NCBI RefSeq assembly: GCF_003671765.1 | Contig: NZ_QPIB01000043.1 | Span: forward strand, 186,001 to 250,000 | Direction: 5' to 3' | Source of the DNA: Xenophilus sp. E41 | GTDB lineage: Bacteria; Pseudomonadota; Gammaproteobacteria; Burkholderiales; Burkholderiaceae_C | Length of the DNA stretch: 64,000 nucleotides | Part shown: positions 1-64,000 of the stretch, one piece after another | How positions within the stretch are numbered: position 1 is the first letter of the stretch | Layout: the number at the start of each line of letters is the position of its first letter | Translations under genes and position numbers: made by a program | Notes under the pieces: model-generated | Database searches by the model: none | The model's input: only the letters and a program-made list of their open reading frames with translations | Told to the model about the DNA's origin: nothing

Positions 1-781
1 GCGCTGCTTCGACGACGACAACGTGATCCACGTGGCCGGCCGCGTCGACCCGATCTCGGACATCGAGGTGATCCAGACCGAGCTGTGCCTGGCCGACCTG
101 GGCACCGTCGAGAAGGCGCTGCACCGCCACACCAAGGTGGCGCGTTCGGGCGACAAGGACGCGCAGAAGCTCGTCGGCCTGCTGGAGCGTTGCCAGAAGG
201 CGCTGAACGACAACATCCCGGTGCGGGCGCTGGAGTTCACCAAGGAAGAGCAGCCGCTGGTCAAGAGCTTCACGCTCATCACGGCCAAGCCCGCGATGTT
301 CGTGGGCAACGTGAGCGAAGACGGCTTCGAGAACAACCCCTACCTGGACCGGCTGCGCGAGTACGCCGCCAAGCAGAACGCGCCCGTGGTCGCCATCTGC
401 GCCAAGATCGAGGCCGAGCTGTCGGAGATGGACGATGCCGACCGGCTCGAGTTCCTGAAGGAACTCGGCCAGGACGAGCCGGGCCTGAACCGCCTGATCC
501 GCGCCGCCTACAAGCTGCTGGGCCTGCAGACCTACTTCACCGCCGGCGTGAAGGAGGTGCGCGCCTGGACCATCCACACCGGCGACACCGGCCCGCAGGC
601 CGCCGGCGTGATCCACACCGATTTCGAGAAGGGCTACATCCGCGCCCAGACCATCGCCTTCGACGACTACATCGCCTTCAAGGGCGAGCAGGGCGCCAAG
701 GACGCGGGCAAGATGCGCGCCGAGGGCAAGGACTACGTCGTCAAGGACGGCGACGTGATGAACTTCCTGTTCAGCTCCTGA
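1..781 (+). CDS. ychF: Ribosome-binding ATPase YchF, C-terminal part (5' end outside window)
   Basis: The gene is open from the window edge (reading frame beginning at base 2) and ends at a TGA at 779-781, giving about 259 residues of the C-terminal part; YchF proteins are usually about 363 residues, so roughly the first 100, with the nucleotide-binding P-loop, lie outside. The visible part starts with [17 protein letters not shown], a conserved YchF stretch, continues through the helical domain, and ends in the TGS domain ([18 protein letters not shown] ... [10 protein letters not shown]). YchF is an Obg-family ATPase that associates with ribosomes and is linked to oxidative stress responses. 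The next gene starts 19 bases downstream, so the two may be cotranscribed. Identity is very clear from the sequence; only the start is unseen. Confidence 0.95.
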
Positions 782-800
782 CGACCTCCGGCGCGCGACC

Positions 801-1472
801 ATGATCACCGTCCACCACCTCAACAACTCGCGCTCGCAGCGCGTGCTATGGCTGCTCGAGGAGCTCGAGCTCCCTTACGAGATCGTCCACTACCAGCGCC
901 ACCCGCAGACGATGCTGGCACCGCCGGAACTGCGGCAGGTGCATCCGCTGGGCAAGTCGCCCGTGGTCACGGTGGATGGGCTCGTGCTGGCCGAGTCGGG
1001 CGCCATCCTGGAGACGCTGACCGAGCGCTACGGCAACGGCCGGCTGGCGCCGCCGGCCGGCTCGCCCGAGGCGGTGCGCTATCGCTACTGGCTGCATTAC
1101 GCGGAAGGCTCGGCCATGCCGCCGCTGCTGCTCAAGCTGGTGTTCGACCAGATCGAGAAGGCGAAGATGCCCTTCTTCGCCAAGCCCATCGCACGCGGCA
1201 TTGCCGCCAAGGCGAAGGCGAGCTTCATCCAGCCGCAGATCTCGAACCACCTGAACTTCATGGAAGGCGAGCTGGGCAAGAGCGAATGGTTCGCCGGCGA
1301 CGCGTTCACGGCGGCCGACATCCAGATGAGCTTCCCGATCGAGGCGGCGCAGGCGCGTGCGGGGCTCAACGAGAAGCGCCCGCGCCTGATGGCCTGGCTG
1401 GCGCGCATCCATGCGCGCCCGGCCTACCAGCGCGCGCTGGAGCGCGGCGGCCCGTACGAACTGCTGAGCTGA
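801..1472 (+). CDS. Glutathione S-transferase family protein
   Basis: A 223-residue cytosolic GST-like protein. Residues 1-80 form a thioredoxin-fold domain (MITVHHLNNSRSQRVLWLLE, then GKSPVVTVDG and the AESGAI segment that binds the glutathione gamma-glutamyl group), followed by an all-helical C-terminal domain containing WFAGDAFTAADI, the conserved N-capping box region. The family conjugates glutathione to electrophiles or reduces peroxides; the exact substrate cannot be read from sequence. N-terminal Ser residues (NNSRSQR) are candidate catalytic residues. The start ATG follows the ychF stop by 19 bases. The gene converges on the membrane protein gene at 1554, with a repeat hairpin between them. 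Confidence 0.88.
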   Translation: MITVHHLNNSRSQRVLWLLEELELPYEIVHYQRHPQTMLAPPELRQVHPLGKSPVVTVDGLVLAESGAILETLTERYGNGRLAPPAGSPEAVRYRYWLHYAEGSAMPPLLLKLVFDQIEKAKMPFFAKPIARGIAAKAKASFIQPQISNHLNFMEGELGKSEWFAGDAFTAADIQMSFPIEAAQARAGLNEKRPRLMAWLARIHARPAYQRALERGGPYELLS

Positions 1473-1478
1473 CTCTTC

Positions 1479-1541
1479 GGGTCACATCGCGCTGCAGCGC
1501 CCGTCGGGCGGGCGCAGGCAGCTATGGTTTCGATAGTGCGC
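1479..1541. repeat. Intergenic hairpin repeat of the AGCTAT family (copy A) between convergent genes
   Basis: The sequence ATCGCGCTGCAGCGCCCG, then GGCGGGCGCAGGCAGCTATG, then a CGATAG close, matches the other AGCTAT-family copies at 18032-18090, 38641-38694, 49069-49118 and 56146-56203. The GCGCCCG/CGGGCGC arms can form a hairpin. It lies exactly between the stop codons of two convergent genes, where a bidirectional terminator is expected. Confidence 0.7.
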
Positions 1542-1553
1542 CGCGCGGCGTAC

Positions 1554-2027
1554 TCACTTGTCGGGCCACAGGTACAGCAGCGCCACCGTCATGCTGACGT
1601 AGCGCGCGAACTTGCCGATGGCCATGTAGACCAGGCAGGGCCAGAAGGACAGCCGCAGCCAGCCCGCCACTGCACACAGCGGGTCGCCCACCACGGGCAG
1701 CCAGCTCAGCAGGCAGGCCTTGGGGCCGAGCTTCTCCAGCCACGCGAGCACGCGCATGTGGTGCTTCGAATGGGCGTACTTGTCGGCCACCTTGTGTGCG
1801 CCGTAGCCCATCCACCAGTCGACCGCGCCGCCCAGCGTGTTGCCCGCCGTCGCGACCAGGATCGCGGGCCAGAACATGTCGGGGTTGAGCTTGAGCAGGC
1901 CGAACAGCGCGGGCTCCGAGCCCAGCGGCAGCAGCGTGGCCGAGATGAAGGCGACGATGAACAGCGTCGACAGGCCGAACTGCGGCAACGCGAGAAGCGC
2001 CAGGAGTGAGTCGAGCCAGGCTTGCAT
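1554..2027 (-). CDS. yqaA: YqaA-type small inner-membrane protein (DedA-related)
   Basis: A 157-residue hydrophobic protein with about four membrane segments (LFIVAFISATLLPLGSEPAL; ILVATAGNTLGGAVDWWMGY; ACLLSWLPVVGDPLCAVAGW; a C-terminal segment). The GNTLGGAVDWWMGYGAHK and WLPVVGDPLC stretches are typical of the YqaA/SNARE-associated (DedA-related) family, whose larger members are lipid or undecaprenyl-phosphate transporters; the role of YqaA itself is not established. It is transcribed leftward, divergent from dusB, with a promoter region for both at 2028-2236. Confidence 0.85.
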   Translation of the reverse strand: MQAWLDSLLALLALPQFGLSTLFIVAFISATLLPLGSEPALFGLLKLNPDMFWPAILVATAGNTLGGAVDWWMGYGAHKVADKYAHSKHHMRVLAWLEKLGPKACLLSWLPVVGDPLCAVAGWLRLSFWPCLVYMAIGKFARYVSMTVALLYLWPDK

Positions 2028-2133
2028 GGGTGCGGGAGTATAGGAATCGGCCGGGCGCCGCCCGCGTCGGAAACGGTGCCGCGCTGCGGGAGGAATCCGT
2101 GCATCCCCGGGGGTCGGCGGGTACCAATCGTTT

Positions 2134-2162
2134 CAGTGTCCGAAATGCCCGCTGGCTACAAT
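2134..2162 (+). promoter_or_regulatory. Probable promoter of the dusB-fis operon
   Basis: A good -10 hexamer TACAAT lies at 2157-2162 in the context GGCTACAATCGATG. No strong -35 is visible about 17 bases upstream (2134-2139 reads CAGTGT), so the promoter is assigned mainly on the -10 and its place ahead of a leader hairpin. Expected transcription start is near 2169, giving a leader of about 68 bases before the dusB ATG. Confidence 0.4.
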
Positions 2163-2182
2163 CGATGCCTCATTTTTCAGCA

Positions 2183-2217
2183 GACGCTGCCACCTCGCGG
2201 TGCCGGCGTCTTTGTTT
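2183..2217 (+). terminator. Leader terminator hairpin (possible attenuator) ahead of dusB
   Basis: Bases 2183-2210 fold into a 12-position stem (GACGCTGCCACC against GGTGCCGGCGTC; 11 pairs including one GU, a single C-C mismatch) with a four-base TCGC loop, followed at once by TTTGTTT. This is a textbook intrinsic terminator on the plus strand, but no plus-strand gene ends upstream within 700 bases; it lies between the likely promoter and the dusB start. It could terminate most transcripts early or release a short leader RNA. No leader peptide is obvious. Confidence 0.6.
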
Positions 2218-2236
2218 CTCCACCCCTCGCCCTCCC

Positions 2237-3319
2237 ATGCAGATCGGTTCCATCGCGCTGGACAACCGGCTGTTCGTCGCGCCCATGGCGGGCGTCACCG
2301 ACCGTCCGTTCCGCATGCTGTGCCGGCGGCTCGGTGCGGGCTACGCGGTGAGCGAGATGGTGACTTCGCGCAAGGAACTGTGGGGCTCGCTCAAGACCTC
2401 GCGGCGGGCCAACCACGAGGGCGAGCCGGGCCCCATCGCGGTGCAGATCGCCGGCACCGATGCGGCCATGATGGCCGAGGCCGCGCAGTACAACATCGAC
2501 CGCGGCGCGCAGATCATCGACATCAACATGGGCTGCCCGGCCAAGAAGGTCTGCAACAAGTGGGCCGGTTCGGCGCTCATGCGCGACGAGCCCCTGGCGC
2601 TCGAGATCGCGCAGGCCGTGGTCGATGCCGCGGCCCCGCACGGCGTGCCGGTCACGCTCAAGATGCGCACGGGCTGGAGCCACGAGCATCGCAATGCCGT
2701 AAAGCTGGCACGCGACTTCGAGGCCGCCGGCGTGCAGATGCTCACCGTGCACGGCCGCACGCGCGAGCAGGGCTACAAGGGCCGTGCGGAATACGACACC
2801 ATCGCCGCCGTCAAGGCCGCGGTGCGCATCCCGGTGGTGGCCAATGGCGACGTGACGAGTCCCGAGAAGGCGCGCGAGGTGCTGGCCGCGACGGGGGCCG
2901 ACGCGGTCATGGTCGGCCGCGCGGCGCAGGGGCGGCCGTGGATCTTCCGCGAGATCGGGCATTTCCTCGCGACCGGCGAACACATGGCGCCGCCGCTGGT
3001 GGCCGAGGTGCGGCGCCTGCTGCTCGACCACCTTCGCGAGCACTACGCGCTGTACGGCGACTACAGCGGCGTGCGCACGGCGCGCAAGCACATCGGCTGG
3101 TACGTGCGGGCGCTGCCCGGCGGCGAGGCCTTTCGCGATGCGATGAACCGCATCGAGGACTGCGAGGCGCAGTGGGAGGCGGTGGCCGCCTTCTTCGATG
3201 CGCTGGGCGAGCGCATGGAGCGCCTGCCGGTTCAGGCCGGCGCGGCCGGTGACGAATCCAGGGAAGACGACGACAACAACAACGACGAACTCCAGGAGAG
3301 CTGCAGCAGCGCGGCCTGA
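2237..3319 (+). CDS. dusB: tRNA-dihydrouridine synthase B
   Basis: A 360-residue FMN-dependent enzyme that reduces uridine to dihydrouridine in the D-loop of tRNAs. Start taken at the ATG giving MQIGSIALDNRLFVAPMAGV; the frame is open further upstream, but that part crosses the promoter and leader hairpin. Visible features: the N-terminal flavin-barrel motif APMAGVTDRPFR, the NMGCPAKKVCNKWAGSAL segment containing the catalytic cysteine, MKMRTGW-type KMRTGW, and TVHGRTREQGYKG. The C-terminal helical domain is followed by an acidic/Asn-rich tail (EDDDNNNDELQES) that is low complexity. fis follows after 65 bases, the dusB-fis arrangement conserved in proteobacteria. Confidence 0.95.
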   Translation: MQIGSIALDNRLFVAPMAGVTDRPFRMLCRRLGAGYAVSEMVTSRKELWGSLKTSRRANHEGEPGPIAVQIAGTDAAMMAEAAQYNIDRGAQIIDINMGCPAKKVCNKWAGSALMRDEPLALEIAQAVVDAAAPHGVPVTLKMRTGWSHEHRNAVKLARDFEAAGVQMLTVHGRTREQGYKGRAEYDTIAAVKAAVRIPVVANGDVTSPEKAREVLAATGADAVMVGRAAQGRPWIFREIGHFLATGEHMAPPLVAEVRRLLLDHLREHYALYGDYSGVRTARKHIGWYVRALPGGEAFRDAMNRIEDCEAQWEAVAAFFDALGERMERLPVQAGAAGDESREDDDNNNDELQESCSSAA

Positions 3320-3384
3320 CGCGCGCGGCCTTCGGGCCGGCTGCAGTCGACGGGACACCCGACAGAACTGCAAGAACGAAGAAG

Positions 3385-3621
3385 ATGAGCAAGAAACAGA
3401 TCGAGGAGTGCGTGCGCACCAGCCTGGAGGGCTACTTTCGCGACCTGCGCGGCACCGAGCCCGACGGCATGTACGAGATGATCGTCACCGTGGTCGAGAA
3501 ACCGCTGCTGGAGGTCGTGATGCTGCGTGCCGAAGGCAACCAGTCGCGCGCCGCGCAGTGGCTGGGCCTGAACCGCAACACCCTGCGCAAGAAGCTGGTC
3601 GAGCACCGCATCATCAAGTAA
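3385..3621 (+). CDS. fis: Fis-family nucleoid-associated DNA-binding protein
   Basis: A 78-residue protein, the expected size for the short betaproteobacterial Fis. The C-terminal helix-turn-helix ([22 protein letters not shown]) is intact, and the N-terminal part gives the dimer helices ([18 protein letters not shown]). Fis bends DNA and regulates stable-RNA and many growth-phase genes. It is the second gene of the dusB-fis operon; regulation would depend on the leader structure ahead of dusB. A 120-bp inverted-repeat element begins immediately after the stop codon. Confidence 0.95.
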
Positions 3622-3623
3622 GC

Positions 3624-3747
3624 CTGAAGCCGGACATCCGTACGCGAAAGGAAGACAAAAACTTCGCGAAGGACGCGAAGGTCTTTTTCTTGAAATTCCA
3701 TTCGCGTCCTTCGCGCAAGCTTCGCGCCCTTCGCGTTCGGCAGTCCG
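3624..3747. repeat. TTCGCG-type terminal-inverted-repeat element, copy 1
   Basis: The element begins CTGAAGCCGGACATCCGTAC and ends near TTCGCGTTCGGCAGTCCG, whose reverse complement matches the left end. The interior is built of GCGAAGGACGCGAA units on the left and their complement TTCGCGTCCTTCGCG on the right, so nearly the whole 120 bp can fold on itself. Homologous copies are at 22325-22446 and 61813-61936. All three lie between two tandem genes on the plus strand. It contains no gene. Confidence 0.85.
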
Positions 3748-3775
3748 CCCCCGTATTCCCATTCCGAAGCAATCC

Positions 3776-5375
<1,600 letters not shown>

Positions 5376-5377
<2 letters not shown>

Positions 5378-5500
5378 AAAGTTCGCCGCTCGGCTACTGC
5401 GCGGCGCCATCTCGCACCTGCGGTCCTCGCCGTACGGGTGTACGGCTCCGGTCCTCGGCGCGACCTGGCGCCGCTCGCTACGCCGCTCGGCGAACTTTTC
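5376..5500. repeat. About 125-bp imperfect palindrome between purH and hemL
   Basis: The left end GAAAAGTTCGCCG (5376-5388) is the exact reverse complement of CGGCGAACTTTTC (5488-5500), and an inner pair GCGGCGCCA (5401-5409) matches TGGCGCCGC (5466-5474). The rest of the interior pairs imperfectly down to a centre near TACGGGTGTACGG. It lies between the convergent purH and hemL genes and overlaps the purH stop codon. It may act as a bidirectional terminator, or be a small repeat element; no gene is inside. Confidence 0.75.
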
Positions 5501-5559
5501 GCGCTGCGCCGGTTGCTTCGAAGAGAGAAGGCTGCAGCCCCCGGGACCGGCGTCGGCGG

Positions 5560-6855
<1,296 letters not shown>

Positions 6856-6886
6856 CGGAGGCAGGAAGAAGGAAGGCCGGCGGCGG

Positions 6887-7849
6887 TCAATGGCGGGTGT
6901 CGTGGGCCGGCAGGGCGAAGTCGGTGTCGGCCGGGCCTTCGTCGTCGCCCTCGTCCTCGGGCTGGGCCCAGAAGAGGCGGTCGGGCAGCACGTGGCCCAT
7001 GCCGGGGCGAAAGCCCGCATCCAGGCAGCGGTCCATGTAGGCGAGCGCTTCGGTGGTGGCGGCGGCGAGGTCGGCGCCGGTGGCCAGCAGGGCGGCCAGC
7101 GCGGCCGACAGCGTCTCGCCGGCGCCGGCGAAGACGGCTTCGAGCCGCTCGTACTTTTCGCTGGCGAGGACGGCCTGCGGCGACGCCAGCACGTTGTCGA
7201 TGAAGGGGTCGGGCCGGACGATGCCGGTCACCAGCGTGTAGGGCACGCCCAGTTCGCCGGCGGCCTTGGCGATGTCGCGCGGACCCGGCGGCTTGTCGCC
7301 CGACCAGTCGGGTAGCAGCCAGCGCCACAGCGTGCTGTGGTTGCCCACCAGCACCGCGGTCTGCGGCAGCACCAGTTCCTGGAAGGCGTCGAGGTAGCTC
7401 TCGATGTCCTGGTCGTTCCACCACGACAGGTTGGGCATGTAGGCCACCACGGGCACCTCGGGGTAGTCGGAGGCGGTCTCGGCGATGCGGCTGAGGTTGT
7501 CGGGCGAGCCGGCGAAGCCGACCTTGATGACCTGGGCCGGCACGTCCTCCAGGATGGCGCGGGCCTGCTCGGCGACATGCTCCTCGTCGAAGGCGAAGTG
7601 ATCGAAGACTTCGGCGGTGTCGCGGGCGTAGGCGCCCGTCACGACGCCGAGCATGTGGGCGCCCACTGATGAGATCGCGAGGGCATCGGCCCCCAGGCCA
7701 CCGGCGCCGCTCGGGTCGCTGGCGTTGAAGACCAGCACGCAGGGCGGGCGGCCGTCGTCCTCGGTATCGGCGGTGGGGTCGGGGTCCGGCGCCCCGTTAA
7801 CATCGTCCGCCTCCGGCGGGTCCTCGGGCGGTAGTAAGTGCGTATTCAT
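6887..7849 (-). CDS. thiD: Hydroxymethylpyrimidine / phosphomethylpyrimidine kinase
   Basis: A 320-residue ribokinase-fold kinase of thiamine biosynthesis that phosphorylates HMP and HMP-P. Start chosen at the ATG giving [15 protein letters not shown]; the acidic N-terminal tail of about 35 residues precedes the conserved [19 protein letters not shown] motif. GGHVTGA-type substrate loop appears as LGVVTGAYA, and the anion-hole/catalytic region as [19 protein letters not shown], where the usual GTGD is GAGE. That variation is worth noting, but it occurs among betaproteobacterial ThiD-like proteins as far as I recall. Divergent from the rubredoxin gene. Confidence 0.85.
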
Positions 7850-7919
7850 TCGGCCCGGATGAACCCCGGATGGTGGTGTTTCTGAGACGACTTGAGCAGG
7901 ATTGCCTGAGACGTCTGGA

Positions 7920-7925
7920 TACAAT
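7920..7925 (+). promoter_or_regulatory. Probable -10 element for rubA-pilG region
   Basis: TACAAT in the context TGGATACAATCG, 34 bases before the rubredoxin ATG. This resembles the TGGCTACAATCG -10 region ahead of dusB. No convincing -35 at 16-18 bases spacing; the nearest TTG-type hexamers are at 12 and 22 bases. Confidence 0.4.
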
Positions 7926-7959
7926 CGTTGCATTCTATGTACAAGGCTCGTAAGCTGCG

Positions 7960-8130
7960 ATGAACACGAAAACCTGGATGTGCCTGATTTGCGGGTGGAT
8001 CTACGACGAAGCGGCAGGCGTGCCGGAGGATGGTATTGCGCCCGGAACCCCTTGGGATCAGGTGCCCATGAACTGGACCTGCCCCGAGTGCGGTGCGCGC
8101 AAGGAAGACTTCGAGATGGTCGAGATCTGA
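7960..8130 (+). CDS. rubA: Rubredoxin
   Basis: A 56-residue protein beginning [20 protein letters not shown]. It has the two iron-binding CxxC pairs of rubredoxin, CLICG near the N-terminus and CPECG near the C-terminus, around the conserved [15 protein letters not shown] segment. Rubredoxins are small one-iron electron carriers, used for example by alkane hydroxylases and oxidative-stress reductases. In many beta- and gammaproteobacteria a rubredoxin gene sits immediately upstream of pilG, as here; whether it serves pilus function is not known. Divergent from thiD. Length and all four cysteines are normal. Confidence 0.95.
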
Positions 8131-8210
8131 CAGCATGGCACAAGGCCGGGCCTCGCGCGCCGTGTTGGCGCGACGGCCCGCCAGGTGGTGATCGATGAGG
8201 AGTTGGTGCC

Positions 8211-8606
8211 ATGAGCACGAACGGGTCAGGTTTCAAGGTGCTGGTCATCGATGACAGCAACACCATCCGGCGCAGTGCCGAGATCTTTCTGAAGCAGGGC
8301 GGTCACGAGGTCCTGCTGGCCGAGGACGGCTACGACGCGCTGTCCAAGGTCAATGACCACAAGCCGCATCTGATCTTCTGCGACATCCTGATGCCGCGGC
8401 TCGATGGCTACCAGACCTGCGCCATCATCAAGCGCAACGCGCATTTCACCCACGTCCCCGTCGTCATGCTGTCGTCCAAGGACGGCGTGTTCGACAAGGC
8501 CCGCGGCCGCATGGTCGGCTCGCAGGACTACCTCACCAAACCCTTCACCAAAGAACAGCTGCTGCAGGCCGTGCAGCAGTTCGGCGCCGTCCAACAGGAA
8601 GCCTAA
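8211..8606 (+). CDS. pilG: Twitching motility response regulator PilG
   Basis: A 131-residue single-domain receiver. It has the acidic pair in VIDDSNTIRRS, the phosphoacceptor Asp in HLIFCDILMPRLDGYQ, the Thr/Ser position in PVVMLSSKDG and the conserved lysine in DYLTKPFTK. In Pseudomonas-type Chp systems PilG is phosphorylated by ChpA and promotes pilus extension and cAMP signalling. The stop codon abuts the pilH start (TAAATG), so translation is coupled. First gene of the pilG-pilH-pilI-pilJ-chpA operon. Confidence 0.93.
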   Translation: MSTNGSGFKVLVIDDSNTIRRSAEIFLKQGGHEVLLAEDGYDALSKVNDHKPHLIFCDILMPRLDGYQTCAIIKRNAHFTHVPVVMLSSKDGVFDKARGRMVGSQDYLTKPFTKEQLLQAVQQFGAVQQEA

Positions 8607-8972
8607 ATGACCATCCGCAAAGTGCTCGTCGTCGACGACTCGAAGACGGAACTGATGTTCCTCACCGATCTGCTGCAGAAGAACGGCTTCGCCGTGCAGA
8701 CGGCCGAAAACGCGGACGACGCCATGCGCCGGCTCGAGGCCGACCGCCCCGACCTCATCCTGATGGACGTGGTGATGCCGGGCCAGAACGGCTTCCAGCT
8801 CACCCGTGCGCTGGCACGCAGCCCCGAGTTCGCGCAGGTGCCGATCATCCTGTGCACGAGCAAGAACCAGGAGACCGACCGCGTCTGGGGCATGCGCCAG
8901 GGCGCGCGCGACTACATCGTCAAGCCCGTGCAGGCGGCCGAACTCCTGGCCAAGATCCAGGCGCTGAACTGA
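8607..8972 (+). CDS. pilH: Twitching motility response regulator PilH
   Basis: A 121-residue CheY-like receiver with VVDDSKTELMF, phosphoacceptor Asp in LILMDVVMPGQNGFQ, and the lysine in DYIVKPVQ. PilH is the second receiver of the Chp system, thought to act as a phosphate sink or to promote retraction. It begins directly at the end of pilG and is followed by pilI after 19 bases. The family assignment rests on both sequence and the fixed gene order. Confidence 0.93.
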   Translation: MTIRKVLVVDDSKTELMFLTDLLQKNGFAVQTAENADDAMRRLEADRPDLILMDVVMPGQNGFQLTRALARSPEFAQVPIILCTSKNQETDRVWGMRQGARDYIVKPVQAAELLAKIQALN

Positions 8973-8991
8973 GCGCCCGCGCGACGCGTCC

Positions 8992-9525
8992 ATGGCCACC
9001 CGCGAAGCCCTCCGCGAGTTCCAGTCCCGGCTCGCGGGCCGTCTGCAGGCCGCGCGCACCTCAGGCGTGTCGGCTTCCTGGCTCGCCGTCGAGGCGGGGG
9101 AGGCGAAGTACCTGTTTCCCCTGGGCCAGGCCGGCGAGATCTTTCCCTGGACCGCGCCGCAGCCCGTGCCCTACACCCTGCCGTGGTTCCTCGGCGTGGC
9201 CAACCTGCGCGGTGGCCTCTACGGCGTGGTGCAGCTGTCGGCCTTCGCCAGCGGCGAGCGCCCGGCACCGTCCAGCACGGAGTCGGCCCGTGCCCAGTCA
9301 CGACTGGTCGCGCTGAACGAAGCGCTCGACGTCAACTGCGCCCTGCTGATCGACCGGCTGGTCGGCTTGCGCGGCATCGAGGCCTTCAAGAGCTCGCAGG
9401 CCCCCGCGGCCGACGCCCCCGCCTGGCAAGGCCACACCTACACCGACGCCGCAGGCCAGCGCTGGCAGGAGATCAATCTCCAGTCGCTGTCGCAGCAGCC
9501 CGAATTCCTGAGCATCGGCGCCTGA
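8992..9525 (+). CDS. pilI: CheW-like coupling protein PilI
   Basis: A 177-residue protein with a single CheW-like domain spanning about residues 30-165 (KYLFPLGQAGEIFPW, LPWFLGVANLRGGLYGVVQL, ALLIDRLVGLRGI). CheW proteins link a chemoreceptor to the histidine kinase; in this operon the partners would be PilJ and ChpA. Start ATG is 19 bases after pilH. No signal peptide, as expected for a cytoplasmic adaptor. Confidence 0.92.
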   Translation: MATREALREFQSRLAGRLQAARTSGVSASWLAVEAGEAKYLFPLGQAGEIFPWTAPQPVPYTLPWFLGVANLRGGLYGVVQLSAFASGERPAPSSTESARAQSRLVALNEALDVNCALLIDRLVGLRGIEAFKSSQAPAADAPAWQGHTYTDAAGQRWQEINLQSLSQQPEFLSIGA

Positions 9526-9561
9526 GCCGACGCCCCGCATACATCCCCCGAAGGACCGACC

Positions 9562-11907
9562 GTGAACTCGATCGCCGACAAGTTCAAGAAGCTGCTGCCC
9601 GCCCGCGATGACAGCGTGACCGTGCGGGTGGACAACACCGCTTCGCTGGTGCTCGACAACGCCGAGACCGTGCAGCCGCCCGAGGAGCGCACTGTCTACA
9701 TCCCGCGCGGACCGGCGCCTGCTGCCGAGCCTGCCGCCAGTGCCTTCGAGGTGCCTCCGGATTTCGTGCCCAGCCGCCATGTCGACGAGCCCGTCGAGGC
9801 GCCGCCGATGGAGCCCCTGGCCGCCGCCGCGGCACCGGTTGCCGCCGAGCCGGCCCCCGTCGACAAGCGCGCCACGCCGGCTCGCCAGCAGCGCCTGCTG
9901 GCCGTGCTGCTGGCAGTGACCGTGCTGCTGCTCCTGCTGGTCGCCGGTTCCGCCATCCTGCGGTCCGAGCGCCTCGCTCAGCAGGTGGCCGCCACCGGCC
10001 AGTCGCTGATGCAGTCGCAGCGCCTGGCCAAGTCGATCTCGCAGGCGCTGGTGGGCAGCGCGCCGGCCTTCGACGAAGTCAAGGACAGCGCGGACGACCT
10101 CTCGCGCCGGGTCAACGGCCTGGCCAACGGCGACGAGGCCCTGCAGCTCGAACGCGTGGGCACGCAGTACGACGCCGAACTGGAGAAGATCCAGCCGCTG
10201 GTCAAGCGCGCGGACGCCAGCGCCAAGGTCGTGCTGGCGCAGAAGCAGATCCTGACGCAGGTGGGCACGGCGCTGCGCACCATCAACCGCCAGTCGTCCG
10301 AGCTGCTGGAAATGACCGAGACCATCGCGTCGCTCAAGATGCAGCAGAACGCCTCGGTGCCTGAAATCTCGGCGGCCGGCCAGCTCGTGATGCTGACGCA
10401 GCGCATCGGCAAGTCGGCCAACGAATTCCTCACCGTGGAGGGCGTGAGCCCCGACGCCGTGTTCCTGCTGGGCAAGGACCTGAACAGCTTCCAGGAAATC
10501 GCCAAGGGCCTGCTCGACGGCAATGCGCAGCAACGCCTGCCCGGCACGCGCGACGCCCAGACCCGCGAGCAGCTCGACGCGATCCTCAAGACCTACGAAC
10601 AGACCCGCACGCAGGCCGGCGCCATCCTGGGCAACCTGCAGGGCCTGGTGGCCGCGCGTGAAGCGCAGGCCACCATCCTGGCCGACAGCGAGCCGCTGCG
10701 CGTGTCGCTGGGCCAGCTTCAGACCCAGCTGTCCGAGCGCACCGGCCTCGGGGCCGGCACGCTGGCGCTGCTGGTGCTGCTGTCCGTCGCCGCGCTCGGC
10801 CTGGCCGCCGCCATCGGTCTCGTGCAGGTGCGCGAAGGCCGTGCCCGCGCCGCCGCTGCCGAACAGGAGCGACTCGAAGCCGAGCGCGCCAGCGAGGAGG
10901 CCAACCGCATCAACACCGCCAACCAGGCCGCCATTCTTCGCCTGATGAACGAGCTGCAGACGGTGGCCGAAGGCGACCTGACCCACGAAGCGACGGTGAC
11001 GGAAGACATCACCGGCGCCATCGCCGACTCGGTGAACTACACGGTGGAAGAACTGCGCCTGCTGGTGGGCAACGTGCAGAACACGGCCACCCGCGTCGCC
11101 CACACCACTTCGCAGGTGGAAAGCACGTCGACCGAGCTGCTGGCCGCCTCGACCGAACAGCTGCGCGAGATCCGCGAAACCGGCCAGTCGGTGCTGACGA
11201 TGGCCGAGCGCATCAACGGCGTGTCCTCCCAGGCGCAGGAATCGGCCTCGGTGGCGCGCCAGTCGCTGCAGGCCGCCGAGTCGGGCCTGCAGGCCGTGCA
11301 GAACGCCATCGGCGGCATGAACTCCATCCGCGACCAGATCCAGGAAACCTCCAAGCGCATCAAGCGACTGGGCGAGTCCTCGCAGGAGATCGGCGAAATC
11401 ACCGAACTGATCTCGGACATCACGGAACAGACCAACGTGCTGGCACTGAACGCCGCCATCCAGGCCGCGTCCGCGGGTGAGGCCGGCCGCGGCTTCTCGG
11501 TGGTGGCGGAAGAAGTGCAGCGGCTGGCCGAACGCTCGGCAGACGCCACGCGCCAGATCTCGGCGCTGGTGAAGGCGATTCAGACCGACACGCAGGACGC
11601 GGTGGGCGCCATGGAGCGATCCACGCAGGGCGTGGTCGAAGGGGCCAAGCTGTCCGACAACGCCGGCACGGCGCTGTCCGAGATCGACCGCGTGTCGCGC
11701 CGCCTGGCCGACCTGATCGAGCAGATCTCGCAATCCGCATCGCGCGAGGCCGAGTCGGCCAACGTGGTGGCCGCCAACATCCAGCACATCTTCGCCGTGA
11801 CCGAGCAGACCGGCGAGGGCACGCGCGCCACCGCCAAGCAGGTGCGCGAGCTCTCGCACATGGCCGAGGAATTGCGCCAGTCCGTGTCGCGGTTCAAGAT
11901 CGCCTAA
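9562..11907 (+). CDS. pilJ: Type IV pilus methyl-accepting chemoreceptor PilJ
   Basis: A 781-residue receptor with a GTG start. An unusually long, Ala/Pro-rich cytoplasmic N-terminal region (about 1-110) precedes the first membrane helix (LLAVLLAVTVLLLLLVAGSA). A periplasmic all-helical PilJ-type sensor region follows, with paired RLAKSISQALVGSAPAFD and MLTQRIGKSANEF repeats, then a second membrane helix (TLALLVLLSVAALGLAAAIG, about residues 398-420), a HAMP-like linker and the signalling hairpin with EQTNVLALNAAIQAASAGEA. The receptor controls ChpA. The N-terminal extension before the first membrane segment is longer than in Pseudomonas PilJ. Confidence 0.92.
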   Translation: MNSIADKFKKLLPARDDSVTVRVDNTASLVLDNAETVQPPEERTVYIPRGPAPAAEPAASAFEVPPDFVPSRHVDEPVEAPPMEPLAAAAAPVAAEPAPVDKRATPARQQRLLAVLLAVTVLLLLLVAGSAILRSERLAQQVAATGQSLMQSQRLAKSISQALVGSAPAFDEVKDSADDLSRRVNGLANGDEALQLERVGTQYDAELEKIQPLVKRADASAKVVLAQKQILTQVGTALRTINRQSSELLEMTETIASLKMQQNASVPEISAAGQLVMLTQRIGKSANEFLTVEGVSPDAVFLLGKDLNSFQEIAKGLLDGNAQQRLPGTRDAQTREQLDAILKTYEQTRTQAGAILGNLQGLVAAREAQATILADSEPLRVSLGQLQTQLSERTGLGAGTLALLVLLSVAALGLAAAIGLVQVREGRARAAAAEQERLEAERASEEANRINTANQAAILRLMNELQTVAEGDLTHEATVTEDITGAIADSVNYTVEELRLLVGNVQNTATRVAHTTSQVESTSTELLAASTEQLREIRETGQSVLTMAERINGVSSQAQESASVARQSLQAAESGLQAVQNAIGGMNSIRDQIQETSKRIKRLGESSQEIGEITELISDITEQTNVLALNAAIQAASAGEAGRGFSVVAEEVQRLAERSADATRQISALVKAIQTDTQDAVGAMERSTQGVVEGAKLSDNAGTALSEIDRVSRRLADLIEQISQSASREAESANVVAANIQHIFAVTEQTGEGTRATAKQVRELSHMAEELRQSVSRFKIA

Positions 11908-11928
11908 GAACGCCCGCCGAGTTCCAAC

Positions 11929-14900
11929 GTGTCGATCCGCCCCCCTGTCACCGCCCCGGTCGCGGGCAATGCGCCCGCCACGGAAGACCTCGGGCCGCTG
12001 GCCTGGGTCATCGGCGAGATCCAGAAATCGCTCGAAGGCGCGAGCAAGTCCCTGCGTCGCCATGCCCGCGAGCACGGCCAGGTGCCCGAGCTGGACACCG
12101 GCCTGCTGCGCATGGCGCGCCAGCAGCTGCACCAGGCCGTGGGGGCCCTGCAGCTGGTGGGCCACCCGGCGCCGGCCATGGTGCTGGGCGCGATGGAGTT
12201 CGCGGCGCAGAGCTTCATCAACGACCCCTCGCGCTGCACCGAGGCCGCGGTGCAGAAGATCGACCAAGCGGGCTTCGCCATCACCGACTTCCTGCAGGCG
12301 GTGCTGGCGGGCAAGGCCGTGTCGCCGGTCGCGCTGTTCCCCCAGTACCGTGACGTGCTGGAGCTGGTGGGCAACGAGCGGGTGCACCCCGCGGACCTGT
12401 GGATCTACCCGTGGGTGTGGGCCGAGGTGCCGCGCCCGGGCGCCTACCGCACCATGGTCTACGACCCGGCGGTGCGCGCGCATCTCGACCGCGACGTGCT
12501 CAAGGTGGTCAAGAGCGGCGACGACCAGGCGGCGCGCCGCCTGTGCGCGCTGTGCGTGGGCCTCGGGCTGGGCGTGCCGCAGCCCAAGGTGACCAGCTTC
12601 TGGATGCTGGCGGCCGGATTCTTCGAGGCGCTCGCGCTGTCGCTGCTGCCGCCCGACGTCTACGTGAAGCGCGCGGCGTCGCGCGTGCTGCTGCAATACA
12701 CGACGCTCGCGCGGGGCGATCCCGCGGTGTCCGACCGCCTGGGTCAGGACCTGCTCTTCTTCTGCGCGCAGGCCGTGCCCACCCCGCGCGAGGAAGCGCC
12801 GCTGCTGCGCGCCGTGCGCGTGGCCTGGGGGGTTTCCAACCTCGAGCACGTGGACTACGCGACGCCGCAGTTCGGCCGCTTCGATCCCGTCGTGCTGGCG
12901 CAGGCGCGCAAGCGCATCGAGACGGCCAAGGAAATGTGGTCGGCGCTGTCCGGCGGCGACATCACGCGCGTGCGGCAGGTGGCCGACACCTTCGCCCAGC
13001 TCGGCGAATCGCTCGGCAAGCTGCATCCGGCCAGCGGGCCGATGGTGCAGGCGCTCAACCACGCGGTCGACGCGTCGGTGCGCTCCGGCCGTCCGCCGTC
13101 GACCGAGCTCGCGATGGAAGTCGCCACCTCGGTGCTGTACCTGGAAGCGGCTTTCGAGGACCTCGACCCCCAGGACCGGCAGCTCACCGCGCGCACCGTC
13201 CAGCTTGCCGGCCGCATCGAACGCGCCCGCGAAGGCGGCAAGTCGGAGCCGCTCGAGCCCTGGATGGAGGAGCTCTACCGCCGCGTGAGCGACCGCCAGA
13301 CCATGGGCACCGTGGTCGACGAGCTGCGCGCGCACCTCTCCGAGCTCGAGAAATCGCTCGACCAGTTCTTCCGCCGGCCGAACGAAAAGGGCCTGCTGCG
13401 CACCGTGCCCGGCCAGCTGCTGCAGATGCGCGGCGTGTTCTCCGTGCTGGGCCTGGAGCAGGCGGCGCAGACCGTGCAGCGCATGCGCGAGAACGTCGAT
13501 CACCTCACGGCCAACGACGGTGCCGACGAGAGCCGCGACTTCGATTCGCTGGGCAACAACCTCGGCGCGCTGGGCTTCCTGATTGACATGCTGGGCTACC
13601 AGCCCGCACTGGCCAAGCGCCTCTTCGTGTTCGATGCCGATGCCGGCGAGCTCAAGCCGCTGATGGGCCGGCAGGTCGACGACAGCACGCCGATCCACGG
13701 CCTCGGTGCCGATGGCGTGGCCGCGGCCTCGTCGGGGCCGGTCCCGCTCACCGACACCGTGCTCAGCGTCGAGGCGGTGGATGCCCAGATCGCCGCCAAG
13801 CTGGCGGCGCTCGCTGCGCCCGCGAAGTCCGCCAAGCCGGCGTCGCCGCTGGAAGAGTTCAGCCGCGCGGCCGACAGCTGGACGCGCAAGATCACTGGGC
13901 CGGCGCCGCTGGAGGCGCTGCCCGACACCGAGGTCACCGAGCTGGAGGAGGACGACCTCCAGAACATCTTCCTCGACGAGGCGCGCGAGGTGCTGCACAA
14001 CGGCCTGGCGGCCGTGTCGGCGCTGGGCGTGCAGCCCGACGACGTGGGTGAGCTCACCGTGCTGCGCCGCGCCTTCCACACGCTCAAGGGCAGCTCGCGG
14101 ATGGTCGGACTGATGGACTTCGGCGAAGCCGCCTGGTCCTTCGAGCAGGTGCTCAACACCTGGCTGGCCGACCAGCAGCCGGCCACGCCGGCGCTGCTCG
14201 CCGCCACCGGCAAGGCGCTGCGCGACTTCGCCCAGTGGGTCGAGGCGATCGCCGCCGGCGCGCCCCATTCATGGCAGGCCGGCCCCTTCCGCGCCGCGGC
14301 CGAGGCCGTGCGCGACGGCGAGGCGGCCCCTTCACCCGTGGCCGTGCCCGATGCGGCGGCCCTGGCGGTGGCGGCGCGGCAGATCGCCGCCGAGCCGCCC
14401 GCCGTGCCCGCGCTGCCCGAGCTGGATTTCGACCTCGAGCTGAGCCTGGCGCCCGCGCCGGCCGAACCCACCGTGGCGCCGGAAGCGGTCGAGGTCGATG
14501 CGCCGCTGCACGGCGACGACTTCGCCAGCACCGACATCCTGCCCAAGTTCATGGACGAGGGCGAGGCCGCGCCGCTGCCAAAGGTGCTTGATGGTGGCGA
14601 CGCGATCGACTTCTTCGCCGTCAACGACGCCCCGAAGCCGGCCGCACCGGCCGAGACCGGGTTGGCGCCGCTGGACTTCGCGCTGCCGGCCGACTGGAAA
14701 GCCGATCCGTCGCACGACGAGGCTTCCGCCGAGGCCGCGCTGGCGGCCTTCGAGCTGGACGCGCCCGCGGCGAGGTCCGAGCCCGAGTCCGAGCCCGTCG
14801 CGACCGAAGGCGAGGCCGCGCAGCCTGTCGAGGCGCAAAGCGCGGAGGCACCGGCATCGATCCCCGAGACGCGCGACGACGCCTTGGATGTCTCGCTGCC

Positions 14901-17900
14901 AGCCGTCGACGCGCCTTCGGTGCAGGTCGAGGACGAAGCGGTGGCCGAGCCGTCCGCGATCGACGCGCAGCCGGAGGTGGTGCCCGACGTGTTGCAGGCG
15001 CCCGCCGAGGCCGCACGGCAACCCGAAGCGCTGCCGGAAGCCGTCCCGACCGTCACCCCCTTGAGTCCCGTCAGCGCCGAGGACCAGGTCAAGGTCATCG
15101 GTCCGCTGCGCATCGGCCTGGCGCTCTACAACGTCTACCTCAACGAGGCGGACGAATGGTCGCGCCAGCTCGCGAACGATGTCGGCGAATGGGCGCTGCA
15201 GCCGCACGAGCGCATCCCCGACGCCACGATCGGCCTGGCCCATTCGCTGGCCGGCAGCTCGGCCACGGTGGGCTTCCATGGGCTGTCGGGCATGGCACGG
15301 CTGCTCGAAGCCGCCATGCAGCACCTGCACAACCTCGGGCCGGGCACCGCCGCCCAGGGCGCGGCGCTGGTGAGCGCCGCCGACGAGCTGCGCCGCCTGC
15401 TGCATCAATTCGCGGCCGGCTTCCTGAAGGAGCCGAGCGCCGAGGTCCTCGAGTCGCTGCGTGCGCTCGCATCGGCGCAGCCCCAGCCGCCTGTCCTCGC
15501 GGTGCCCGAGCCGGTCCGCGCCGCGGAGCCGCCCGTGGCCTCCGCCGGCGACGTGGTCCTGGAGGATTCCGAGGACGCGATCGACCTCTCCGATGCGGTC
15601 GACCCCGACCTCTTCCCCGTGTTCGAGGAAGAAGCCGCGGAACTGCTGCCCCAGCTGGGAGGCGCGCTGCGCGCCTGGGCCCAGCGGCCGGAGGACGCCG
15701 CCCAGCGCACCTCGGCGCTGCGCACGCTGCACACGCTCAAGGGCAGTGCGCGCCTGGCCGGCGCCATGCGTCTGGGCGAACGCGCGCACCGCATGGAGTC
15801 GGCCATCGAGGCGATCGCCGTCGACGCCGCAGAGCGCCCCGCCATCGAAGCGCTGATCGGTCGCTTCGACACGATGCAGGCGACCTTCGATGCGCTGCGC
15901 GCGGCCGACAGCGCCGGTCAGGCCGAGCTGGCGCAGCGCGCCGCCGCCGCGGTGGCGGCCGCGCCCGCGGCGCCTGCCGTCGTCGTCGACGCCGTGGTGC
16001 CTGCTGCCAGACCCGCAGGGCCGGCCGCCGACGCGACCACCGAAACGGCCCCCGACATCGCGCCGGAAGCTGCGGCCGACGCACCGACGGCGCCGCTTGC
16101 ACGGCCCGCGCCGCTGGTGTTGAGCCAGGCGCGCGCCGGTTCGGGCCAGACGGTGCGCATCCGCACCCACCTGCTCGACCGCCTCGTGGCGCAGGCCGGC
16201 GAGGTGATCATCACGCGTTCGCGGCTCGAGGCCGAGATTGGCCAGCTGCGCAGCTCGCTGGTGGACCTCACGGGCAACCTGGACCGCCTGCGGCAGCAGC
16301 TGCGCGACATCGAGGTGCAGGCCGAAAGCCAGATGCAGTCGCGCCTGGCCCAGGCCAAGGACACGCAGCAGAGCTTCGACCCCCTGGAGTTCGACCGCTT
16401 CACCCGCGTGCAGGAACTCACCCGCATGATGGCCGAGTCGGTGAACGACGTGGCCACCGTGCAGCGCACCTTGCAGAAGACGGTGCAGGCGACGGAAGAC
16501 GACCTGTCCGCGCAGGCACGCCAGACGCGTGAACTGCAGCGCGGCCTCCTGCGCACGCGCATGGTGGAGTTCGAGGGCATCTCCGAGCGCCTGTACCGCG
16601 TGGTGCGCCAGGCCTCGAAGGACACCGGCAAGCAGGTGCGCCTGGACATCACCGGCGGCACGATCGAGATGGACCGCGGCGTGCTCGACCGCATGACGCC
16701 CGCCTTCGAGCACCTGCTGCGCAACTGCGTGGCCCACGGCATCGAGGACGCCGCCGAGCGCGAGCGCGCCGGCAAGGAGCCGGCCGGCCTGATCACCATC
16801 GACCTGCGGCACGAAGGCAACGACGTGTCGGTGAGCTTCCGCGACGACGGCGCAGGCCTGCAGCGCGACCGCATCCTCCAGCGCGCCCGTGCCCTGGGGC
16901 TGGTCGAGGCGGGCCAGACGCTCTCGGACGAGGAAACCGCCGAGCTCATCTTCAAGCCCGGCTTCTCGACCGCCGCGCAGGTCTCCGAACTCGCGGGTCG
17001 CGGCATCGGCATGGACGTGGTGCGCTCCGAGGTGGCGGCGCTCGGCGGCCGCATCGAGACCCACAGCGCGCCCGGTCAGGGCACCGAGTTCCGCCTGGTG
17101 CTGCCGCTGACCACAGCGGTGACCCACGTGGTGATGCTGCGCGCCGGCGAGACCTCCATCGGCGTGCCGTCGAACCTGGTCGAACTGGTGCAGCGCACCT
17201 CGGCCGCCGAGCTGGAGAAGGCCTACCTCGAGCAGCACCACGCCTTCGGCGGCGAGCAGGTGCCCTTCTACTGGGCCGGGGCGCTGCTGCAGGCCTCCTC
17301 GCGCAGCACCCGCGCGCCGGGCAGGACCAACACCGTCGTCGTGGTGCGAAGCGCGGCGCAGCGCGTGGCCTTGCACGTGGACGAAGTGCTGGGCAACCAG
17401 GAAGTCGTGGTCAAGAACCTCGGCCCGCAGCTGGCCCGCGTGCCGGGCATGGCCGGCATCTCGGTGCTGGCCTCCGGCGCGGTGGCTCTGATCTACAACC
17501 CGGTGGCGCTGGCCGCGTTGCATGGCGCGCAGGCGCTGCAGATGCAGGCGGCGGGCGGCGCGGCGGCCTCGGCACCGGCGACTGCGGCAGGCGCACCGGC
17601 CGAGCCGGCGCAGGCCGCCGTGGCCGCGCCTTCGCAGATCCCGCTGGTGCTGGTGGTCGACGACTCGATCACCGTGCGCCGCGTCACGCAGCGCCTGCTG
17701 CAGCGCGAGGGCTACCGCGTCGCGCTGGCCGCCGATGGCCTGCAGGCGCTGGAACGGCTGCAGCAGGAGCGCCCGGCGGTCGTGCTGTCCGACATCGAGA
17801 TGCCGCGCATGGACGGCTTCGACCTGGCGCGCAACATCCGCGCCGATGCCTCGCTGGAAGGCCTGCCGATCGTGATGATCACCTCGCGCATCGCCGAGAA

Positions 17901-18021
17901 GCATCGCGAGCATGCCAAGCAGCTGGGCGTGGACCACTACCTGGGCAAGCCCTACTCCGAAGAGGAACTGCTGCGCCTGGTGCGGCAGTTCACGGCCACC
18001 GAGGCGGCGCTCGAAGCCTGA
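11929..18021 (+). CDS. chpA: Hybrid chemotaxis histidine kinase ChpA (PilL)
   Basis: A 2030-residue hybrid CheA-type kinase with a GTG start, 21 bases after pilJ. The first 550 residues resemble the FimL/ChpA N-terminal region. Three Hpt-like segments are visible: FHTLKGSSRMVG (His about 716), LAHSLAGSSATVGF (about 1105) and LHTLKGSARLAG (about 1267), separated by long Ala/Pro/Glu-rich linkers. The kinase core follows, with N box HLLRNCVAHGIED (about 1593) and GRGIGMDVV (about 1688). A CheW-like domain and a C-terminal receiver with VVDDSITVRRV and Asp in SDIEMPRMDGF (about 1954) complete it. It phosphorylates PilG/PilH. Fewer Hpt domains than the Pseudomonas protein. Confidence 0.95.
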   Translation: MSIRPPVTAPVAGNAPATEDLGPLAWVIGEIQKSLEGASKSLRRHAREHGQVPELDTGLLRMARQQLHQAVGALQLVGHPAPAMVLGAMEFAAQSFINDPSRCTEAAVQKIDQAGFAITDFLQAVLAGKAVSPVALFPQYRDVLELVGNERVHPADLWIYPWVWAEVPRPGAYRTMVYDPAVRAHLDRDVLKVVKSGDDQAARRLCALCVGLGLGVPQPKVTSFWMLAAGFFEALALSLLPPDVYVKRAASRVLLQYTTLARGDPAVSDRLGQDLLFFCAQAVPTPREEAPLLRAVRVAWGVSNLEHVDYATPQFGRFDPVVLAQARKRIETAKEMWSALSGGDITRVRQVADTFAQLGESLGKLHPASGPMVQALNHAVDASVRSGRPPSTELAMEVATSVLYLEAAFEDLDPQDRQLTARTVQLAGRIERAREGGKSEPLEPWMEELYRRVSDRQTMGTVVDELRAHLSELEKSLDQFFRRPNEKGLLRTVPGQLLQMRGVFSVLGLEQAAQTVQRMRENVDHLTANDGADESRDFDSLGNNLGALGFLIDMLGYQPALAKRLFVFDADAGELKPLMGRQVDDSTPIHGLGADGVAAASSGPVPLTDTVLSVEAVDAQIAAKLAALAAPAKSAKPASPLEEFSRAADSWTRKITGPAPLEALPDTEVTELEEDDLQNIFLDEAREVLHNGLAAVSALGVQPDDVGELTVLRRAFHTLKGSSRMVGLMDFGEAAWSFEQVLNTWLADQQPATPALLAATGKALRDFAQWVEAIAAGAPHSWQAGPFRAAAEAVRDGEAAPSPVAVPDAAALAVAARQIAAEPPAVPALPELDFDLELSLAPAPAEPTVAPEAVEVDAPLHGDDFASTDILPKFMDEGEAAPLPKVLDGGDAIDFFAVNDAPKPAAPAETGLAPLDFALPADWKADPSHDEASAEAALAAFELDAPAARSEPESEPVATEGEAAQPVEAQSAEAPASIPETRDDALDVSLPAVDAPSVQVEDEAVAEPSAIDAQPEVVPDVLQAPAEAARQPEALPEAVPTVTPLSPVSAEDQVKVIGPLRIGLALYNVYLNEADEWSRQLANDVGEWALQPHERIPDATIGLAHSLAGSSATVGFHGLSGMARLLEAAMQHLHNLGPGTAAQGAALVSAADELRRLLHQFAAGFLKEPSAEVLESLRALASAQPQPPVLAVPEPVRAAEPPVASAGDVVLEDSEDAIDLSDAVDPDLFPVFEEEAAELLPQLGGALRAWAQRPEDAAQRTSALRTLHTLKGSARLAGAMRLGERAHRMESAIEAIAVDAAERPAIEALIGRFDTMQATFDALRAADSAGQAELAQRAAAAVAAAPAAPAVVVDAVVPAARPAGPAADATTETAPDIAPEAAADAPTAPLARPAPLVLSQARAGSGQTVRIRTHLLDRLVAQAGEVIITRSRLEAEIGQLRSSLVDLTGNLDRLRQQLRDIEVQAESQMQSRLAQAKDTQQSFDPLEFDRFTRVQELTRMMAESVNDVATVQRTLQKTVQATEDDLSAQARQTRELQRGLLRTRMVEFEGISERLYRVVRQASKDTGKQVRLDITGGTIEMDRGVLDRMTPAFEHLLRNCVAHGIEDAAERERAGKEPAGLITIDLRHEGNDVSVSFRDDGAGLQRDRILQRARALGLVEAGQTLSDEETAELIFKPGFSTAAQVSELAGRGIGMDVVRSEVAALGGRIETHSAPGQGTEFRLVLPLTTAVTHVVMLRAGETSIGVPSNLVELVQRTSAAELEKAYLEQHHAFGGEQVPFYWAGALLQASSRSTRAPGRTNTVVVVRSAAQRVALHVDEVLGNQEVVVKNLGPQLARVPGMAGISVLASGAVALIYNPVALAALHGAQALQMQAAGGAAASAPATAAGAPAEPAQAAVAAPSQIPLVLVVDDSITVRRVTQRLLQREGYRVALAADGLQALERLQQERPAVVLSDIEMPRMDGFDLARNIRADASLEGLPIVMITSRIAEKHREHAKQLGVDHYLGKPYSEEELLRLVRQFTATEAALEA

Positions 18022-18031
18022 TCGGAGATCC

Positions 18032-18090
18032 GAGCCAAATCGGCTGCCAGCGCCCGCAGGGCGGGCGCTGGCAGCTACGTTTTTTGTAGC
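18032..18090. terminator. AGCTAT-family repeat acting as terminator for chpA (copy B)
   Basis: CTGCCAGCGCCCGC (18044-18057) pairs perfectly over 14 bases with GCGGGCGCTGGCAG (18061-18074) across a three-base loop. It is followed by a short GCTAC/GTAGC hairpin whose loop holds TTTTTT (18080-18085). This makes a strong intrinsic terminator for the rightward pil operon. The phr stop codon begins at 18075, directly against the stem. The preceding CCAAATCGG and following CAGCTAC place it in the AGCTAT repeat family. Confidence 0.85.
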
Positions 18091-19631
18091 GCCTTGCGCG
18101 CTGCCGGCTTGCCGGCCTGCGCGGCGCTGCGCACCACCGCATAGCGCTGCAGGGTGCGCTCCCGCGCCTCGGCATGGTCCACCACCGGCTTGGGGTAGCT
18201 CTCGCCCAGCGTCACGCCCGCGGCCTCCAGTTCAAGCGGCGCAGCCAGCCACGGCGCGTGGATCAGCTTGTCGGGCAGCTTCGCCAGCTCGGGCACGTAG
18301 CGGCGGATGAACTTGCCCTCGGGGTCGAAGCGCTCGCTCTGCGTCACCGGGTTGAAGATGCGGAAGTAGGGCTGCGCGTCGCAGCCGCTCGAGCTGGCCC
18401 ACTGCCAGCCACCGTTGTTGGACGAGAACTCGAAGTCGTTCAGGTGGTTGGCGAAGTAGGCCTCTCCGCGCCGCCAGTCCAGCCCCAGGTCCTTGCACAG
18501 GAAGCTCGCGGCCACCATGCGCAGCCGGTTGTGCATGTAGCCCGTCTCGTTGATCTGCCGCATCGCGGCGTCGACCAGCGGGTAGCCGGTGCGCCCGGCG
18601 CACCAGGCGGCGAACAGGCCGTCGGCATGCTTGCCGTGGTGCCAGGCGATGCGGTCGTATTCGGGCCGGAAGCTCTTGCCCTCGGCCACGTCCGGCCGAT
18701 GCGCGAGCACCTGGAAGTAGAAGTCGCGCCAGATCAGCTCGGCGAGCCAGGTGGCCGCGCCCTGGTTGCCGCCGAGTGCGAGGCGGTGGGCCGTGCCCGC
18801 CAGTTCGCGGATCGACAGCGTGCCGAAGCGCAGGTGCACACCGAGGTAGCTGGGGCCGCGCACGGCCGGGTAGTCTCGGGCGACGTGGTAGCGGTCGATG
18901 CGCTCGAAGAAGCCCTCGAACAGCCTGGCGCCGCCCTCGGTGCCGGGCGGCAGTTCGAGCTCGCCGAGATTGGTGGGCGCGAAGCCCAGCGCCTCCAGCG
19001 ACGGCACCGCGGCACGGTGGCTTTCCGGCGTCGGCGCCAGCGCGTCGGCGTGACGGTCGATGGGGTAGGCGCGCAGGTAGAAATCGTCGAGCTTGGCGAG
19101 CCAGGCGCGCTTGTAGGGCGTGAACACCGTGTAGGGCGCGCCGGCCTGCGTCATGACCTCGTCGCGGTCGAAGATGGCCTGGTCTTTGAAGGTCTGGAAG
19201 CTCACGCCGGCATTGGCCAGGCCGCCGAAGACCTGGGCGTCGCGCGCGAGCGCGGCCGGCTCGTCGTCGCGATTGGCGAACACCGCCTGCACGTCCAGCG
19301 CGTGGGCCAGTGCGGGAATCTCGTCCTCGGCCCGGCCGTGGCGCACGATCAGGCCGCCGCCCATCGCCTCGAGCTTGGCGCCCAGGGCCAGCACCGATTC
19401 GCGGATGAACTCCACGCGGCGGTCGGCGCGCAGGCCGTCGTCGCGTGGCTGGGCGTCCTGGCCGGGCAGCGGATCGAGGATGGCGGTGTCGAACACGAAC
19501 ACGCACAGCACCTGCCGACAGCTGCGCAGCGCGTGGTAGAGCGCCGCGTTGTCGTACGCCCGCAGGTCGCGGCGAAACCAGATGAGGCCCTTGGGGTAGG
19601 TCTTGTCGACGGCCAGTAAAATCGGCGGCAT
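18075..19631 (-). CDS. phrB: Deoxyribodipyrimidine photo-lyase
   Basis: A 518-residue FAD-dependent cryptochrome/photolyase protein that repairs cyclobutane pyrimidine dimers using light. The N-terminal antenna-binding Rossmann domain begins GLIWFRRDLRAYDNAAL. The C-terminal FAD domain shows RFGTLSIREL, ELIWRDFYFQVL, TGYPLVDAAMRQINETGYMH and WQWASSSGCDAQPYFRIFNP. The ATG at 19631 is the only sensible start near the usual N-terminus, but it overlaps the start codon of divergent yqgE (see findings); a GTG at 19661 would add ten residues. The stop codon abuts the chpA terminator hairpin. Confidence 0.94.
   Translation of the reverse strand: MPPILLAVDKTYPKGLIWFRRDLRAYDNAALYHALRSCRQVLCVFVFDTAILDPLPGQDAQPRDDGLRADRRVEFIRESVLALGAKLEAMGGGLIVRHGRAEDEIPALAHALDVQAVFANRDDEPAALARDAQVFGGLANAGVSFQTFKDQAIFDRDEVMTQAGAPYTVFTPYKRAWLAKLDDFYLRAYPIDRHADALAPTPESHRAAVPSLEALGFAPTNLGELELPPGTEGGARLFEGFFERIDRYHVARDYPAVRGPSYLGVHLRFGTLSIRELAGTAHRLALGGNQGAATWLAELIWRDFYFQVLAHRPDVAEGKSFRPEYDRIAWHHGKHADGLFAAWCAGRTGYPLVDAAMRQINETGYMHNRLRMVAASFLCKDLGLDWRRGEAYFANHLNDFEFSSNNGGWQWASSSGCDAQPYFRIFNPVTQSERFDPEGKFIRRYVPELAKLPDKLIHAPWLAAPLELEAAGVTLGESYPKPVVDHAEARERTLQRYAVVRSAAQAGKPAARKALQKT
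19617..19622 (+). promoter_or_regulatory. Candidate -10 element for yqgE (leaderless transcript?)
   Basis: TAAAAT lies seven bases before the yqgE ATG at 19630, the spacing expected if transcription starts at or next to the start codon. No good -35 hexamer is seen. The hexamer lies within the first codons of the divergent phr gene. Confidence 0.3.
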
Positions 19632-20241
19632 GGCGTCCGATTCTGCCCCGATCAACCTCACGCATCATTTTCTGATCGCGATGCCGGGGCTGGAAGACCG
19701 CTCCTTCAGCCGCAGCGTCGTCTACCTGTGCGAGCACAGCGAGCGCGGCGCCCTCGGGCTGATCATCAACAAGCCCAGCGACATCAACCTCCGGGGCCTG
19801 TTCGAGAAGGTCGAGCTGCACCTGTCGCGCCCCGACCTCGGCGATGCCCCCGTCTTCCAGGGCGGCCCGGTGCAGACCGAGCGCGGCTTCGTGCTGCACG
19901 AGCCCGTGGTCGCTACCGGCGAGGGTGCCGAAGGCGGTACCGACCACGCGGTCTACGCCTCGACCATGACCATCCCCGGCGGGCTGGAAATGACCACCTC
20001 GAAGGACGTGCTGGAAGCCATGGCGACCGGCTCCGGCCCGCGCAAGGTGCTCGTCACGCTGGGCTATGCGGCCTGGGAAGAAGGCCAGCTCGAATCCGAA
20101 CTGGCCGAGAACAGCTGGCTCACCGTCGGCGCCGACCCGGCCGTGATCTTCGACACGCCGGTCGAGCAGCGCTACGACAAGGCCCTGGCGCTGCTGGGGC
20201 TGGAGGCGTGGAAGCTCTCGCCCGAGGCGGGGCACGCATGA
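19630..20241 (+). CDS. yqgE: YqgE/AlgH family protein (UPF0301)
   Basis: A 203-residue protein with the family signature LTHHFLIAMPGLEDRSFSRS at the N-terminus, then LGLIINKPSDI, VFQGGPVQTERGFVLH and FVTLGYAAW-type VTLGYAAWEEGQLE. The biochemical role of YqgE is unknown; it is almost always followed by ruvX (yqgF), as here (10-base gap). An upstream in-frame extension to 19603 exists but would overlap phr; the conserved N-terminus supports 19630. Confidence 0.93.
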   Translation: MASDSAPINLTHHFLIAMPGLEDRSFSRSVVYLCEHSERGALGLIINKPSDINLRGLFEKVELHLSRPDLGDAPVFQGGPVQTERGFVLHEPVVATGEGAEGGTDHAVYASTMTIPGGLEMTTSKDVLEAMATGSGPRKVLVTLGYAAWEEGQLESELAENSWLTVGADPAVIFDTPVEQRYDKALALLGLEAWKLSPEAGHA

Positions 20242-20251
20242 GCCTGGCACT

Positions 20252-20683
20252 GTGAGTGTTTTGGCCATGCCCGATGCCGCCCACCCCGCCGTTCCTCCTC
20301 ATTTCCAGAGCTTTCTCGCTTTCGATTTCGGCCAGAAGCGCACCGGCGTCGCCAGCGGCAACCGACTGCTGAAGACCGCCACCCCGCAGGGCACGATCGC
20401 CGCACAGGGGGATGCGCGCTTCGCGCAGATCGAGGCCCGGGTGCGCGAGTGGCAGCCCGACGCGCTGGTGGTGGGCGTCCCTTACCACCCCGACGGCGCC
20501 GCACACGACAACACGCGCGCCGCGCAGCGTTTCGCGCGCCAGCTGCATGGGCGCCTCAGGCTGCCGGTGTACGAGGTCGATGAGCGCTACAGCACCACCG
20601 AGGCCCTGGCCGCCGGCGCCCGCGACGCCGATGCCGCCAGCGCCTGCATCATCCTTGAACAATTCCTGAGGACCCTCCCGTGA
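20252..20683 (+). CDS. ruvX: Putative Holliday junction resolvase RuvX (YqgF)
   Basis: A 143-residue RNase H-fold protein with the catalytic region FLAFDFGQKRTGVASG, then LVVGVPYHPDG and VDERYSTTEA, all typical of YqgF/RuvX. E. coli YqgF processes the 5' end of pre-16S rRNA and has also been described as a resolvase. The frame opens at GTG 20252; an ATG at 20267 (MPDAAHPAVPP) is an equally possible start, since the family usually begins close to the FDFG motif. Second gene of the yqgE-ruvX-pyrR-pyrB group. Confidence 0.92.
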   Translation: MSVLAMPDAAHPAVPPHFQSFLAFDFGQKRTGVASGNRLLKTATPQGTIAAQGDARFAQIEARVREWQPDALVVGVPYHPDGAAHDNTRAAQRFARQLHGRLRLPVYEVDERYSTTEALAAGARDADAASACIILEQFLRTLP

Positions 20684-20686
20684 GAC

Positions 20687-20762
20687 ATCACACCCACGCC
20701 CACTGCTTTGCGTGGTCGCAGCCCCTCGAGGGGCTGCGCCTTCACCCCGGGGCGGCCCGGCG
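20687..20762 (+). repeat. GCCCC-hairpin intergenic repeat, copy a (ruvX-pyrR)
   Basis: A 76-base gap filled by two hairpins: CCACGC...GCGTGG, then a perfect palindrome with 11-base arms (CGCAGCCCCTC/GAGGGGCTGCG, 20717-20738). CCCCGGGGCGGCCCGGCG then runs up to the pyrR ATG. It is a diverged copy of the repeat at 21267-21348 and 49980-50068, lacking their terminal Shine-Dalgarno stem. Confidence 0.65.
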
Positions 20763-21266
20763 ATGAAAGCGCCTGCGATGCCCGAAGCCGAAGCGCTCTA
20801 TGCCGAGCTGCTCGCCGGCGTGAAGACGCTGCTGCGTGCCGACACCAAGCTGGTCGGCATCACCTCCGGCGGTGCCTGGCTGGTGGAGCGCCTGCACAAG
20901 GACCTGGGCCTGCCGGGCTCGCCGGGCGTGATCTCCTCGGCCATGCACCGCGACGACTTCGCCCAGCGCGGCATGACGGCCAGTGCCCAGACCACGCTGC
21001 CCTTCGAGATCGACGGCGCCGACGTGCTCCTGCTCGACGACGTGCTCTACACCGGCCGCACCATCCGCGCGGTGCTCAACGAGCTGTTCGACTTCGGCCG
21101 CCCCGCCTGCGTGCGCCTGGCGGTGATGGTCGACCGCGGGGGCCGGCAACTGCCCGTGGCGGCCGATTTCGCCGCCGCGCGCTTCACGCTGCCCGACACG
21201 CAGTTGCTGGCCCTGGCGCGCGAAGAGGACGGCCGTCTGCGCTTCCACGTCGAGGAGACGCCATGA
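20763..21266 (+). CDS. pyrR: Bifunctional pyrimidine regulator PyrR / uracil phosphoribosyltransferase
   Basis: A 167-residue phosphoribosyltransferase-fold protein. The PRPP-binding motif is clear in [36 protein letters not shown] and [15 protein letters not shown] are also typical. In Gram-positive bacteria PyrR binds pyr mRNA to attenuate transcription; in proteobacteria its regulatory role is less established and it may act mainly as an uracil phosphoribosyltransferase or a local regulator. It directly precedes pyrB, with repeat hairpins on both sides that could serve as RNA targets (inference). Start taken at ATG 20763; the frame is open upstream through the repeat. Confidence 0.9.
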
Positions 21267-21348
21267 ACCCCCGCGCTCATCACTGCGTGTGTTCGCTGCC
21301 CCTCATGGGGGCGCAGGCCGCCGTCGGGGCGGCGCGTCGGGAGGCCTG
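21267..21348 (+). repeat. GCCCC-hairpin repeat with Shine-Dalgarno stem, copy b (pyrR-pyrB)
   Basis: The whole 82-base gap is a copy of this repeat. The GCCCC...GGGGC hairpin is followed by a segment that can fold two ways: CAGGCC (21314-21319) with GGCCTG at the pyrB start, covering GGGAGG, or the local GCCGCC...GGCGGC hairpin, leaving GGGAGG free. The last bases GGGAGGCCTG are the ribosome binding site of pyrB. The aligned copy at 49980-50068 keeps both pairings with different bases. Confidence 0.75.
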
Positions 21349-22311
21349 ATGCTCTACAAGCGCAACCCCCAGCTCAACAAGAACGGCGAGCTCATCCACC
21401 TGCTGTCCATCGAAGGGCTGCCGAAGTCGATCCTCACGCACATCCTCGACACGGCCGCCAACTTCGTGAGCGTGAGCGACCGCGAGGTCAAGAAGGTGCC
21501 GCTGCTGCGCGGCAAGAGCGTGTTCAACCTCTTCTTCGAGAACAGCACGCGCACGCGCACCACCTTCGAGATCGCGGCCAAGCGCCTGTCGGCCGACGTC
21601 ATCAACCTGGACATCGCGCGCTCCTCGGCCAGCAAGGGCGAATCGCTGCTCGACACGATCGCCAACCTGAGCGCGATGGCGGCCGACCTCTTCGTGGTGC
21701 GGCACAGCGAATCGGGTGCGCCCTACCTGATCGCGCAGCACGTGGCGCCGCACGTGCATGTCATCAACGCCGGCGACGGGCGCCATGCGCACCCCACGCA
21801 GGGGCTGCTCGACATGTACACCATCCGCCACTACAAGAAGGACTTCAGCAACCTCACGGTGGCGATCGTGGGCGACGTGCTGCATTCCCGCGTGGCCCGC
21901 TCCGACATCCATGCGCTCACCACGCTGGGCGCCGCAGAGGTGCGCGTGGTGGGCCCGCGAACGCTGGTGCCCGGCGACCTGGCGCCCATGGGCGTGAAGG
22001 TCTTCCACTCGCTCGAAGAAGGCATTCGGGATTGCGACGTGGTCATCATGCTGCGCTTGCAGAACGAGCGCATGAGCGGCGCGCTGCTGCCCTCGAGCCA
22101 GGAATACTTCAAGACCTACGGCCTCACGCCCGAGAAGCTGCAGCTGGCCAGGCCCGACGCGATCGTGATGCACCCCGGCCCCATCAACCGCGGCGTGGAG
22201 ATCGCGTCCGAGGTGGTCGACGGCAAGCAGAGCGTCATCCTGCCGCAGGTGACCTTCGGCATCGCGTGCCGGATGGCCGTGATGAGCATCGTCGCCGGCA
22301 ACGAGGCGTGA
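21349..22311 (+). CDS. pyrB: Aspartate carbamoyltransferase catalytic subunit
   Basis: A 320-residue enzyme joining carbamoyl phosphate and aspartate, the committed step of pyrimidine synthesis. Motifs: carbamoyl-phosphate loop [12 protein letters not shown], the [12 protein letters not shown] loop, [12 protein letters not shown], and MMLRLQNER-type [10 protein letters not shown]. Start taken at ATG 21349, preceded by GGGAGG; the open frame upstream translates the repeat and is not credible. It is followed by a catalytically dead dihydroorotase homologue, the arrangement in which ATCase forms a dodecamer with PyrC'. Also note the inverted-repeat element inserted after its stop. Confidence 0.96.
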
Positions 22312-22324
22312 GCATGAACGGCAG

Positions 22325-22446
22325 AACCTCCATACGCGAAGTTCGCGAAAGTGACGCGAAGGTCGCGAAGAAAGCCTTTCCGAAGACTTCCGGATTTGTT
22401 TCGCGTCCTTCGCGTGGTTTTAGCGTCCTTCGCGTACGGATGTCCG
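22325..22446. repeat. TTCGCG-type terminal-inverted-repeat element, copy 2
   Basis: The right end TTCGCGTACGGATGTCCG is the exact reverse complement of the left end of copies 1 and 3 (CGGACATCCGTACGCGAA). The left end here has drifted (ACCTCCATACGCGAA). The interior again carries TCGCGAAAGTGACGCGAAGG and TTCGCGTCCTTCGCG blocks. It separates pyrB from the pyrX gene and stops 16 bases before the pyrX ATG. Confidence 0.85.
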
Positions 22447-22462
22447 ATTTCAGCATTGCTCC

Positions 22463-23740
22463 ATGAACATCCTCATCACCAATGGCCGCGTCATCGATCC
22501 CGCTTCGGGTTTCGATGAAAAAGTGCCTGTCGCGCTTGCTGGCGGGGCGGTGGCAGCTATCAAGAACATAGCAACCGACTTCCGGCCGGAGCGCACCATC
22601 GATGCGGCCGGCTGCCTGGTGCTGCCCGGCCTGGTCGACCTCGCGGCGCGGCTGCGTGAACCGGGCTACGAACACGAGGGCATGCTCGAGAGCGAAATGT
22701 CCGCCGCGGTGGCCGGCGGTGTCACAAGCCTCGTGTGCCCGCCTGACACCGACCCCGTGCTCGACGAGCCGGGCCTGGTGGAGATGCTCAAGTTCCGCGC
22801 CGAGAAGCTGCAGCGCGCGCGCCTGTTTCCGCAGGGCGCCCTGACGCGCGGCCTGAAGGGCGAGGTGCTGACCGAGATGGCCGAGCTGTCGGAGGCCGGC
22901 TGCATCGGCTTCGGCCAGGCCGAGGTGCCGCTGACCAACACGCAGGTGCTGCAGCGCGCCATGCAGTACGCCAGCACCTTCGGCTACACCGTCTGGCTGC
23001 GCCCGCAGGACCGCGACCTGGGCAAGGGCGTGGCCGCGAGCGGCGCACTGGCGACGCGGCTCGGGCTGTCGGGCGTGCCCGTGGCGGCCGAGACGATCGC
23101 GCTCTTCACCATCTTCGAGCTGATGAAGTCCACCGGTGCGCGCGTGCACCTGTGCCGCCTCTCGAGCGCCGCCGGCGTGCAGCTGGTGCGCGAAGCCAAG
23201 GCCGCCGGCCTGCCGGTGAGCTGCGACGTCAGCATCAATTCGCTGCACCTGGCCGACACCGACATCGGCTACTTCGACAGCCGCGCCCGGCTGTCGCCGC
23301 CGCTGCGCCAGCAGCGCGACCGCGATGCGCTCTCGGCCGCGCTGGCCGACGGCACCATCGACGCCCTGGTGTCCGACCACACGCCGGTCGAGGCCGATGC
23401 CAAGACCCTGCCTTTCGCCGAGAGCGAGCCGGGCGCCACCGGCCTGGAGCTGCTGCTGCCGCTGGCGCTGCAGTGGGGCGAGCAGAGCGGCGCGGGCATC
23501 CGCCGCGCCATCGAGGTCGTCACCTCGGCACCTGCGCGCCTGCTGGGTGGGGCGGCGGCCGGCACGCTGGCGGTGGGTGCGCCCGCCGACATCGCCGTCG
23601 TCGCGGCCGACGACGAATGGCAGGTGCTGCCCGAGGCCCTGCGCAGCCAGGGCAAGTACACGCCCTTTGCTGGCTACGCGATGCGCGGGCGCGTGCGCGC
23701 CACGCTGGTGGGCGGGCAACTGGTGCACGAAGCCGGCTGA
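22463..23740 (+). CDS. pyrX: Non-catalytic dihydroorotase-like protein (PyrC' / PyrX)
   Basis: A 425-residue amidohydrolase-fold protein of the class I dihydroorotase type (MNILITNGRVIDPASGFDE, VLPGLVDL, GVTSLVCPPDTDPVLD, SDHTPVEADAK). The metal-binding His-x-His that should follow Asp59 is replaced: the sequence reads DLAARLREPG where active enzymes have DxHxHLRxPG, so residues 61 and 63 are Ala and Arg. It is therefore expected to be inactive and to serve as a structural partner of PyrB, as known for Pseudomonas PyrC'. A catalytic pyrC should be elsewhere. Codons for AAIKNIAT coincide with a piece matching the AGCTAT repeat. Confidence 0.9.
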   Translation: MNILITNGRVIDPASGFDEKVPVALAGGAVAAIKNIATDFRPERTIDAAGCLVLPGLVDLAARLREPGYEHEGMLESEMSAAVAGGVTSLVCPPDTDPVLDEPGLVEMLKFRAEKLQRARLFPQGALTRGLKGEVLTEMAELSEAGCIGFGQAEVPLTNTQVLQRAMQYASTFGYTVWLRPQDRDLGKGVAASGALATRLGLSGVPVAAETIALFTIFELMKSTGARVHLCRLSSAAGVQLVREAKAAGLPVSCDVSINSLHLADTDIGYFDSRARLSPPLRQQRDRDALSAALADGTIDALVSDHTPVEADAKTLPFAESEPGATGLELLLPLALQWGEQSGAGIRRAIEVVTSAPARLLGGAAAGTLAVGAPADIAVVAADDEWQVLPEALRSQGKYTPFAGYAMRGRVRATLVGGQLVHEAG

Positions 23741-23766
23741 ACCCCTTCTTCTCTGCGCACCCACCC

Positions 23767-24534
23767 ATGCGATTCCTCCGCGCCCTGGGCAAGCTGCTGC
23801 GCGCCATCGCGCATGCACTGCGTGGCTGGTGGATCATCCGCACCCGCTTCGAGATGCTCGACGACGCGCACCGCGCTGCGCACGTCGAGCGCTGGGCGCG
23901 GCGCATGCTCGACGTGCTGGGCATCGAACTCGTGGTGCAGGGCACACCGCCCGCGGGGCCTGCGGGCGGGCCGGTGCTGCTGATCTCCAACCACATCTCC
24001 TGGCTCGACATCGTCACCCTGCATGCGGCGCGGCATGTGCGCTTCGTCTCCAAGGCGGCGGTGAAGCACTGGCCGCTGATCGGTACGCTGTCCACCGGGT
24101 CCGGCACGCTCTACATCGAGCGCGAGAAGCGACGCGATGCGCTGCGCGTGGTGCACCACATGACCGAGGCCCTGCGCAATGGCGACCGCATCGCGGTCTT
24201 CCCCGAAGGCACGACGAGCGATGGCCGCGTGCTGCTGCCCTTCCATGCCAACCTGCTGCAGGCCGCCATCTCGGCCAACGTGTCCGTGCAGCCAGCGGCG
24301 CTGCGCTTCGTCGACAAGGCGACCGGCCAGCCGAGCTACGCGCCGCGCTACATCGACGACGACACCCTGCTCAGCTCGCTCTGGCGCACGCTGAGCGCGC
24401 CACCCCTTCAGGCCATCGTGCGCTTCGGCGCGCCGCAGGACCCGCACGGCCGCGACCGCCGGCATTGGGCCCAATCGCTGCATGCCGACGTGCTGGCCTT
24501 GCGCGAAGGCGGTGGGGTGCTATCGAAAGAGTAG
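23767..24534 (+). CDS. plsC: Lysophospholipid (1-acylglycerol-3-phosphate) acyltransferase
   Basis: A 255-residue membrane-associated acyltransferase with the catalytic NHxxxxD box (SNHISWLDIVTL), the acceptor-binding FPEGTTSDG motif and an N-terminal amphipathic/hydrophobic stretch (LRALGKLLRAIAHALRGWWI). It transfers an acyl chain to lysophosphatidate or a related acceptor. Start taken at ATG 23767, 26 bases after pyrX; the open frame upstream is a shadow of pyrX. The final codons GCTATCGAAAGAGTAG resemble the end of an AGCTAT repeat. The gene closes the conserved core just before tRNA-Arg. The exact substrate is not certain, so the symbol is by family. Confidence 0.85.
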   Translation: MRFLRALGKLLRAIAHALRGWWIIRTRFEMLDDAHRAAHVERWARRMLDVLGIELVVQGTPPAGPAGGPVLLISNHISWLDIVTLHAARHVRFVSKAAVKHWPLIGTLSTGSGTLYIEREKRRDALRVVHHMTEALRNGDRIAVFPEGTTSDGRVLLPFHANLLQAAISANVSVQPAALRFVDKATGQPSYAPRYIDDDTLLSSLWRTLSAPPLQAIVRFGAPQDPHGRDRRHWAQSLHADVLALREGGGVLSKE

Positions 24535-24610
24535 CGGCTTGGCTTGGCTGCGAGCGCCGCGCAGCCACCTGGGAACGCCAGGCACGCGGTAGGTTAAAGT
24601 CGCCGCGCCC

Positions 24611-24685
24611 GTCTCCGTAGTTCAATGGATAGAACGGCCCCCTCCTAAGGGGCAGATACAGGTTCGATTCCTGTCGGGGGCACCA
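24611..24685 (+). tRNA. tRNA-Arg (anticodon CCU)
   Basis: A 75-base cloverleaf with encoded CCA. Acceptor stem GTCTCCG pairs with CGGGGGC (two GU pairs). The anticodon stem GCCCC/GGGGC encloses the loop CTCCTAA with anticodon CCT at 24644-24646, and the T arm is ACAGGTTCGATTCCTGT. Minor Arg tRNA genes are frequent integration sites for tyrosine-recombinase elements, which fits the phage remnants immediately downstream. Confidence 0.96.
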
Positions 24686-24691
24686 TTTGAG

Positions 24692-24730
24692 AGTCCGGAC
24701 TGGTCCGAAACCGTCCGGGCTCTTTCTCTT
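24692..24730 (+). terminator. Intrinsic terminator of tRNA-Arg
   Basis: AGTCCGGAC (24692-24700) pairs over nine positions (one GU) with GTCCGGGCT (24713-24721), with a 12-base loop, followed by CTTTCTCTTTCC. It lies seven bases after the tRNA CCA end. Confidence 0.75.
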
Positions 24731-24876
24731 TCCCCTCTGTGAAGGCCGCACTTTGCTCCGTATGCGTCCGGGCAAGTCTACATGCAGCCGACGGTGCGAG
24801 GGGGTAGTTTGGGGGCGGCAAGGCCGAGACCTGGAAGCTCATCAAGCTCGCTTGAATGGAGGTTCGCGGTCCGTAA

Positions 24877-25219
24877 CTACACCGCGAACCCCGATGGCAG
24901 GTACTGCTGGGCCTGCACGTCGCTGAGCATCAGCTCGGTGAAGGTGCCGGCAGTGAGCGTGGCGGTGGCCACCCGGTACGCCACGCGCACATAGCGACGC
25001 AGGCCAGCGGGCAGGCGGGCAGGCGGGCAGGCGCGAGCGCACCAGGATCTTGGAGGCGGTCATCGCGGCCAGGGCCATGACAGCCGTCAGAGCCTGCACG
25101 TCTGCCCAGCTCGAGTTGTCCGCCGAGTCCTGCAGCACCAGCTGCCAAGGTTTGACCCAGTTGGGAGCAGCATCTCTTAAATCATCTCCGGCCTGTGGTG
25201 CTCCATCACCCGGCGCTAC
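24877..25219 (-). pseudogene. Broken phage structural gene (Bbp16-like capsid cement protein, tentative)
   Basis: Read leftward, an open frame without a start gives GDDLRDAAPNWVK, LVLQDSADNSSWADVQ and ASKILVRSRLP. It then shifts into the frame giving GLRRYVRVAYRVATATLTAG, FTELMLSDVQAQQYLPSGFAV and a stop. The pattern (tolerant 'SADN..W.DVQ' followed by 'RYxRVxY', a TAGTFT segment and a C-terminal SGFAV) resembles phage capsid-cement proteins of the Bbp16 type; I hold this identity only moderately. The gene is broken by a missing 5' end (in-frame TGA at about 25220) and by extra copies of an 8-bp unit at 25007-25030 that shift the frame. Confidence 0.5.
25007..25030. repeat. Tandem 8-bp repeat (GCGGGCAG x3) inside the phage pseudogene
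   Basis: Three perfect head-to-tail copies of GCGGGCAG. Removing two of them (16 bases) restores a single continuous reading frame through the pseudogene (coding SRLPAGLRR on the minus strand), so the array is the direct cause of the frameshift. Confidence 0.85.
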
Positions 25220-25372
25220 TCACATCACTGCACCATGAACCTGCTTGCCCCTTACTGCGGGCGTGAGCGCTCTGCACCGGATGCTCTGGCGAAAAGCGCT
25301 CGCCTGGGATAGTTGGGCATGATCCTCGATACTAGCGATGAAGCTGGCTGCCGCTTGTAGCCGCCCATCGGC

Positions 25373-26368
25373 ATGACACACAACAACAACTTCGACGCGA
25401 TCCGCCTCATCGCTGCTTTGACCGTACTGATAAGCCACCAATTCCCCCTGACAGGACGCACGGAGCCGATGGCTCTTGATCCCTACCGCTTCGGGACGGT
25501 CGGGGTGGTGGCGTTCTTCTCGATCAGCGGCTATTTGGTGATGACCAGCTGGGCGCGAGATCCTCGAATTGTTGCCTTCGCGGTCAAGCGCTTGCTGAGA
25601 CTATGGCCGGGCCTGGCTGTCGTGACATTGGTGCTCACAGTCCTGGCCATTTGCTTTCAGCCTCATCGCTGGTCGGAGGCGATGGAGTTTCTGCGCATGA
25701 ACTTGGTCTTCGTGCAGCGCGGCGGCAACTACTTCCAGGCGAACCCGATCGCGATCCTCAACGGCCCGACCTGGACGATCCCAATTGAGGCGTTCTGCTA
25801 CTTCGCGCTGGTGATCGCGGCGCTGATGTTTCGCAGGGCGCTACCCCTTGCACTGATTGCCTTTGTCGTGCTCGTAGGGAACTACGCGCGTAGCGTCTCC
25901 GATGCGTCACTGATCGAAAAGGCTCAAGCCATGGGCCATCCAACATTTGCGCCATGGCTCATCGCAATTTTTATGTTTGGAGCCTTGCTCAGCCTCTGGC
26001 CTCGCCTTCAACGTCCGTGGCCGATCTTCGTAGCTATTGGCCTAGCAGCGCTCTGGGCCGGGCACAGCTCGCTCGCCTTGCTGATCGCCGCACCACCACT
26101 GCTGATCTGGGTGGGACAGAGGTCGTGGCCTATTTTCCAGCAGGCAGGGCGCTTCGGTGACTTCTCCTACGGCATCTACTTGTGGGCATGGCCTGTCCAG
26201 CAGTCGGTGGTGGCACTGATCGGGAAGGATGCCCCAATCGCTGCGCACCTTTTCCTGTCGATCTCCATCACGGTCGCACTTGCCGCGATCTCCTGGCACA
26301 TGGTCGAGAAGATCGCACTGATGCAAAAGGATCAAGTGAGACGACCGCCCGAGTCCCAGCGTGGATGA
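25373..26368 (+). CDS. Membrane acyltransferase 3 family protein (OafA/YrhL type)
   Basis: A 331-residue polytopic membrane protein with about ten hydrophobic segments. It has the family N-terminus NNFDAIRLIAALTVLISHQF, with the conserved RLIAA and catalytic-type His, then FFSISGYLVMTSW, FAVKRLLRLWPGL, GPTWTIPIEAFCYF and, near the end, FGDFSYGIYLWAWPVQQ. Such enzymes O-acetylate surface polysaccharides. It is intact and transcribed opposite to the surrounding phage remnants. Base composition is lower in GC than the chromosome core, which suggests acquisition, possibly as a phage-encoded modifier of surface sugars (inference). Confidence 0.85.
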   Translation: MTHNNNFDAIRLIAALTVLISHQFPLTGRTEPMALDPYRFGTVGVVAFFSISGYLVMTSWARDPRIVAFAVKRLLRLWPGLAVVTLVLTVLAICFQPHRWSEAMEFLRMNLVFVQRGGNYFQANPIAILNGPTWTIPIEAFCYFALVIAALMFRRALPLALIAFVVLVGNYARSVSDASLIEKAQAMGHPTFAPWLIAIFMFGALLSLWPRLQRPWPIFVAIGLAALWAGHSSLALLIAAPPLLIWVGQRSWPIFQQAGRFGDFSYGIYLWAWPVQQSVVALIGKDAPIAAHLFLSISITVALAAISWHMVEKIALMQKDQVRRPPESQRG

Positions 26369-26405
26369 AGATGCATTTCGCGGCTCGTGCTACTGCGCTT
26401 CCTGC

Positions 26406-27462
26406 TCATCCCTTCCCGTTGGTCTGATAGTTGACCCGTACAGTGATCGCGCCGGGATTGGGGCGCACCGAAAACGCGATGTTTCCAATGCCTGAGCTCG
26501 CCTGGTTGGCGATAAACGCCGCGGTGGGGGACGCCGCGGGGTCGCCGTTGGAGATGGTCGGGTAGTGCGTGCCAGCGAAATTCTTTGGCAGAGTGACGGA
26601 GCCGTCGCCGCTAGCGTTCAGCGACACCACCGCGGAGCCCCATTGGCGCATATCGCCCAGCTCGTCAGTGGCCCAGAACTGGCCGGCAGTGCTGCCGTTG
26701 TCCCGAACCCGGTTGCTGGTGCCCTGGTTGAGGTATGGCGTCAGCGTGTCGTTGAACGTATTCGCGCCCACCGTGCAGTTCGTGGCGCCGGAGGTGAGCC
26801 ACACGCCGGTCCCGGTGCCGCTGCTCAGCCCATTGGCGCGGCGGGTCACGTTGTTGGCGGTCAGCCCACGATCGCCCGAGCTCACAACGATGACGTTCAT
26901 GCCCACCGCCGCGTTCAGGTTCTCGAAGATGTTGTGTTGAATGCTGAAGTAGTTGGCTGAGCTCACCACGTTGACGCCAGTGCCGATGCCGCCGCCGAGC
27001 TGCTTGTAGATCAGGTTCCCGTGCACGAGAACTTCAGCCATGCGGCTGATGGTCACGCCGGTGCGGCTGGCGTTGAAATGGTTGTCGAGAATCGAGGCGT
27101 GGGGATAGTTCGAAGGCCCGTCGACCACGCAGCCGTCGTTCGTGGCAATCACCTGGTTACCGCGGATCAGCGCGCCCTCGAAGTCGTAGCGCGAACGCCC
27201 GTCTTCGCGCAAGCAATGAAGCAGTTGGTGATCGTGATCGCGCAGGCGTGAGGTGAGGCGGTGCCGACGTACTCGACCCCGATCGTGGAGTCGTAAATCG
27301 GTTCACCGCTACCGCTGATCTTGCCGAGGAAGGCCACGGAGTCCACGACGCAGTTCGTCACGTTCAGGAGCTCGAGGCCCTTGTTCCAGCCCATGGCGAA
27401 CGCGCCGCCCGATCCTCCCCGGATCATCAGATCCCGAACGATCACCATGCCGGTCAAGAACC
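26406..27462 (-). pseudogene. Frameshifted, 5'-truncated parallel beta-helix protein (tailspike-like)
   Basis: Two overlapping leftward frames form one protein. The upstream part (VIVRDLMIRGG, NKGLELLNVTNCVVDSVAF, ITITNCFIACAKTG) runs out of frame near 27190-27230; the rest continues with DFEGALIRGNQVIATNDG, HASILDNHFNASRTGVTI, NIFENLNAAVG and ANNVTRRANG. The repeated 'xIxxNxF/IxGN' pattern marks a right-handed parallel beta-helix such as pectate-lyase-like or phage tailspike proteins. The 5' end is missing: at about 27460 the sequence switches abruptly to an unrelated gene on the other strand. The C-terminal end (VRVNYQTNGKG) looks complete. Confidence 0.7.
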
Positions 27463-27825
27463 ACAAAGAAGGTCTTCGACGCCTATTCTTCGACCGATGG
27501 AGAGTACGGTTTCAACAAGACTGTTATCCCGATCGACCTGGCTCAATATGGCGCGGACTCACTTGTCTCGCGTTCTCAAGCCAAGCGGGTGCTGGATCGT
27601 GCGGACAAGTTCGAGCTTGTCGTCTTTGACTTTAAGAACGTGGAGAGTGTTGGCCAAGCGTTCGCTGATCAGATTTTCAGGGTCTACGCGGCCGATCACC
27701 CCGACATTCAGCTCTCCCCGATCAACATGAATGTTGAGGTTCGCCGGACGGTGAATAGAGCGCTCGCCGCGAAGGACGGTCTGGGGCATGCCAACATGGC
27801 TGCCTCTGACGTTACTCAAGGGTAG
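27463..27825 (+). pseudogene. Truncated DUF4325 (STAS-like alternating domain) gene
   Basis: An open frame without a start codon encodes KKVFDAYSSTDGEYGFN, then VIPIDLAQYGADSLVSRSQA, VFDFKNVESVGQAFADQIF and NMNVEVRRTVNRAL, ending at TAG 27823-27825. This matches the DUF4325/STAS-like domain. The N-terminal portion is missing at the junction with the beta-helix pseudogene. Full-length members often carry an N-terminal helix-turn-helix domain, and their function is unknown. The nearest GTG (27589) would give only a 78-residue fragment. Confidence 0.65.
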
Positions 27826-27849
27826 TCTTGAGGAACGCATCCAGCTTTC

Positions 27850-28617
27850 TTCTCTCTCCCCCTCAATCCACCGGCTGTAGACCCGGAAGAACATCTCCGG
27901 CGAGTGCCCCATCTGCCGGGCCACCCAGCCCGGCGTGATGCCTCCCATCAGGCAGATCGTGGCGAACGTGTGCCGCGTCTGCCTGGCATCCCGATACCTC
28001 AAGCCGCTGGACGCAATGGCCGGCTTCCACCACGCGTCCAGCGGGCCGTCCGTGGTGGTGTACGGTTGCCGTCCTCCCCAACGAATACGGGCGTGCCTTC
28101 TCCCGTGATGGCTCGCTGCCGATCCAGCGCATCCGTCACCCGTGACGTGAGTTCGACCAGCCTGGCCCGGTATCTCGACGCTGTCGTGCAAGGGCTCGGC
28201 CAGCAGCTTGGCCCGAAAGCCGTACTCCAGGATCTGCCGCCAGACGGTAGCGATGTTGTTGAAGGTCTTCGGGTTCTTCGGCAGCTTCGACAGGGCGTCC
28301 TGCAGTTCTCGGAACCCGAAGTTCCCGAGCAGCACCCCGTCCACCTCTGCGAAGTGCTTGCTGGTGATGGTCTGCTCGTAGTGGTGGGCCGTGCTGTGCT
28401 TCACCGTTGCCTTCTTCACCTTCAGCCACTCGCGCGCCAAGTCACCCACCGTGAGGTTGGGTGCGGCGGGGGCTGCTCGGGAAGTACTCGGCCAGCGCGA
28501 ACGTGGCGCGCTCGATCTTCCCCAGGGTCTCATTCCGCAGCCGCTGGGCATAGGCGATGTTGGCCGGCGTCGGAGCGAGTTCCAGCCGCTCCTTGCTGAA
28601 GCCGTAGGTGCGGTTTT
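27850..28617 (-). pseudogene. Degenerate tyrosine recombinase (phage integrase)
   Basis: Leftward fragments in several frames align to one integrase. They are YGFSKERLELAPTPANIAYA and LGKIERATFALAEYF (N-terminal), LTVGDLAREWLKVKKATVKH to ILEYGFRAKLLAEPLH (core-binding), and, after a gap, DGPLDAWWKPAIASSGLRYR, ARQTRHTFATICLMGG and GHSPEMFFRVYSRWIEGE with the C-terminal box-II region and nucleophile tyrosine. At least three frameshifts are visible, and the stretch that should hold the first catalytic arginine is deleted. It cannot be functional. It is the best evidence that this tRNA-linked region entered as a mobile element. Confidence 0.8.
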
Positions 28618-28749
28618 ATTCTGGCATACACACCCGCTTACCTGCTCGCCACGTTCTTCGGCGCAGCCGTCGCGCTGGTTGTTTCAAAATGTGTTTTTTT
28701 TTGAGAGAATTAGGGATCGCTGTTGCGCTCTCCAAATGCAGGTATCGGC

Positions 28750-30579
28750 ATGTCCCTTTGCATTCTCGGACGCTTCGTCCGCCGTCCTGGCCTCTCCTTG
28801 CTCCTGCTGCCCCTGGTGATGTCAGCCTGCGGCGGTGGCGGCGATGGTGGCGGATTGCCGATCGCAGTATTTCCTACGGATCCGGCAACGCAGCCGCAAC
28901 CGGCCGCCTTGATGCGGGCGGTCGAGGACAGCACGGGGCCCCAATGTGCCGCGGGTGGCCTGCGTATCGACGCGGGCGTGGATGTCAACCGTGACGGAGT
29001 CCTGGCGGATCAGGAGGTGACTTCGACCCAGTATGTTTGTGCAGTCGCAGGGTCCGCGGGACTTGGCGTGCTGGTCCGGATGCGCGCAGAACCCCCTGGG
29101 GCGAACTGCGCGCAAGGCGGCTCGCAGGTGCTCGCAGGCATCGACAGAAACGCAAGCGGCACGCTCGAGGATGCTGAGGTCACCACCTCCGCTTATGTGT
29201 GCAACGGCAGCCCTGGGGCCTCGGGTTCATCAGGCCGGGACAGCCTGATCTCTTTTGCTGCCGAACCACCTGGTGCCGCCTGCCAGTACGGCGGGCAGCG
29301 CGTGCTCTCTGGGTTGGATCTCGACGGCAACGGCGTGTTGGGCGCCGGCGAGGTGACCTCCACGGCCTACGTGTGCAGCGCCGCGCCCGCCGATACCCGA
29401 TGGATCGACGTGACAGGCGCGGCCATCCAGGCCGAATCGAACACGGGCTATCTGGCGAACTCAAGCGCGAGGACCGTCATCACCTTGCCAGCCGCGCCGA
29501 GCGTGGGAGATTGGGTCAAGGTCAGCGGTGTGGGCACGGGAGGGTGGACGATCGCGCAGAACGCTGGCCAGCGCATCAGCACGCTCGGCCTGCCTGGCGG
29601 TCTGGACATTCGCTGGACGACCGGTTCGACCACCGGAAGCTGGTCCAGCATCGCGTCCTCGGCAGACGGCGCGCGGCTGGTGGCTGCATCCTCCAGCGGC
29701 GAGCTCTACACCTCGACGGATCAGGGCCTGAGCTGGACGCTCCGGCTGACCGGGCAGGTCTGGAGCAGCGTGGCGTCATCGAGCGACGGCCTCAGGTTAG
29801 TTGCCACCACCAACGGAGGCTCGATCTTCGTGTCCACCGATGGCGGCGACACCTGGGCGAACGATGGATCGTCGCGCGCATGGACTTCCGTGGCCAGCTC
29901 CGCGGACGGCATGCGCCTGACCGCGGCGGCGTACCTCGGTCAGATCTGGACCTCGGCCGATGGCGGTGCCAGTTGGACGGCGCGTGACAGCAATCGCGCC
30001 TGGCGCACTGTGAGCACGTCGGCCGACGGACGCGTTCAGGTGGCGGGAACGAACGGAGGCCAGCTCTTTGTGTCGACGGACTACGGAAGCACGTGGACGG
30101 CCAGGGCCAGTGGCAATTTCTGGTGGGCCGTGAGTGCGTCGGCAGACGGAAAACGGATGTATGCGACGGTCGACACGGGCACCCTGTGGAGATCGGAGGA
30201 CTTCGGATCGACCTGGGAGGCCGTGGACACCGCTCGTGACTGGCGCGGTCTCGCGACTTCGGCGGACGGGCGCTTCGTCGTGGCGGGGACGGCTGGCGGT
30301 CGGATGTATCAGTCAACCGACTTCGGTGCGTCCTGGCGAGCCACGGGCAACAGTGGCCACTGGCTGGGGATCGCCATCAGCGCAGATGGTCTTCGCGTGA
30401 TTGCGGGGAATACCGGGGCGGCCCTGCAAAGCGGGATGCGCGTGACATCCACGACCTTGGGCGTGGCGGGTTCCCTTTCTGGAGAGCAAGGCGATACCGT
30501 CCAGCTGCAATACACGGGAGGAGGGGTGTTCGCGCCCATCGGATACGTGAATGCGGGGATCGACTTCGGGATTCAGTGA
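28750..30579 (+). CDS. Lipoprotein with three DUF7151-type repeats and a seven-blade BNR-like propeller
   Basis: A 609-residue predicted lipoprotein: signal peptide MSLCILGRFVRRPGLSLLLL with cleavage before Cys in LVMSACGGGG, then a Gly-rich linker. Residues about 50-215 hold three repeats of about 55 residues, each ending in an EF-hand-like loop and a cysteine (GVDVNRDGVLADQEVTST..VC, GIDRNASGTLEDAEVTTS..VC, GLDLDGNGVLGAGEVTST..VC). Residues about 300-590 hold seven blades of about 40 residues with the pattern W..VA.SADG.R..A....G....STD.G.SW, a beta-propeller. Function unknown; surface or outer-membrane location is likely. It follows the integrase remnant and may be part of the accessory region. 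Confidence 0.8.
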   Translation: MSLCILGRFVRRPGLSLLLLPLVMSACGGGGDGGGLPIAVFPTDPATQPQPAALMRAVEDSTGPQCAAGGLRIDAGVDVNRDGVLADQEVTSTQYVCAVAGSAGLGVLVRMRAEPPGANCAQGGSQVLAGIDRNASGTLEDAEVTTSAYVCNGSPGASGSSGRDSLISFAAEPPGAACQYGGQRVLSGLDLDGNGVLGAGEVTSTAYVCSAAPADTRWIDVTGAAIQAESNTGYLANSSARTVITLPAAPSVGDWVKVSGVGTGGWTIAQNAGQRISTLGLPGGLDIRWTTGSTTGSWSSIASSADGARLVAASSSGELYTSTDQGLSWTLRLTGQVWSSVASSSDGLRLVATTNGGSIFVSTDGGDTWANDGSSRAWTSVASSADGMRLTAAAYLGQIWTSADGGASWTARDSNRAWRTVSTSADGRVQVAGTNGGQLFVSTDYGSTWTARASGNFWWAVSASADGKRMYATVDTGTLWRSEDFGSTWEAVDTARDWRGLATSADGRFVVAGTAGGRMYQSTDFGASWRATGNSGHWLGIAISADGLRVIAGNTGAALQSGMRVTSTTLGVAGSLSGEQGDTVQLQYTGGGVFAPIGYVNAGIDFGIQ

Positions 30580-30871
30580 GTTATGGACAGCGCGGAAACG
30601 TCGTGGCCGTGATCCGCGGCGAATGCGGGGTCTGCCCCTCTCAAGTCTCGGCGCTTCCATTCAGATCGACGCCGAAGAGCGATTGTCCTGAATGTAGGCG
30701 GCAGTAGGTCGCCGGTCCCTCTGCCGCGCCTCTGGTCGCAGGCCGCCCGCGCCCCAACCCGGGCAGAAATGAACGCGAGCCCTTGCGGGACGCGCGGCCC
30801 GTGAGGGCCAGCCTCACCGCCTCAGGGTCAGCGCGCAACGAACCTGCAGGCAGGTGCGCCCGGCGAGGCCC

Positions 30872-31066
30872 CTAGTGCGCGCGATCTGGCGACGGGGCCC
30901 AGACATTCAGCGACCGGGACAAATCTCTGACCTGCTTGGCGGTCTTTGCCAGTTCTGCACTCACTGGCGCCTTTTCGGCAGAGGCGTGTGCCAACTGCGC
31001 TCTCAGGTTGTCCGTGAGGTCCACCCAGCGTGCGAACTCTTCTCCGAGCGGATGCGGGCTTTGCAT
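30872..31066 (-). CDS. Small hypothetical protein
   Basis: A 64-residue protein (MQSPHPLGEEFARWVDLTDN...), with no membrane segment and mainly helical, polar character. The start is well supported: GGAGGTG lies six bases ahead of the ATG on the minus strand. I do not recognise the family. It is isolated, with about 290 bases of featureless DNA downstream (30580-30871) and a 345-base gap upstream. Confidence 0.55.
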   Translation of the reverse strand: MQSPHPLGEEFARWVDLTDNLRAQLAHASAEKAPVSAELAKTAKQVRDLSRSLNVWAPSPDRAH

Positions 31067-31411
31067 AACACCTCCGTTCCAAGTTGCTGATGGATGTGCG
31101 TCCAGTGCCAATTCGTCAAATGTGCATTTGTCACATTCAACTATACGCCAGAACCTGTACGAGTGTGACTAAATGTGCACCGGGTAACTTCCGATAGGCT
31201 TCTGAATCGTCTTCTTGCATGCGCGTCGGCGACCCAGGGTCAGCGCGGTGTGACGCGTGAATGTCGATGCACGGCTCAACGATGAAGAGAGGGTTCGTCG
31301 CGGCGGCTTCGGGGGTGTACGCTTGGATCAAGCGCACTCCGCGTGACGTCGAGGCCACGGCAGCGCCCCCGTTGAAGGAGATGTGACTTTTAGGGAGGAT
31401 TGCTGCCTGTC
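31067..31411. other. Intergenic region with a short palindrome and AAATGTGCA repeats
   Basis: A divergent gap between the small hypothetical gene and the AP2-like gene. It contains the palindrome CAAATGTGCATTTG (31117-31130, six-base arms) and a second AAATGTGCA at 31171-31179, 53 bases on, which could be protein binding sites. No gene or clear promoter hexamer pair is seen. GGGAGG at 31393-31398 may be the distant ribosome binding site of the AP2-like gene. Confidence 0.35.
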
Positions 31412-32113
31412 ATGCCCAAAGGCCGTTACAACAGTGCAGAGTTCTATGCGCTCTATCGGTACGCGTACGGCTGGTCGGTCAGGCTGACTCGGCAAGGGCG
31501 TCGTTTCGAAAAGAGCTTCAGCGATCGCGCCTACGGTGGCGAGGCCAAGGCGCTGGACCATGCGCGCAGCTGGCGGGATCAGGTGGTCCGCGCTCATCCC
31601 CCTTTGCCGCGGATCCAGAGGGCAACGCGGCCGGTCGGCGGAAGTGGTCCGGTGCCGGGCGTCACGCCCGAACTGGATCGAAAGGGCCGCGTCAAGCTCT
31701 GGCGCGCCAAGACTTACGTGTCCCCCGGCAAGGTGCTGCAAAAGACCTTCAGCCTGGTGCAGTACGGGAGTTCGGCAATGCGACTCGCGGTTGCAGAGCG
31801 GCAGCGGCAGTTGCGGGCGCTCAGCGGGCGGTGTCATGTGCATCCAGCCGAGGAAGGCTTGAGAAACTCTCCACCCTCCCGCAACAGGCAGCTACCTCCC
31901 GTCCCGAAGGTGCTCCCCGCCCATCAGATGCTGCGGACCACGAACACCAGCGGCTATCCGGGGGTCGTGAGACGAGGCAAGCACTGGACGGCCCAGTCCA
32001 CGATGGGCGGCAAATGGGTGAGCCAGTCCTACCGTATCGACCGGCTCGGAGAGGAGGTGGCGTTGATCCTGGCTGTGTGGGCGAGACTGGACCAGTTGGG
32101 GCAGAGGCGGTAA
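31412..32113 (+). CDS. AP2-like DNA-binding protein with three related segments
   Basis: A 233-residue basic protein. The C-terminal segment NTSGYPGVVRRGKHWTAQST, followed by KWVSQSYRIDRLGEEVA, has the shape of a bacterial AP2/ERF-like DNA-binding domain (three strands, then a helix). Two earlier segments share the layout: YGWSVRLTRQGRRFEKSF with a helix near residue 45, and KLWRAKTYVSPGKVLQKTF with a helix near 125. The ATG at 31412 is preferred; a TTG at 31400 sits too close to the GGGAGG. Its role is unknown; such domains occur in phage HNH proteins and stand-alone regulators. No HNH motif is present. Confidence 0.6.
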   Translation: MPKGRYNSAEFYALYRYAYGWSVRLTRQGRRFEKSFSDRAYGGEAKALDHARSWRDQVVRAHPPLPRIQRATRPVGGSGPVPGVTPELDRKGRVKLWRAKTYVSPGKVLQKTFSLVQYGSSAMRLAVAERQRQLRALSGRCHVHPAEEGLRNSPPSRNRQLPPVPKVLPAHQMLRTTNTSGYPGVVRRGKHWTAQSTMGGKWVSQSYRIDRLGEEVALILAVWARLDQLGQRR

Positions 32114-32212
32114 CCCACACCGTGAGGGCCGCAGACCGTGAACTACGTCACGGAAACTCGGCAATGAGAACCTTAGTTAACATTCGTCGCAGATTGTGGC
32201 GACAATGTGAAT

Positions 32213-32398
32213 ATGAACCAAAGTATTCAAGACAGCTGGTGGCACGAGCGGCCAACGCGCCCGGCTGACATCGAGACGCCATCCCGGCACCAGCTCTACC
32301 GGCGGCCCAAGGGCAACGAGGTGTGGATCAAAGCGGGCCTGGTCGTTGGGCTCATGCTCGCTCTCATTCTGACGGTGATCAGCGCGCTGACCAGGTAG
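32213..32398 (+). CDS. Small single-span membrane protein
   Basis: A 61-residue protein: a polar N-terminal half (MNQSIQDSWWHERPTRPAD) and one C-terminal membrane helix (AGLVVGLMLALILTVISAL) ending in Thr-Arg. Start taken at ATG 32213; a GTG two codons upstream (32207) is possible. The upstream ATTGTGGCGACAAT (32194-32207) is an inverted repeat of unknown meaning. I do not recognise the family; a tail-anchored orientation is likely. Confidence 0.5.
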   Translation: MNQSIQDSWWHERPTRPADIETPSRHQLYRRPKGNEVWIKAGLVVGLMLALILTVISALTR

Positions 32399-32459
32399 CT
32401 CGGTCGGGCAATTTCGTTGCCATCGCGCCCGTGGCTGAAAGTCGACGCGGGCGGTCCGG

Positions 32460-32843
32460 TCAACGGTCCTGGATCCAGCGCAGCACCGTGATCCCGGCCC
32501 ACAGGTTCAGCGCGATGGCCGATGCCAGAAGCGCCGCCCCTGCCCACGCCGAATTCCCTGGTACCAGGAGCAGCAGCGGCGTCCAGGGCAGTGCCAGCAC
32601 CAGGGTGTACAAGGCCGCGACCGCATCCGCGCGCGCGCCCAACCACCCATTCGCGCTGAATGGAATGAGCAACAAGGCAAGGGCACCGGCGGCCGCATAC
32701 GCCCACAGCAGGCGGCGAAGAAGAAGCGCCGAGCCGGCATGCCAACGATGCGCGTCCTTCCAGTCGGTGAGCCACCGGGCCACCTCCCTGAGGCGCATGG
32801 CCTTCGCATCGATGTCGGCCGTGCCGCCGGGTCGGGGTTGCAT
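32460..32843 (-). CDS. Hypothetical membrane protein (three membrane segments)
   Basis: A 127-residue protein. After a basic, cytoplasmic-looking N-terminus (KAMRLREVARWLTDWKDAHR) it has three or four hydrophobic helices (LLWAYAAAGALALLLIPFSA, AALYTLVLALPWTPLLLLVP, AGAALLASAIALNLWAGITV) and a short charged end. No catalytic motif is visible and I do not recognise the family. It is transcribed leftward, converging on the small membrane protein gene at 32213-32398, with only 61 bases between. Confidence 0.55.
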   Translation of the reverse strand: MQPRPGGTADIDAKAMRLREVARWLTDWKDAHRWHAGSALLLRRLLWAYAAAGALALLLIPFSANGWLGARADAVAALYTLVLALPWTPLLLLVPGNSAWAGAALLASAIALNLWAGITVLRWIQDR

Positions 32844-32951
32844 GAGGGCATTCTGGCGGAGTCCCGCGCACCCGCCAGGCGCTTTCGCTCAGGGATTCGT
32901 AGGACTGCAACACCGCCGCAAGCGGTCTTGCCGAACCCGAAAAGCCGTGCT

Positions 32952-32981
32952 GGAAAAAAGACAACCCGCCGAAGCGGGTTG
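32952..32981 (-). terminator. Minus-strand intrinsic terminator with UUCG loop (first)
   Basis: On the minus strand CAACCCGC, TTCG, GCGGGTTG (32981-32962) forms a perfect eight-pair stem closed by the very stable UUCG tetraloop, followed by TCTTTTTTCC. No annotated minus-strand gene ends here, so it terminates an unannotated transcript coming from 33000-33200. Confidence 0.85.
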
Positions 32982-33123
32982 AAGGCAGCCCTTCATACGA
33001 GGAGGGAGGAGGAGAAGAGACAAGGGCCGCAGCCACGGACTGTGACGGCGTCGACTTAAGCGAGGCTGAAGCGGGCGTCCCCGCCAGTGCGCCTTCGGCG
33101 GTGCTGGAACGCCGGGCACCTGC
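32952..33123 (-). ncRNA. Candidate small RNA with pyrimidine-rich (anti-Shine-Dalgarno) segment, first copy
   Basis: The minus strand upstream of the terminator carries TCTCTTCTCCTCCTCCCTCC (33020-33001), complementary to GGAGG ribosome binding sites, then CGTATGAAGGGCTGCC and the terminator. A homologous arrangement recurs at 33611-33711 with the same order of blocks (CAGGTGCC, CACTGGC, TCTCTTC..CTCCTCC, GGGCTG, terminator), which argues for a conserved transcript rather than chance. A short reading frame runs through it (start ATG 33128), so a small mRNA is the alternative. No promoter was confidently found. Confidence 0.35.
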
Positions 33124-33229
33124 AACATCTGTCACGACTCATAAAGAAAAAGTACTAATTTAACTACGAGTTGTGAACCTAAGTGTTCGTTTGTGCGGTA
33201 TCTTTGGTGCTCTTCGAGCGCACCGTGCC

Positions 33230-33532
33230 ATGACCAACGATCGCGACTTCCAGCTTTTCCTTACCCGCCTGAGTGCGGCCGACCTGGCGCGCATTGCCGG
33301 CTCGCGCCAAGGGTGGGGTGACGAAGCGGCCGATCGCGTGGCGGAAGGCTTGCGTATCGCAGCCGAATGCCGCCGTCGCGCGGAGCAGCGCGAGGCCCGG
33401 GCCCGTGCGCGACGGGCCGTTTGGGTGGGCATGCGCCGGCAATGGCGCCACTGGTGCCACGTCGCCAGTCGCCCGGCCGGTGTGGGCGGTCGCCTACGTC
33501 AGCGGCTGTCTTCCTTCGGCCAACTGGCCTGA
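33230..33532 (+). CDS. Hypothetical basic protein
   Basis: A 100-residue Arg-rich protein: MTNDRDFQLFLTRLSAADLA, then ARIAGSRQGWGDEAADRVAEG, then a strongly basic helix (RRRAEQREARARARRAVWVG) and an aromatic/basic tail. Start taken at ATG 33230; the frame is open upstream to 33173. No recognised domain; the charge suggests nucleic-acid or membrane association, which is only inference. It is divergent from the first small-RNA candidate. Confidence 0.5.
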   Translation: MTNDRDFQLFLTRLSAADLARIAGSRQGWGDEAADRVAEGLRIAAECRRRAEQREARARARRAVWVGMRRQWRHWCHVASRPAGVGGRLRQRLSSFGQLA

Positions 33533-33610
33533 ACGGCTTCGCTGCCTGGCTGCAGCAGCGCGCGGCGGGTACGCCCGCGCGCCTCTTTCCGACAGATTCC
33601 GTGCGCGCAA

Positions 33611-33632
33611 AAGAAAACCCGCCGAAGCGGGT
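33611..33632 (-). terminator. Minus-strand intrinsic terminator with UUCG loop (second)
   Basis: On the minus strand ACCCGC, TTCG, GCGGGT (33632-33617) forms a six-pair stem with a UUCG loop followed by TTTCTTTT. Same type and surroundings as the terminator at 32952-32981. Confidence 0.75.
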
Positions 33633-33711
33633 CAACAACAGCCCGATAGACGGGAGGAGGAGTCGGAAGAGACGCCGGGCTGCCGAGAGGCCAGTGTGCC
33701 GGCGGCACCTG
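33611..33711 (-). ncRNA. Candidate small RNA with anti-Shine-Dalgarno segment, second copy
   Basis: The minus strand reads TCTCTTCCGACTCCTCCTCC (33671-33652), then CGTCTATCGGGCTGTTG and the terminator; blocks CAGGTGCC and CACACTGGC lie further upstream, as in the first copy. It sits between two small plus-strand genes with no minus-strand gene of its own. The 316-base gap 33533-33848 holds nothing else recognisable. A short protein-coding transcript cannot be excluded. Confidence 0.35.
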
Positions 33712-33848
33712 AACGTGCGCTGAGTAAACCCGCAAGGCAAACACCGCCGTGCGAGCTCGCCGACAGCCGGCGGCCGGGCCGGCCTACCTGCGTGACGCGC
33801 GAGCCTTCGCAGCATGGGCCTTTGTTGACTCAGCGAAAGGAGCCCACC

Positions 33849-34163
33849 ATGCCACGTGGAGACAAGTCCGCCTACTCGGACAAGCAGAAACGACAGGCCG
33901 AGCACATCGAGAAGGGTTACGAGAAACGGGGCGTGTCCGGGCCCGAGGCAGAGCGCCGTGCCTGGGCCACCGTGAATGCCGAGACCGGCGGCGGAAAGAA
34001 GTCCGGCTCCGGGCGCGGCAAGGCCGAGAACCATGCGCCCTCACGCAAGGGCGGCGAGCGTGGCGGTGCGGCCTCCGCCGGCCGGTCGGCCGCGGAGCGC
34101 TCCGCCTCGGCGAAGAAGGCGGCCGCCACCCGCAAGCGCAACGCGGCACGCGCCAAGCGCTGA
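33849..34163 (+). CDS. Small basic 'plasmid stabilization'-type protein
   Basis: A 104-residue protein. The N-terminal half (MPRGDKSAYSDKQKRQAEHI, EKGYEKRGVSGPEAERRAWA, TVNAETGGGKKSGSG) matches a widespread family labelled 'plasmid stabilization protein' in databases, without proven function. The C-terminal half is Ala/Lys/Arg-rich (SAKKAAATRKRNAARAKR), like the tails of histone-like proteins, and should bind nucleic acid. AAAGGAG eight bases before ATG 33849 fixes the start. Confidence 0.75.
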   Translation: MPRGDKSAYSDKQKRQAEHIEKGYEKRGVSGPEAERRAWATVNAETGGGKKSGSGRGKAENHAPSRKGGERGGAASAGRSAAERSASAKKAAATRKRNAARAKR

Positions 34164-34284
34164 GCCTGTCGCATCTCCTGCCGACAAGAAAACGCCGCGC
34201 GGCCGACGTGGCCGCGCGCAGCGGTCTGAACGGCCGTCAGCGTGATGTCGCCGCACCCTCCGACAATCGGGCGCTGGAGGTCCG

Positions 34285-34533
34285 ATGGTCAACTGGATGG
34301 GTGTGCTGCTGCTGCTCGTGGCGGTGTCGTGTGGTGCAGGCTATGTATGGCACGAGCGCGAAGTGAAGCGGCTGCGCCGGCGCAGCCGGCGGCTGGCGGC
34401 ACGTGCGCCCCACGCCACGCCCCAAACCCAGCGCCTGCATGACGAGCTCAGCGAGCGCATGAACCTCGCCGTGCTCCTCGCGTTGATCGGGCTGCTCAGC
34501 CTGGCAGCCGGTCTCACCCTGCTGCTGCGCTGA
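34285..34533 (+). CDS. Small two-span membrane protein
   Basis: An 82-residue protein with an N-terminal membrane helix (MGVLLLLVAVSCGAGYVW), a basic cytoplasmic loop (EREVKRLRRRSRRLAARA) and a C-terminal helix (NLAVLLALIGLLSLAAGLTLLL). Family not recognised. It converges on tamB with 16 bases between stop codons. Confidence 0.5.
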   Translation: MVNWMGVLLLLVAVSCGAGYVWHEREVKRLRRRSRRLAARAPHATPQTQRLHDELSERMNLAVLLALIGLLSLAAGLTLLLR

Positions 34534-34549
34534 AGCGCCTCGACGCGCT

Positions 34550-37500
34550 TCAGTCGTACTGCACCGTGTAGATCAGGTCCACTCCGCTGGTTCGGCCCGC
34601 CTGCCCGCGAAGGGTCAGGCGCCGGGTCAGGTCGTAGAAGACATACAGCGTGCCTAGCGTGCCGGCCAGGCTGCGCTCGTAGGTCACATAGAAGTCCTTC
34701 GACAGGCGCTTGCCGAGCGTCACCGACGATTCCTTCAGTTCGCCGCCCGAACCGGGGCCCTTGAAGCCGATCTCGTCGAGCCCGAAGCGGCTGGCCAGGC
34801 TGCCGCCGCTGCCGCCCTTGCCGAGCCCGCCCAGCAGCGCCAGCGCGGCCTGCTGCATCAGGATGGCCTCGCCGCCGCTGGACGCCGAGGCGCGGCCGAG
34901 CACGACCCAGGCCAGCGCCTGCGCGTCGGGCAAGGGCGGGTCGGAATACAGCCTGACGCGCGGCGACTGGGCCGTGCCCGTGATCTGTACGCCGGCGCGC
35001 TGGCTGATGTTGGGACGGATGGCGAGGATGTCCAGCGACGGGTTGTCGACGGGTCCGTTGAAGCGCGCCAGCCCGCTCTCGACGTCGAGCTCCTGGCCGT
35101 AGGCTCGGTACTGGCCCTGCACCGTCTTCACCTCGCCCGTGACGCGCGGCGGGGCGCTCAACTGGGTGGTGCGGATGTCGAGCTGGCCTTCCAGCCGCGT
35201 GGTGATGCCGCGGCCCTGCACCGCGAAGTCCTTGCCGAGGTCGAAGGCGACCTCGATGTCGGGTGCCTTGGCCAGCAGCGGCTGGTTGACGCGGCCCGCG
35301 GCGGCCTCGTCCTGCGCGGCGCGTTCCTTCGCCTGCTTCTCTGCCGCCGCGCGCTCCTCGCGTTCCTTGGCCGCCGAATGGACGACCACGTCGGTGCCCA
35401 GGCTGGGCGCTGTTTCGTCCGGCAGGATGATGACGGCGCGGTCGGTCGTCACCTTGCCGCGCACCCGCAACTGGCCCGCGTTGAGCCCGGCCTGCAGGTC
35501 GCCGGACACGGTGACCTGCCGGTCGGAGCGCACCAGCGCGCGCAGGCGCCGGACCTCGCCACGCATGTCCATCGACAGGCCCGAGCCGCCGCCCGCCGGG
35601 TTTGCCGGGCCCCAGCCCAGCTCCCCCTTGAAGGACAGCGTGCCGCCGTCGGCCGCGGCCTCGCTCGCGCCGGTGCTCAGGTTGCCGGCGCGGCCCGGGA
35701 TGCGCACCTTGCTGCCTGGGCCGCCCTTGAGCGTGAATTCGTCCAGCACCAGCCGGTTGCCCGCCAGGCGCGCGCGCAGCCGGCCGTCGCGCAGGTCCAG
35801 GCCCTCCACCATCGCCTTGAGCGCCAGTTCGTCGGCCGCCAGCGTGCCGTTCCAGCGCGGATCGTTGCGCGTGCCGGCCAGCGTGGCGTCGGCGCTCAAG
35901 GTGCCTGCGATGCGCCAGCCCGGCGGCGCGAGCATCGACCACACGCCCAGCTGCGGCAGGCGGGCGCGCACGCTGCCGTTGAGGGGCGCGTCCTCGGCCC
36001 ATTGCCAACCGCCGTCGCGTTGCACGAGCCGCGTTCCGGCCTCGGCCTGGATCTGTCCGGCGCGCTCGCTGTCCCAGGCCAGTCTTGCGCGCACCGCGTC
36101 GCCTTCGGCGTCGAGCCGCAGTTCGGCCTGGCGCAGGCCGGCGGGCGTGGAGGGCGCGTCGTCGCTCGAGTCGGTGGTGATCTCGCTCTTCGTGCCCGTG
36201 CCGCGGCTCTCGATGCGGCGCACCAGCGCGGCTTCGCCGGCCTGCACCCGCAGGTCGCCGCTGGCGCGCGCGATGCGGGCCTGGGCGCGCAGCCGGTCGC
36301 CGGCCTCGATGTCCCAGTCGCCGTCGAAGACCAGGTCGCCGCTGATGCCGAGTTCGCGCAGGCTGGTGTCGCCGCCGAAGGCGCGGCTCCAGGCCATCGG
36401 CAGACCCTGCATGCGGCCCTTGGACTGCAGGCGAAGGGCGGTGCCGCTGGCGCTGGTGGTCTGGCGCAGGCGCACCGGCTCCCAGTCGAGGCGCACCGTG
36501 CCCGGCACCGGGCCGCGCAGCGTGGCGCCGCCGGCCGTGCTCTCGAGGTCGAGCTGGCCGTTGCCCACGCGCACGGTGCTGCTGAATTCGCGGGCCAGTT
36601 CCAGCGTCCAGGGCGCATCGCTGCGCGTCGTGTCCTGCAGCTGGGTGCGCAGCGACGCCAGGGCGAGGCGCCACTGGTTGGCGCGCTCCAGGCCGCCGCT
36701 GGCGCGGGTGTCGAGCGTGAGCTTGCGCGTGCCCTGCTGCGCCTCGCCGCGCAGGGTGAGCGCCGCGCGCGCGAGGCTGCCGTCCAGCGTGGCCTGCAGG
36801 CCGCGCAGCTGGATCTCGGCCGGCGCGGGTTCGGCGGGCCTGGGGGCGGGCAGGCGCAGCTCCAGGCGCGGCGCTTCCAGGCGGGCCTTCAGGCTGGGCT
36901 CCGCGGCGCGGTCGGCGGGCGGCGTGTTCACGGCCTGCAGGCGTTGCTGGATGGCACGCCAGCCGCCCTGCCAGCTGGCGTCGAGCCGAGCGCTGCCGCG
37001 GGCCAAGGCGCCGGCAAAGGCCTTCTCCAGCCCCGGCAGCCGCTCGACCCAGGCCTGCAGCGCGGCGGCGTCGTCGATGCGTGCCTGCACCTCGCCGGCG
37101 CCCTGGGTCGGCGCGATCCGGCCCTTGACCTGGGCACTGCCGCCGGGCAGCGTGGCCCTGAGGTCGCCGCTGCCCGCCTGCTCGGCCACGCGCACCTGCA
37201 GCTGGCCCTGCACGCTGGCGCGCTCGGCCTCGATGCGCAGGCTGCGCAGGTCCAGCACCTGTTTCGCCCACTGGCCTTGCGCTGCCGCGCGCTCGAGCTT
37301 GAAGCCTTCGAGCGCCTTGGCCGCTGCGCCGCCCTCGGCCTGCAGCGCCAGGTCGAAGGCGATGGCGTCGTCCTTCTGCGTCGCCTTGGCGCGGCCGCTG
37401 ATGGGCGCGCCCGCCAGCTCGGTGTGCAGCAGCCCGGGGCGCACGCCGCGCACGGTGGCCTCGATCTGCCAGGGCTGCGGTGCCGGCGCCCATTCGCCCG

Positions 37501-38644
37501 CGGCCTCGATGCGGCCCCGGCCGGCCTGCACCTTCGCCTCGGCCACCCGCCACACGGTGCCGTCGTAGCCGATCTGCGCCTGCACCGCCTCGACCGGCAG
37601 CCGGCCTTCATCCCACGGGCCCGGCTCGGCGTTGGTGACGTCGGCGCGTGCCTTCCAGGCGGCGGCGCCGGTGGCGGGGTCGGGATCGACCGCCACCTCG
37701 CCACTCAAGCGCGTGCGCGGGGCGTCGGGCAGGAGCCAGGCCACATCGAGGTTGCGCATCCTGAGCAGCGCGTCGACCACGGGCTGCGGCGCCCAGGGCG
37801 CGATGCGGGCGTTGAGCTGCGCGTCGACCGGGTGGTCGGCGTCGGGCTGCTCCTGCGGTCGCAGAGCGGCGTCGATGGCGATCCGCGCATCGGAGCCCGC
37901 CAGCGTGCCGCTGGCGGTGGCGCGGGCGTCCAGCGCGATGCGCCGCTCGTCGTTCAGCGGTGCCTGCACGCGGCCCTCCAGCGCGAGCTGCAAGGCCATC
38001 GGCGCGGCACCCTGGAGCTGCACCGTACCGCTGTAGTGGCCGTCGGCAAGGTCCACGCCGTCGAGCTTCAGGCGGTGCTGCTGCGCCTCGTACACGTAGC
38101 GGCCCGCCAGCGCCTGCGCCCGCACCTCGGGCGGGCCCTTCCACAGCACTTCGTCGGCGCTGAAGGGCAGGTCGATCTCCACCGGCAGCACGATCGGCGA
38201 GAGCGGCTCCAGCGGCTTCTTCTCTTCGTCCCTGGGTCCGCGCGGCTCGATGACGATGCGCGCCGCATGCACCTCGCCCAGCTGCACGCGCTTGCGCAGC
38301 AGGGGGCGCAGTGCCCAGCCGATGCGGGCGCCCTGCACCTCGACCGCCATCGTGGGGCTCTGCCATCGCAGGTAGCCGATGGCGCCGCCGCGGCGCAGCG
38401 AGCCGGTCACCTCGCGCGACTCGAGCGTCTGCCCCGCCGGCAAGTAGCGCGCGGCGCGGGCGAGGGCACTGGCCAGCGAGCTGTCGGTGCCGGCCCACCA
38501 CCAGCCGGTGGCGACGAGGGCGAGCACCAGCACCAGCAGCGAGGCCAGGCTCCAGCCGATCGCGCGCAGAGTGCGCCGCGTGCGCGAGCGGCGCACGGGC
38601 GTGGCGGCTTCCTGGCTCGGCGCGTCGCTCGGCTTATGAGCCAA
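34550..38644 (-). CDS. tamB: Translocation and assembly module subunit TamB
   Basis: A 1364-residue inner-membrane-anchored protein of the AsmA-like/TamB family. One N-terminal membrane helix (IGWSLASLLVLVLALVATGW) is followed by a very long periplasmic region of beta-strand repeats with G-rich turns, and the conserved C-terminal domain (about 1000-1364: LDVESGLARFNGPVDNPSLD, RAGVQITGTAQSPRVRLYSD, LAWVVLGRA and the final aromatic LIYTVQYD). TamB bridges the envelope with TamA and is implicated in outer-membrane protein and phospholipid transport. No ATG is available; the likely start is a TTG at 38644, which lies inside an AGCTAT repeat. It follows tamA. Confidence 0.9.
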   Translation of the reverse strand: MAHKPSDAPSQEAATPVRRSRTRRTLRAIGWSLASLLVLVLALVATGWWWAGTDSSLASALARAARYLPAGQTLESREVTGSLRRGGAIGYLRWQSPTMAVEVQGARIGWALRPLLRKRVQLGEVHAARIVIEPRGPRDEEKKPLEPLSPIVLPVEIDLPFSADEVLWKGPPEVRAQALAGRYVYEAQQHRLKLDGVDLADGHYSGTVQLQGAAPMALQLALEGRVQAPLNDERRIALDARATASGTLAGSDARIAIDAALRPQEQPDADHPVDAQLNARIAPWAPQPVVDALLRMRNLDVAWLLPDAPRTRLSGEVAVDPDPATGAAAWKARADVTNAEPGPWDEGRLPVEAVQAQIGYDGTVWRVAEAKVQAGRGRIEAAGEWAPAPQPWQIEATVRGVRPGLLHTELAGAPISGRAKATQKDDAIAFDLALQAEGGAAAKALEGFKLERAAAQGQWAKQVLDLRSLRIEAERASVQGQLQVRVAEQAGSGDLRATLPGGSAQVKGRIAPTQGAGEVQARIDDAAALQAWVERLPGLEKAFAGALARGSARLDASWQGGWRAIQQRLQAVNTPPADRAAEPSLKARLEAPRLELRLPAPRPAEPAPAEIQLRGLQATLDGSLARAALTLRGEAQQGTRKLTLDTRASGGLERANQWRLALASLRTQLQDTTRSDAPWTLELAREFSSTVRVGNGQLDLESTAGGATLRGPVPGTVRLDWEPVRLRQTTSASGTALRLQSKGRMQGLPMAWSRAFGGDTSLRELGISGDLVFDGDWDIEAGDRLRAQARIARASGDLRVQAGEAALVRRIESRGTGTKSEITTDSSDDAPSTPAGLRQAELRLDAEGDAVRARLAWDSERAGQIQAEAGTRLVQRDGGWQWAEDAPLNGSVRARLPQLGVWSMLAPPGWRIAGTLSADATLAGTRNDPRWNGTLAADELALKAMVEGLDLRDGRLRARLAGNRLVLDEFTLKGGPGSKVRIPGRAGNLSTGASEAAADGGTLSFKGELGWGPANPAGGGSGLSMDMRGEVRRLRALVRSDRQVTVSGDLQAGLNAGQLRVRGKVTTDRAVIILPDETAPSLGTDVVVHSAAKEREERAAAEKQAKERAAQDEAAAGRVNQPLLAKAPDIEVAFDLGKDFAVQGRGITTRLEGQLDIRTTQLSAPPRVTGEVKTVQGQYRAYGQELDVESGLARFNGPVDNPSLDILAIRPNISQRAGVQITGTAQSPRVRLYSDPPLPDAQALAWVVLGRASASSGGEAILMQQAALALLGGLGKGGSGGSLASRFGLDEIGFKGPGSGGELKESSVTLGKRLSKDFYVTYERSLAGTLGTLYVFYDLTRRLTLRGQAGRTSGVDLIYTVQYD

Positions 38645-38694
38645 ATCGGCCTCCAGCGCTCGTCCGATCTGGGCGAGTAGCTATCAAAAGATGA
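38641..38694. repeat. AGCTAT-family repeat between tamA and tamB (copy C)
   Basis: CCAAATCGGCCTCCAGCGCT, then CGTCCGATCTGGGCGAGTAG and CTATCAAAAGATGAGC. This is the least degenerate match to the AGCTATCAAAA family in the window. It fills most of the gap between the tamA stop and the tamB start and overlaps the TTG proposed as the tamB start codon. Confidence 0.75.
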
Positions 38695-38718
38695 GCAAAT
38701 CCCGGCATCGACGCGTCC

Positions 38719-40629
38719 TCAGAACGTGACGCCCAGCCGCAGGTGCAGCCGGAATTTCTTGACGTCGACCCCGTAGGCCACGTCGGCCTGCAGCGGCCCC
38801 ACCGGGCTGCGCCAGCGCAGGCCCGCGCCCACCCCCACCTTGGGCTTGCTGAGCTCGCGGGCTTTGTCGGCCACGTTGCCGGCATCCACGAAGACCGCGC
38901 TCTCGAATGCGGTGAGCTGGCCGTTCCACACGATGGGCTTCTGCCACTCGGCGCTGGCGACGGCGAGGTAGCGACCGGCCACGGTGGCGCCGGCGGCGTC
39001 CACGGTGCCGATCTGCTGGTAGGCATAGCCGCGCACGGTGGTGTCGCCGCCGGTGAGGAAGCGCAGGGTCGATGGGATCTGCGCCGCTTCCTTGGCGGTG
39101 ATGGCGCCGAGTTCGGCGCGCAGCGCGATGCGCGACTGGCGTGCCACCGCGGCGGTGTCGCCGTCGGGCACGCGGCCCAGCGGGATCACGTTCATCCAGC
39201 GGCCGTAGGCACGGGTGAAAGGCAGGCGCTGGCCGCTCAGGGTGTAGCCCGCGCCCAGTTCCAGCGCCAGGCCCCAGCCGCGGCGGGGGTTGGCGTTGTC
39301 GTCGAAGTAGCGGCCGGTCCAGTTCCAGTTGGCGCTGATGGCGGACGCCGCCGGCTCGACGGTGGACGGCAGGTCGCTGCCGCTGGGCACCGCGTAGTCG
39401 TACTGCAGGAAGAGTGCGCGATCGATGTGCCCTTCCGACTTGCTGCGGCCGTAGCGCAGGCGGCCGCTGTCCACGTCGTAGGTGCCCGATTGCTCGCGCT
39501 TGAGCTGGGCCAGCGAGCCCCATTTCCAGCCGTCCTCGCCGGGCAGGCCGGTCCAGGTGGTGTTGAGCAGCTTGGTGTCGCGCTCGATCGAGAGCTTCGA
39601 CACCGCGCGCCAGCCCAGCAGCGGCATCTGGTTGTAGATGTGGTCGACCGACACGCGCGGCCCGCTGTCGGTGGTGAAGCCCACGCCCAGCACCACCTTC
39701 TGCATCTGCGCCTCCCGCACCTGGGCGATCACGGGTGCGAAATCGGGATTGCCGGCGCTGGTGTCGAGCGTGAGGAAGACCGAGTCGTAGTAGCCGCTGC
39801 TGGCCAGGCGCTCCTGCGCATCGAGCAGCTTCTGCTGGTCGTAGGGCTCGCCGGTGGGCAGGCGTGCGATGCGGCTGGGCCCGACGACGCCGTAGCGTTC
39901 GGCGCCGCGCACCACCAGCGGGCCGAAACGGTAGGCCGGCCCGGACTGGTAGGTGACGGCCAGGCGGGCTGTCGCGGTGTCGGCGTCGATGTCGGCCCGG
40001 CTGGTCTGCACGCTGCCGGTGGGGAAGCGCTTCGCCGTCAGGGCACGCAGGCCGAGGGTCTTGGCGTTGTCCCAGCCTTGCTGGGTGAAGTCGCGGCCCG
40101 CCCCGAGCGCCCAGCCGCTGCGGATCGCCTCGCGCTGCGCGTCGGCCGCGGCATCGCCGACGATGGGCCCCGCGAAGCCGACCTGCGTCTGCACCACGCG
40201 CGTGCGCGGGCCGGGTTCGACGCGGATCAGCACGTCGCGCGGCGTCTTCGCCTGCGGCGTGTCGCGCAGTTCGAGCACCAGGTGCGGCGTGAAATAGCCC
40301 AGGGTGCCGAGCAGCTCGCGCGCATTCGCCTCGGCCGCCACCATGAGCCGCGACAGTTCGGCCGCGCCGATGTCGTCGAGCTGGCGGTAGCGCTGCAGTT
40401 CCAGGTGTTTGTCCAGCAGCTCGCGTGCTTCGTCGGGTCCTTCGACCGTCACGGTGAAGCCGGTGCGCGCCGTGCCTTCGGTGCCCGCGCCGCCCGCGGT
40501 GGCGAGGGCCGACGGCGCATCATCCTGGGCGTTGCCCTGGCGGCCCGGCAGCAGGCTGCAGCCGCTCAGCACGACGGCCAGCGCCACCGCGCCCAGCCAC
40601 GTGCGTCGGGTGGCCAGCGGTCCGGCCAT
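38719..40629 (-). CDS. tamA: Translocation and assembly module subunit TamA (Omp85 family)
   Basis: A 636-residue Omp85-family outer-membrane protein: POTRA domains (about 60-260) and a C-terminal barrel with PKVGVGAGLRWRSPVGPLQADVA-like signature (KVGVGAGLRWRSPVGPL) and terminal aromatic LHLRLGVTF, the expected outer-membrane insertion signal. Start chosen at ATG 40629 because it gives a normal signal peptide (TWLGAVALAVVLSGC); ATG codons at 40653 and 40674 are alternatives. The signal ends in LSGC, a lipobox, so the protein may be a lipoprotein. tamB follows after 74 bases. Confidence 0.88.
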   Translation of the reverse strand: MAGPLATRRTWLGAVALAVVLSGCSLLPGRQGNAQDDAPSALATAGGAGTEGTARTGFTVTVEGPDEARELLDKHLELQRYRQLDDIGAAELSRLMVAAEANARELLGTLGYFTPHLVLELRDTPQAKTPRDVLIRVEPGPRTRVVQTQVGFAGPIVGDAAADAQREAIRSGWALGAGRDFTQQGWDNAKTLGLRALTAKRFPTGSVQTSRADIDADTATARLAVTYQSGPAYRFGPLVVRGAERYGVVGPSRIARLPTGEPYDQQKLLDAQERLASSGYYDSVFLTLDTSAGNPDFAPVIAQVREAQMQKVVLGVGFTTDSGPRVSVDHIYNQMPLLGWRAVSKLSIERDTKLLNTTWTGLPGEDGWKWGSLAQLKREQSGTYDVDSGRLRYGRSKSEGHIDRALFLQYDYAVPSGSDLPSTVEPAASAISANWNWTGRYFDDNANPRRGWGLALELGAGYTLSGQRLPFTRAYGRWMNVIPLGRVPDGDTAAVARQSRIALRAELGAITAKEAAQIPSTLRFLTGGDTTVRGYAYQQIGTVDAAGATVAGRYLAVASAEWQKPIVWNGQLTAFESAVFVDAGNVADKARELSKPKVGVGAGLRWRSPVGPLQADVAYGVDVKKFRLHLRLGVTF

Positions 40630-40711
40630 CGAAGAGAGCACCTCCCTGAACATGGCGGCGATTCTCGCCGCCATGCGTCGCCTCCCGCGTCGGACAGGGG
40701 GCCAGATGGGG

Positions 40712-41605
40712 CTATCGCGGCCGGCCGCGCACCGCCCGGCGCGCGAGCGACCACAGAACAGGCGGGCTGACGCCGCGCATCGCGTCGACCACCCGGTTCT
40801 TCCAGGTCGAGTGGTAGAAGCCGGAGCCCTCTTCGGGCTCGTTCGCTGGCCGGGGACCTTCGCCCGTGTAGTAGTAGGCCGCCACGGACCGACGCTTGAC
40901 CCCCGGGGGCGGTGTCATCGGCGTCGGATGGCCGTGGAAGCTGTGCTGGCCGTGCAGGAAGACGATGGTGCGGCCGAATTCGGGCGCGACCTTCTTCTCG
41001 CAGCGGTCCTGCTGGTCGTTCCAGAGTTCCAGGTGGCCGCCCCAGCTGTCCTGCCAGTGCTCGTTCAGGTAGGTGATCATCACCATCCGGTTGCGCAGGC
41101 CGGTGTCGCAGTGGTAGCTGAAGTCGCGGTGGATGGAGAAGTGGGCGCCGGCGCCGCTCTCGTGCAGACCGCCGCCCCACTGGTGCGGGTCGAGCACCAG
41201 GTGGTCGATACCGGTGATGCGCGACAGCGCCTCGATGAACCAGCCGGAGTGCACGACCGAGAAATACAGCTGCGTGGCGGGCCCGAGCGGCGAGTGGGTG
41301 TCGCTGCGGTGGTAGGTCTCGTAGCCGGACTTGAAGTGTCGCCAGCGCACGCAGGGGTGCTCGAACTCCTCGCGCACCAGCGCCAGCAGGCGCGCGTCGA
41401 ACAGGCCGTCGAACACGAGGTGCGGGAAGGGGCGGGCCTGGGTCAGCTGCTCGTGCATGGCCAGCTGCCAGGCCGGATCGAGCAACTCAGGGGTGACCAG
41501 GCGGTCGAGCGGCAGTTCCTGTCCGCGGATCCGGACGACGTCCGGTTCGGCCCGCAGGGGCGCGGTTGCCGTGCTTTCGGGGGCCAGTGCGGCGAGGGCG
41601 GTCAC
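40712..41605 (-). CDS. 2-oxoglutarate/Fe(II)-dependent oxygenase (prolyl 4-hydroxylase-like)
   Basis: A 297-residue protein with the double-stranded beta-helix oxygenase pattern: metal ligands His and Asp in FSIHRDFSY, the distal His in LHGQHSFHGHPTPM, and the 2-oxoglutarate-binding basic residue in VKRRSVAAYYYT. Members hydroxylate proteins or small molecules, and the substrate cannot be inferred. The conserved NRMVMITYLNEHWQDSWGGH segment is typical of this subfamily. It stands alone; 91 bases separate it from the upstream VWA gene. Confidence 0.82.
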   Translation of the reverse strand: MTALAALAPESTATAPLRAEPDVVRIRGQELPLDRLVTPELLDPAWQLAMHEQLTQARPFPHLVFDGLFDARLLALVREEFEHPCVRWRHFKSGYETYHRSDTHSPLGPATQLYFSVVHSGWFIEALSRITGIDHLVLDPHQWGGGLHESGAGAHFSIHRDFSYHCDTGLRNRMVMITYLNEHWQDSWGGHLELWNDQQDRCEKKVAPEFGRTIVFLHGQHSFHGHPTPMTPPPGVKRRSVAAYYYTGEGPRPANEPEEGSGFYHSTWKNRVVDAMRGVSPPVLWSLARRAVRGRPR

Positions 41606-41696
41606 GGCAGGACATCGGAAACAATGAGGACTTCAGTGTTACACGAATGTCACCAGGAAAACCTGACCAAGGCTGACTATTTACAGATTCCGCGTG

Positions 41697-42884
41697 TCAT
41701 TTGGACAACAGGCGCATGGCGTCCTCCAGACCCTTGAGGGTCAACGGGAACATGCGGTGCGACATCAGCTGCTGCATCACGGCGATGCTCTGGCGGTACT
41801 GCCACACGCCCTGCGGCTCGGGATTGATCCAGGCGAACTTGGGGAAGGCGTGGGTGAGGCGCTGCAGCCATTCGGCGCCCGGCTCCTCGTTGTTGTATTC
41901 GACGCTGCCGCCGGGCTGCAGGATCTCGTAGGGGCTCATGGTCGCGTCGCCGACGAAGATGAGCTTGTAGTCCTTGTTGTACTTGCGAATGATGTCCCAG
42001 GTCGCGAACTTCTCGGAGAAGCGGCGCCGGTTGTTCTTCCACATGAAGTCGTAGACGCAGTTGTGGAAGTAATAGAACTCCAGGTGCTTGAACTCGGTCT
42101 TCACGGCCGAGAACAGCTCTTCCACGCGGTGCACGTGCTCGTCCATCGTGCCGCCGACGTCCATCAGCAGCAGCACCTTGACGTTGTTGTGCCGCTCCGG
42201 GCGCATCTTGATGTCGAGGTAGCCGGCGTTGGCGGCGGTGCGCTCGATGGTCGCGTCCAGGTCCAGCTCGTCCTCGTGGCCCTCGCGCGCGAACTTGCGG
42301 AGGCGCCGCAGCGCCATCTTGATGTTGCGCGTGCCCAGCTCCTGGCTGTCGTCGTAGTCCTTGTAGGCGCGCTGCTCCCACACCTTGACCGCGCTCTTGT
42401 TCTTGCCCGCGCCGCCGATGCGGATGCCCTGCGGGTTGTAGCCGCCGTGGCCGAAGGGCGAGGTGCCGCCCGTGCCGATCCACTTGTTGCCGCCCTCGTG
42501 GCGCTCCTTCTGCTCCTCGAAGCGCTTCTTCAGCGTCTCCATGAGCTCGTCCCAGCCCATCTTCTCGATCTTGGCCTTCTCCTCGGCCGTGAACTCGCGC
42601 TCCAGCGTCTTGCGCAGCCAGTCGAGCGGCACTTCCTTGGTGAAGTCGGTGAGCATGTCCACGCCCTTGAAGTAGGCGGAGAAGGCGCGGTCGAACTTGT
42701 CGTAGTGCTTCTCGTCCTTCACCAGCGCGGTGCGGCTGAGGTAGTAGAAGTCGTCCAGCCCGAAGGCGTCCTCGGAATTGGGCCCCACCACGTCGGCCTG
42801 CAGGGCCTCCAGCAGCATCAGGTATTCCTTGACCGACACCGGCAGCTTGGCCGAGCGCAGGGTGTAGAAGAAGTCGATCAGCAT
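41697..42884 (-). CDS. VWA domain protein (CoxE-like), MoxR partner
   Basis: A 395-residue cytoplasmic protein. The N-terminal part (MLIDFFYTLRSAKLPVSVKE, YYLSRTALVKDE) and central RNIKMALRRLRKFAREG are typical of CoxE-like proteins. The C-terminal VWA domain (about 205-395) has the metal-site motif DVGGTMDEHV (D-x-G-x-T instead of the classical D-x-S-x-S) and FVGDATMSPYE. These proteins act with MoxR AAA+ ATPases as chaperones for metal-centre insertion or complex assembly. It is the last gene of a leftward four-gene set starting with moxR. Confidence 0.88.
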   Translation of the reverse strand: MLIDFFYTLRSAKLPVSVKEYLMLLEALQADVVGPNSEDAFGLDDFYYLSRTALVKDEKHYDKFDRAFSAYFKGVDMLTDFTKEVPLDWLRKTLEREFTAEEKAKIEKMGWDELMETLKKRFEEQKERHEGGNKWIGTGGTSPFGHGGYNPQGIRIGGAGKNKSAVKVWEQRAYKDYDDSQELGTRNIKMALRRLRKFAREGHEDELDLDATIERTAANAGYLDIKMRPERHNNVKVLLLMDVGGTMDEHVHRVEELFSAVKTEFKHLEFYYFHNCVYDFMWKNNRRRFSEKFATWDIIRKYNKDYKLIFVGDATMSPYEILQPGGSVEYNNEEPGAEWLQRLTHAFPKFAWINPEPQGVWQYRQSIAVMQQLMSHRMFPLTLKGLEDAMRLLSK

Positions 42885-42909
42885 GGGAGGCCTCCTTGCC
42901 GCGCGCGGT

Positions 42910-43506
42910 TCAGCCGCGCGGCTTGTCGAGCAAATAGAGCAACTGCGCCTGCACCTCGGGCCACTCGCCGCTGCGCAGGCTGTACATCACGGTGTCGCGG
43001 ATGGTGCCGTCGCGGCGCAGCGCGTGGCCGCGGATGACGCCGTCCTTCTTCGCGCCCAGGCGCTCGATGGCGGCCTGCGAGGCGAAGTTGAAGTTGTCGG
43101 TGCGCCAGCCCACGACATGGCAGCCGAGGGTGTCGAAGGCATGCCGGAGCATCAGCAGCTTGCAGCTGGTGTTGACGTGGGTGCGCTGGCAGCGCCTGGC
43201 ATACCAGGTGTAGCCGATCTCCACGCGCTTCACGGCGGGCAGGATGTCGTGGTAGCTCGTGGTGCCCAGCACCTCGCCGGTGGCTTCATCGGTGACGGCG
43301 AAGGCGAAGCGGTGGCCTTCGTCGCGCATCTTCAAGGCGGACTCGATGTACGCACGCGTCTGGTCCGGCTCGGGCACGGAGGTGACGCGCAGCTTCCACA
43401 GTTCGCCGTCGGCCGCGGCAGCGGCCAGGCCGGCCTCGTGGTCGAGGGACAGCGGCACGAGCTGCACGCCGCGATGCGAAAGGGTGACGGGGTCGACGAA
43501 AGCCAT
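42910..43506 (-). CDS. GNAT-family N-acetyltransferase (RimJ/RimL-like)
   Basis: A 198-residue acetyltransferase. The acetyl-CoA-binding region is RCQRTHVNTSCKLLMLRHAF, preceded by VLGTTSYHDILPAVKRVEIG and followed by VVGWRTDNFNFASQAAIERL and GAKKDGVIRGHALRRDG, a pattern typical of the RimJ/RimL-type subfamily. Start taken at ATG 43506; the frame is open further upstream into the neighbouring gene. It lies inside the MoxR/VWA group with gaps of 22 and 25 bases, so cotranscription is likely, but a functional link is unknown. Confidence 0.85.
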   Translation of the reverse strand: MAFVDPVTLSHRGVQLVPLSLDHEAGLAAAAADGELWKLRVTSVPEPDQTRAYIESALKMRDEGHRFAFAVTDEATGEVLGTTSYHDILPAVKRVEIGYTWYARRCQRTHVNTSCKLLMLRHAFDTLGCHVVGWRTDNFNFASQAAIERLGAKKDGVIRGHALRRDGTIRDTVMYSLRSGEWPEVQAQLLYLLDKPRG

Positions 43507-43528
43507 GGCGTCGAGGATAGCGAGCCGT

Positions 43529-43783
43529 TCAGCCGCGCGGTTCGCCGCATCTGCCGCGGTACCAGCGGCGTGCCAGTTGCACGCCGCCGCCACCGCCTGC
43601 GCCGATGAGCGCGATGCCGCCCATCGCCCGGCCGGTATAGCCTTCGGACGCCAGAGCGTCCCACCCGAGCACCAGGCCCAGCCAGCGGCCGAGCAGGGCG
43701 CCGACGAGGAAGCCGGCAGCCTGCGCCACGCCCAGCAGCAGGAGCTGCCGGTTCGAAGGCCGGGTGTCTTCGCCTCGCGTCAC
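43529..43783 (-). CDS. Small hypothetical membrane protein
   Basis: An 84-residue protein with a GTG start, two hydrophobic segments (LLLLGVAQAAGFLVGALLG and MGGIALIGAGGGGGVQLA) and a short basic tail (RRWYRGRCGEPRG). It fits between moxR (13-base gap) and the GNAT gene. Family not recognised. The tight spacing supports a real gene, but protein evidence is lacking. Confidence 0.5.
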   Translation of the reverse strand: MTRGEDTRPSNRQLLLLGVAQAAGFLVGALLGRWLGLVLGWDALASEGYTGRAMGGIALIGAGGGGGVQLARRWYRGRCGEPRG

Positions 43784-43796
43784 GACAGGCGCGGCC

Positions 43797-44639
43797 TCAG
43801 CGGTTGTTGCGTTGCATGAAGACCAGCTTCTCGAACAGCGTCACGTCCTGCTCGTTCTTGAGCAGGGCGCCCACCAGCGGCGGCACGGCGACCTTGTCGT
43901 CCTTGCTCTGCAGCGCCTCGAGCGGAATGTCCTCGGCCACCAGCAGCTTGAGCCAGTCCAGCAGCTCGCTCGTCGAGGGCTTCTTCTTCAGGCCGGGCAG
44001 GTTGCGCACGTCGTAGAAGGTCTTCATCGCGGCCGTGAGCAGTTCCTGCTTCAGGCCGGGGAAGTGCACGGCCACGATGTCCTTCATCGTCTGTGCGTCC
44101 GGGAACTTGATGTAGTGGAAGAAGCAGCGGCGCAGGAAGGCGTCGGGCAGCTCCTTCTCGTTGTTGGAGGTGATGAACACCACCGGGCGGTGCTTGGCCT
44201 TGATCAGCTCGCGCGTCTCGTAGCAGTAGAACTCCATGCGGTCGAGTTCGCGCAGCAGGTCGTTCGGGAATTCGATGTCGGCCTTGTCGATCTCGTCGAT
44301 CAAGAGCGCCACCGGCTCGTCGGCGGTGAAGGCCTGCCACAGCACGCCCTTGACGATGTAGTTGTGGATGTCCTTGACGCGTTCGTCGCCCAGTTGCGAA
44401 TCGCGCAGGCGGCTCACCGCGTCGTATTCGTACAGGCCCTGCTGCGCCTTGGTGGTCGACTTGATGTGCCACTGCAGCAGCGGCAGGCCCAGCGCGGACG
44501 AGACTTCCTCGGCCAGCATCGTCTTGCCGGTGCCGGGCTCGCCCTTGACCAGGAGCGGGCGCTTGAGGGTGATGGAGGCGTTCACCGCCAGCATCAGATC
44601 CTGCGTGGCGACGTAGTTGTCGGAACCCTTGAATTTCAT
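43797..44639 (-). CDS. moxR: MoxR-family AAA+ ATPase
   Basis: A 280-residue AAA+ ATPase. Walker A is GEPGTGKT (residues 33-40), Walker B VALLIDEIDKA (about 107-117), sensor 1 PVVFITSNNEKELPDAFLRR with the arginine finger region, and the C-terminal helical lid. MoxR proteins work with VWA-domain partners; the partner here is the CoxE-like protein at the end of the same operon. Start taken at ATG 44639 (MKFKGSDNYVATQDLMLA); an upstream extension to 44696 is proline-rich and unlikely. Confidence 0.92.
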   Translation of the reverse strand: MKFKGSDNYVATQDLMLAVNASITLKRPLLVKGEPGTGKTMLAEEVSSALGLPLLQWHIKSTTKAQQGLYEYDAVSRLRDSQLGDERVKDIHNYIVKGVLWQAFTADEPVALLIDEIDKADIEFPNDLLRELDRMEFYCYETRELIKAKHRPVVFITSNNEKELPDAFLRRCFFHYIKFPDAQTMKDIVAVHFPGLKQELLTAAMKTFYDVRNLPGLKKKPSTSELLDWLKLLVAEDIPLEALQSKDDKVAVPPLVGALLKNEQDVTLFEKLVFMQRNNR

Positions 44640-44735
44640 GTGAGAGGCGCGCGGGGGTGGAACAAAAGACACACCCGGAGGCGGCGGAGTCGCCAACGGG
44701 ATGACGCCATGAAGGGCCGCCCGGAACGCGACCCA

Positions 44736-44741
44736 TATAAT
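44736..44741 (+). promoter_or_regulatory. Probable -10 element for the cytochrome c4 gene
   Basis: A perfect TATAAT in ACCCATATAATCGAAC, 48 bases before the ATG. No good -35 at standard spacing (44713-44718 reads AGGGCC), so an activator or a poor -35 is assumed. Confidence 0.45.
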
Positions 44742-44788
44742 CGAACGTTGGTGCGGAGACCCGATCTGCCACGAATTGTGCGCGCAAA

Positions 44789-45472
44789 ATGAACAAGCTG
44801 TTGACCACGATGTTTGCCCTCGCTGTCGCTTCCGTGACGGCTTCCGTTCAGGCCCAGAAGGTGACGCCGAACGCCGAGAACGGCGGCAAGAAAGTCGCCA
44901 TGTGCGTGGGCTGCCACGGCATCGTGGGCTACCAGGCCAGCTTCCCCGAGATCCACAAGGTCCCGAAGATCGCGGGCCAGAGCGCCTCGTACATCACCGC
45001 CGCGCTCACGGCGTACAAGGGCGGCGACCGCAAGCACCCCACCATGCGTGCCATCGCCGACACGCTCACCGAGCAGGACATCGCCGACCTTGCGGCCTAC
45101 TACAGCACGCTGGGCCTGGCCGAGGGCGACGCACCGCCGGCCGCGGTGGCCAAGCAGCCGAGCGAGAAGGTGCAGGCGCTCATCGCCCGCAACGCCGACA
45201 ACAACTGCACCAAGTGCCACGGCGCCAACTTCAACACCCCCAACGACGGCACCGTGCCCAAGCTGGCCGGCCAGTACGCCGACTACCTCTTCGTCGCGCT
45301 CAAGGCCTACAAGGCGGGCAGCCATCCGATGGTCGGCCGTTCGAACGCCGTCATGAGCACGCAGGTCAAGCCCTTCAGCAACGCCGAACTGAAGGAACTG
45401 GCCAGCTACATCAGCACCCTGCCGGGCGAGCTGAAGACGGTGCCCGAGTCGCGCCTTCACCACGCCAAGTAA
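44789..45472 (+). CDS. Di-heme cytochrome c4
   Basis: A 227-residue periplasmic protein: signal peptide MNKLLTTMFALAVASVTASV with cleavage after VQA, then two cytochrome c domains with CVGCH (39-43) and CTKCH (about 140-144). Methionine ligands are probably those near KHPTMRAIA and in NAVMSTQVK. Both halves carry KVPKIAGQSASYI/VPKLAGQYADYL, the internal duplication typical of cytochrome c4, which delivers electrons to terminal oxidases. A strong terminator follows. It is divergent from moxR. Confidence 0.93.
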   Translation: MNKLLTTMFALAVASVTASVQAQKVTPNAENGGKKVAMCVGCHGIVGYQASFPEIHKVPKIAGQSASYITAALTAYKGGDRKHPTMRAIADTLTEQDIADLAAYYSTLGLAEGDAPPAAVAKQPSEKVQALIARNADNNCTKCHGANFNTPNDGTVPKLAGQYADYLFVALKAYKAGSHPMVGRSNAVMSTQVKPFSNAELKELASYISTLPGELKTVPESRLHHAK

Positions 45473-45516
45473 GGCCCCTGTCGCGCGGCGCCCCTGCGGT
45501 GCGCCCGCAGCCTCCG

Positions 45517-45551
45517 ATGCCTGCCGGCTCACGCCCGCAGGCATTTTTCTT
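45517..45551 (+). terminator. Intrinsic terminator after cytochrome c4
   Basis: ATGCCTGC (45517-45524) pairs perfectly with GCAGGCAT (45537-45544), with extra GG/CC pairing inside the loop, followed by TTTTTCTT. It lies 45 bases after the stop codon. Confidence 0.85.
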
Positions 45552-45565
45552 GGGGCGGCGACGGT

Positions 45566-46576
45566 TCAGCCGGCGGCGAACTCCTCGGTATCCACTTCCT
45601 GCGTGGCCTGCGCCGGGTAGCGCGGGCCGCTCACGGTGCGCTGGTTGATCAACTCGCCGGCACGGGCAACGACGTCGGCGGGCAGCGGCAGGTCGGCGGC
45701 GGCCAGGTCCTCGTGCAGGTGGTCCAGGCTCGTGGTGCCGGGGATGGGCACGATGTCCTCGCCCTGCGCCAGCAGCCAGGCCAGCGCCAGCTGCGCGGGC
45801 GTGCAGCCTGCGTCCCGGGCCAGGGCCTCGAAGGCCGGCAGCAGGGCCAGGTTGCGCGGGTAGTGCTCGGCCGAGAAGCGCGGCATCGGGCGCCGGATGT
45901 CCTTCGCGTCGAGCGCGCCCACGTCGGTGAGACGGCCGGTCAGGAAGGCCCGCGCCAGCGGGCTGAAGGCGACGAAGGCGGCGCCGATCTCGCGGCAGGC
46001 GGCCAGCACCGCGATCTCGGGGTTGCGCGTCCACAGCGAGTACTCGGTCTGCACCGCGGCGATGGGATGCACCGCATGCGCCTTGCGCAGCGTGGCGGCC
46101 GAGACCTCCGACAGGCCGATCGCCCGCACCTTGCCCACCTCGACCAGCCGCGACAACTCGCCCACCGAGTCCTCGATCGGCACCTGCTTGTCCCAGCGGT
46201 GCAGGTAGTAGAGGTCGATCACGTCGGTGCGCAGGCGGCGCAGGCTGTCCTCGCAGTTGCGTCGCAAGGTGGCGGGACGGCCGTCGATCACGCGGCGCGT
46301 CACGCCGTCCTCGCCCTTGACGCCGGCCATGCCGCCCTTGCTGCACAGGGTGATCTTCCGGCGATGCGGCGCGAGCACGCGGCCCACCAGCTCCTCGTTG
46401 GCGCCGAAGCCGTACAGCGCCGCCGTGTCAAACAGGGTGACGCCGGCGTCCAGGGCGGCCAGCAGCACCCGCTCGCCCTGCTCGGGCGAGGGCGGGGTGC
46501 CGTAGGCATGGCTCAGGTTCATGCAGCCCAGGCCGATGGCCGAGACCTCAAGGTTCGCGATTCGTCGTGTGTGCAT
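45566..46576 (-). CDS. Aldo/keto reductase
   Basis: A 336-residue NADPH-dependent TIM-barrel reductase. The catalytic tetrad is visible: Asp in TLFDTAALYG, Tyr in ALYGFGANEE, Lys in TLCSKGGM and His in YYLHRWDK. The NADPH-binding C-terminal segment is VPIPGTTSLDHLHEDLAA. It resembles the AKR13-like group acting on aldehydes or ketones; the substrate is unknown. It lies downstream, on the same strand, of the GIY-YIG/MarR operon, whose last gene, if read through its internal stop, would overlap the start of this one by 29 bases. Confidence 0.9.
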   Translation of the reverse strand: MHTRRIANLEVSAIGLGCMNLSHAYGTPPSPEQGERVLLAALDAGVTLFDTAALYGFGANEELVGRVLAPHRRKITLCSKGGMAGVKGEDGVTRRVIDGRPATLRRNCEDSLRRLRTDVIDLYYLHRWDKQVPIEDSVGELSRLVEVGKVRAIGLSEVSAATLRKAHAVHPIAAVQTEYSLWTRNPEIAVLAACREIGAAFVAFSPLARAFLTGRLTDVGALDAKDIRRPMPRFSAEHYPRNLALLPAFEALARDAGCTPAQLALAWLLAQGEDIVPIPGTTSLDHLHEDLAAADLPLPADVVARAGELINQRTVSGPRYPAQATQEVDTEEFAAG

Positions 46577-47072
46577 GGGCAGAGCTTAGTCGGGGTTGGA
46601 AGGTCGGCAAGGGTGCGAGGACTCTTTGCCAGGCCAGGTGCCGCCAGGAAGGTGTGCCGTAGCCGGCCACGAGGTCGCGGTCGATGGCCTGCCAGGCCGC
46701 ATCGGCCGCGTCGAGTCCCAGTGCCTAGATGAAGGGGGCGTCCACGATGAAGCACTGGCGCCGGTAGGGCAGCAGGAAGCCGCTGCGTCGCGTGGCGAAG
46801 ACCTGCCGCGCATCGTCGTGGCGGGCGAACCATGCATGCAGCAGCAGGCCGGTGCGGGGTGCATGCCAGAAGTCGCCCATGTCCTCATCCACCGCGGCCG
46901 TGCCGCCCAGCACGCGGCGTGCGTGATCCCAGTGCAGGAAGCCGAGCTCGCGGGCCGCCGCCTGCAAGTGATCGCCGAGGGATCGGGTGTCGTCCTTGCC
47001 CTCGCGGCGGGCGCGGTTGAGCCGTACGCGGGCGCGCACCTTGAGTTCCTCTGCAGGTGTGGGGTCGCTCAT
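46548..47072 (-). pseudogene. Unknown protein interrupted by an in-frame TAG
   Basis: The frame starts at ATG 47072 (MSDPTPAEELKVRARVRLNR), four bases overlapping the end of the MarR gene, and reads to TAG at 46725-46727 (115 residues, ending CFIVDAPFI). The same frame then stays open, with protein-like sequence (ALGLDAADAAWQAIDRDLVA, GYGTPSWRHLAWQRVLA), for 58 more codons to TGA 46548-46550. GAG to TAG is one base change, so this looks like a recent nonsense mutation; a naturally short protein is the alternative. Family not recognised; no membrane segment. Confidence 0.55.
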
Positions 47073-47524
47073 CGCGCGTGGACCTCCGGTGTCGCATGAC
47101 CCGTGGCGGCCGCTACGGCGTCGAGCTGCGACAGCAGGGTGTCGAATGCCTCGCCGTCGAGGCGCAGCGTGTTCCATGCCTTGCCACAGACCGCGCCGAC
47201 GGTCTGCGAGGCTTCGGCATGCAGCTGCCGGCCCGCGGCTCGCAGTTGCACTGCCCCGGCCTCGCGGGCGAGCAGCCCGGTCTTTTCCAGTGGCAGCAAC
47301 TGGCGCACGAGGGCCGACGGCGGGCAGTGAAGCTGCCTCGCCAAGGCCAGGGTAGAGAGACGGCCGTGCGGCGATCGCGACAACGCGTCCAGCAGCAGGA
47401 AGTCCGCCTGGCCGATGCCGTGCCACATGCCCAGGTGCTCGTCCAGCCGCTGCTGCTGGCGCGCATGGCTGCGGGCCAGCGCGAGGCCCAGGTGCAAGGC
47501 CTGCAGGTCGGTCGGCCGGTTCAT
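47069..47524 (-). CDS. MarR-like winged-helix transcriptional regulator
   Basis: A 151-residue protein with the MarR-like arrangement: an N-terminal dimer helix (LHLGLALARSHARQQQRLDE), a winged helix (ADFLLLDALSRSPHGRLSTL, ALARQLHCPPSALVRQLLPL, EKTGLLAREAGAVQLRAAGR) and a C-terminal helix. The EKTGLL recognition-helix/wing segment is typical. It overlaps the preceding GIY-YIG gene by four bases (ATGA) and the following gene by four bases, so the three are translated together. A MarR-type operator could be the ACCCGGGT palindrome over the promoter -10 at 48036-48041 (inference). Confidence 0.75.
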   Translation of the reverse strand: MNRPTDLQALHLGLALARSHARQQQRLDEHLGMWHGIGQADFLLLDALSRSPHGRLSTLALARQLHCPPSALVRQLLPLEKTGLLAREAGAVQLRAAGRQLHAEASQTVGAVCGKAWNTLRLDGEAFDTLLSQLDAVAAATGHATPEVHAR

Positions 47525-47901
47525 GCGGCACCTCCTGCCTGCAAGGGTGCCGCACCGGCGGCGGGCAGCAGTTCCGCCTGCCACAGCGCCAGCAACGAGG
47601 CCAGTTCGGCGTCGTAGTCGAAGGCAGGATCGTCCCGCTCCTTCACGCGATCGATCACCTCGAAGCGGAAGGCCTGTGCGCCGTGCGTGCGCCAGGCCTG
47701 CTGCAAGGCCCGGTCGCGGTGCGCGCCGCGCACGAGTTCGAAGCGCACGCGGTTGAGCATGCCTTCTGCATTTCGGCTGCTGCCGAGGCGGAGCAGGCCG
47801 GCCGCGTCGCAGCGCAGGGCGTAGATGCCCATGCACGGAAAAGCTTGCTTGTACTGGCGCGCGAGCTCTCGGCGCGCCTGGGCGGAAAGGATGGGGAACA
47901 T
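47521..47901 (-). CDS. GIY-YIG nuclease family protein
   Basis: A 126-residue protein with a GIY-YIG-type core: GIYALRC (the GIY strand), LLRLGSSRNAEGMLNRVRFE (the YIG strand, with Tyr-Ile-Gly replaced by Leu-Arg-Leu-Gly, then the conserved Arg), and a helix around residues 70-95. The second-strand tyrosine is not conserved, so nuclease activity is uncertain. Start taken at ATG 47901 (MFPILSAQARRELARQYKQA); the frame is open further up. First gene of a three-gene overlapping set with a MarR regulator. Function of the set is unknown. Confidence 0.65.
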   Translation of the reverse strand: MFPILSAQARRELARQYKQAFPCMGIYALRCDAAGLLRLGSSRNAEGMLNRVRFELVRGAHRDRALQQAWRTHGAQAFRFEVIDRVKERDDPAFDYDAELASLLALWQAELLPAAGAAPLQAGGAA

Positions 47902-48035
47902 GGCAGCACTCCAGGTGTTCGTCGGCGAGCCGGTCCCGCATGGGGCTCGAACGAAGACCGCAGTCTGTCCACGGAAGAAAGGTCGGGAGGGTGAGTGCCT
48001 CTTGAGCGGGTAGGCGCCCCTCAGCACCTACCTGA

Positions 48036-48065
48036 ATTTTACCCGGGTTATTCGCGCCGGATCAA
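48036..48065 (-). promoter_or_regulatory. Promoter of the GIY-YIG/MarR operon
   Basis: On the minus strand TTGATC (48065-48060), an 18-base spacer and TAAAAT (48041-48036) form one of the better promoter matches in the window. A perfect ACCCGGGT palindrome (48041-48048) touches the -10. The leader to the first ATG would be about 130 bases. Confidence 0.5.
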
Positions 48066-48075
48066 GCGATCCGGC
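48056..48075. terminator. Hairpin at the end of the protocatechuate operon
   Basis: GCCGGATC and GATCCGGC form a perfect eight-pair stem around a four-base loop, 14 bases beyond the ligC stop codon. There is no T-run, so termination may depend on Rho. The stem overlaps the -35 of the next promoter. Confidence 0.5.
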
Positions 48076-48088
48076 GGTGAGCGCGGGA

Positions 48089-49057
48089 TCAGGCGTTCAA
48101 CTGCTGCTCGAGCTGATGCAGCACCTGGTAGCAGGGCAGCACCTGCGCGATGCTGCTGTTGGGCTCGCGGCCTTCCTTGATGGCAGCGAAGAACTCGCGG
48201 TCCTGCAGCTCGATGCCATTCATCGACACATCGACCTTGCTCACGTCCACGGGTGTCTCGGGGCCCTTGCTGTGCGTCTGCACCAGGTCGTCATAGCGCG
48301 CGATGTAGGTCGCGGTGTCGCCGATGTAGCGGAAGAAGGTGCCCAGCGGCCCGTCGTTGTTGAACGAGAGGCTCAGCGTGCAGATGGCGCCGTTGGCCGC
48401 CTGCAGCTGGATGCTCATGTCCATGGCGATACCCAGGTCCTTGTGGATCGGGCCCTGGATGGCGTTGGCCTTCACGATCGGGCTGCCGGCCTGGTAGGCG
48501 AACAGGTCCACCGTGTGGGCGGCGTGGTGCCACAGCAGGTGGTCGGTCCAGCTGCGCGGCTGGCCCAGCGCATTCATGTTGGTGCGGCGGAAGAAATACG
48601 TCTGCACGTCCATCTGCTGGATGTTGAACTCGCCGGCGGCGATCTTCTTGTGCACGTACTGGTGGCTCGGGTTGAAGCGGCGGGTGTGGCCGACCATCGC
48701 GACCTTGCCGGTCTTCTTCTGCAGCGCCAGCACCTCCTCGCCTTCCTTGAGCACGTCGCACAGCGGGATCTCCACCTGCACGTGCTTGCCGGCTTCCAGG
48801 CAGGCCTTGGTCTGCGCGGCGTGCATCTGCGTCGGCGTGCACAGGATGACGGCGTCGACCTCCGGCAGCGCGAGGCTGTCGGCCAGGTCGGTGCTCACGT
48901 GCTTGATGCCGTACTGGTCGGCGATCTCGCGCGTCTTGTCCAGGTCGCGGCTGATGAGCGAGACGACTTCGACGCCGTCGATGTTCTTGATGCCGTCCAG
49001 GTGCTTGATGCCGAAGGCGCCGGCGCCGGCGAGTGCGACTTTGATGGTGTTGCTCAT
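48089..49057 (-). CDS. ligC: 4-carboxy-2-hydroxymuconate-6-semialdehyde dehydrogenase
   Basis: A 322-residue Gfo/Idh/MocA-type NAD(P)-dependent oxidoreductase. The Rossmann motif is VALAGAGAFGIKHLDGI and the conserved EKP-type lysine region reads VQVEIPLCDVLKEG. In the protocatechuate 4,5-cleavage pathway this enzyme oxidises the ring-fission product (as its hemiacetal) to 2-pyrone-4,6-dicarboxylate. The identity is supported by its place directly after ligB. It is the last gene of the leftward pmd/lig operon and is called pmdC in Comamonas. Confidence 0.9.
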   Translation of the reverse strand: MSNTIKVALAGAGAFGIKHLDGIKNIDGVEVVSLISRDLDKTREIADQYGIKHVSTDLADSLALPEVDAVILCTPTQMHAAQTKACLEAGKHVQVEIPLCDVLKEGEEVLALQKKTGKVAMVGHTRRFNPSHQYVHKKIAAGEFNIQQMDVQTYFFRRTNMNALGQPRSWTDHLLWHHAAHTVDLFAYQAGSPIVKANAIQGPIHKDLGIAMDMSIQLQAANGAICTLSLSFNNDGPLGTFFRYIGDTATYIARYDDLVQTHSKGPETPVDVSKVDVSMNGIELQDREFFAAIKEGREPNSSIAQVLPCYQVLHQLEQQLNA

Positions 49058-49068
49058 TGAATGCTCCT

Positions 49069-49979
<911 letters not shown>

Positions 49980-50068
49980 TCAAGCCTCCTGATGAGCCGC
50001 CTCGAAGGAGGCTTGCGCCCCCTCGGGGGGCAGCGAGTACACGAAGTGAGGAGCGTGGGGGAACATGG
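49980..50068 (-). repeat. GCCCC-hairpin repeat with Shine-Dalgarno stem, copy c (ligA-ligB)
   Basis: On the minus strand the gap holds a CACG/CGTG hairpin, GCCCCC...GGGGGC, and then AAGCCTCC, which pairs with GGAGGCTT just before the ligB ATG. AAGCCTCC can alternatively form the local GCCTC-CTTC-GAGGC hairpin and leave GGAGG free. It aligns base for base with copy b upstream of pyrB, keeping both stems with changed base pairs. Confidence 0.8.
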
Positions 50069-50512
50069 TCAGTTTGCTTTCGTGGGATGGTGGGCGCCCT
50101 GCGGCTGGTTCTGCGCCTGCGCGTCGCCGTCCTCGCCCACGTAGCGGTTGCCGTCCACGCGGCGGCCGCCCTTGATCATCATGTTGCGGTACTCCTCCTC
50201 GGTCATGCCGGTCATCGAGCCCGCCATCTGCTGGAAGCTCTTGCCGTCGGTGGCACCGATCTTGGCCAGGAAGTAGATGTTGCCGCCGGTGCGCATGCAC
50301 CAGTTGAGGTCGCGCGCGAGCACGGCCTGCTTCTGTTCCTCGGTCATCGGCCACTCGTCGAGGTAGGCGCGCTCGTCGGCCTTGAAGCGCTCGCGGTTCC
50401 CGGCCTTCATCAGGCTCATGCAGAACTGGTTGAGCCAGTAGCCTTTGCGGCTCTGCTCGGCGTCGAAGATGATCGTGCCGGGCACGTCCAGGTAGGGTTT
50501 GTCGAGGGCCAT
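50069..50512 (-). CDS. ligA: Protocatechuate 4,5-dioxygenase alpha subunit
   Basis: A 147-residue all-helical subunit: DVPGTIIFDAEQSRKGYWLN, FCMSLMKAGNRERFKADERA, WCMRTGGNIYFLAKIGATDG and the GMTEEEYRNMMIKGGRRVDG end. LigA forms the lid over the active site of LigB. Its start codon is one base from the ligI stop (TGACATGG), indicating translational coupling. It is followed by a repeat and ligB. Confidence 0.93.
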   Translation of the reverse strand: MALDKPYLDVPGTIIFDAEQSRKGYWLNQFCMSLMKAGNRERFKADERAYLDEWPMTEEQKQAVLARDLNWCMRTGGNIYFLAKIGATDGKSFQQMAGSMTGMTEEEYRNMMIKGGRRVDGNRYVGEDGDAQAQNQPQGAHHPTKAN

Positions 50513-50513
50513 G

Positions 50514-51458
50514 TCAGACCTCCTCTGGCCAGTAGAGCTTCATGGGGTTCGTCACGAGAAGCTTCTCCTGCAGTTCCGGCGTGGTGGCGATGTGCGGGAT
50601 GAAGTCGACGAGCAGCCCATCGTCCGGCATGTGGTCCTTGAGGTTCGGGTGCGGCCAATCGGTGCCCCACAGCACACGGTCGGGGAACTGCTCGACGATG
50701 CGCCGCGCGAAGGGCACCACGTCGCGGTAGGCGCTCTGCTCGCCGTCCAGCGCCTTGGGGCCGGCGACCGACAGGCGCTCGGGGCAGCTCACCTTGCTCC
50801 ACACGTTGTCGTGTTCGCGCATGAACTTCTCGAAGAGCGCGAACTCCGGGCCGTCCACCGGCTTGCTCACGTCGGGGCGGCCCATGTGGTCCACCACCAC
50901 CGTGGTCGGCAGCGCGGTGAAGAAGTCCCACAGCTCGGGCAGGTCCACCGCCTCGAAGTAGATGACCACGTGCCAGCCCAGCTTGGCGATGCGCCCGGCG
51001 ATCTCCATCAGCTCGTCCTTGGGCGTGAAGTCCACCAGCCGCTTGACGAAGTTGAAGCGCACGCCGCGCACACCGGCATCGTGCAGCTGCTGCAGCTCCT
51101 CGTCGCTGATGCTGCGCTTGACCGTCGCCACGCCGCGCGCCTTGCCGTTCGAGGACTGCAGCGCGTCGACCAGCGCGCGGTTGTCGGCGCCGTGGCAGGT
51201 GGCCTGCACGATCACGTTGCGCGAAAAGCCCAGGTGGTCGCGCAGGGCGAAGAGCTGCGCCTTGCTGGCATCGCAGGGCGTGTACTTGCGCTCGGGCGCA
51301 TACGGAAATTCGGCGCCCGGGCCGAACACGTGGCAGTGCGCATCGACGCTGCCGGCCGGCACCTGGAACTTCGGCTTGCTCGGGGCGGTGTACCAGTCCA
51401 GCCAGCCGGCCGTCTTCTCGAAGGGGCCGGTCGTCGGCTTGCCCGTGGGTGTGCTCAT
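50514..51458 (-). CDS. ligI: 2-pyrone-4,6-dicarboxylate hydrolase
   Basis: A 314-residue amidohydrolase-superfamily enzyme that opens the pyrone ring to 4-oxalomesaconate. Visible: DAHCHVFGPGAEFPY, ATCHGADNRALVDALQ, GVRGVRFNFVKRLVD, TTVVVDHMGRPD and WGTDWPHPNLKDHMPDDG, typical of LigI. Start chosen at ATG 51458 (MSTPTGKPTTGPFEKTAGWL), which has AGGAG eight bases upstream; an ATG at 51476 lacks a binding site and abuts the ligK stop. Confidence 0.93.
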   Translation of the reverse strand: MSTPTGKPTTGPFEKTAGWLDWYTAPSKPKFQVPAGSVDAHCHVFGPGAEFPYAPERKYTPCDASKAQLFALRDHLGFSRNVIVQATCHGADNRALVDALQSSNGKARGVATVKRSISDEELQQLHDAGVRGVRFNFVKRLVDFTPKDELMEIAGRIAKLGWHVVIYFEAVDLPELWDFFTALPTTVVVDHMGRPDVSKPVDGPEFALFEKFMREHDNVWSKVSCPERLSVAGPKALDGEQSAYRDVVPFARRIVEQFPDRVLWGTDWPHPNLKDHMPDDGLLVDFIPHIATTPELQEKLLVTNPMKLYWPEEV

Positions 51459-51476
51459 GGCGTGCGTCTCCTGCAT

Positions 51477-52160
51477 TCAGTCGATGTAGCGCAGGCCGGC
51501 CTTCTCGAGCGGCTCGCGCATCTTGTAGTAGTCCAGGCCCAGCGTGCCGGCGGCGAAGATGTCGCGCTTGCCGCCTTCGTTGGCCTCGCGCTTGCGGGCG
51601 GCTTCCAGCGTTTGCTTGGCGATGCCGCGCGGCACGCAGACCACGCCGTCGTCGTCGGCCACGACCACGTCGCCGGGCGTGACGTAGGCGCCCGCGCAGA
51701 CGATCGGGATGTTCACCGAGCCCGGCGTCGCCTTGATGGTGCCCTTGGACGACACGTAGCGGCTCCAGACCGGGAACTTCATCTCGCGCAGCACCTTGGT
51801 GTCGCGCACGCCGGCCTCGATGATCAGCGCGCGGGCGCCGCGGGCCTGGAAGCTGGTGGCCAGCAGGTCGCCGAAGTAGCCGTCGCTGCATTCCGCGGTG
51901 ACGGTGGCGACCACGATGTCGCCGGGGCGGATCTGCTCGGCCGCCACGTGCATCATCCAGTTGTCGCCGGGCTGCAGCAGCACCGTCACGGCCGTGCCGG
52001 ACACGGCGACGTCCTGCTGGATGGGGCGCATGTAGGGCTTCATGAGGCCCACGCGGCCCATGGCCTCGTGGACGGTGGCCGCGCCGAAAGCGGCCAGCGC
52101 ATCGGCCGTCTCGCGGTCGGTGCGCTCGATGTTGCGGTAGACGACGCCAAGTTCGTACAT
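51477..52160 (-). CDS. ligK: 4-carboxy-4-hydroxy-2-oxoadipate aldolase
   Basis: A 227-residue class II aldolase of the RraA-like/HMG aldolase family that cleaves CHA to pyruvate and oxaloacetate. Motifs: the Gly-rich loop and Asp/Arg metal region in [56 protein letters not shown] and [13 protein letters not shown]. It sits between ligJ (21-base gap) and ligI. Called pmdF in Comamonas. Confidence 0.92.
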
Positions 52161-52181
52161 GGGATGTGCTCCTGGAATGAG

Positions 52182-53210
52182 TTACCGGCCCTTGGCCTTG
52201 AGTGCGGCATCCAGCCGCGGGAAGACGCGCCGCGCGTTACCTTCGAAGACCTGGTAGCGCTCGTCGTCCGTCAGGTTGGCGGTCGCATTGACGTAGCGCT
52301 TGGTGTCGTCGTAGTAGTGGCCGGTCTGCGGGTCGATGCCGCGCACGGCACCGATCATCTCGCTGGCGAAAAGAATGTTCTTGACCGGGATCACCTTGGT
52401 CAGCAGGTCGATGCCTGGCTGGTGGTACACGCAGGTGTCGAAGAAGATGTTGTTGAGCAGGTGCTCTTCCAGCAGCGGCTTCTTCATCTCCTGGGCCAGG
52501 CCGCGGAAGCGTCCCCAGTGGTAGGGCACCGCGCCGCCGCCGTGCGGGATGACGAACTTCAGCGTCGGGAAGTCCTTGAACAGGTCGCCCTGGATGCACT
52601 GCATCACCGCGGTGGTGTCGGCGTTCAGGTAGTGCGCGCCGGTGGTGTGGAAGCAGGCGTTGCAGCTCGTGCTCACGTGGATCATCGCGGGGATGTCGTA
52701 CTCCACCATCTTCTCGTAGATGGGGTACCAGTGCCGGTCGGTGAGCGGGGGGCTGGTCCAGTGGCCGCCGCTCGGGTCGGGGTTGAGGTTGATGCCGACG
52801 TTGCCGTACTGCTCGACGCACTTCACCAGCTCGGGGATGCAGGTCTTCGGGTCCACGCCGGGCGACTGCGGCAGCATCGCGGCGGGGATGAAATGGTCGG
52901 GGAAGAGCTGCGAGACGCGGTAGCACAGCTCGTTGCAGATCGCCGCCCAGGTGCTCGACACCTCGAAGTCGCCGATGTGGTGCGCCATGAAGCTGGCGCG
53001 CGGGCTGAAGATGGTGAGGTCGGAGCCGCGTTCCTTCATCAGGCGCAGCTGGTTCTGCTCGATCGATTCGCGCAGTTCGTCGTCGCTGATCTTCAGGTCG
53101 GCCGGGTTGGGCTTGGCCGACGGGTCCTTGATGCCCGCGATCTGGGCGTTGCGCCAGTTCTCCAGCGCCTTGGGCGCGGTGGTGTAGTGGCCGTGGCAGT
53201 CGATGATCAT
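52182..53210 (-). CDS. ligJ: 4-oxalomesaconate hydratase
   Basis: A 342-residue amidohydrolase-fold hydratase that adds water to 4-oxalomesaconate to form 4-carboxy-4-hydroxy-2-oxoadipate. The zinc-site HxH is in MIIDCHGHYTTAPKALE; further features are MIHVSTSCNACFHTTGAHYL, KFVIPHGGGAVPYHWGRFRG and ILFASEMIGAVRGIDP. Start at ATG 53210 is preceded by GGAG at eight bases; the much longer open frame upstream belongs to another gene's shadow. It follows the ModA-like gene by 44 bases. Called pmdE in Comamonas. Confidence 0.93.
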   Translation of the reverse strand: MIIDCHGHYTTAPKALENWRNAQIAGIKDPSAKPNPADLKISDDELRESIEQNQLRLMKERGSDLTIFSPRASFMAHHIGDFEVSSTWAAICNELCYRVSQLFPDHFIPAAMLPQSPGVDPKTCIPELVKCVEQYGNVGINLNPDPSGGHWTSPPLTDRHWYPIYEKMVEYDIPAMIHVSTSCNACFHTTGAHYLNADTTAVMQCIQGDLFKDFPTLKFVIPHGGGAVPYHWGRFRGLAQEMKKPLLEEHLLNNIFFDTCVYHQPGIDLLTKVIPVKNILFASEMIGAVRGIDPQTGHYYDDTKRYVNATANLTDDERYQVFEGNARRVFPRLDAALKAKGR

Positions 53211-53254
53211 CGCTTCGTTCTCCAGTGTGCGGGTTCGGTGAAGGGGAGGGCGCG

Positions 53255-53947
53255 TCAGGCCGGCTGCATGCCCTGGCGGCGCTTGGCTTCGGCGGCGTCT
53301 GGCGAGGCCATGAAGGCGAGCAGTTGCCGCGCGGCTTCGGCATTCGGCGAGCCGGCGACCACGCCCGCCGAGAAGACCGTGTCGATGGCGATGGCCGCCG
53401 GCAGCGGGCCGACGATGTCGATGCCCTCGACGTGGATCAGTTCGCTCAGCTGCTGGAAGCCCAGCGCCACCTGGCCCTGCGCCACCAGCGAGCCGACCGG
53501 CACGCCGGGCGGCGCCTGCACCGTGCGCGCCTTCACCTCGTCCGCGATGCCCCAGCGCTCGAAGAGCTTCTGCAGGGCCACGCCGCTCGGGCCGGTCGAG
53601 TAGCCGATGGTCGGCGCGGCCAGCACGGCCGCGCGCACCGCGTCCTCGCTGCCGATGTCGGGGTGCGCCGTGCCGGCGCGCACGGCCACCGCGGTGCTGG
53701 AGAGCATCAGGTCGACCTTGCTGCCCGCCGCCACGCGGCCGGCCGACAGCAGCTTGTCGATGGCGTCCGAGGCAAGAAACACGAGGTCGAAGGCCTCGTC
53801 GCCGGCCTGCACGCGCTTGGCGGCGTCGACGCCGCCGACCGATTCGATCGCAACCGGTGCGCCGCCGCGCGCCTGCCAGGCTGCCGACAGATCGGCCAGC
53901 ACCTGGCGCGTGGCCATGGACGAGATGCCTTGAAGGGATGCGGTCAT
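53255..53947 (-). CDS. ModA-like substrate-binding-fold protein without signal peptide, first gene of the pmd operon
   Basis: A 230-residue protein with the type II periplasmic-binding fold of the molybdate-binding ModA kind: GISSMATRQVLADLSAAWQA, VAIESVGGVDAAKRVQAG, DLVFLASDAIDKLLSAGRV, IGYSTGPSGVALQKLFERWG, QVALGFQQLSELIHVEGIDI and VVAGSPNAEAARQLLAFMAS. There is no signal peptide (start MTASLQGISSM; GGAG nine bases upstream) and no transporter genes nearby, so it should act in the cytoplasm. Its place at the head of the operon suggests a role in the pathway, for example in the isomerisation of 4-oxalomesaconate, for which no other gene is present here. That is inference only. Confidence 0.75.
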   Translation of the reverse strand: MTASLQGISSMATRQVLADLSAAWQARGGAPVAIESVGGVDAAKRVQAGDEAFDLVFLASDAIDKLLSAGRVAAGSKVDLMLSSTAVAVRAGTAHPDIGSEDAVRAAVLAAPTIGYSTGPSGVALQKLFERWGIADEVKARTVQAPPGVPVGSLVAQGQVALGFQQLSELIHVEGIDIVGPLPAAIAIDTVFSAGVVAGSPNAEAARQLLAFMASPDAAEAKRRQGMQPA

Positions 53948-54044
53948 GCAGGTGTCTCCGGGGCCGCCGTGCGGGCGCGCGGCGGTGGTGTTCTTGCCGC
54001 GGATTCTCCGAAGCGGGGCCGGCCACGCAAAGGGATGCCGGCCG

Positions 54045-54081
54045 CTATCAGATAGATCAATCCGGCATATCCGGTGGTATG
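54045..54081. promoter_or_regulatory. Candidate regulator binding sites between the pmd operon and its LysR gene
   Basis: The divergent region contains the palindrome CTATCAGATAG (54045-54055) and the looser dyad CATATCCGGTGGTATG (54066-54081). LysR regulators bind short dyads of this sort in such positions. Neither matches the T-N11-A rule exactly, so this is tentative. Confidence 0.35.
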
Positions 54082-54116
54082 GTTCTTCTTTCTGCGATAC
54101 CTCCTGTCACCGGCCT

Positions 54117-55037
54117 GTGGACCTCAAGCAACTCGAGTACTTCGTGCGCGTCGCCGAGCTGGGCAGCTTCACCCGCGCCTCTCAAGCGCTGGACGTCGCG
54201 CAACCCGCGCTGTCGCGCCAGGTCCGGCTGCTCGAGGTGGAGCTGCGGCAGAACCTGCTGGTGCGCAACGGCCGCGGCGTCACGCTCACCGACGCCGGCG
54301 CGCTGCTGCTGGAGCACGGCCGCGGCATCCTGCACCAGGTGGCGCGCGCGCAGGAAGAGTTGGCCGGCGCCCGCGGCGGCCTGGCCGGGCGGGTGGCGCT
54401 GGGGCTGCCGCCCAGCGTGGCGCGGGCCTACGCCGTGCCGCTCACCCGCGCCTTCCGCCAGCGGCTGCCGCAGGCGCGGCTGTCGATCACCGAGGGCCTG
54501 ACCCTCGCGATGCAGGAGGCGCTGACGGGCGGCCGGCTCGACATCGCCGTGCTCTACAACGCACGGCCGGCGGCCGGCCTGGAGATCCAGCCGCTGATGG
54601 ACGAGGAACTGGTGCTCGTGCAGCCGCGCCCGCCGGGCCTTGCCGAGGACCCGCCGCCACCGCCGCTGCCGCTCGCCGCGCTGGCCGGGCTGCCGCTGGT
54701 GATCCCCAGCCGGCCCAATGCGATCCGCATGCAGGTGGAGTCCGAACTGGCCGCCCTGGGGCTGCAGCCGCAGGTGGCGCTGGAGATCGACGGCGTGCCC
54801 GCCATCCTCGAGCTGGTGGCCGACGGCCTGGGCGTCGCCGTGCTCACGCGCCACGCCGTGGCCAGCTCGGTCCGGCCCTCGGCCTACACGGTGCGCCGCA
54901 TCGGGATGGAGGGCGGCCCTTCGCTGCACGTGCAGGCCTGGCTCGCGACCAGCGCCCAGCGCCCCGTCACGCGCACCCAGCAGGCGGCACTGGCGCTGCT
55001 GCGCGAGGTGGTGGGGGCCGCCTCGGCCAGGTCGTAA
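54117..55037 (+). CDS. LysR-type regulator of the protocatechuate 4,5-cleavage operon
   Basis: A 306-residue LysR-family protein. The N-terminal winged helix is LKQLEYFVRVAELGSFTRAS, QALDVAQPALSRQVRLLEVE, with an effector domain from about residue 90 (GRVALGLPPSVARAYAVPLT ... VADGLGVAVLTRHAV). GTG 54117 is the only start that gives the usual N-terminus, without a visible ribosome binding site. It is divergent from the pmd operon, the standard position for its regulator (pmdR in Comamonas), so control by a pathway metabolite is likely. Confidence 0.88.
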   Translation: MDLKQLEYFVRVAELGSFTRASQALDVAQPALSRQVRLLEVELRQNLLVRNGRGVTLTDAGALLLEHGRGILHQVARAQEELAGARGGLAGRVALGLPPSVARAYAVPLTRAFRQRLPQARLSITEGLTLAMQEALTGGRLDIAVLYNARPAAGLEIQPLMDEELVLVQPRPPGLAEDPPPPPLPLAALAGLPLVIPSRPNAIRMQVESELAALGLQPQVALEIDGVPAILELVADGLGVAVLTRHAVASSVRPSAYTVRRIGMEGGPSLHVQAWLATSAQRPVTRTQQAALALLREVVGAASARS

Positions 55038-55046
55038 CGACCGTGA

Positions 55047-55098
55047 CGAATTGGGCTGCAGCGCCCGGCTGGCGCGGGCCGCAGGCCGACTGCACTTT
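55047..55098. repeat. Degenerate AGCTAT-family hairpin (copy G)
   Basis: GAATTGGGCTGCAGCGCCCG followed by GCTGGCGCGGGCCGCAGGCC, ending in a T-rich TTTTCTCGAT. It matches the left half of the family and lies between the convergent LysR and TctC-type genes, where it can serve as a terminator. Confidence 0.5.
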
Positions 55099-55133
55099 TC
55101 TCGATCGGATCCTTTTGAGGATCGTTGCGGGCG

Positions 55134-56120
55134 TCAGAGCCTGGGCAACTTCGCCTTCGCGATCACCTCGCTCCAGCGCCGGATGTCCGCCGCCAGGAAG
55201 TCGCGCAACGCGGCCGGGCTGCTGCCCTGGGCCCGCATGTTCAGCGCCTGCAGCTGCTTCTTCACATCGTCCTGAAGGGCGGCGGCCTGTACCGCGCGCG
55301 AAAGCTTGTCGACGATGGCCGCGGGTGTCTTCGCCGGCACGGCCAGGCCGTTCCAGGAGCTGACGTCGAAGCCGGCCAGCGCGCCGCCGCTCTCGCGCAC
55401 CGCCGGCACCTCGGGCAGCTCGGGCGCGCGCTCGCGGCCCAGCACGGCGAGTGCGCGCAGCGCCTTGCCCTGCAGGTGCGGCATCAGCGGGCCGAGGATG
55501 TCGATCAGCACGTCGATCTCGCCACCGCGCACGGCCGTCACCACCGGTGGCGTGCCGTTGAAGGGCACCACCTGCGCGTCGATGCCGGCCGAGAGCTTGA
55601 GCAGTTCGGCCGCCAGGTTCTGCGTGGTGCCGATCTGCGGCGTGCCGATGTTGAGCTTGCCGGGGTTCGCGCGCGCGTGGGCCAGCAGGTCGGCCAGGGT
55701 CTTGAAGCGGCTGTTCTCGGCCACTGCGACCGCCAGGTCGAAGCGCGCCATCTGCGAGACGGGGGCGAAGTCGGCCAGGGTGTCGAAGGGCAGCTTCTTG
55801 AACAGCGCCGCACTCACGGCGGTGCCGCTGGAGATCAGCAGCAGCGTGTGGCCGTCGGGCTCGGCGCGCGCCACCACCTCGCCGGCCACCACGCCGCCCG
55901 CGCTGGGCCGGTTGTCGACCACCACCGGCTGCCCCAGTGCGGCGGCCAGCTTCTGGCCCACCGCGCGCGCCGTCAGGTCGGCGGCGCCGCCGGCCGCGTT
56001 GGGCACCACGAGGCGCAACGGGCGCGACGGAAAGGCGGGCTGTGCGGGCGCGGTGCCCGCGGCGCCCAGCAGCGCCAGCGCGCCGGCACCCTGCAGCAGA
56101 ACTCGGCGGTCGAGGGTCAT
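55134..56120 (-). CDS. TctC-family tripartite tricarboxylate transporter substrate-binding protein (Bug)
   Basis: A 328-residue periplasmic binding protein: a twin-arginine-like or Sec signal (MTLDRRVLLQGAGALALLGA, cleavage near PAQPA), then the Bug signature FPSRPLRLVVPNAAGGAADL with the carboxylate-binding loops, VVVDNRPSAGGVVAGEVVAR, and IGTTQNLAAELLKLSAGID. Bug proteins bind carboxylates or aromatic acids; most are orphans without TctAB, as here. Proximity to the pmd operon suggests an aromatic or tricarboxylic ligand. Confidence 0.9.
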   Translation of the reverse strand: MTLDRRVLLQGAGALALLGAAGTAPAQPAFPSRPLRLVVPNAAGGAADLTARAVGQKLAAALGQPVVVDNRPSAGGVVAGEVVARAEPDGHTLLLISSGTAVSAALFKKLPFDTLADFAPVSQMARFDLAVAVAENSRFKTLADLLAHARANPGKLNIGTPQIGTTQNLAAELLKLSAGIDAQVVPFNGTPPVVTAVRGGEIDVLIDILGPLMPHLQGKALRALAVLGRERAPELPEVPAVRESGGALAGFDVSSWNGLAVPAKTPAAIVDKLSRAVQAAALQDDVKKQLQALNMRAQGSSPAALRDFLAADIRRWSEVIAKAKLPRL

Positions 56121-56145
56121 GGGAATGTCTCCGGAATCCTGGAAT

Positions 56146-56203
56146 GAAATCGGCCCGTAGCGCCCGGCCAGCGGGCGCGAGCAGCTATGAAAGGTGTAGC
56201 AAC
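56146..56203. repeat. AGCTAT-family repeat (copy D)
   Basis: GAAATCGGCCCGTAGCGCCC followed by GGCCAGCGGGCGCGAGCAGC, TATGAAAGGTGTAGC. It lies between DUF1841 (stop at 56208) and the start of the TctC-type gene (56120), both leftward. Confidence 0.75.
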
Positions 56204-56207
56204 AGCC

Positions 56208-56642
56208 TCAGTCGCGCGTCGCGCGTCGCTGCACGCAGTCCACGTAGGCGTTGCCGTCCGGCGGCCGGCCGGCGCGCTGGCTCTCCCACATCATGCGGCC
56301 CAGGCACTCCATGGCCTCGTGGTGCGCCTCGAGCAGGGAGCCGCGGCGGGCGGTGAGGAGTTCCACCGCCTGCCGGATGCCGCGCGGTTGGTCGATCGAG
56401 CACTGCTCGCTGATCGAAAGGTGCATCGACAGGTGAAGGAAGGGGTTCTCGCGCCCGTCCTGGCCGTCGTAGACGCGCGCCACGGCGGCGTCGGCATCGG
56501 CCAGGTCGGCGTGGTATTCGGGATGCTGGTCGATCCAGCCGCTCGCGATGGTCTCCAGCGCCTCCATCGGCTGGCCGCTGCGGCCCTTGGCGTAGACGTT
56601 GCAGAAGAAGCGCCGCACTTCTTCCTGGGAGGGATTGAACAT
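56208..56642 (-). CDS. DUF1841 family protein
   Basis: A 144-residue soluble protein beginning MFNPSQEEVRRFFCNVYAKG, with WIDQHPEYHADLADADAAVA, NPFLHLSMHLSISEQCSIDQ and HEAMECLGRMMWESQRAGRP. This matches DUF1841, a conserved beta/gammaproteobacterial family of unknown function. The several His and Glu residues (HLSMHLSISEQ, HHEAMECLGR) could bind metal, which is inference. The AGCTAT repeat follows. Confidence 0.85.
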   Translation of the reverse strand: MFNPSQEEVRRFFCNVYAKGRSGQPMEALETIASGWIDQHPEYHADLADADAAVARVYDGQDGRENPFLHLSMHLSISEQCSIDQPRGIRQAVELLTARRGSLLEAHHEAMECLGRMMWESQRAGRPPDGNAYVDCVQRRATRD

Positions 56643-56772
56643 GGTGCGGCGAGGTTAGCACCCGCCCCCGACCCCCTGCCTGGCGGGGTTGGCCGACAGC
56701 GCGCGGTCATGCAGCTCGGGCAAGATGTCGGGCGGCGCCCGCCTCGGGCCCTCGCATTGCCTACCGTTTTCC

Positions 56773-57477
56773 ATGACCGTTCCCGACCCCGCGCGCCCCT
56801 GGACCACCGAACTCGGCTCGCGCATGCGCGAGCACTTCCTCCTCAAGGCCGTGGGCACCACCGTGTGGGTCTGGGTCTTCTTCATCGGCTACTTCCACAT
56901 GCTGCGCCACCCGGCGTATCCGGTGACGGTGATGCCGCTGACCTGGGTGGACCACTGGGTGGCCTTCGAGCCGGCGGCGCTGGTGCCCTACCTGTCGCTG
57001 TGGCTGTACGTGGGCATCGCGCCGGGGCTGCAGCGCGGCTTCTGGCCGCTGCTCGCCTACGGGCTGTGGGCGGCGGCGCTGTGCGCCGTGGGCCTGGGCA
57101 TCTTCCACTTCTGGCCCACGCAGATCCCGCCCATGCCGGTCGACCCCACGGCCCCGGGCTTCGCGCTGCTGCAAGGCATCGACGCGGCCGGCAATGCCTG
57201 TCCGTCGATGCACGTCGCCATCTCGGCCTTCACCGTGCTGTGGGTGGAGCACCTGCTGCGGCGCGCCGGCGCGCCCGTCTGGTTGCGGCTCGCCAACCTG
57301 GCGTGGTTCCTGGCGATCACCTGGTCGACCCTGGCCGTCAAGCAGCACGTGGCGCTGGACGTGCTGGCCGGTGCGGCCCTCGGCGGCGTGTTCGCGGCGG
57401 CCTCGCTGCGCTGGCGGCCGGCCGAACGGCCAGCGCCTGCCGCGGCACCTCGAACGGCTATCATGAGCCGACAGTGA
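56773..57477 (+). CDS. PAP2-superfamily membrane phosphatase/phosphotransferase
   Basis: A 234-residue membrane protein with about six helices. The active-site motifs of PAP2 enzymes are present: NACPSMHVAISAFTVLW (phosphatase motif 2, Ser-Met-His) and TLAVKQHVALDVLAGAALGG (motif 3, His nucleophile and Asp). The usual KxxxxxxRP first motif is not clear. Such enzymes act on lipid phosphates or transfer phospho-head groups. It is followed after 118 bases, with a GC hairpin at 57540-57571, by an acyl carrier protein and a ketosynthase, so a role in lipid modification is plausible. Confidence 0.8.
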   Translation: MTVPDPARPWTTELGSRMREHFLLKAVGTTVWVWVFFIGYFHMLRHPAYPVTVMPLTWVDHWVAFEPAALVPYLSLWLYVGIAPGLQRGFWPLLAYGLWAAALCAVGLGIFHFWPTQIPPMPVDPTAPGFALLQGIDAAGNACPSMHVAISAFTVLWVEHLLRRAGAPVWLRLANLAWFLAITWSTLAVKQHVALDVLAGAALGGVFAAASLRWRPAERPAPAAAPRTAIMSRQ

Positions 57478-57595
57478 CCCACCAGCGACGCGGCATGCGC
57501 GCGTCCTGCCTGGCGGGTCGGACACATCACAGACGAATGGGCCCGGCCGGCGACCCCTGCGGCGCCGGGCCGCGACGAGGACGGACCCCGCACAC

Positions 57596-57865
57596 ATGAG
57601 TTCGCTGAAGGAATTGCAGGACCTGATCCAGGAGAAGTACGGCATCGACCCCGCCACGCTGGACCCGAACGAGTCCATGCGCGACAAGGGTTTCGATTCG
57701 CTGGCCATCGTCGAATTCCTGTTCGAGATCGAGGACCGCTTCAAGATCTCCATGCCCGACCCCGACCCCAGCATCGAGACGCTCGCCGGACTGGCCGCCG
57801 TGGTCGACCGCGTGCGCGCCGAGGCCGCAGCCTCGGCCGACGAGCAGCAACAGCCCGCCGCCTGA
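57596..57865 (+). CDS. Acyl carrier protein
   Basis: An 89-residue acidic four-helix protein with the phosphopantetheine attachment site KGFDSLAIVEFLFEIEDRF (Ser35). The C-terminal tail is Ala/Gln-rich. It is distinct from the usual fabD/fabG/acpP cluster and overlaps the ketosynthase start by one base (TGATG), so it is a dedicated carrier for that enzyme. Confidence 0.93.
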   Translation: MSSLKELQDLIQEKYGIDPATLDPNESMRDKGFDSLAIVEFLFEIEDRFKISMPDPDPSIETLAGLAAVVDRVRAEAAASADEQQQPAA

Positions 57866-59094
57866 TGGCCGACGCGCGGGTTGCCGTCACCGGCCTGGGT
57901 GTCGTCTCGCCCCATGGCGAGGACCCGCAGGCTCTGTTCGCGGCCCTGATGCGCGGCGAATCCGCGATCCGTCCCGTCTTCCCCGAGCTTGCCAAACCCG
58001 CCGCCGCGGCCACCGTCGCCTTCGACGAGAGCCGCTGGTTCACCAAGCTGCAGCTGGCGGGCGTCGACCGCGTGAGCCAGATGGCCGTGGCCGCGGCCGA
58101 CTTCGCCGTCAAGGACGCCGGCGCCCTCGACGTCGACCCCGAGCGGCTGGGTGTCTTCGGCGGCTGCGGCATGGGCGGCGCCACCGCCCTCGAAGCCGCG
58201 TATCGCGGCGGCATGGCCACCGCGGGCGGGCGCGTGCCGCCGCTCACCATCCCGGCCTTCATGCCCAACGCACCGGCCTCGCAGGTCGCGATGCGCCAGC
58301 GCGCGCAGGGCCCCGTCTTCACCTATTCGGTCGCCTGTTCGTCCTCGGCCGTCGCGATCGCCGAAGCCGCCAAGGCCGTGGCGCGCGGCGAGGTCGACGT
58401 GGCCATCGCCGGTGGCGCCGAGTCGCTCATCGTGCCCGGCGTCGTGATGGCCTGGCAGGCCATGCAGACCCTGGCCGCCTTCCCGGCCGGCGACGTGCAG
58501 GCCGCGGCCACGGCGGTGAAGCCCTTCGCCGCCGACCGCAGCGGCTTCGCGCTGGGCGAGGGCGCCGCCTTCCTCGTGCTCGAGTCCGAGGAACGCGCCC
58601 GGGCGCGGCAGGCGCGGCGCTATGCGCTGCTCTCCGGCTGGGGCCACAGCTGTGATGCCACGCACCTCACCAAGCCCGACGCACCCGGCCAGGCGCGTGC
58701 ACTGCGCGCGGCGCTCGCGATGGCCGGCCTGCGGCCGCAGGACGTCGGCTACTGCAACGCCCACGGCACGGCGACCAAGATCGGCGACCCGATCGAGCGC
58801 GACGCGCTCGCGCTGGTGTGGGGCGATGCGCTCGAGGGCCTGAAGGTCAGCTCGACCAAGGCGCTGCACGGCCACCTGCTCGGGGCTGCGGGCGCGCTGG
58901 AGGCCGCGATCACCATCCTGGCGCTGCAGCAACGTCAACTGCCGCCCAACGCGCATTGCACCGAGATCGACCCGGCCTGCCAGCTGAACCTTGTGGGCCA
59001 GCAGGGCGAGGCGGCGCCTGCGCTCGCGGCCGCGGTGAGCAGCTCCTTCGCCTTCGGCGGCAGCAACGCCGTGCTGCTGTTCGAGCAGGCCTGA
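57865..59094 (+). CDS. Beta-ketoacyl-ACP synthase (KAS I/II type)
   Basis: A 409-residue condensing enzyme with the complete triad: Cys in VACSSSAVAIAEAAKAV (about C158), His in CNAHGTATKIGDPIERDA and His in STKALHGHLLGAAGALEA. The C-terminal SSSFAFGGSNAVLLFE is typical. Together with the adjacent acyl carrier protein it could extend an acyl chain for a specialised lipid; no reductase, dehydratase or adenylating enzyme is next to it. Start overlaps the ACP stop. Confidence 0.93.
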   Translation: MADARVAVTGLGVVSPHGEDPQALFAALMRGESAIRPVFPELAKPAAAATVAFDESRWFTKLQLAGVDRVSQMAVAAADFAVKDAGALDVDPERLGVFGGCGMGGATALEAAYRGGMATAGGRVPPLTIPAFMPNAPASQVAMRQRAQGPVFTYSVACSSSAVAIAEAAKAVARGEVDVAIAGGAESLIVPGVVMAWQAMQTLAAFPAGDVQAAATAVKPFAADRSGFALGEGAAFLVLESEERARARQARRYALLSGWGHSCDATHLTKPDAPGQARALRAALAMAGLRPQDVGYCNAHGTATKIGDPIERDALALVWGDALEGLKVSSTKALHGHLLGAAGALEAAITILALQQRQLPPNAHCTEIDPACQLNLVGQQGEAAPALAAAVSSSFAFGGSNAVLLFEQA

Positions 59095-59105
59095 GCATCC
59101 ACGCC

Positions 59106-59489
59106 ATGCGAAGCCTTTGCTGCGCCGCGCTGGCGCTCCTGCCCTTCATGGCCATGGCGCAGGCCGCGTCGCCGGCGCGCCCCAGCTGGGGCGCCATCGC
59201 CTCCAGCTACCCCGCGTACGGCTACGCTTTCGAGCATCCGACGCGCGAGGCGGCCGAGCACGAGGCGCTCAACCAGTGCCGGCGCAACGCGCGCAAGCCC
59301 GCGGGCTGCGAGGTGCGCACGACCTTCGAGCGCGCCTGCGGCGCTTATGCACAGGGCAATTTCGGCGAGTGGGGCGCGGCCGTGGCGCCCGTCGCGAACG
59401 ACGCCGCGCGGGCCGCCGCTCGGCAGTGCGACAACCACCTGCCCACCGAGCCGTGCAAGGTGGTGGTGCGCGCCTGCTCGCCGCGCTGA
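59106..59489 (+). CDS. DUF4189-containing secreted protein
   Basis: A 127-residue protein with a signal peptide (MRSLCCAALALLPFMAMAQA) and a DUF4189-like domain: SWGAIASSYPAYGYAFEHPT, REAAEHEALNQCRRNARKPA, GCEVRTTFERACGAYAQGNF, with conserved cysteines likely forming disulfides. Function unknown. It is 11 bases after the ketosynthase. Its stop codon is directly adjacent to that of the convergent IclR gene. Confidence 0.82.
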   Translation: MRSLCCAALALLPFMAMAQAASPARPSWGAIASSYPAYGYAFEHPTREAAEHEALNQCRRNARKPAGCEVRTTFERACGAYAQGNFGEWGAAVAPVANDAARAAARQCDNHLPTEPCKVVVRACSPR

Positions 59490-60296
59490 TCAGAGCATCG
59501 CCGAGATGCGCTGCGCCGCGGCCTGCAGCGGCGGCAGCATCGTCTCCTGCATGAGCTTGGCGCTGGTGCGGTTGGCCTGGCCGCTGATGTTCAGCGCCGC
59601 GACCACGCGACCGACGCGGTCCACGATGGGCGCGGCGATGGAAATCATGCCCTCCTCCAGTTCCTGGTTGGTCAGCGTCCAGCCCTGGCGGCGCGCCTGC
59701 GCGATGCGTGACTCGATCGCCGCGGGGTCGGTCAGCGTGTAGCGGGTGAAGGCCTGGATCTGCGAGGCCGCGAGGCGCTCGCGCACCTCGTCCGGCGGCA
59801 GGCCGCCCAGCAGCAGCCGGCCCATCGAGGTGCACCAGGCCGGCAGGCGCGAGCCCACGCCCAGCGTGACGCGCATGATCTTCTGCACCGGCACGCGCAT
59901 CACGTAGACCACGTCGGTGCCGTCGAGCACGGCGATGGAGCAGGACTCCTGCACCTGCCGCGCGAGCGCCTCGAGTTCCGGCTCGGCGAGGTTCCAGATC
60001 GGCATCGACGAGAGGTAGGCGAAGCCCAGGTCGAGGATGCGCGGCGTGAGGGCGAAGAGCCGGCCGTCGCTTTCCACATAGCCCAGGGTCTGCAGCGTCA
60101 GCAGGATGCGGCGCGCGCCCGCGCGCGTGAGGCCGGTCGCTGCCGCCACGTCGCTCAGCGTCTGCTTCGGCGCCTGCGCGCTGAAGGAGCGGATCACCTG
60201 CAGCCCGCGCGCGAAGGATTGCACGTAGCTGTCCCCGGGGACGGGGCTGTCGGGCGGCGGAGTGCTGTCGTGCGGGGTCTTGCTGCCGGTTGCCAT
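59490..60296 (-). CDS. IclR-family regulator of the 3-oxoadipate genes (PcaR/PcaU-like)
   Basis: A 268-residue IclR-family protein: winged helix (YVQSFARGLQVIRSFSAQAP, LSDVAAATGLTRAGARRILL, TLQTLGYVESDGRLFALTPR) and an effector domain (LPAWCTSMGRLLLGGLPPDE, GMISIAAPIVDRVGRVVAAL). The order matches PcaR/PcaU/PobR-type activators of protocatechuate and 3-oxoadipate genes. It is divergent from pcaIJF, with palindromic sites in between (60321-60352) that also cover its own -10. Confidence 0.9.
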   Translation of the reverse strand: MATGSKTPHDSTPPPDSPVPGDSYVQSFARGLQVIRSFSAQAPKQTLSDVAAATGLTRAGARRILLTLQTLGYVESDGRLFALTPRILDLGFAYLSSMPIWNLAEPELEALARQVQESCSIAVLDGTDVVYVMRVPVQKIMRVTLGVGSRLPAWCTSMGRLLLGGLPPDEVRERLAASQIQAFTRYTLTDPAAIESRIAQARRQGWTLTNQELEEGMISIAAPIVDRVGRVVAALNISGQANRTSAKLMQETMLPPLQAAAQRISAML

Positions 60297-60320
60297 GGCT
60301 GCGTCCTGGGTCTAGAATTC

Positions 60321-60352
60321 ATTATACGAACACATGTTCTATATACGAACAT
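60321..60352. promoter_or_regulatory. IclR-type operator and promoter between the regulator and pcaI
   Basis: A direct repeat TATACGAACA occurs at 60325-60334 and 60342-60351. Overlapping it is the palindrome ATGTTC-TATATAC-GAACAT (60334-60352, perfect six-base arms). On the minus strand TATAAT (60326-60321) is a perfect -10 for the IclR gene, whose start is 25 bases away. The layout suggests autoregulation as well as control of pcaIJF. Confidence 0.6.
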
Positions 60353-60452
60353 TCGGAAAACGAATCGAGTGCGCGACGTCCGGCGCTCGCTCATGCCGCA
60401 CGGCACGCCGTTCGTCTGCCCTGCGATTCCCCTTGCCTGGAGACCGCTTCCC

Positions 60453-61154
60453 ATGATCGACAAGATCGCGCGCTCGGTGGCCGACGCGCTGGCCGACACG
60501 GCCGACGGCGCCACCGTGCTCATCGGCGGCTTCGGCACCGCCGGCATCCCCAACGAGTTGATCGACGGCCTGATCGAGCAGGGCGCGAAGGACCTCACGG
60601 TCGTCAACAACAACGCCGGCAACGGCGATGCCGGCCTGGCCGCGCTGCTCAAGGCGGGGCGCGTGCGCAAGATCATCTGCAGCTTCCCGCGCCAGGCCGA
60701 CAGCCATGTCTTCGACGCGCTGTACCGCAGCGGCAAGCTGGAGCTGGAACTGGTGCCGCAAGGCAACCTGGCCGAACGCATCCGTGCCGCCGGCGCCGGC
60801 ATCGGCGCCTTCTTCTGCCCCACGGGCTACGGCACCGAGCTGGCTGGCGAGCGCGAGACGCGCGTGATCGACGGCAGGCCTTACGTGCTCGAGTACCCCA
60901 TCCACGGCGACCTGGCGCTCATCAAGGCCGAACGCGGCGACCGCTGGGGCAACCTCACGTATCGCAAGGCCGCGCGCAACTTCGGGCCCGTGATGGCGAT
61001 GGCGGCGAAGAAGACCGTGGCCACCGTGCACGAGATCGCCGAGCTGGGCAGCATGGACCCCGAGGCCATCGTGACGCCCGGCATCTTCGTGAGCCGCATC
61101 GTGAAGATCGGGCGCGTCGCCACGCAGGCCGGTGGCTTCAAGAAGGCCGCCTGA
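60453..61154 (+). CDS. pcaI: 3-oxoadipate CoA-transferase subunit A
   Basis: A 233-residue alpha subunit of a family I CoA-transferase. It has the typical N-terminus MIDKIARSVADALADTADGA, then VLIGGFGTAGIPNELIDGL (oxyanion/glycine loop), LTVVNNNAGNGDAGL, and GAFFCPTGYGTELAGE. It transfers CoA from succinyl-CoA to 3-oxoadipate. Start chosen at ATG 60453 (TGGAG ten bases upstream); the frame is open back through the operator. pcaJ follows after 12 bases. Symbol assigned from linkage with pcaF; 3-oxoacid CoA-transferase (scoA) is the alternative. Confidence 0.88.
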   Translation: MIDKIARSVADALADTADGATVLIGGFGTAGIPNELIDGLIEQGAKDLTVVNNNAGNGDAGLAALLKAGRVRKIICSFPRQADSHVFDALYRSGKLELELVPQGNLAERIRAAGAGIGAFFCPTGYGTELAGERETRVIDGRPYVLEYPIHGDLALIKAERGDRWGNLTYRKAARNFGPVMAMAAKKTVATVHEIAELGSMDPEAIVTPGIFVSRIVKIGRVATQAGGFKKAA

Positions 61155-61166
61155 AGGAGACACGCC

Positions 61167-61808
61167 ATGGCTTACCAACGCCGCACCAAGGACCTGCTTG
61201 CCGCCCGCGTGGCGCAGGACATCTTCGACGGCGCCGTCGTCAACCTCGGCATCGGCCAGCCCACGCTGGTGGCCAACCACCTGCCCGCGGGCCGCGAGGT
61301 GATCCTGCACAGCGAGAACGGCATCCTCGGCATGGGCCCGGCGCCGGCGGAGGGCGCCGAGGACTACGACCTCATCAACGCCGGCAAGCAGCCCGTGACG
61401 CTGCTGCCCGGCGGCGCGTACTTCCACCATGCCGACAGCTTCGCGATGATGCGCGGCGGGCACCTCGACATCTGCGTGCTGGGCGCCTTCCAGGTGTCGG
61501 CCACGGGCGATCTGGCCAACTGGAGCACCGGCGAGCCCGGCGCCATCCCGGCGGTGGGCGGGGCGATGGACCTGGCCATCGGCGCCAAGCAGACCTGGGT
61601 CATGATGGACCTGCTCACCAAGACCGGCGCCAGCAAGGTCGTCGAGCGTTGCACCTATCCGCTCACCGGCATCGGCTGCGTCAAGCGCGTGTATTCCGAC
61701 CTGGCGACACTCGCATGCACGCCGCAGGGCCTGAAGCTCATCGACAAAGTCGACGGGCTGGACCACGCCGAGCTCGAAAGGCTCGTGGGCTTGCCGATCG
61801 CTGCGTAA
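61167..61808 (+). CDS. pcaJ: 3-oxoadipate CoA-transferase subunit B
   Basis: A 213-residue beta subunit with the active-site glutamate in HSENGILGMGPAPAEGAEDY (Glu50), NLGIGQPTLVANHLP near the N-terminus and MMRGGHLDICVLGAFQVSAT further on. It forms the heterotetramer with PcaI. AAGGAG six bases before ATG 61167 supports the start. An inverted-repeat element follows the stop within five bases and separates it from pcaF. Confidence 0.9.
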   Translation: MAYQRRTKDLLAARVAQDIFDGAVVNLGIGQPTLVANHLPAGREVILHSENGILGMGPAPAEGAEDYDLINAGKQPVTLLPGGAYFHHADSFAMMRGGHLDICVLGAFQVSATGDLANWSTGEPGAIPAVGGAMDLAIGAKQTWVMMDLLTKTGASKVVERCTYPLTGIGCVKRVYSDLATLACTPQGLKLIDKVDGLDHAELERLVGLPIAA

Positions 61809-61812
61809 AAAG

Positions 61813-61936
61813 CGGACATCCGTACGCGAAGGGCGCGAAGGTTTCGCGAAGGACGCGAAAGAAAACATCCAAAATTCTTCTCTGACTTCTTTGCGACCTT
61901 CGCGCAGTTTTCGCGTCCTTCGCGTACGGAAGTCCG
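61813..61936. repeat. TTCGCG-type terminal-inverted-repeat element, copy 3
   Basis: The best-preserved copy. The left end CGGACATCCGTACGCGAAGG and right end CCTTCGCGTACGGAAGTCCG are inverted with one mismatch. The interior repeats TTCGCGAAGGACGCGAAAG and CGACCTTCGCGCAG/TTTTCGCGTCCTTCGCG. It lies between pcaJ and pcaF. Confidence 0.9.
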
Positions 61937-61966
61937 TATTCAGATCACTTACCCGAGACAACTGAC

Positions 61967-63172
<1,206 letters not shown>

Positions 63173-63203
63173 TCGACGCCGGCCCGCTCGGGGAAGCCGC
63201 CCG

Positions 63204-63833
63204 TCAGCGAAGCAGCTGCACGAGCTGCCACAACGCCAGCCCGGCCAGCATCGCGGCCGAGCACAGGTTGATGGCGCGTTGCCAGCGTGCGTCGAAGCGC
63301 TCGCGCAGCAGGCCGACCCCGGTCGACAGCAGCAGCCACCACAGTGCCGAACCCACCAGCACCCCCGACACCATGGCCCAGGGCGAGGCCGATGCGGCCG
63401 GCGCCCGGCCGGCGAGCACGCCGAAGACGGCGATGAAGGACAAGATGGTGCTCGGGTTGGACAGCGTCAGCACGAAGGTGCCCGCGAGGTAGCGCAGCAG
63501 CGAGCGCCCCGATGCGCGCTCGTCGCTGCGCGGCGTGATGGGCTGGGTGGCGATGCGCCAGGCCATCCACAGCAGGAAGGCAGCGCCGAACAGCGCCAGC
63601 CACAGGCGAACGCCCAGCAGCCAGGTGATGAGCGTGGTCACGCCGAAGGCGCCGACGGCACCGTACACCGCATCCGCCAGCGCGGCCCCGAGGCCGGTCG
63701 CCAGCCCGGCGGCGCGGCCATGGTCGAGGGTGCGCTGGATCGCGAGCACGCCGATCTGGCCGACCGGCGCGGCGATCGACAGGCCGATGAGCAGGGACTG
63801 CCAGAAGAGGGCGAGCGTGGCGGTGGAATGCAT
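63204..63833 (-). CDS. LysE-family amino acid/metabolite exporter
   Basis: A 209-residue membrane protein with six hydrophobic segments. The family signature is LLIGLSIAAPVGQIGVLAIQ near the N-terminus, where LysE/RhtB proteins have GPxxxxxxxxxxxGRxxG (here APVGQIGVL, LDHGRAAGLATGLGAALAD), plus LSNPSTILSFIAVFGVLAG. Start taken at ATG 63833; the frame is open further into the divergent region. Typically controlled by a divergently encoded regulator, which may be the partial gene at 63930. Substrate unknown. Confidence 0.88.
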   Translation of the reverse strand: MHSTATLALFWQSLLIGLSIAAPVGQIGVLAIQRTLDHGRAAGLATGLGAALADAVYGAVGAFGVTTLITWLLGVRLWLALFGAAFLLWMAWRIATQPITPRSDERASGRSLLRYLAGTFVLTLSNPSTILSFIAVFGVLAGRAPAASASPWAMVSGVLVGSALWWLLLSTGVGLLRERFDARWQRAINLCSAAMLAGLALWQLVQLLR

Positions 63834-63876
63834 GCCAAGGATTGTGCGAAGCCGGCGCTGCCGCGCCCAGCTGGAA

Positions 63877-63920
63877 TTCCAGGCAGGAACGGCCGATCGC
63901 TCGCTATTTTTCCAGGCAGG
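63877..63920. promoter_or_regulatory. Direct repeat in the divergent LysE/regulator region
   Basis: TTCCAGGCAGGAAC begins at 63877 and TTCCAGGCAGGGAC at 63910; 13 of 14 bases are identical and they are 33 bp apart, about three helical turns. Two half-sites on one face of DNA suggest a regulator binding site. Confidence 0.4.
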
Positions 63921-63929
63921 GACCCCGCG

Positions 63930-64000
63930 ATGGCTGAATCTCCCCCGCCCCTGCAGCTCGACGCCCGCGCCTGGAAACTGCTGCAGCACGGCCATCCCTT
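63930..64000 (+). CDS. 5' end of an unidentified gene, divergent from the LysE-type exporter
   Basis: ATG 63930 opens a frame to the window edge (MAESPPPLQLDARAWKLLQH, then GHP). Too little is present to identify it. Its position opposite a LysE-type gene suggests a transcriptional regulator, and the LDxRAWKLL stretch could begin an Lrp-like helix-turn-helix, but this is only a guess. Confidence 0.4.
   Translation, partial: MAESPPPLQLDARAWKLLQHGHP

Follow-up and report, generated by a model that had tools for sequence, protein, structure and literature searches.

The Xenophilus sp. E41 genome carries a hairpin-forming sequence between ligA and ligB, the genes identified by family matches as those for protocatechuate 4,5-dioxygenase alpha and beta, and the Shine-Dalgarno sequence of ligB lies within one arm of its terminal stem. 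The question raised by this locus is what such a sequence is doing between two genes of an operon. An earlier note, written from the sequence of the window alone (the 64,000-nucleotide stretch analysed here, positions 186,001 to 250,000 of contig NZ_QPIB01000043.1), had proposed that it is a mobile-looking repeat, found also before pyrB, that brings a switchable translation-control module to unrelated operons.

A dispersed family of hairpin repeats

The gaps before ligB, pyrB and pyrR hold three copies of one repeat, recognised by a single covariance model (R1) and placed, as the earlier note had stated for ligB and pyrB, in identical orientation relative to the downstream gene. Their features are as follows:

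49981..50064, minus strand (the sense strand): repeat copy between ligA and ligB (R1 90.5 bits, E 3.1e-16)
49980..50066, minus strand: mini-ORF of the ligB copy, 28 codons as read from the sequence; its TGA (49982-49980) abuts the ligB ATG (49979-49977)
50006..50015, minus strand: 5′ arm of the terminal stem of the ligB copy, CAAGCCTCCT, with 10/10 pairs
49981..49990, minus strand: 3′ arm of the same stem, AGGAGGCTTG, which includes the ligB Shine-Dalgarno sequence AGGAGG (49990-49985)
20688..20771, plus strand: repeat copy between ruvX and pyrR (R1 65.9 bits, E 2.2e-11)
20680..20766, plus strand: mini-ORF of the pyrR copy, 28 codons; its GTG start overlaps the ruvX stop (GTGA)
21265..21348, plus strand: repeat copy between pyrR and pyrB (R1 70.3 bits, E 2.9e-12)
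21263..21349, plus strand: mini-ORF of the pyrB copy, 28 codons; its ATG overlaps the pyrR stop and its TGA overlaps the pyrB ATG (TGATG, 21347-21351)

The three copies belong to a dispersed family of ~80-bp hairpin elements, with 73 R1 matches at E≤0.1 in the Xenophilus sp. E41 genome (5.84 Mb, 47 contigs), which bears out the description of the repeat as dispersed and mobile-looking. Searching the genome by blastn with the ligB copy gave 41 matches and with the pyrB copy 17. Thirty-nine of the 73 R1 matches were analysed in detail, and it is from these 39, the ligB, pyrB and pyrR copies among them, that R1 was built. The genome stretches fetched contained 40 copies, the search pattern missing five (L035, L041, L049, L057 and L060). 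The first match of L045 is doubtful: it was excluded from the alignment and from the flank-similarity test and is counted among the 40 in the arm-exchange test described below. The final set of 39 includes the three window copies and L014. A search of Rfam with the window and five loci returned no relevant family.

The 39 aligned copies are 79-84 nt long (measured from the initial CCCCC to the position 10 nt beyond the loop) and have a mean GC content of 77% (range 66.7-85.7%). Read along the sense strand, each comprises CCCCCACGCTC, a small variable hairpin, a conserved hairpin CGCTGCCCCCC-GAGGGGGC and then the terminal stem, in which a variable 5′ arm, a loop near TTGGGGCGGCCCGGC or TTCGGGCGGCCGGGC and a variable 3′ arm follow one another. 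No constant inverted counterpart of the constant 5′ sequence CCCCCACG is present at the 3′ end; the arms that do match each other are subterminal and variable. Copies also occur in tandem, at L055 and elsewhere; L055 has two copies in Xenophilus sp. E41 and in genome G008 and one in G002 and G012.

Insertion at empty sites

We compared the orthologous sites of 17 copies across four to six genomes of the same genus. At 14 of the 17 loci at least one relative has an empty site (judged by eye, and only roughly so at L055), whilst L043, L056 and L058 have no clean empty site among the relatives, again by eye. When both flanks of the element were compared with the empty target at 16 loci, using one relative per locus chosen by eye, each flank matched better than in any of 5000 permutations. 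The two flanks also resemble each other, with a similarity of 6.21 against 5.0 (sd 0.21) in the 39 copies and of 6.18 against 4.99 (sd 0.16) in a further set of 62 copies from several genera. The empty sites and duplicated flanks together identify the copies as insertions, with target duplications that are short and imperfect; in duplicating its target site, the element behaves as a MITE does.

One example is L048, which lies inside a short-chain dehydrogenase gene. Of five relatives compared there, four are shorter at this position, by 84, 84, 84 or 81 bp, and the insert is bordered on both sides by GCGGCAAGAT. Within coding sequence the usable net inserts measure 84 or 81 bp at L048, 84 bp at L062 and L034, 81 bp at L052 and 87 bp at L054, all of them multiples of three. 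At junctions between genes the values are 83 bp at L036 and L038 (80 bp against one L036 relative), 86 bp at L037 and 91 bp both at L063 and for the tandem unit of L055. Automatic insert lengths were not used for L027, L043, L044, L047, L056, L058 and L064, where they are blurred by other differences. At the junction orthologous to L027, genome G004 has a different, longer GC-rich insert (L164) in place of the repeat, so that this junction may be a hot spot for insertion.

Copies within genes and at operon junctions

Sixteen of the 39 copies interrupt protein genes without breaking the frame, with a single-frame coding signal on both sides; five of these are oriented in sense and 11 in antisense. 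The host genes recognised by family match include those for glycerol kinase, RecG, an aminotransferase and UvrA-like proteins (three copies), and there are matches below the curated cut-off, obtained with cut-out pieces, to PEP carboxylase and PBP1C-type hosts. The host gene of L029 gave no NCBIfam match. All three copies in UvrA-like genes are in frame and antisense (L042, contig C44 ~28957; L051, C45 ~91148; L052, C45 ~88487), and two of them are merely 2.7 kb apart. Insertion in frame within unrelated protein genes is a behaviour known from the Rickettsia palindromic elements, palindromes of ~150 bp (PMC10969869). The likeness is one of behaviour only: those elements are longer and belong to Rickettsia, and mini-ORFs at stop/start junctions do not figure in the available portion of their description (PMC10969869).

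Eighteen further copies, chosen by hand, are found at operon stop/start junctions, all in sense orientation and just upstream of a start codon, leaving five outside both classes (L043, L046, L050, L053 and L064). In every one of the 18 a mini-ORF of 26-31 codons runs through the element, beginning in the upstream flank (with GTG before pyrR and with ATG in the others) and ending on or adjoining the start codon of the next gene. If the nearest ATG is chosen automatically, this rule holds for 17 of the 18 copies, whereas in the two remaining frames it holds for 0 and 4; L038, the one that departs from it, obeys it from its other ATG. The set from several genera gave a similar picture. Eighty loci were listed, 21 of them without a full element by the search pattern, and the 62 copies fell into 37 junction, one coding and 24 other copies (training of the coding score used the window alone, so that coding copies in other genera may be missed). 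The mini-ORF rule holds for 30 of these 37 junction copies, against 5 and 3 in the other frames, and seven deviate from it. Where the start and stop codons lie in the duplicated target, the pattern could arise in part from the choice of target.

Overlap between the stop and start codons of adjacent reading frames is a general means of translational coupling. The mini-ORFs resemble the leader of a translationally coupled gene, in that they end on or right beside the following start codon, with the difference that here a mobile repeat situated between the two genes supplies the frame.

In the ruvX-pyrR-pyrB region, the mini-ORF of the pyrR copy stops within the ATGA of the pyrR start (ATG 20763-20765), and a mini-ORF is preserved in 6/6 pyrB and 5/5 pyrR junctions of the genus that are filled, the pyrR element being present in 5 of 14 genomes. 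The pyrB mini-ORF of G006 and G010 begins at a TTG and ends 4 nt short of the ATG. In G008 the mini-ORFs persist even though the conserved GC hairpin is missing from the pyrB copy and the terminal stem from the pyrR copy (the latter by eye). In several genomes without the element, pyrR begins with a GTG overlapping the ruvX stop, and in the five filled genomes with an ATG at the edge of the element; judging from these sequences, the pyrR start codon appears to have shifted where the element is present.

Might the peptides themselves matter, with the mini-ORF products or the in-frame insertions having a conserved activity? A recurrent string (SLPPEGA, for example) does appear in several frames and copies, as a functional peptide might. 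The element is, however, read in three sense and two antisense frames depending on the copy, and the peptides of orthologous mini-ORFs diverge, whilst their length and stop stay the same. We consider a functional peptide the most improbable of the explanations weighed here.

Hairpins or reading frame?

The terminal stem covaries. All seven of its pairs show changes on both sides among the 39 copies, with 84.6% of cells paired, which bears out for this stem the compensatory change described in the earlier note. The whole-structure covariation score is 0.406, compared with 0.044-0.136 when the structure is slid, although by one further measure covariation is not above that of shuffled alignments (23 further pair types against a shuffled mean of 26.4). 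The mean stem score of the 40 pattern matches is 6.56 and drops to 4.65 when arms are exchanged among them (sd 0.19; maximum of 1000 permutations 5.33), and the same kind of test on the 62 copies from several genera, taken from titled contigs, gives 7.95 against 3.83 (sd 0.20; maximum of 2000 permutations 4.52). Even the pyrR copy, which had been thought to lack this stem, possesses it: GCGCCTTCA and TGAAAGCGC form 8 of 9 pairs, and the 3′ arm overlaps the pyrR start codon.

These properties could be taken to favour a mobile translation switch, the 5′ arm having a choice of partners between the Shine-Dalgarno sequence and an inner segment. The Shine-Dalgarno sequences of ligB and pyrB do lie within the 3′ arm of the terminal stem, as the earlier note described, and eight of the 18 junction copies have such a motif inside the element, within the arm. 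The terminal stem is also present in the minimum-energy structure of the ligB leader folded alone, whose stability is no better than that of shuffled sequences (z -0.67). A switch requires two competing stems, however, and the inner alternative stems, said to be kept between the ligB and pyrB copies, pair no more often than chance would allow: in the two registers 42.7% and 55.9% of cells are paired over the 39 copies, compared with shuffled means of 42.5 and 55.2. In 10 of the 18 junction copies the motif used finds no Shine-Dalgarno sequence, and the minimum-energy structure of the pyrB leader folded alone does not contain the terminal stem (z -2.33). The two features of the family by which the earlier note would have told a control module from an ordinary REP-like repeat point in different directions, in that the terminal stem covaries but just 18 of the 39 copies stand before start codons, the other 21 lying elsewhere. 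Since the arms match each other whatever the location of the copy, the fact that they covary does not speak for control of translation.

Among 14 genomes of the genus, seven have an empty ligB junction (TGACATG), six have a remnant of the element there and only Xenophilus sp. E41 has a full copy. In the six remnants an internal deletion has removed both stems, which are thus missing in six of the seven genomes with any element at this site. What remains is a mini-ORF of nine codons (11 from an earlier ATG), with the same TGAATG end and with frame and AGGAGG kept. With the stems lost and the frame retained, the remnants speak against conservation of a hairpin switch and suggest that it is the frame that is under constraint. 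That start, frame and stop persist after most of the element has gone suggests, from the sequences compared, that the frame is still used. Taking these results together, we regard a switch as very unlikely.

In our judgement the element is likely to be a mobile hairpin repeat, probably BRE (see below), that survives where reading frame and coupling are preserved, its hairpins not forming a conserved translation switch. Insertion at a junction duplicates a short target, and a start codon at the upstream edge opens the mini-ORF through the element. Ribosomes arriving from the upstream gene would translate it, opening the hairpins en route, and on reaching a stop at the start of the next gene would restart there; we infer such reinitiation from the arrangement of the codons. 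The element would persist where frame and coupling were preserved, and the hairpins would belong to the mobile DNA.

It is quite possible, although we do not favour it, that the repeat is purely selfish, the frames marking those insertions that are cheap or non-lethal and the coupling giving the host nothing. This alternative conflicts with the explanation just set out on function only. It would account for the in-frame copies in many unrelated protein genes, the many sites that are empty in relatives and the divergence of peptides between orthologues; it sits less easily with the ligB remnant, which keeps start, frame and stop despite having lost most of the element. If coupling does operate, the repeat would be a widespread mobile element that operons and proteins can accommodate, owing to a frame-preserving sequence that lets ribosomes pass, and covarying hairpins at start sites should be read as riboregulators with caution.

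Relation to the BRE repeats

The repeat is not confined to Xenophilus. Sixteen of 150 genomes from the order contain matches at E≤1e-4, with stricter filters and at most 30 candidates scored per genome, and a 29-letter search pattern, chosen from copies in two other families of the order, matched at least 120 stretches. Among the 80 matches listed are Burkholderia, Paraburkholderia, Trinickia, Achromobacter, Verticiella, Pigmentiphaga, Rubrivivax, Leptothrix, Thauera, Azoarcus, Zoogloea, Methyloversatilis and Ramlibacter, with one Stutzerimonas and one Stagnimonas record as outliers. The flanks of the copy from Stutzerimonas stutzeri KOS6 (L350, NZ_KK020677.1) are almost identical to those of L276 (genome G064) and L367, and this gammaproteobacterial copy would reflect transfer or contamination.

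Several of these genera belong to the families Comamonadaceae, Alcaligenaceae and Rhodocyclaceae, the range of a repeat already described.

This repeat, the Betaproteobacterial repeat element (BRE), is ~90 bp long (75-91 bp), dispersed, found in tandem arrays and in both intergenic and intracoding positions, and distributed across those three families; past mobility was suspected and its function was left open by its describers (Hot et al. 2011; PMC3110155, as far as the available portion of that paper goes). Our copies fit the published length (79-84 nt, with net insertions of 81-91 bp) and the published range (with copies in Achromobacter, Verticiella, Pigmentiphaga, Azoarcus, Thauera, Ramlibacter and others), and tandem, intergenic and intracoding copies are common to both (16 of 39 are coding here). 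The mean GC content of 77% in Xenophilus sp. E41 is to be set beside 69.0% (63.7-78.9%) for BRE in Bordetella, a different organism (PMC3110155). Covarying arms, target duplication, a mini-ORF and a frame rule are absent from the available part of the BRE description (PMC3110155). In the B. pertussis group BRE copies would be expected beside lexA. No convincing copy was seen at 64 lexA-family loci, of which ~50 come from the family that includes Achromobacter sp. MYb9 and among which that species may be missing, and a simple search for tandems at these loci found nothing. The repeat is probably BRE, an identification that follows from description (length, range and arrangement) rather than from a sequence match. 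Among the open PMC papers listed by our searches we saw nothing later on how BRE moves or on mini-ORFs at gene junctions. Were the coupling described above to be real, it would give BRE a testable role.

Copy-specific arms and the question of mobility

Elsewhere, REPs are moved by the products of single-copy Y1 genes, and a REP-type element mobilised by such a RAYT-like transposase would be in keeping with the one Y1_Tnp match in Xenophilus sp. E41. The element is longer than a REP (79-84 nt against 20-40 bp, the latter from the available portion of the source), no convincing copy lies within 1.5 kb of eight of nine Y1 matches (best E 0.18), and the copy-rich genomes G153 (at least 30 copies) and G173 (22 copies) have no Y1_Tnp match, all of which makes this origin highly improbable. 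With neither flanking copies nor a match in these copy-rich genomes, the Y1 transposase is unsupported as the mobiliser, and the search, in which Y1_Tnp was tested, found no mobilising enzyme. The Y1-transposase-like gene L423 (C32:153635-153961) lies downstream of a methyltransferase-like frame, with no repeat copy within 1.5 kb.

The arms themselves, matched within each copy and specific to it, pose a clear question of mechanism. At L037 they read CAGCACC/GGTGCTG in Xenophilus sp. E41 and CAGTGCC/GGCACCG (6/7 pairs) in G002, and at L027 CGCCTCCC/GGGAGGCG in Xenophilus sp. E41 and G012 as against TGCCTCCC/GGGAGGCA in G013 and G002. Since the two arms differ together at orthologous sites, matching arms must be maintained or rewritten after insertion. 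Three pairs of copies (L027/L038, L055/L056 and L034/L040) have identical 48-column cores with unrelated, self-matching arms, whereas the near-identical cores of L031/L032 and L039/L042/L043 share arms, so that the copies demonstrate neither simple inheritance of the arms nor their rewriting throughout. Across the set, arm similarity and core similarity are weakly correlated (Mantel r 0.244; permutation sd 0.07, maximum 0.278 of 2000).

There is modest evidence, from sequence comparison, that the 5′ arm matches the target: scored against the complement of its own empty target it gives 5.44 compared with 4.56 (sd 0.28; 18 of 5000 permutations as good), and in a direct-strand control 578 of 5000 permutations were as good. 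We would tentatively entertain the idea that with each insertion the element copies the inverted target into its terminal hairpin, or that base-pairing by the arm picks targets, either of which would amount to target-templated or target-guided mobility. The copies in genome G168 (L269-L275) have a TTTTTCATC-like arm in common; several of these are located just before terminator-like hairpins and after A-rich TGAAAAA targets, which by eye is a different site preference.
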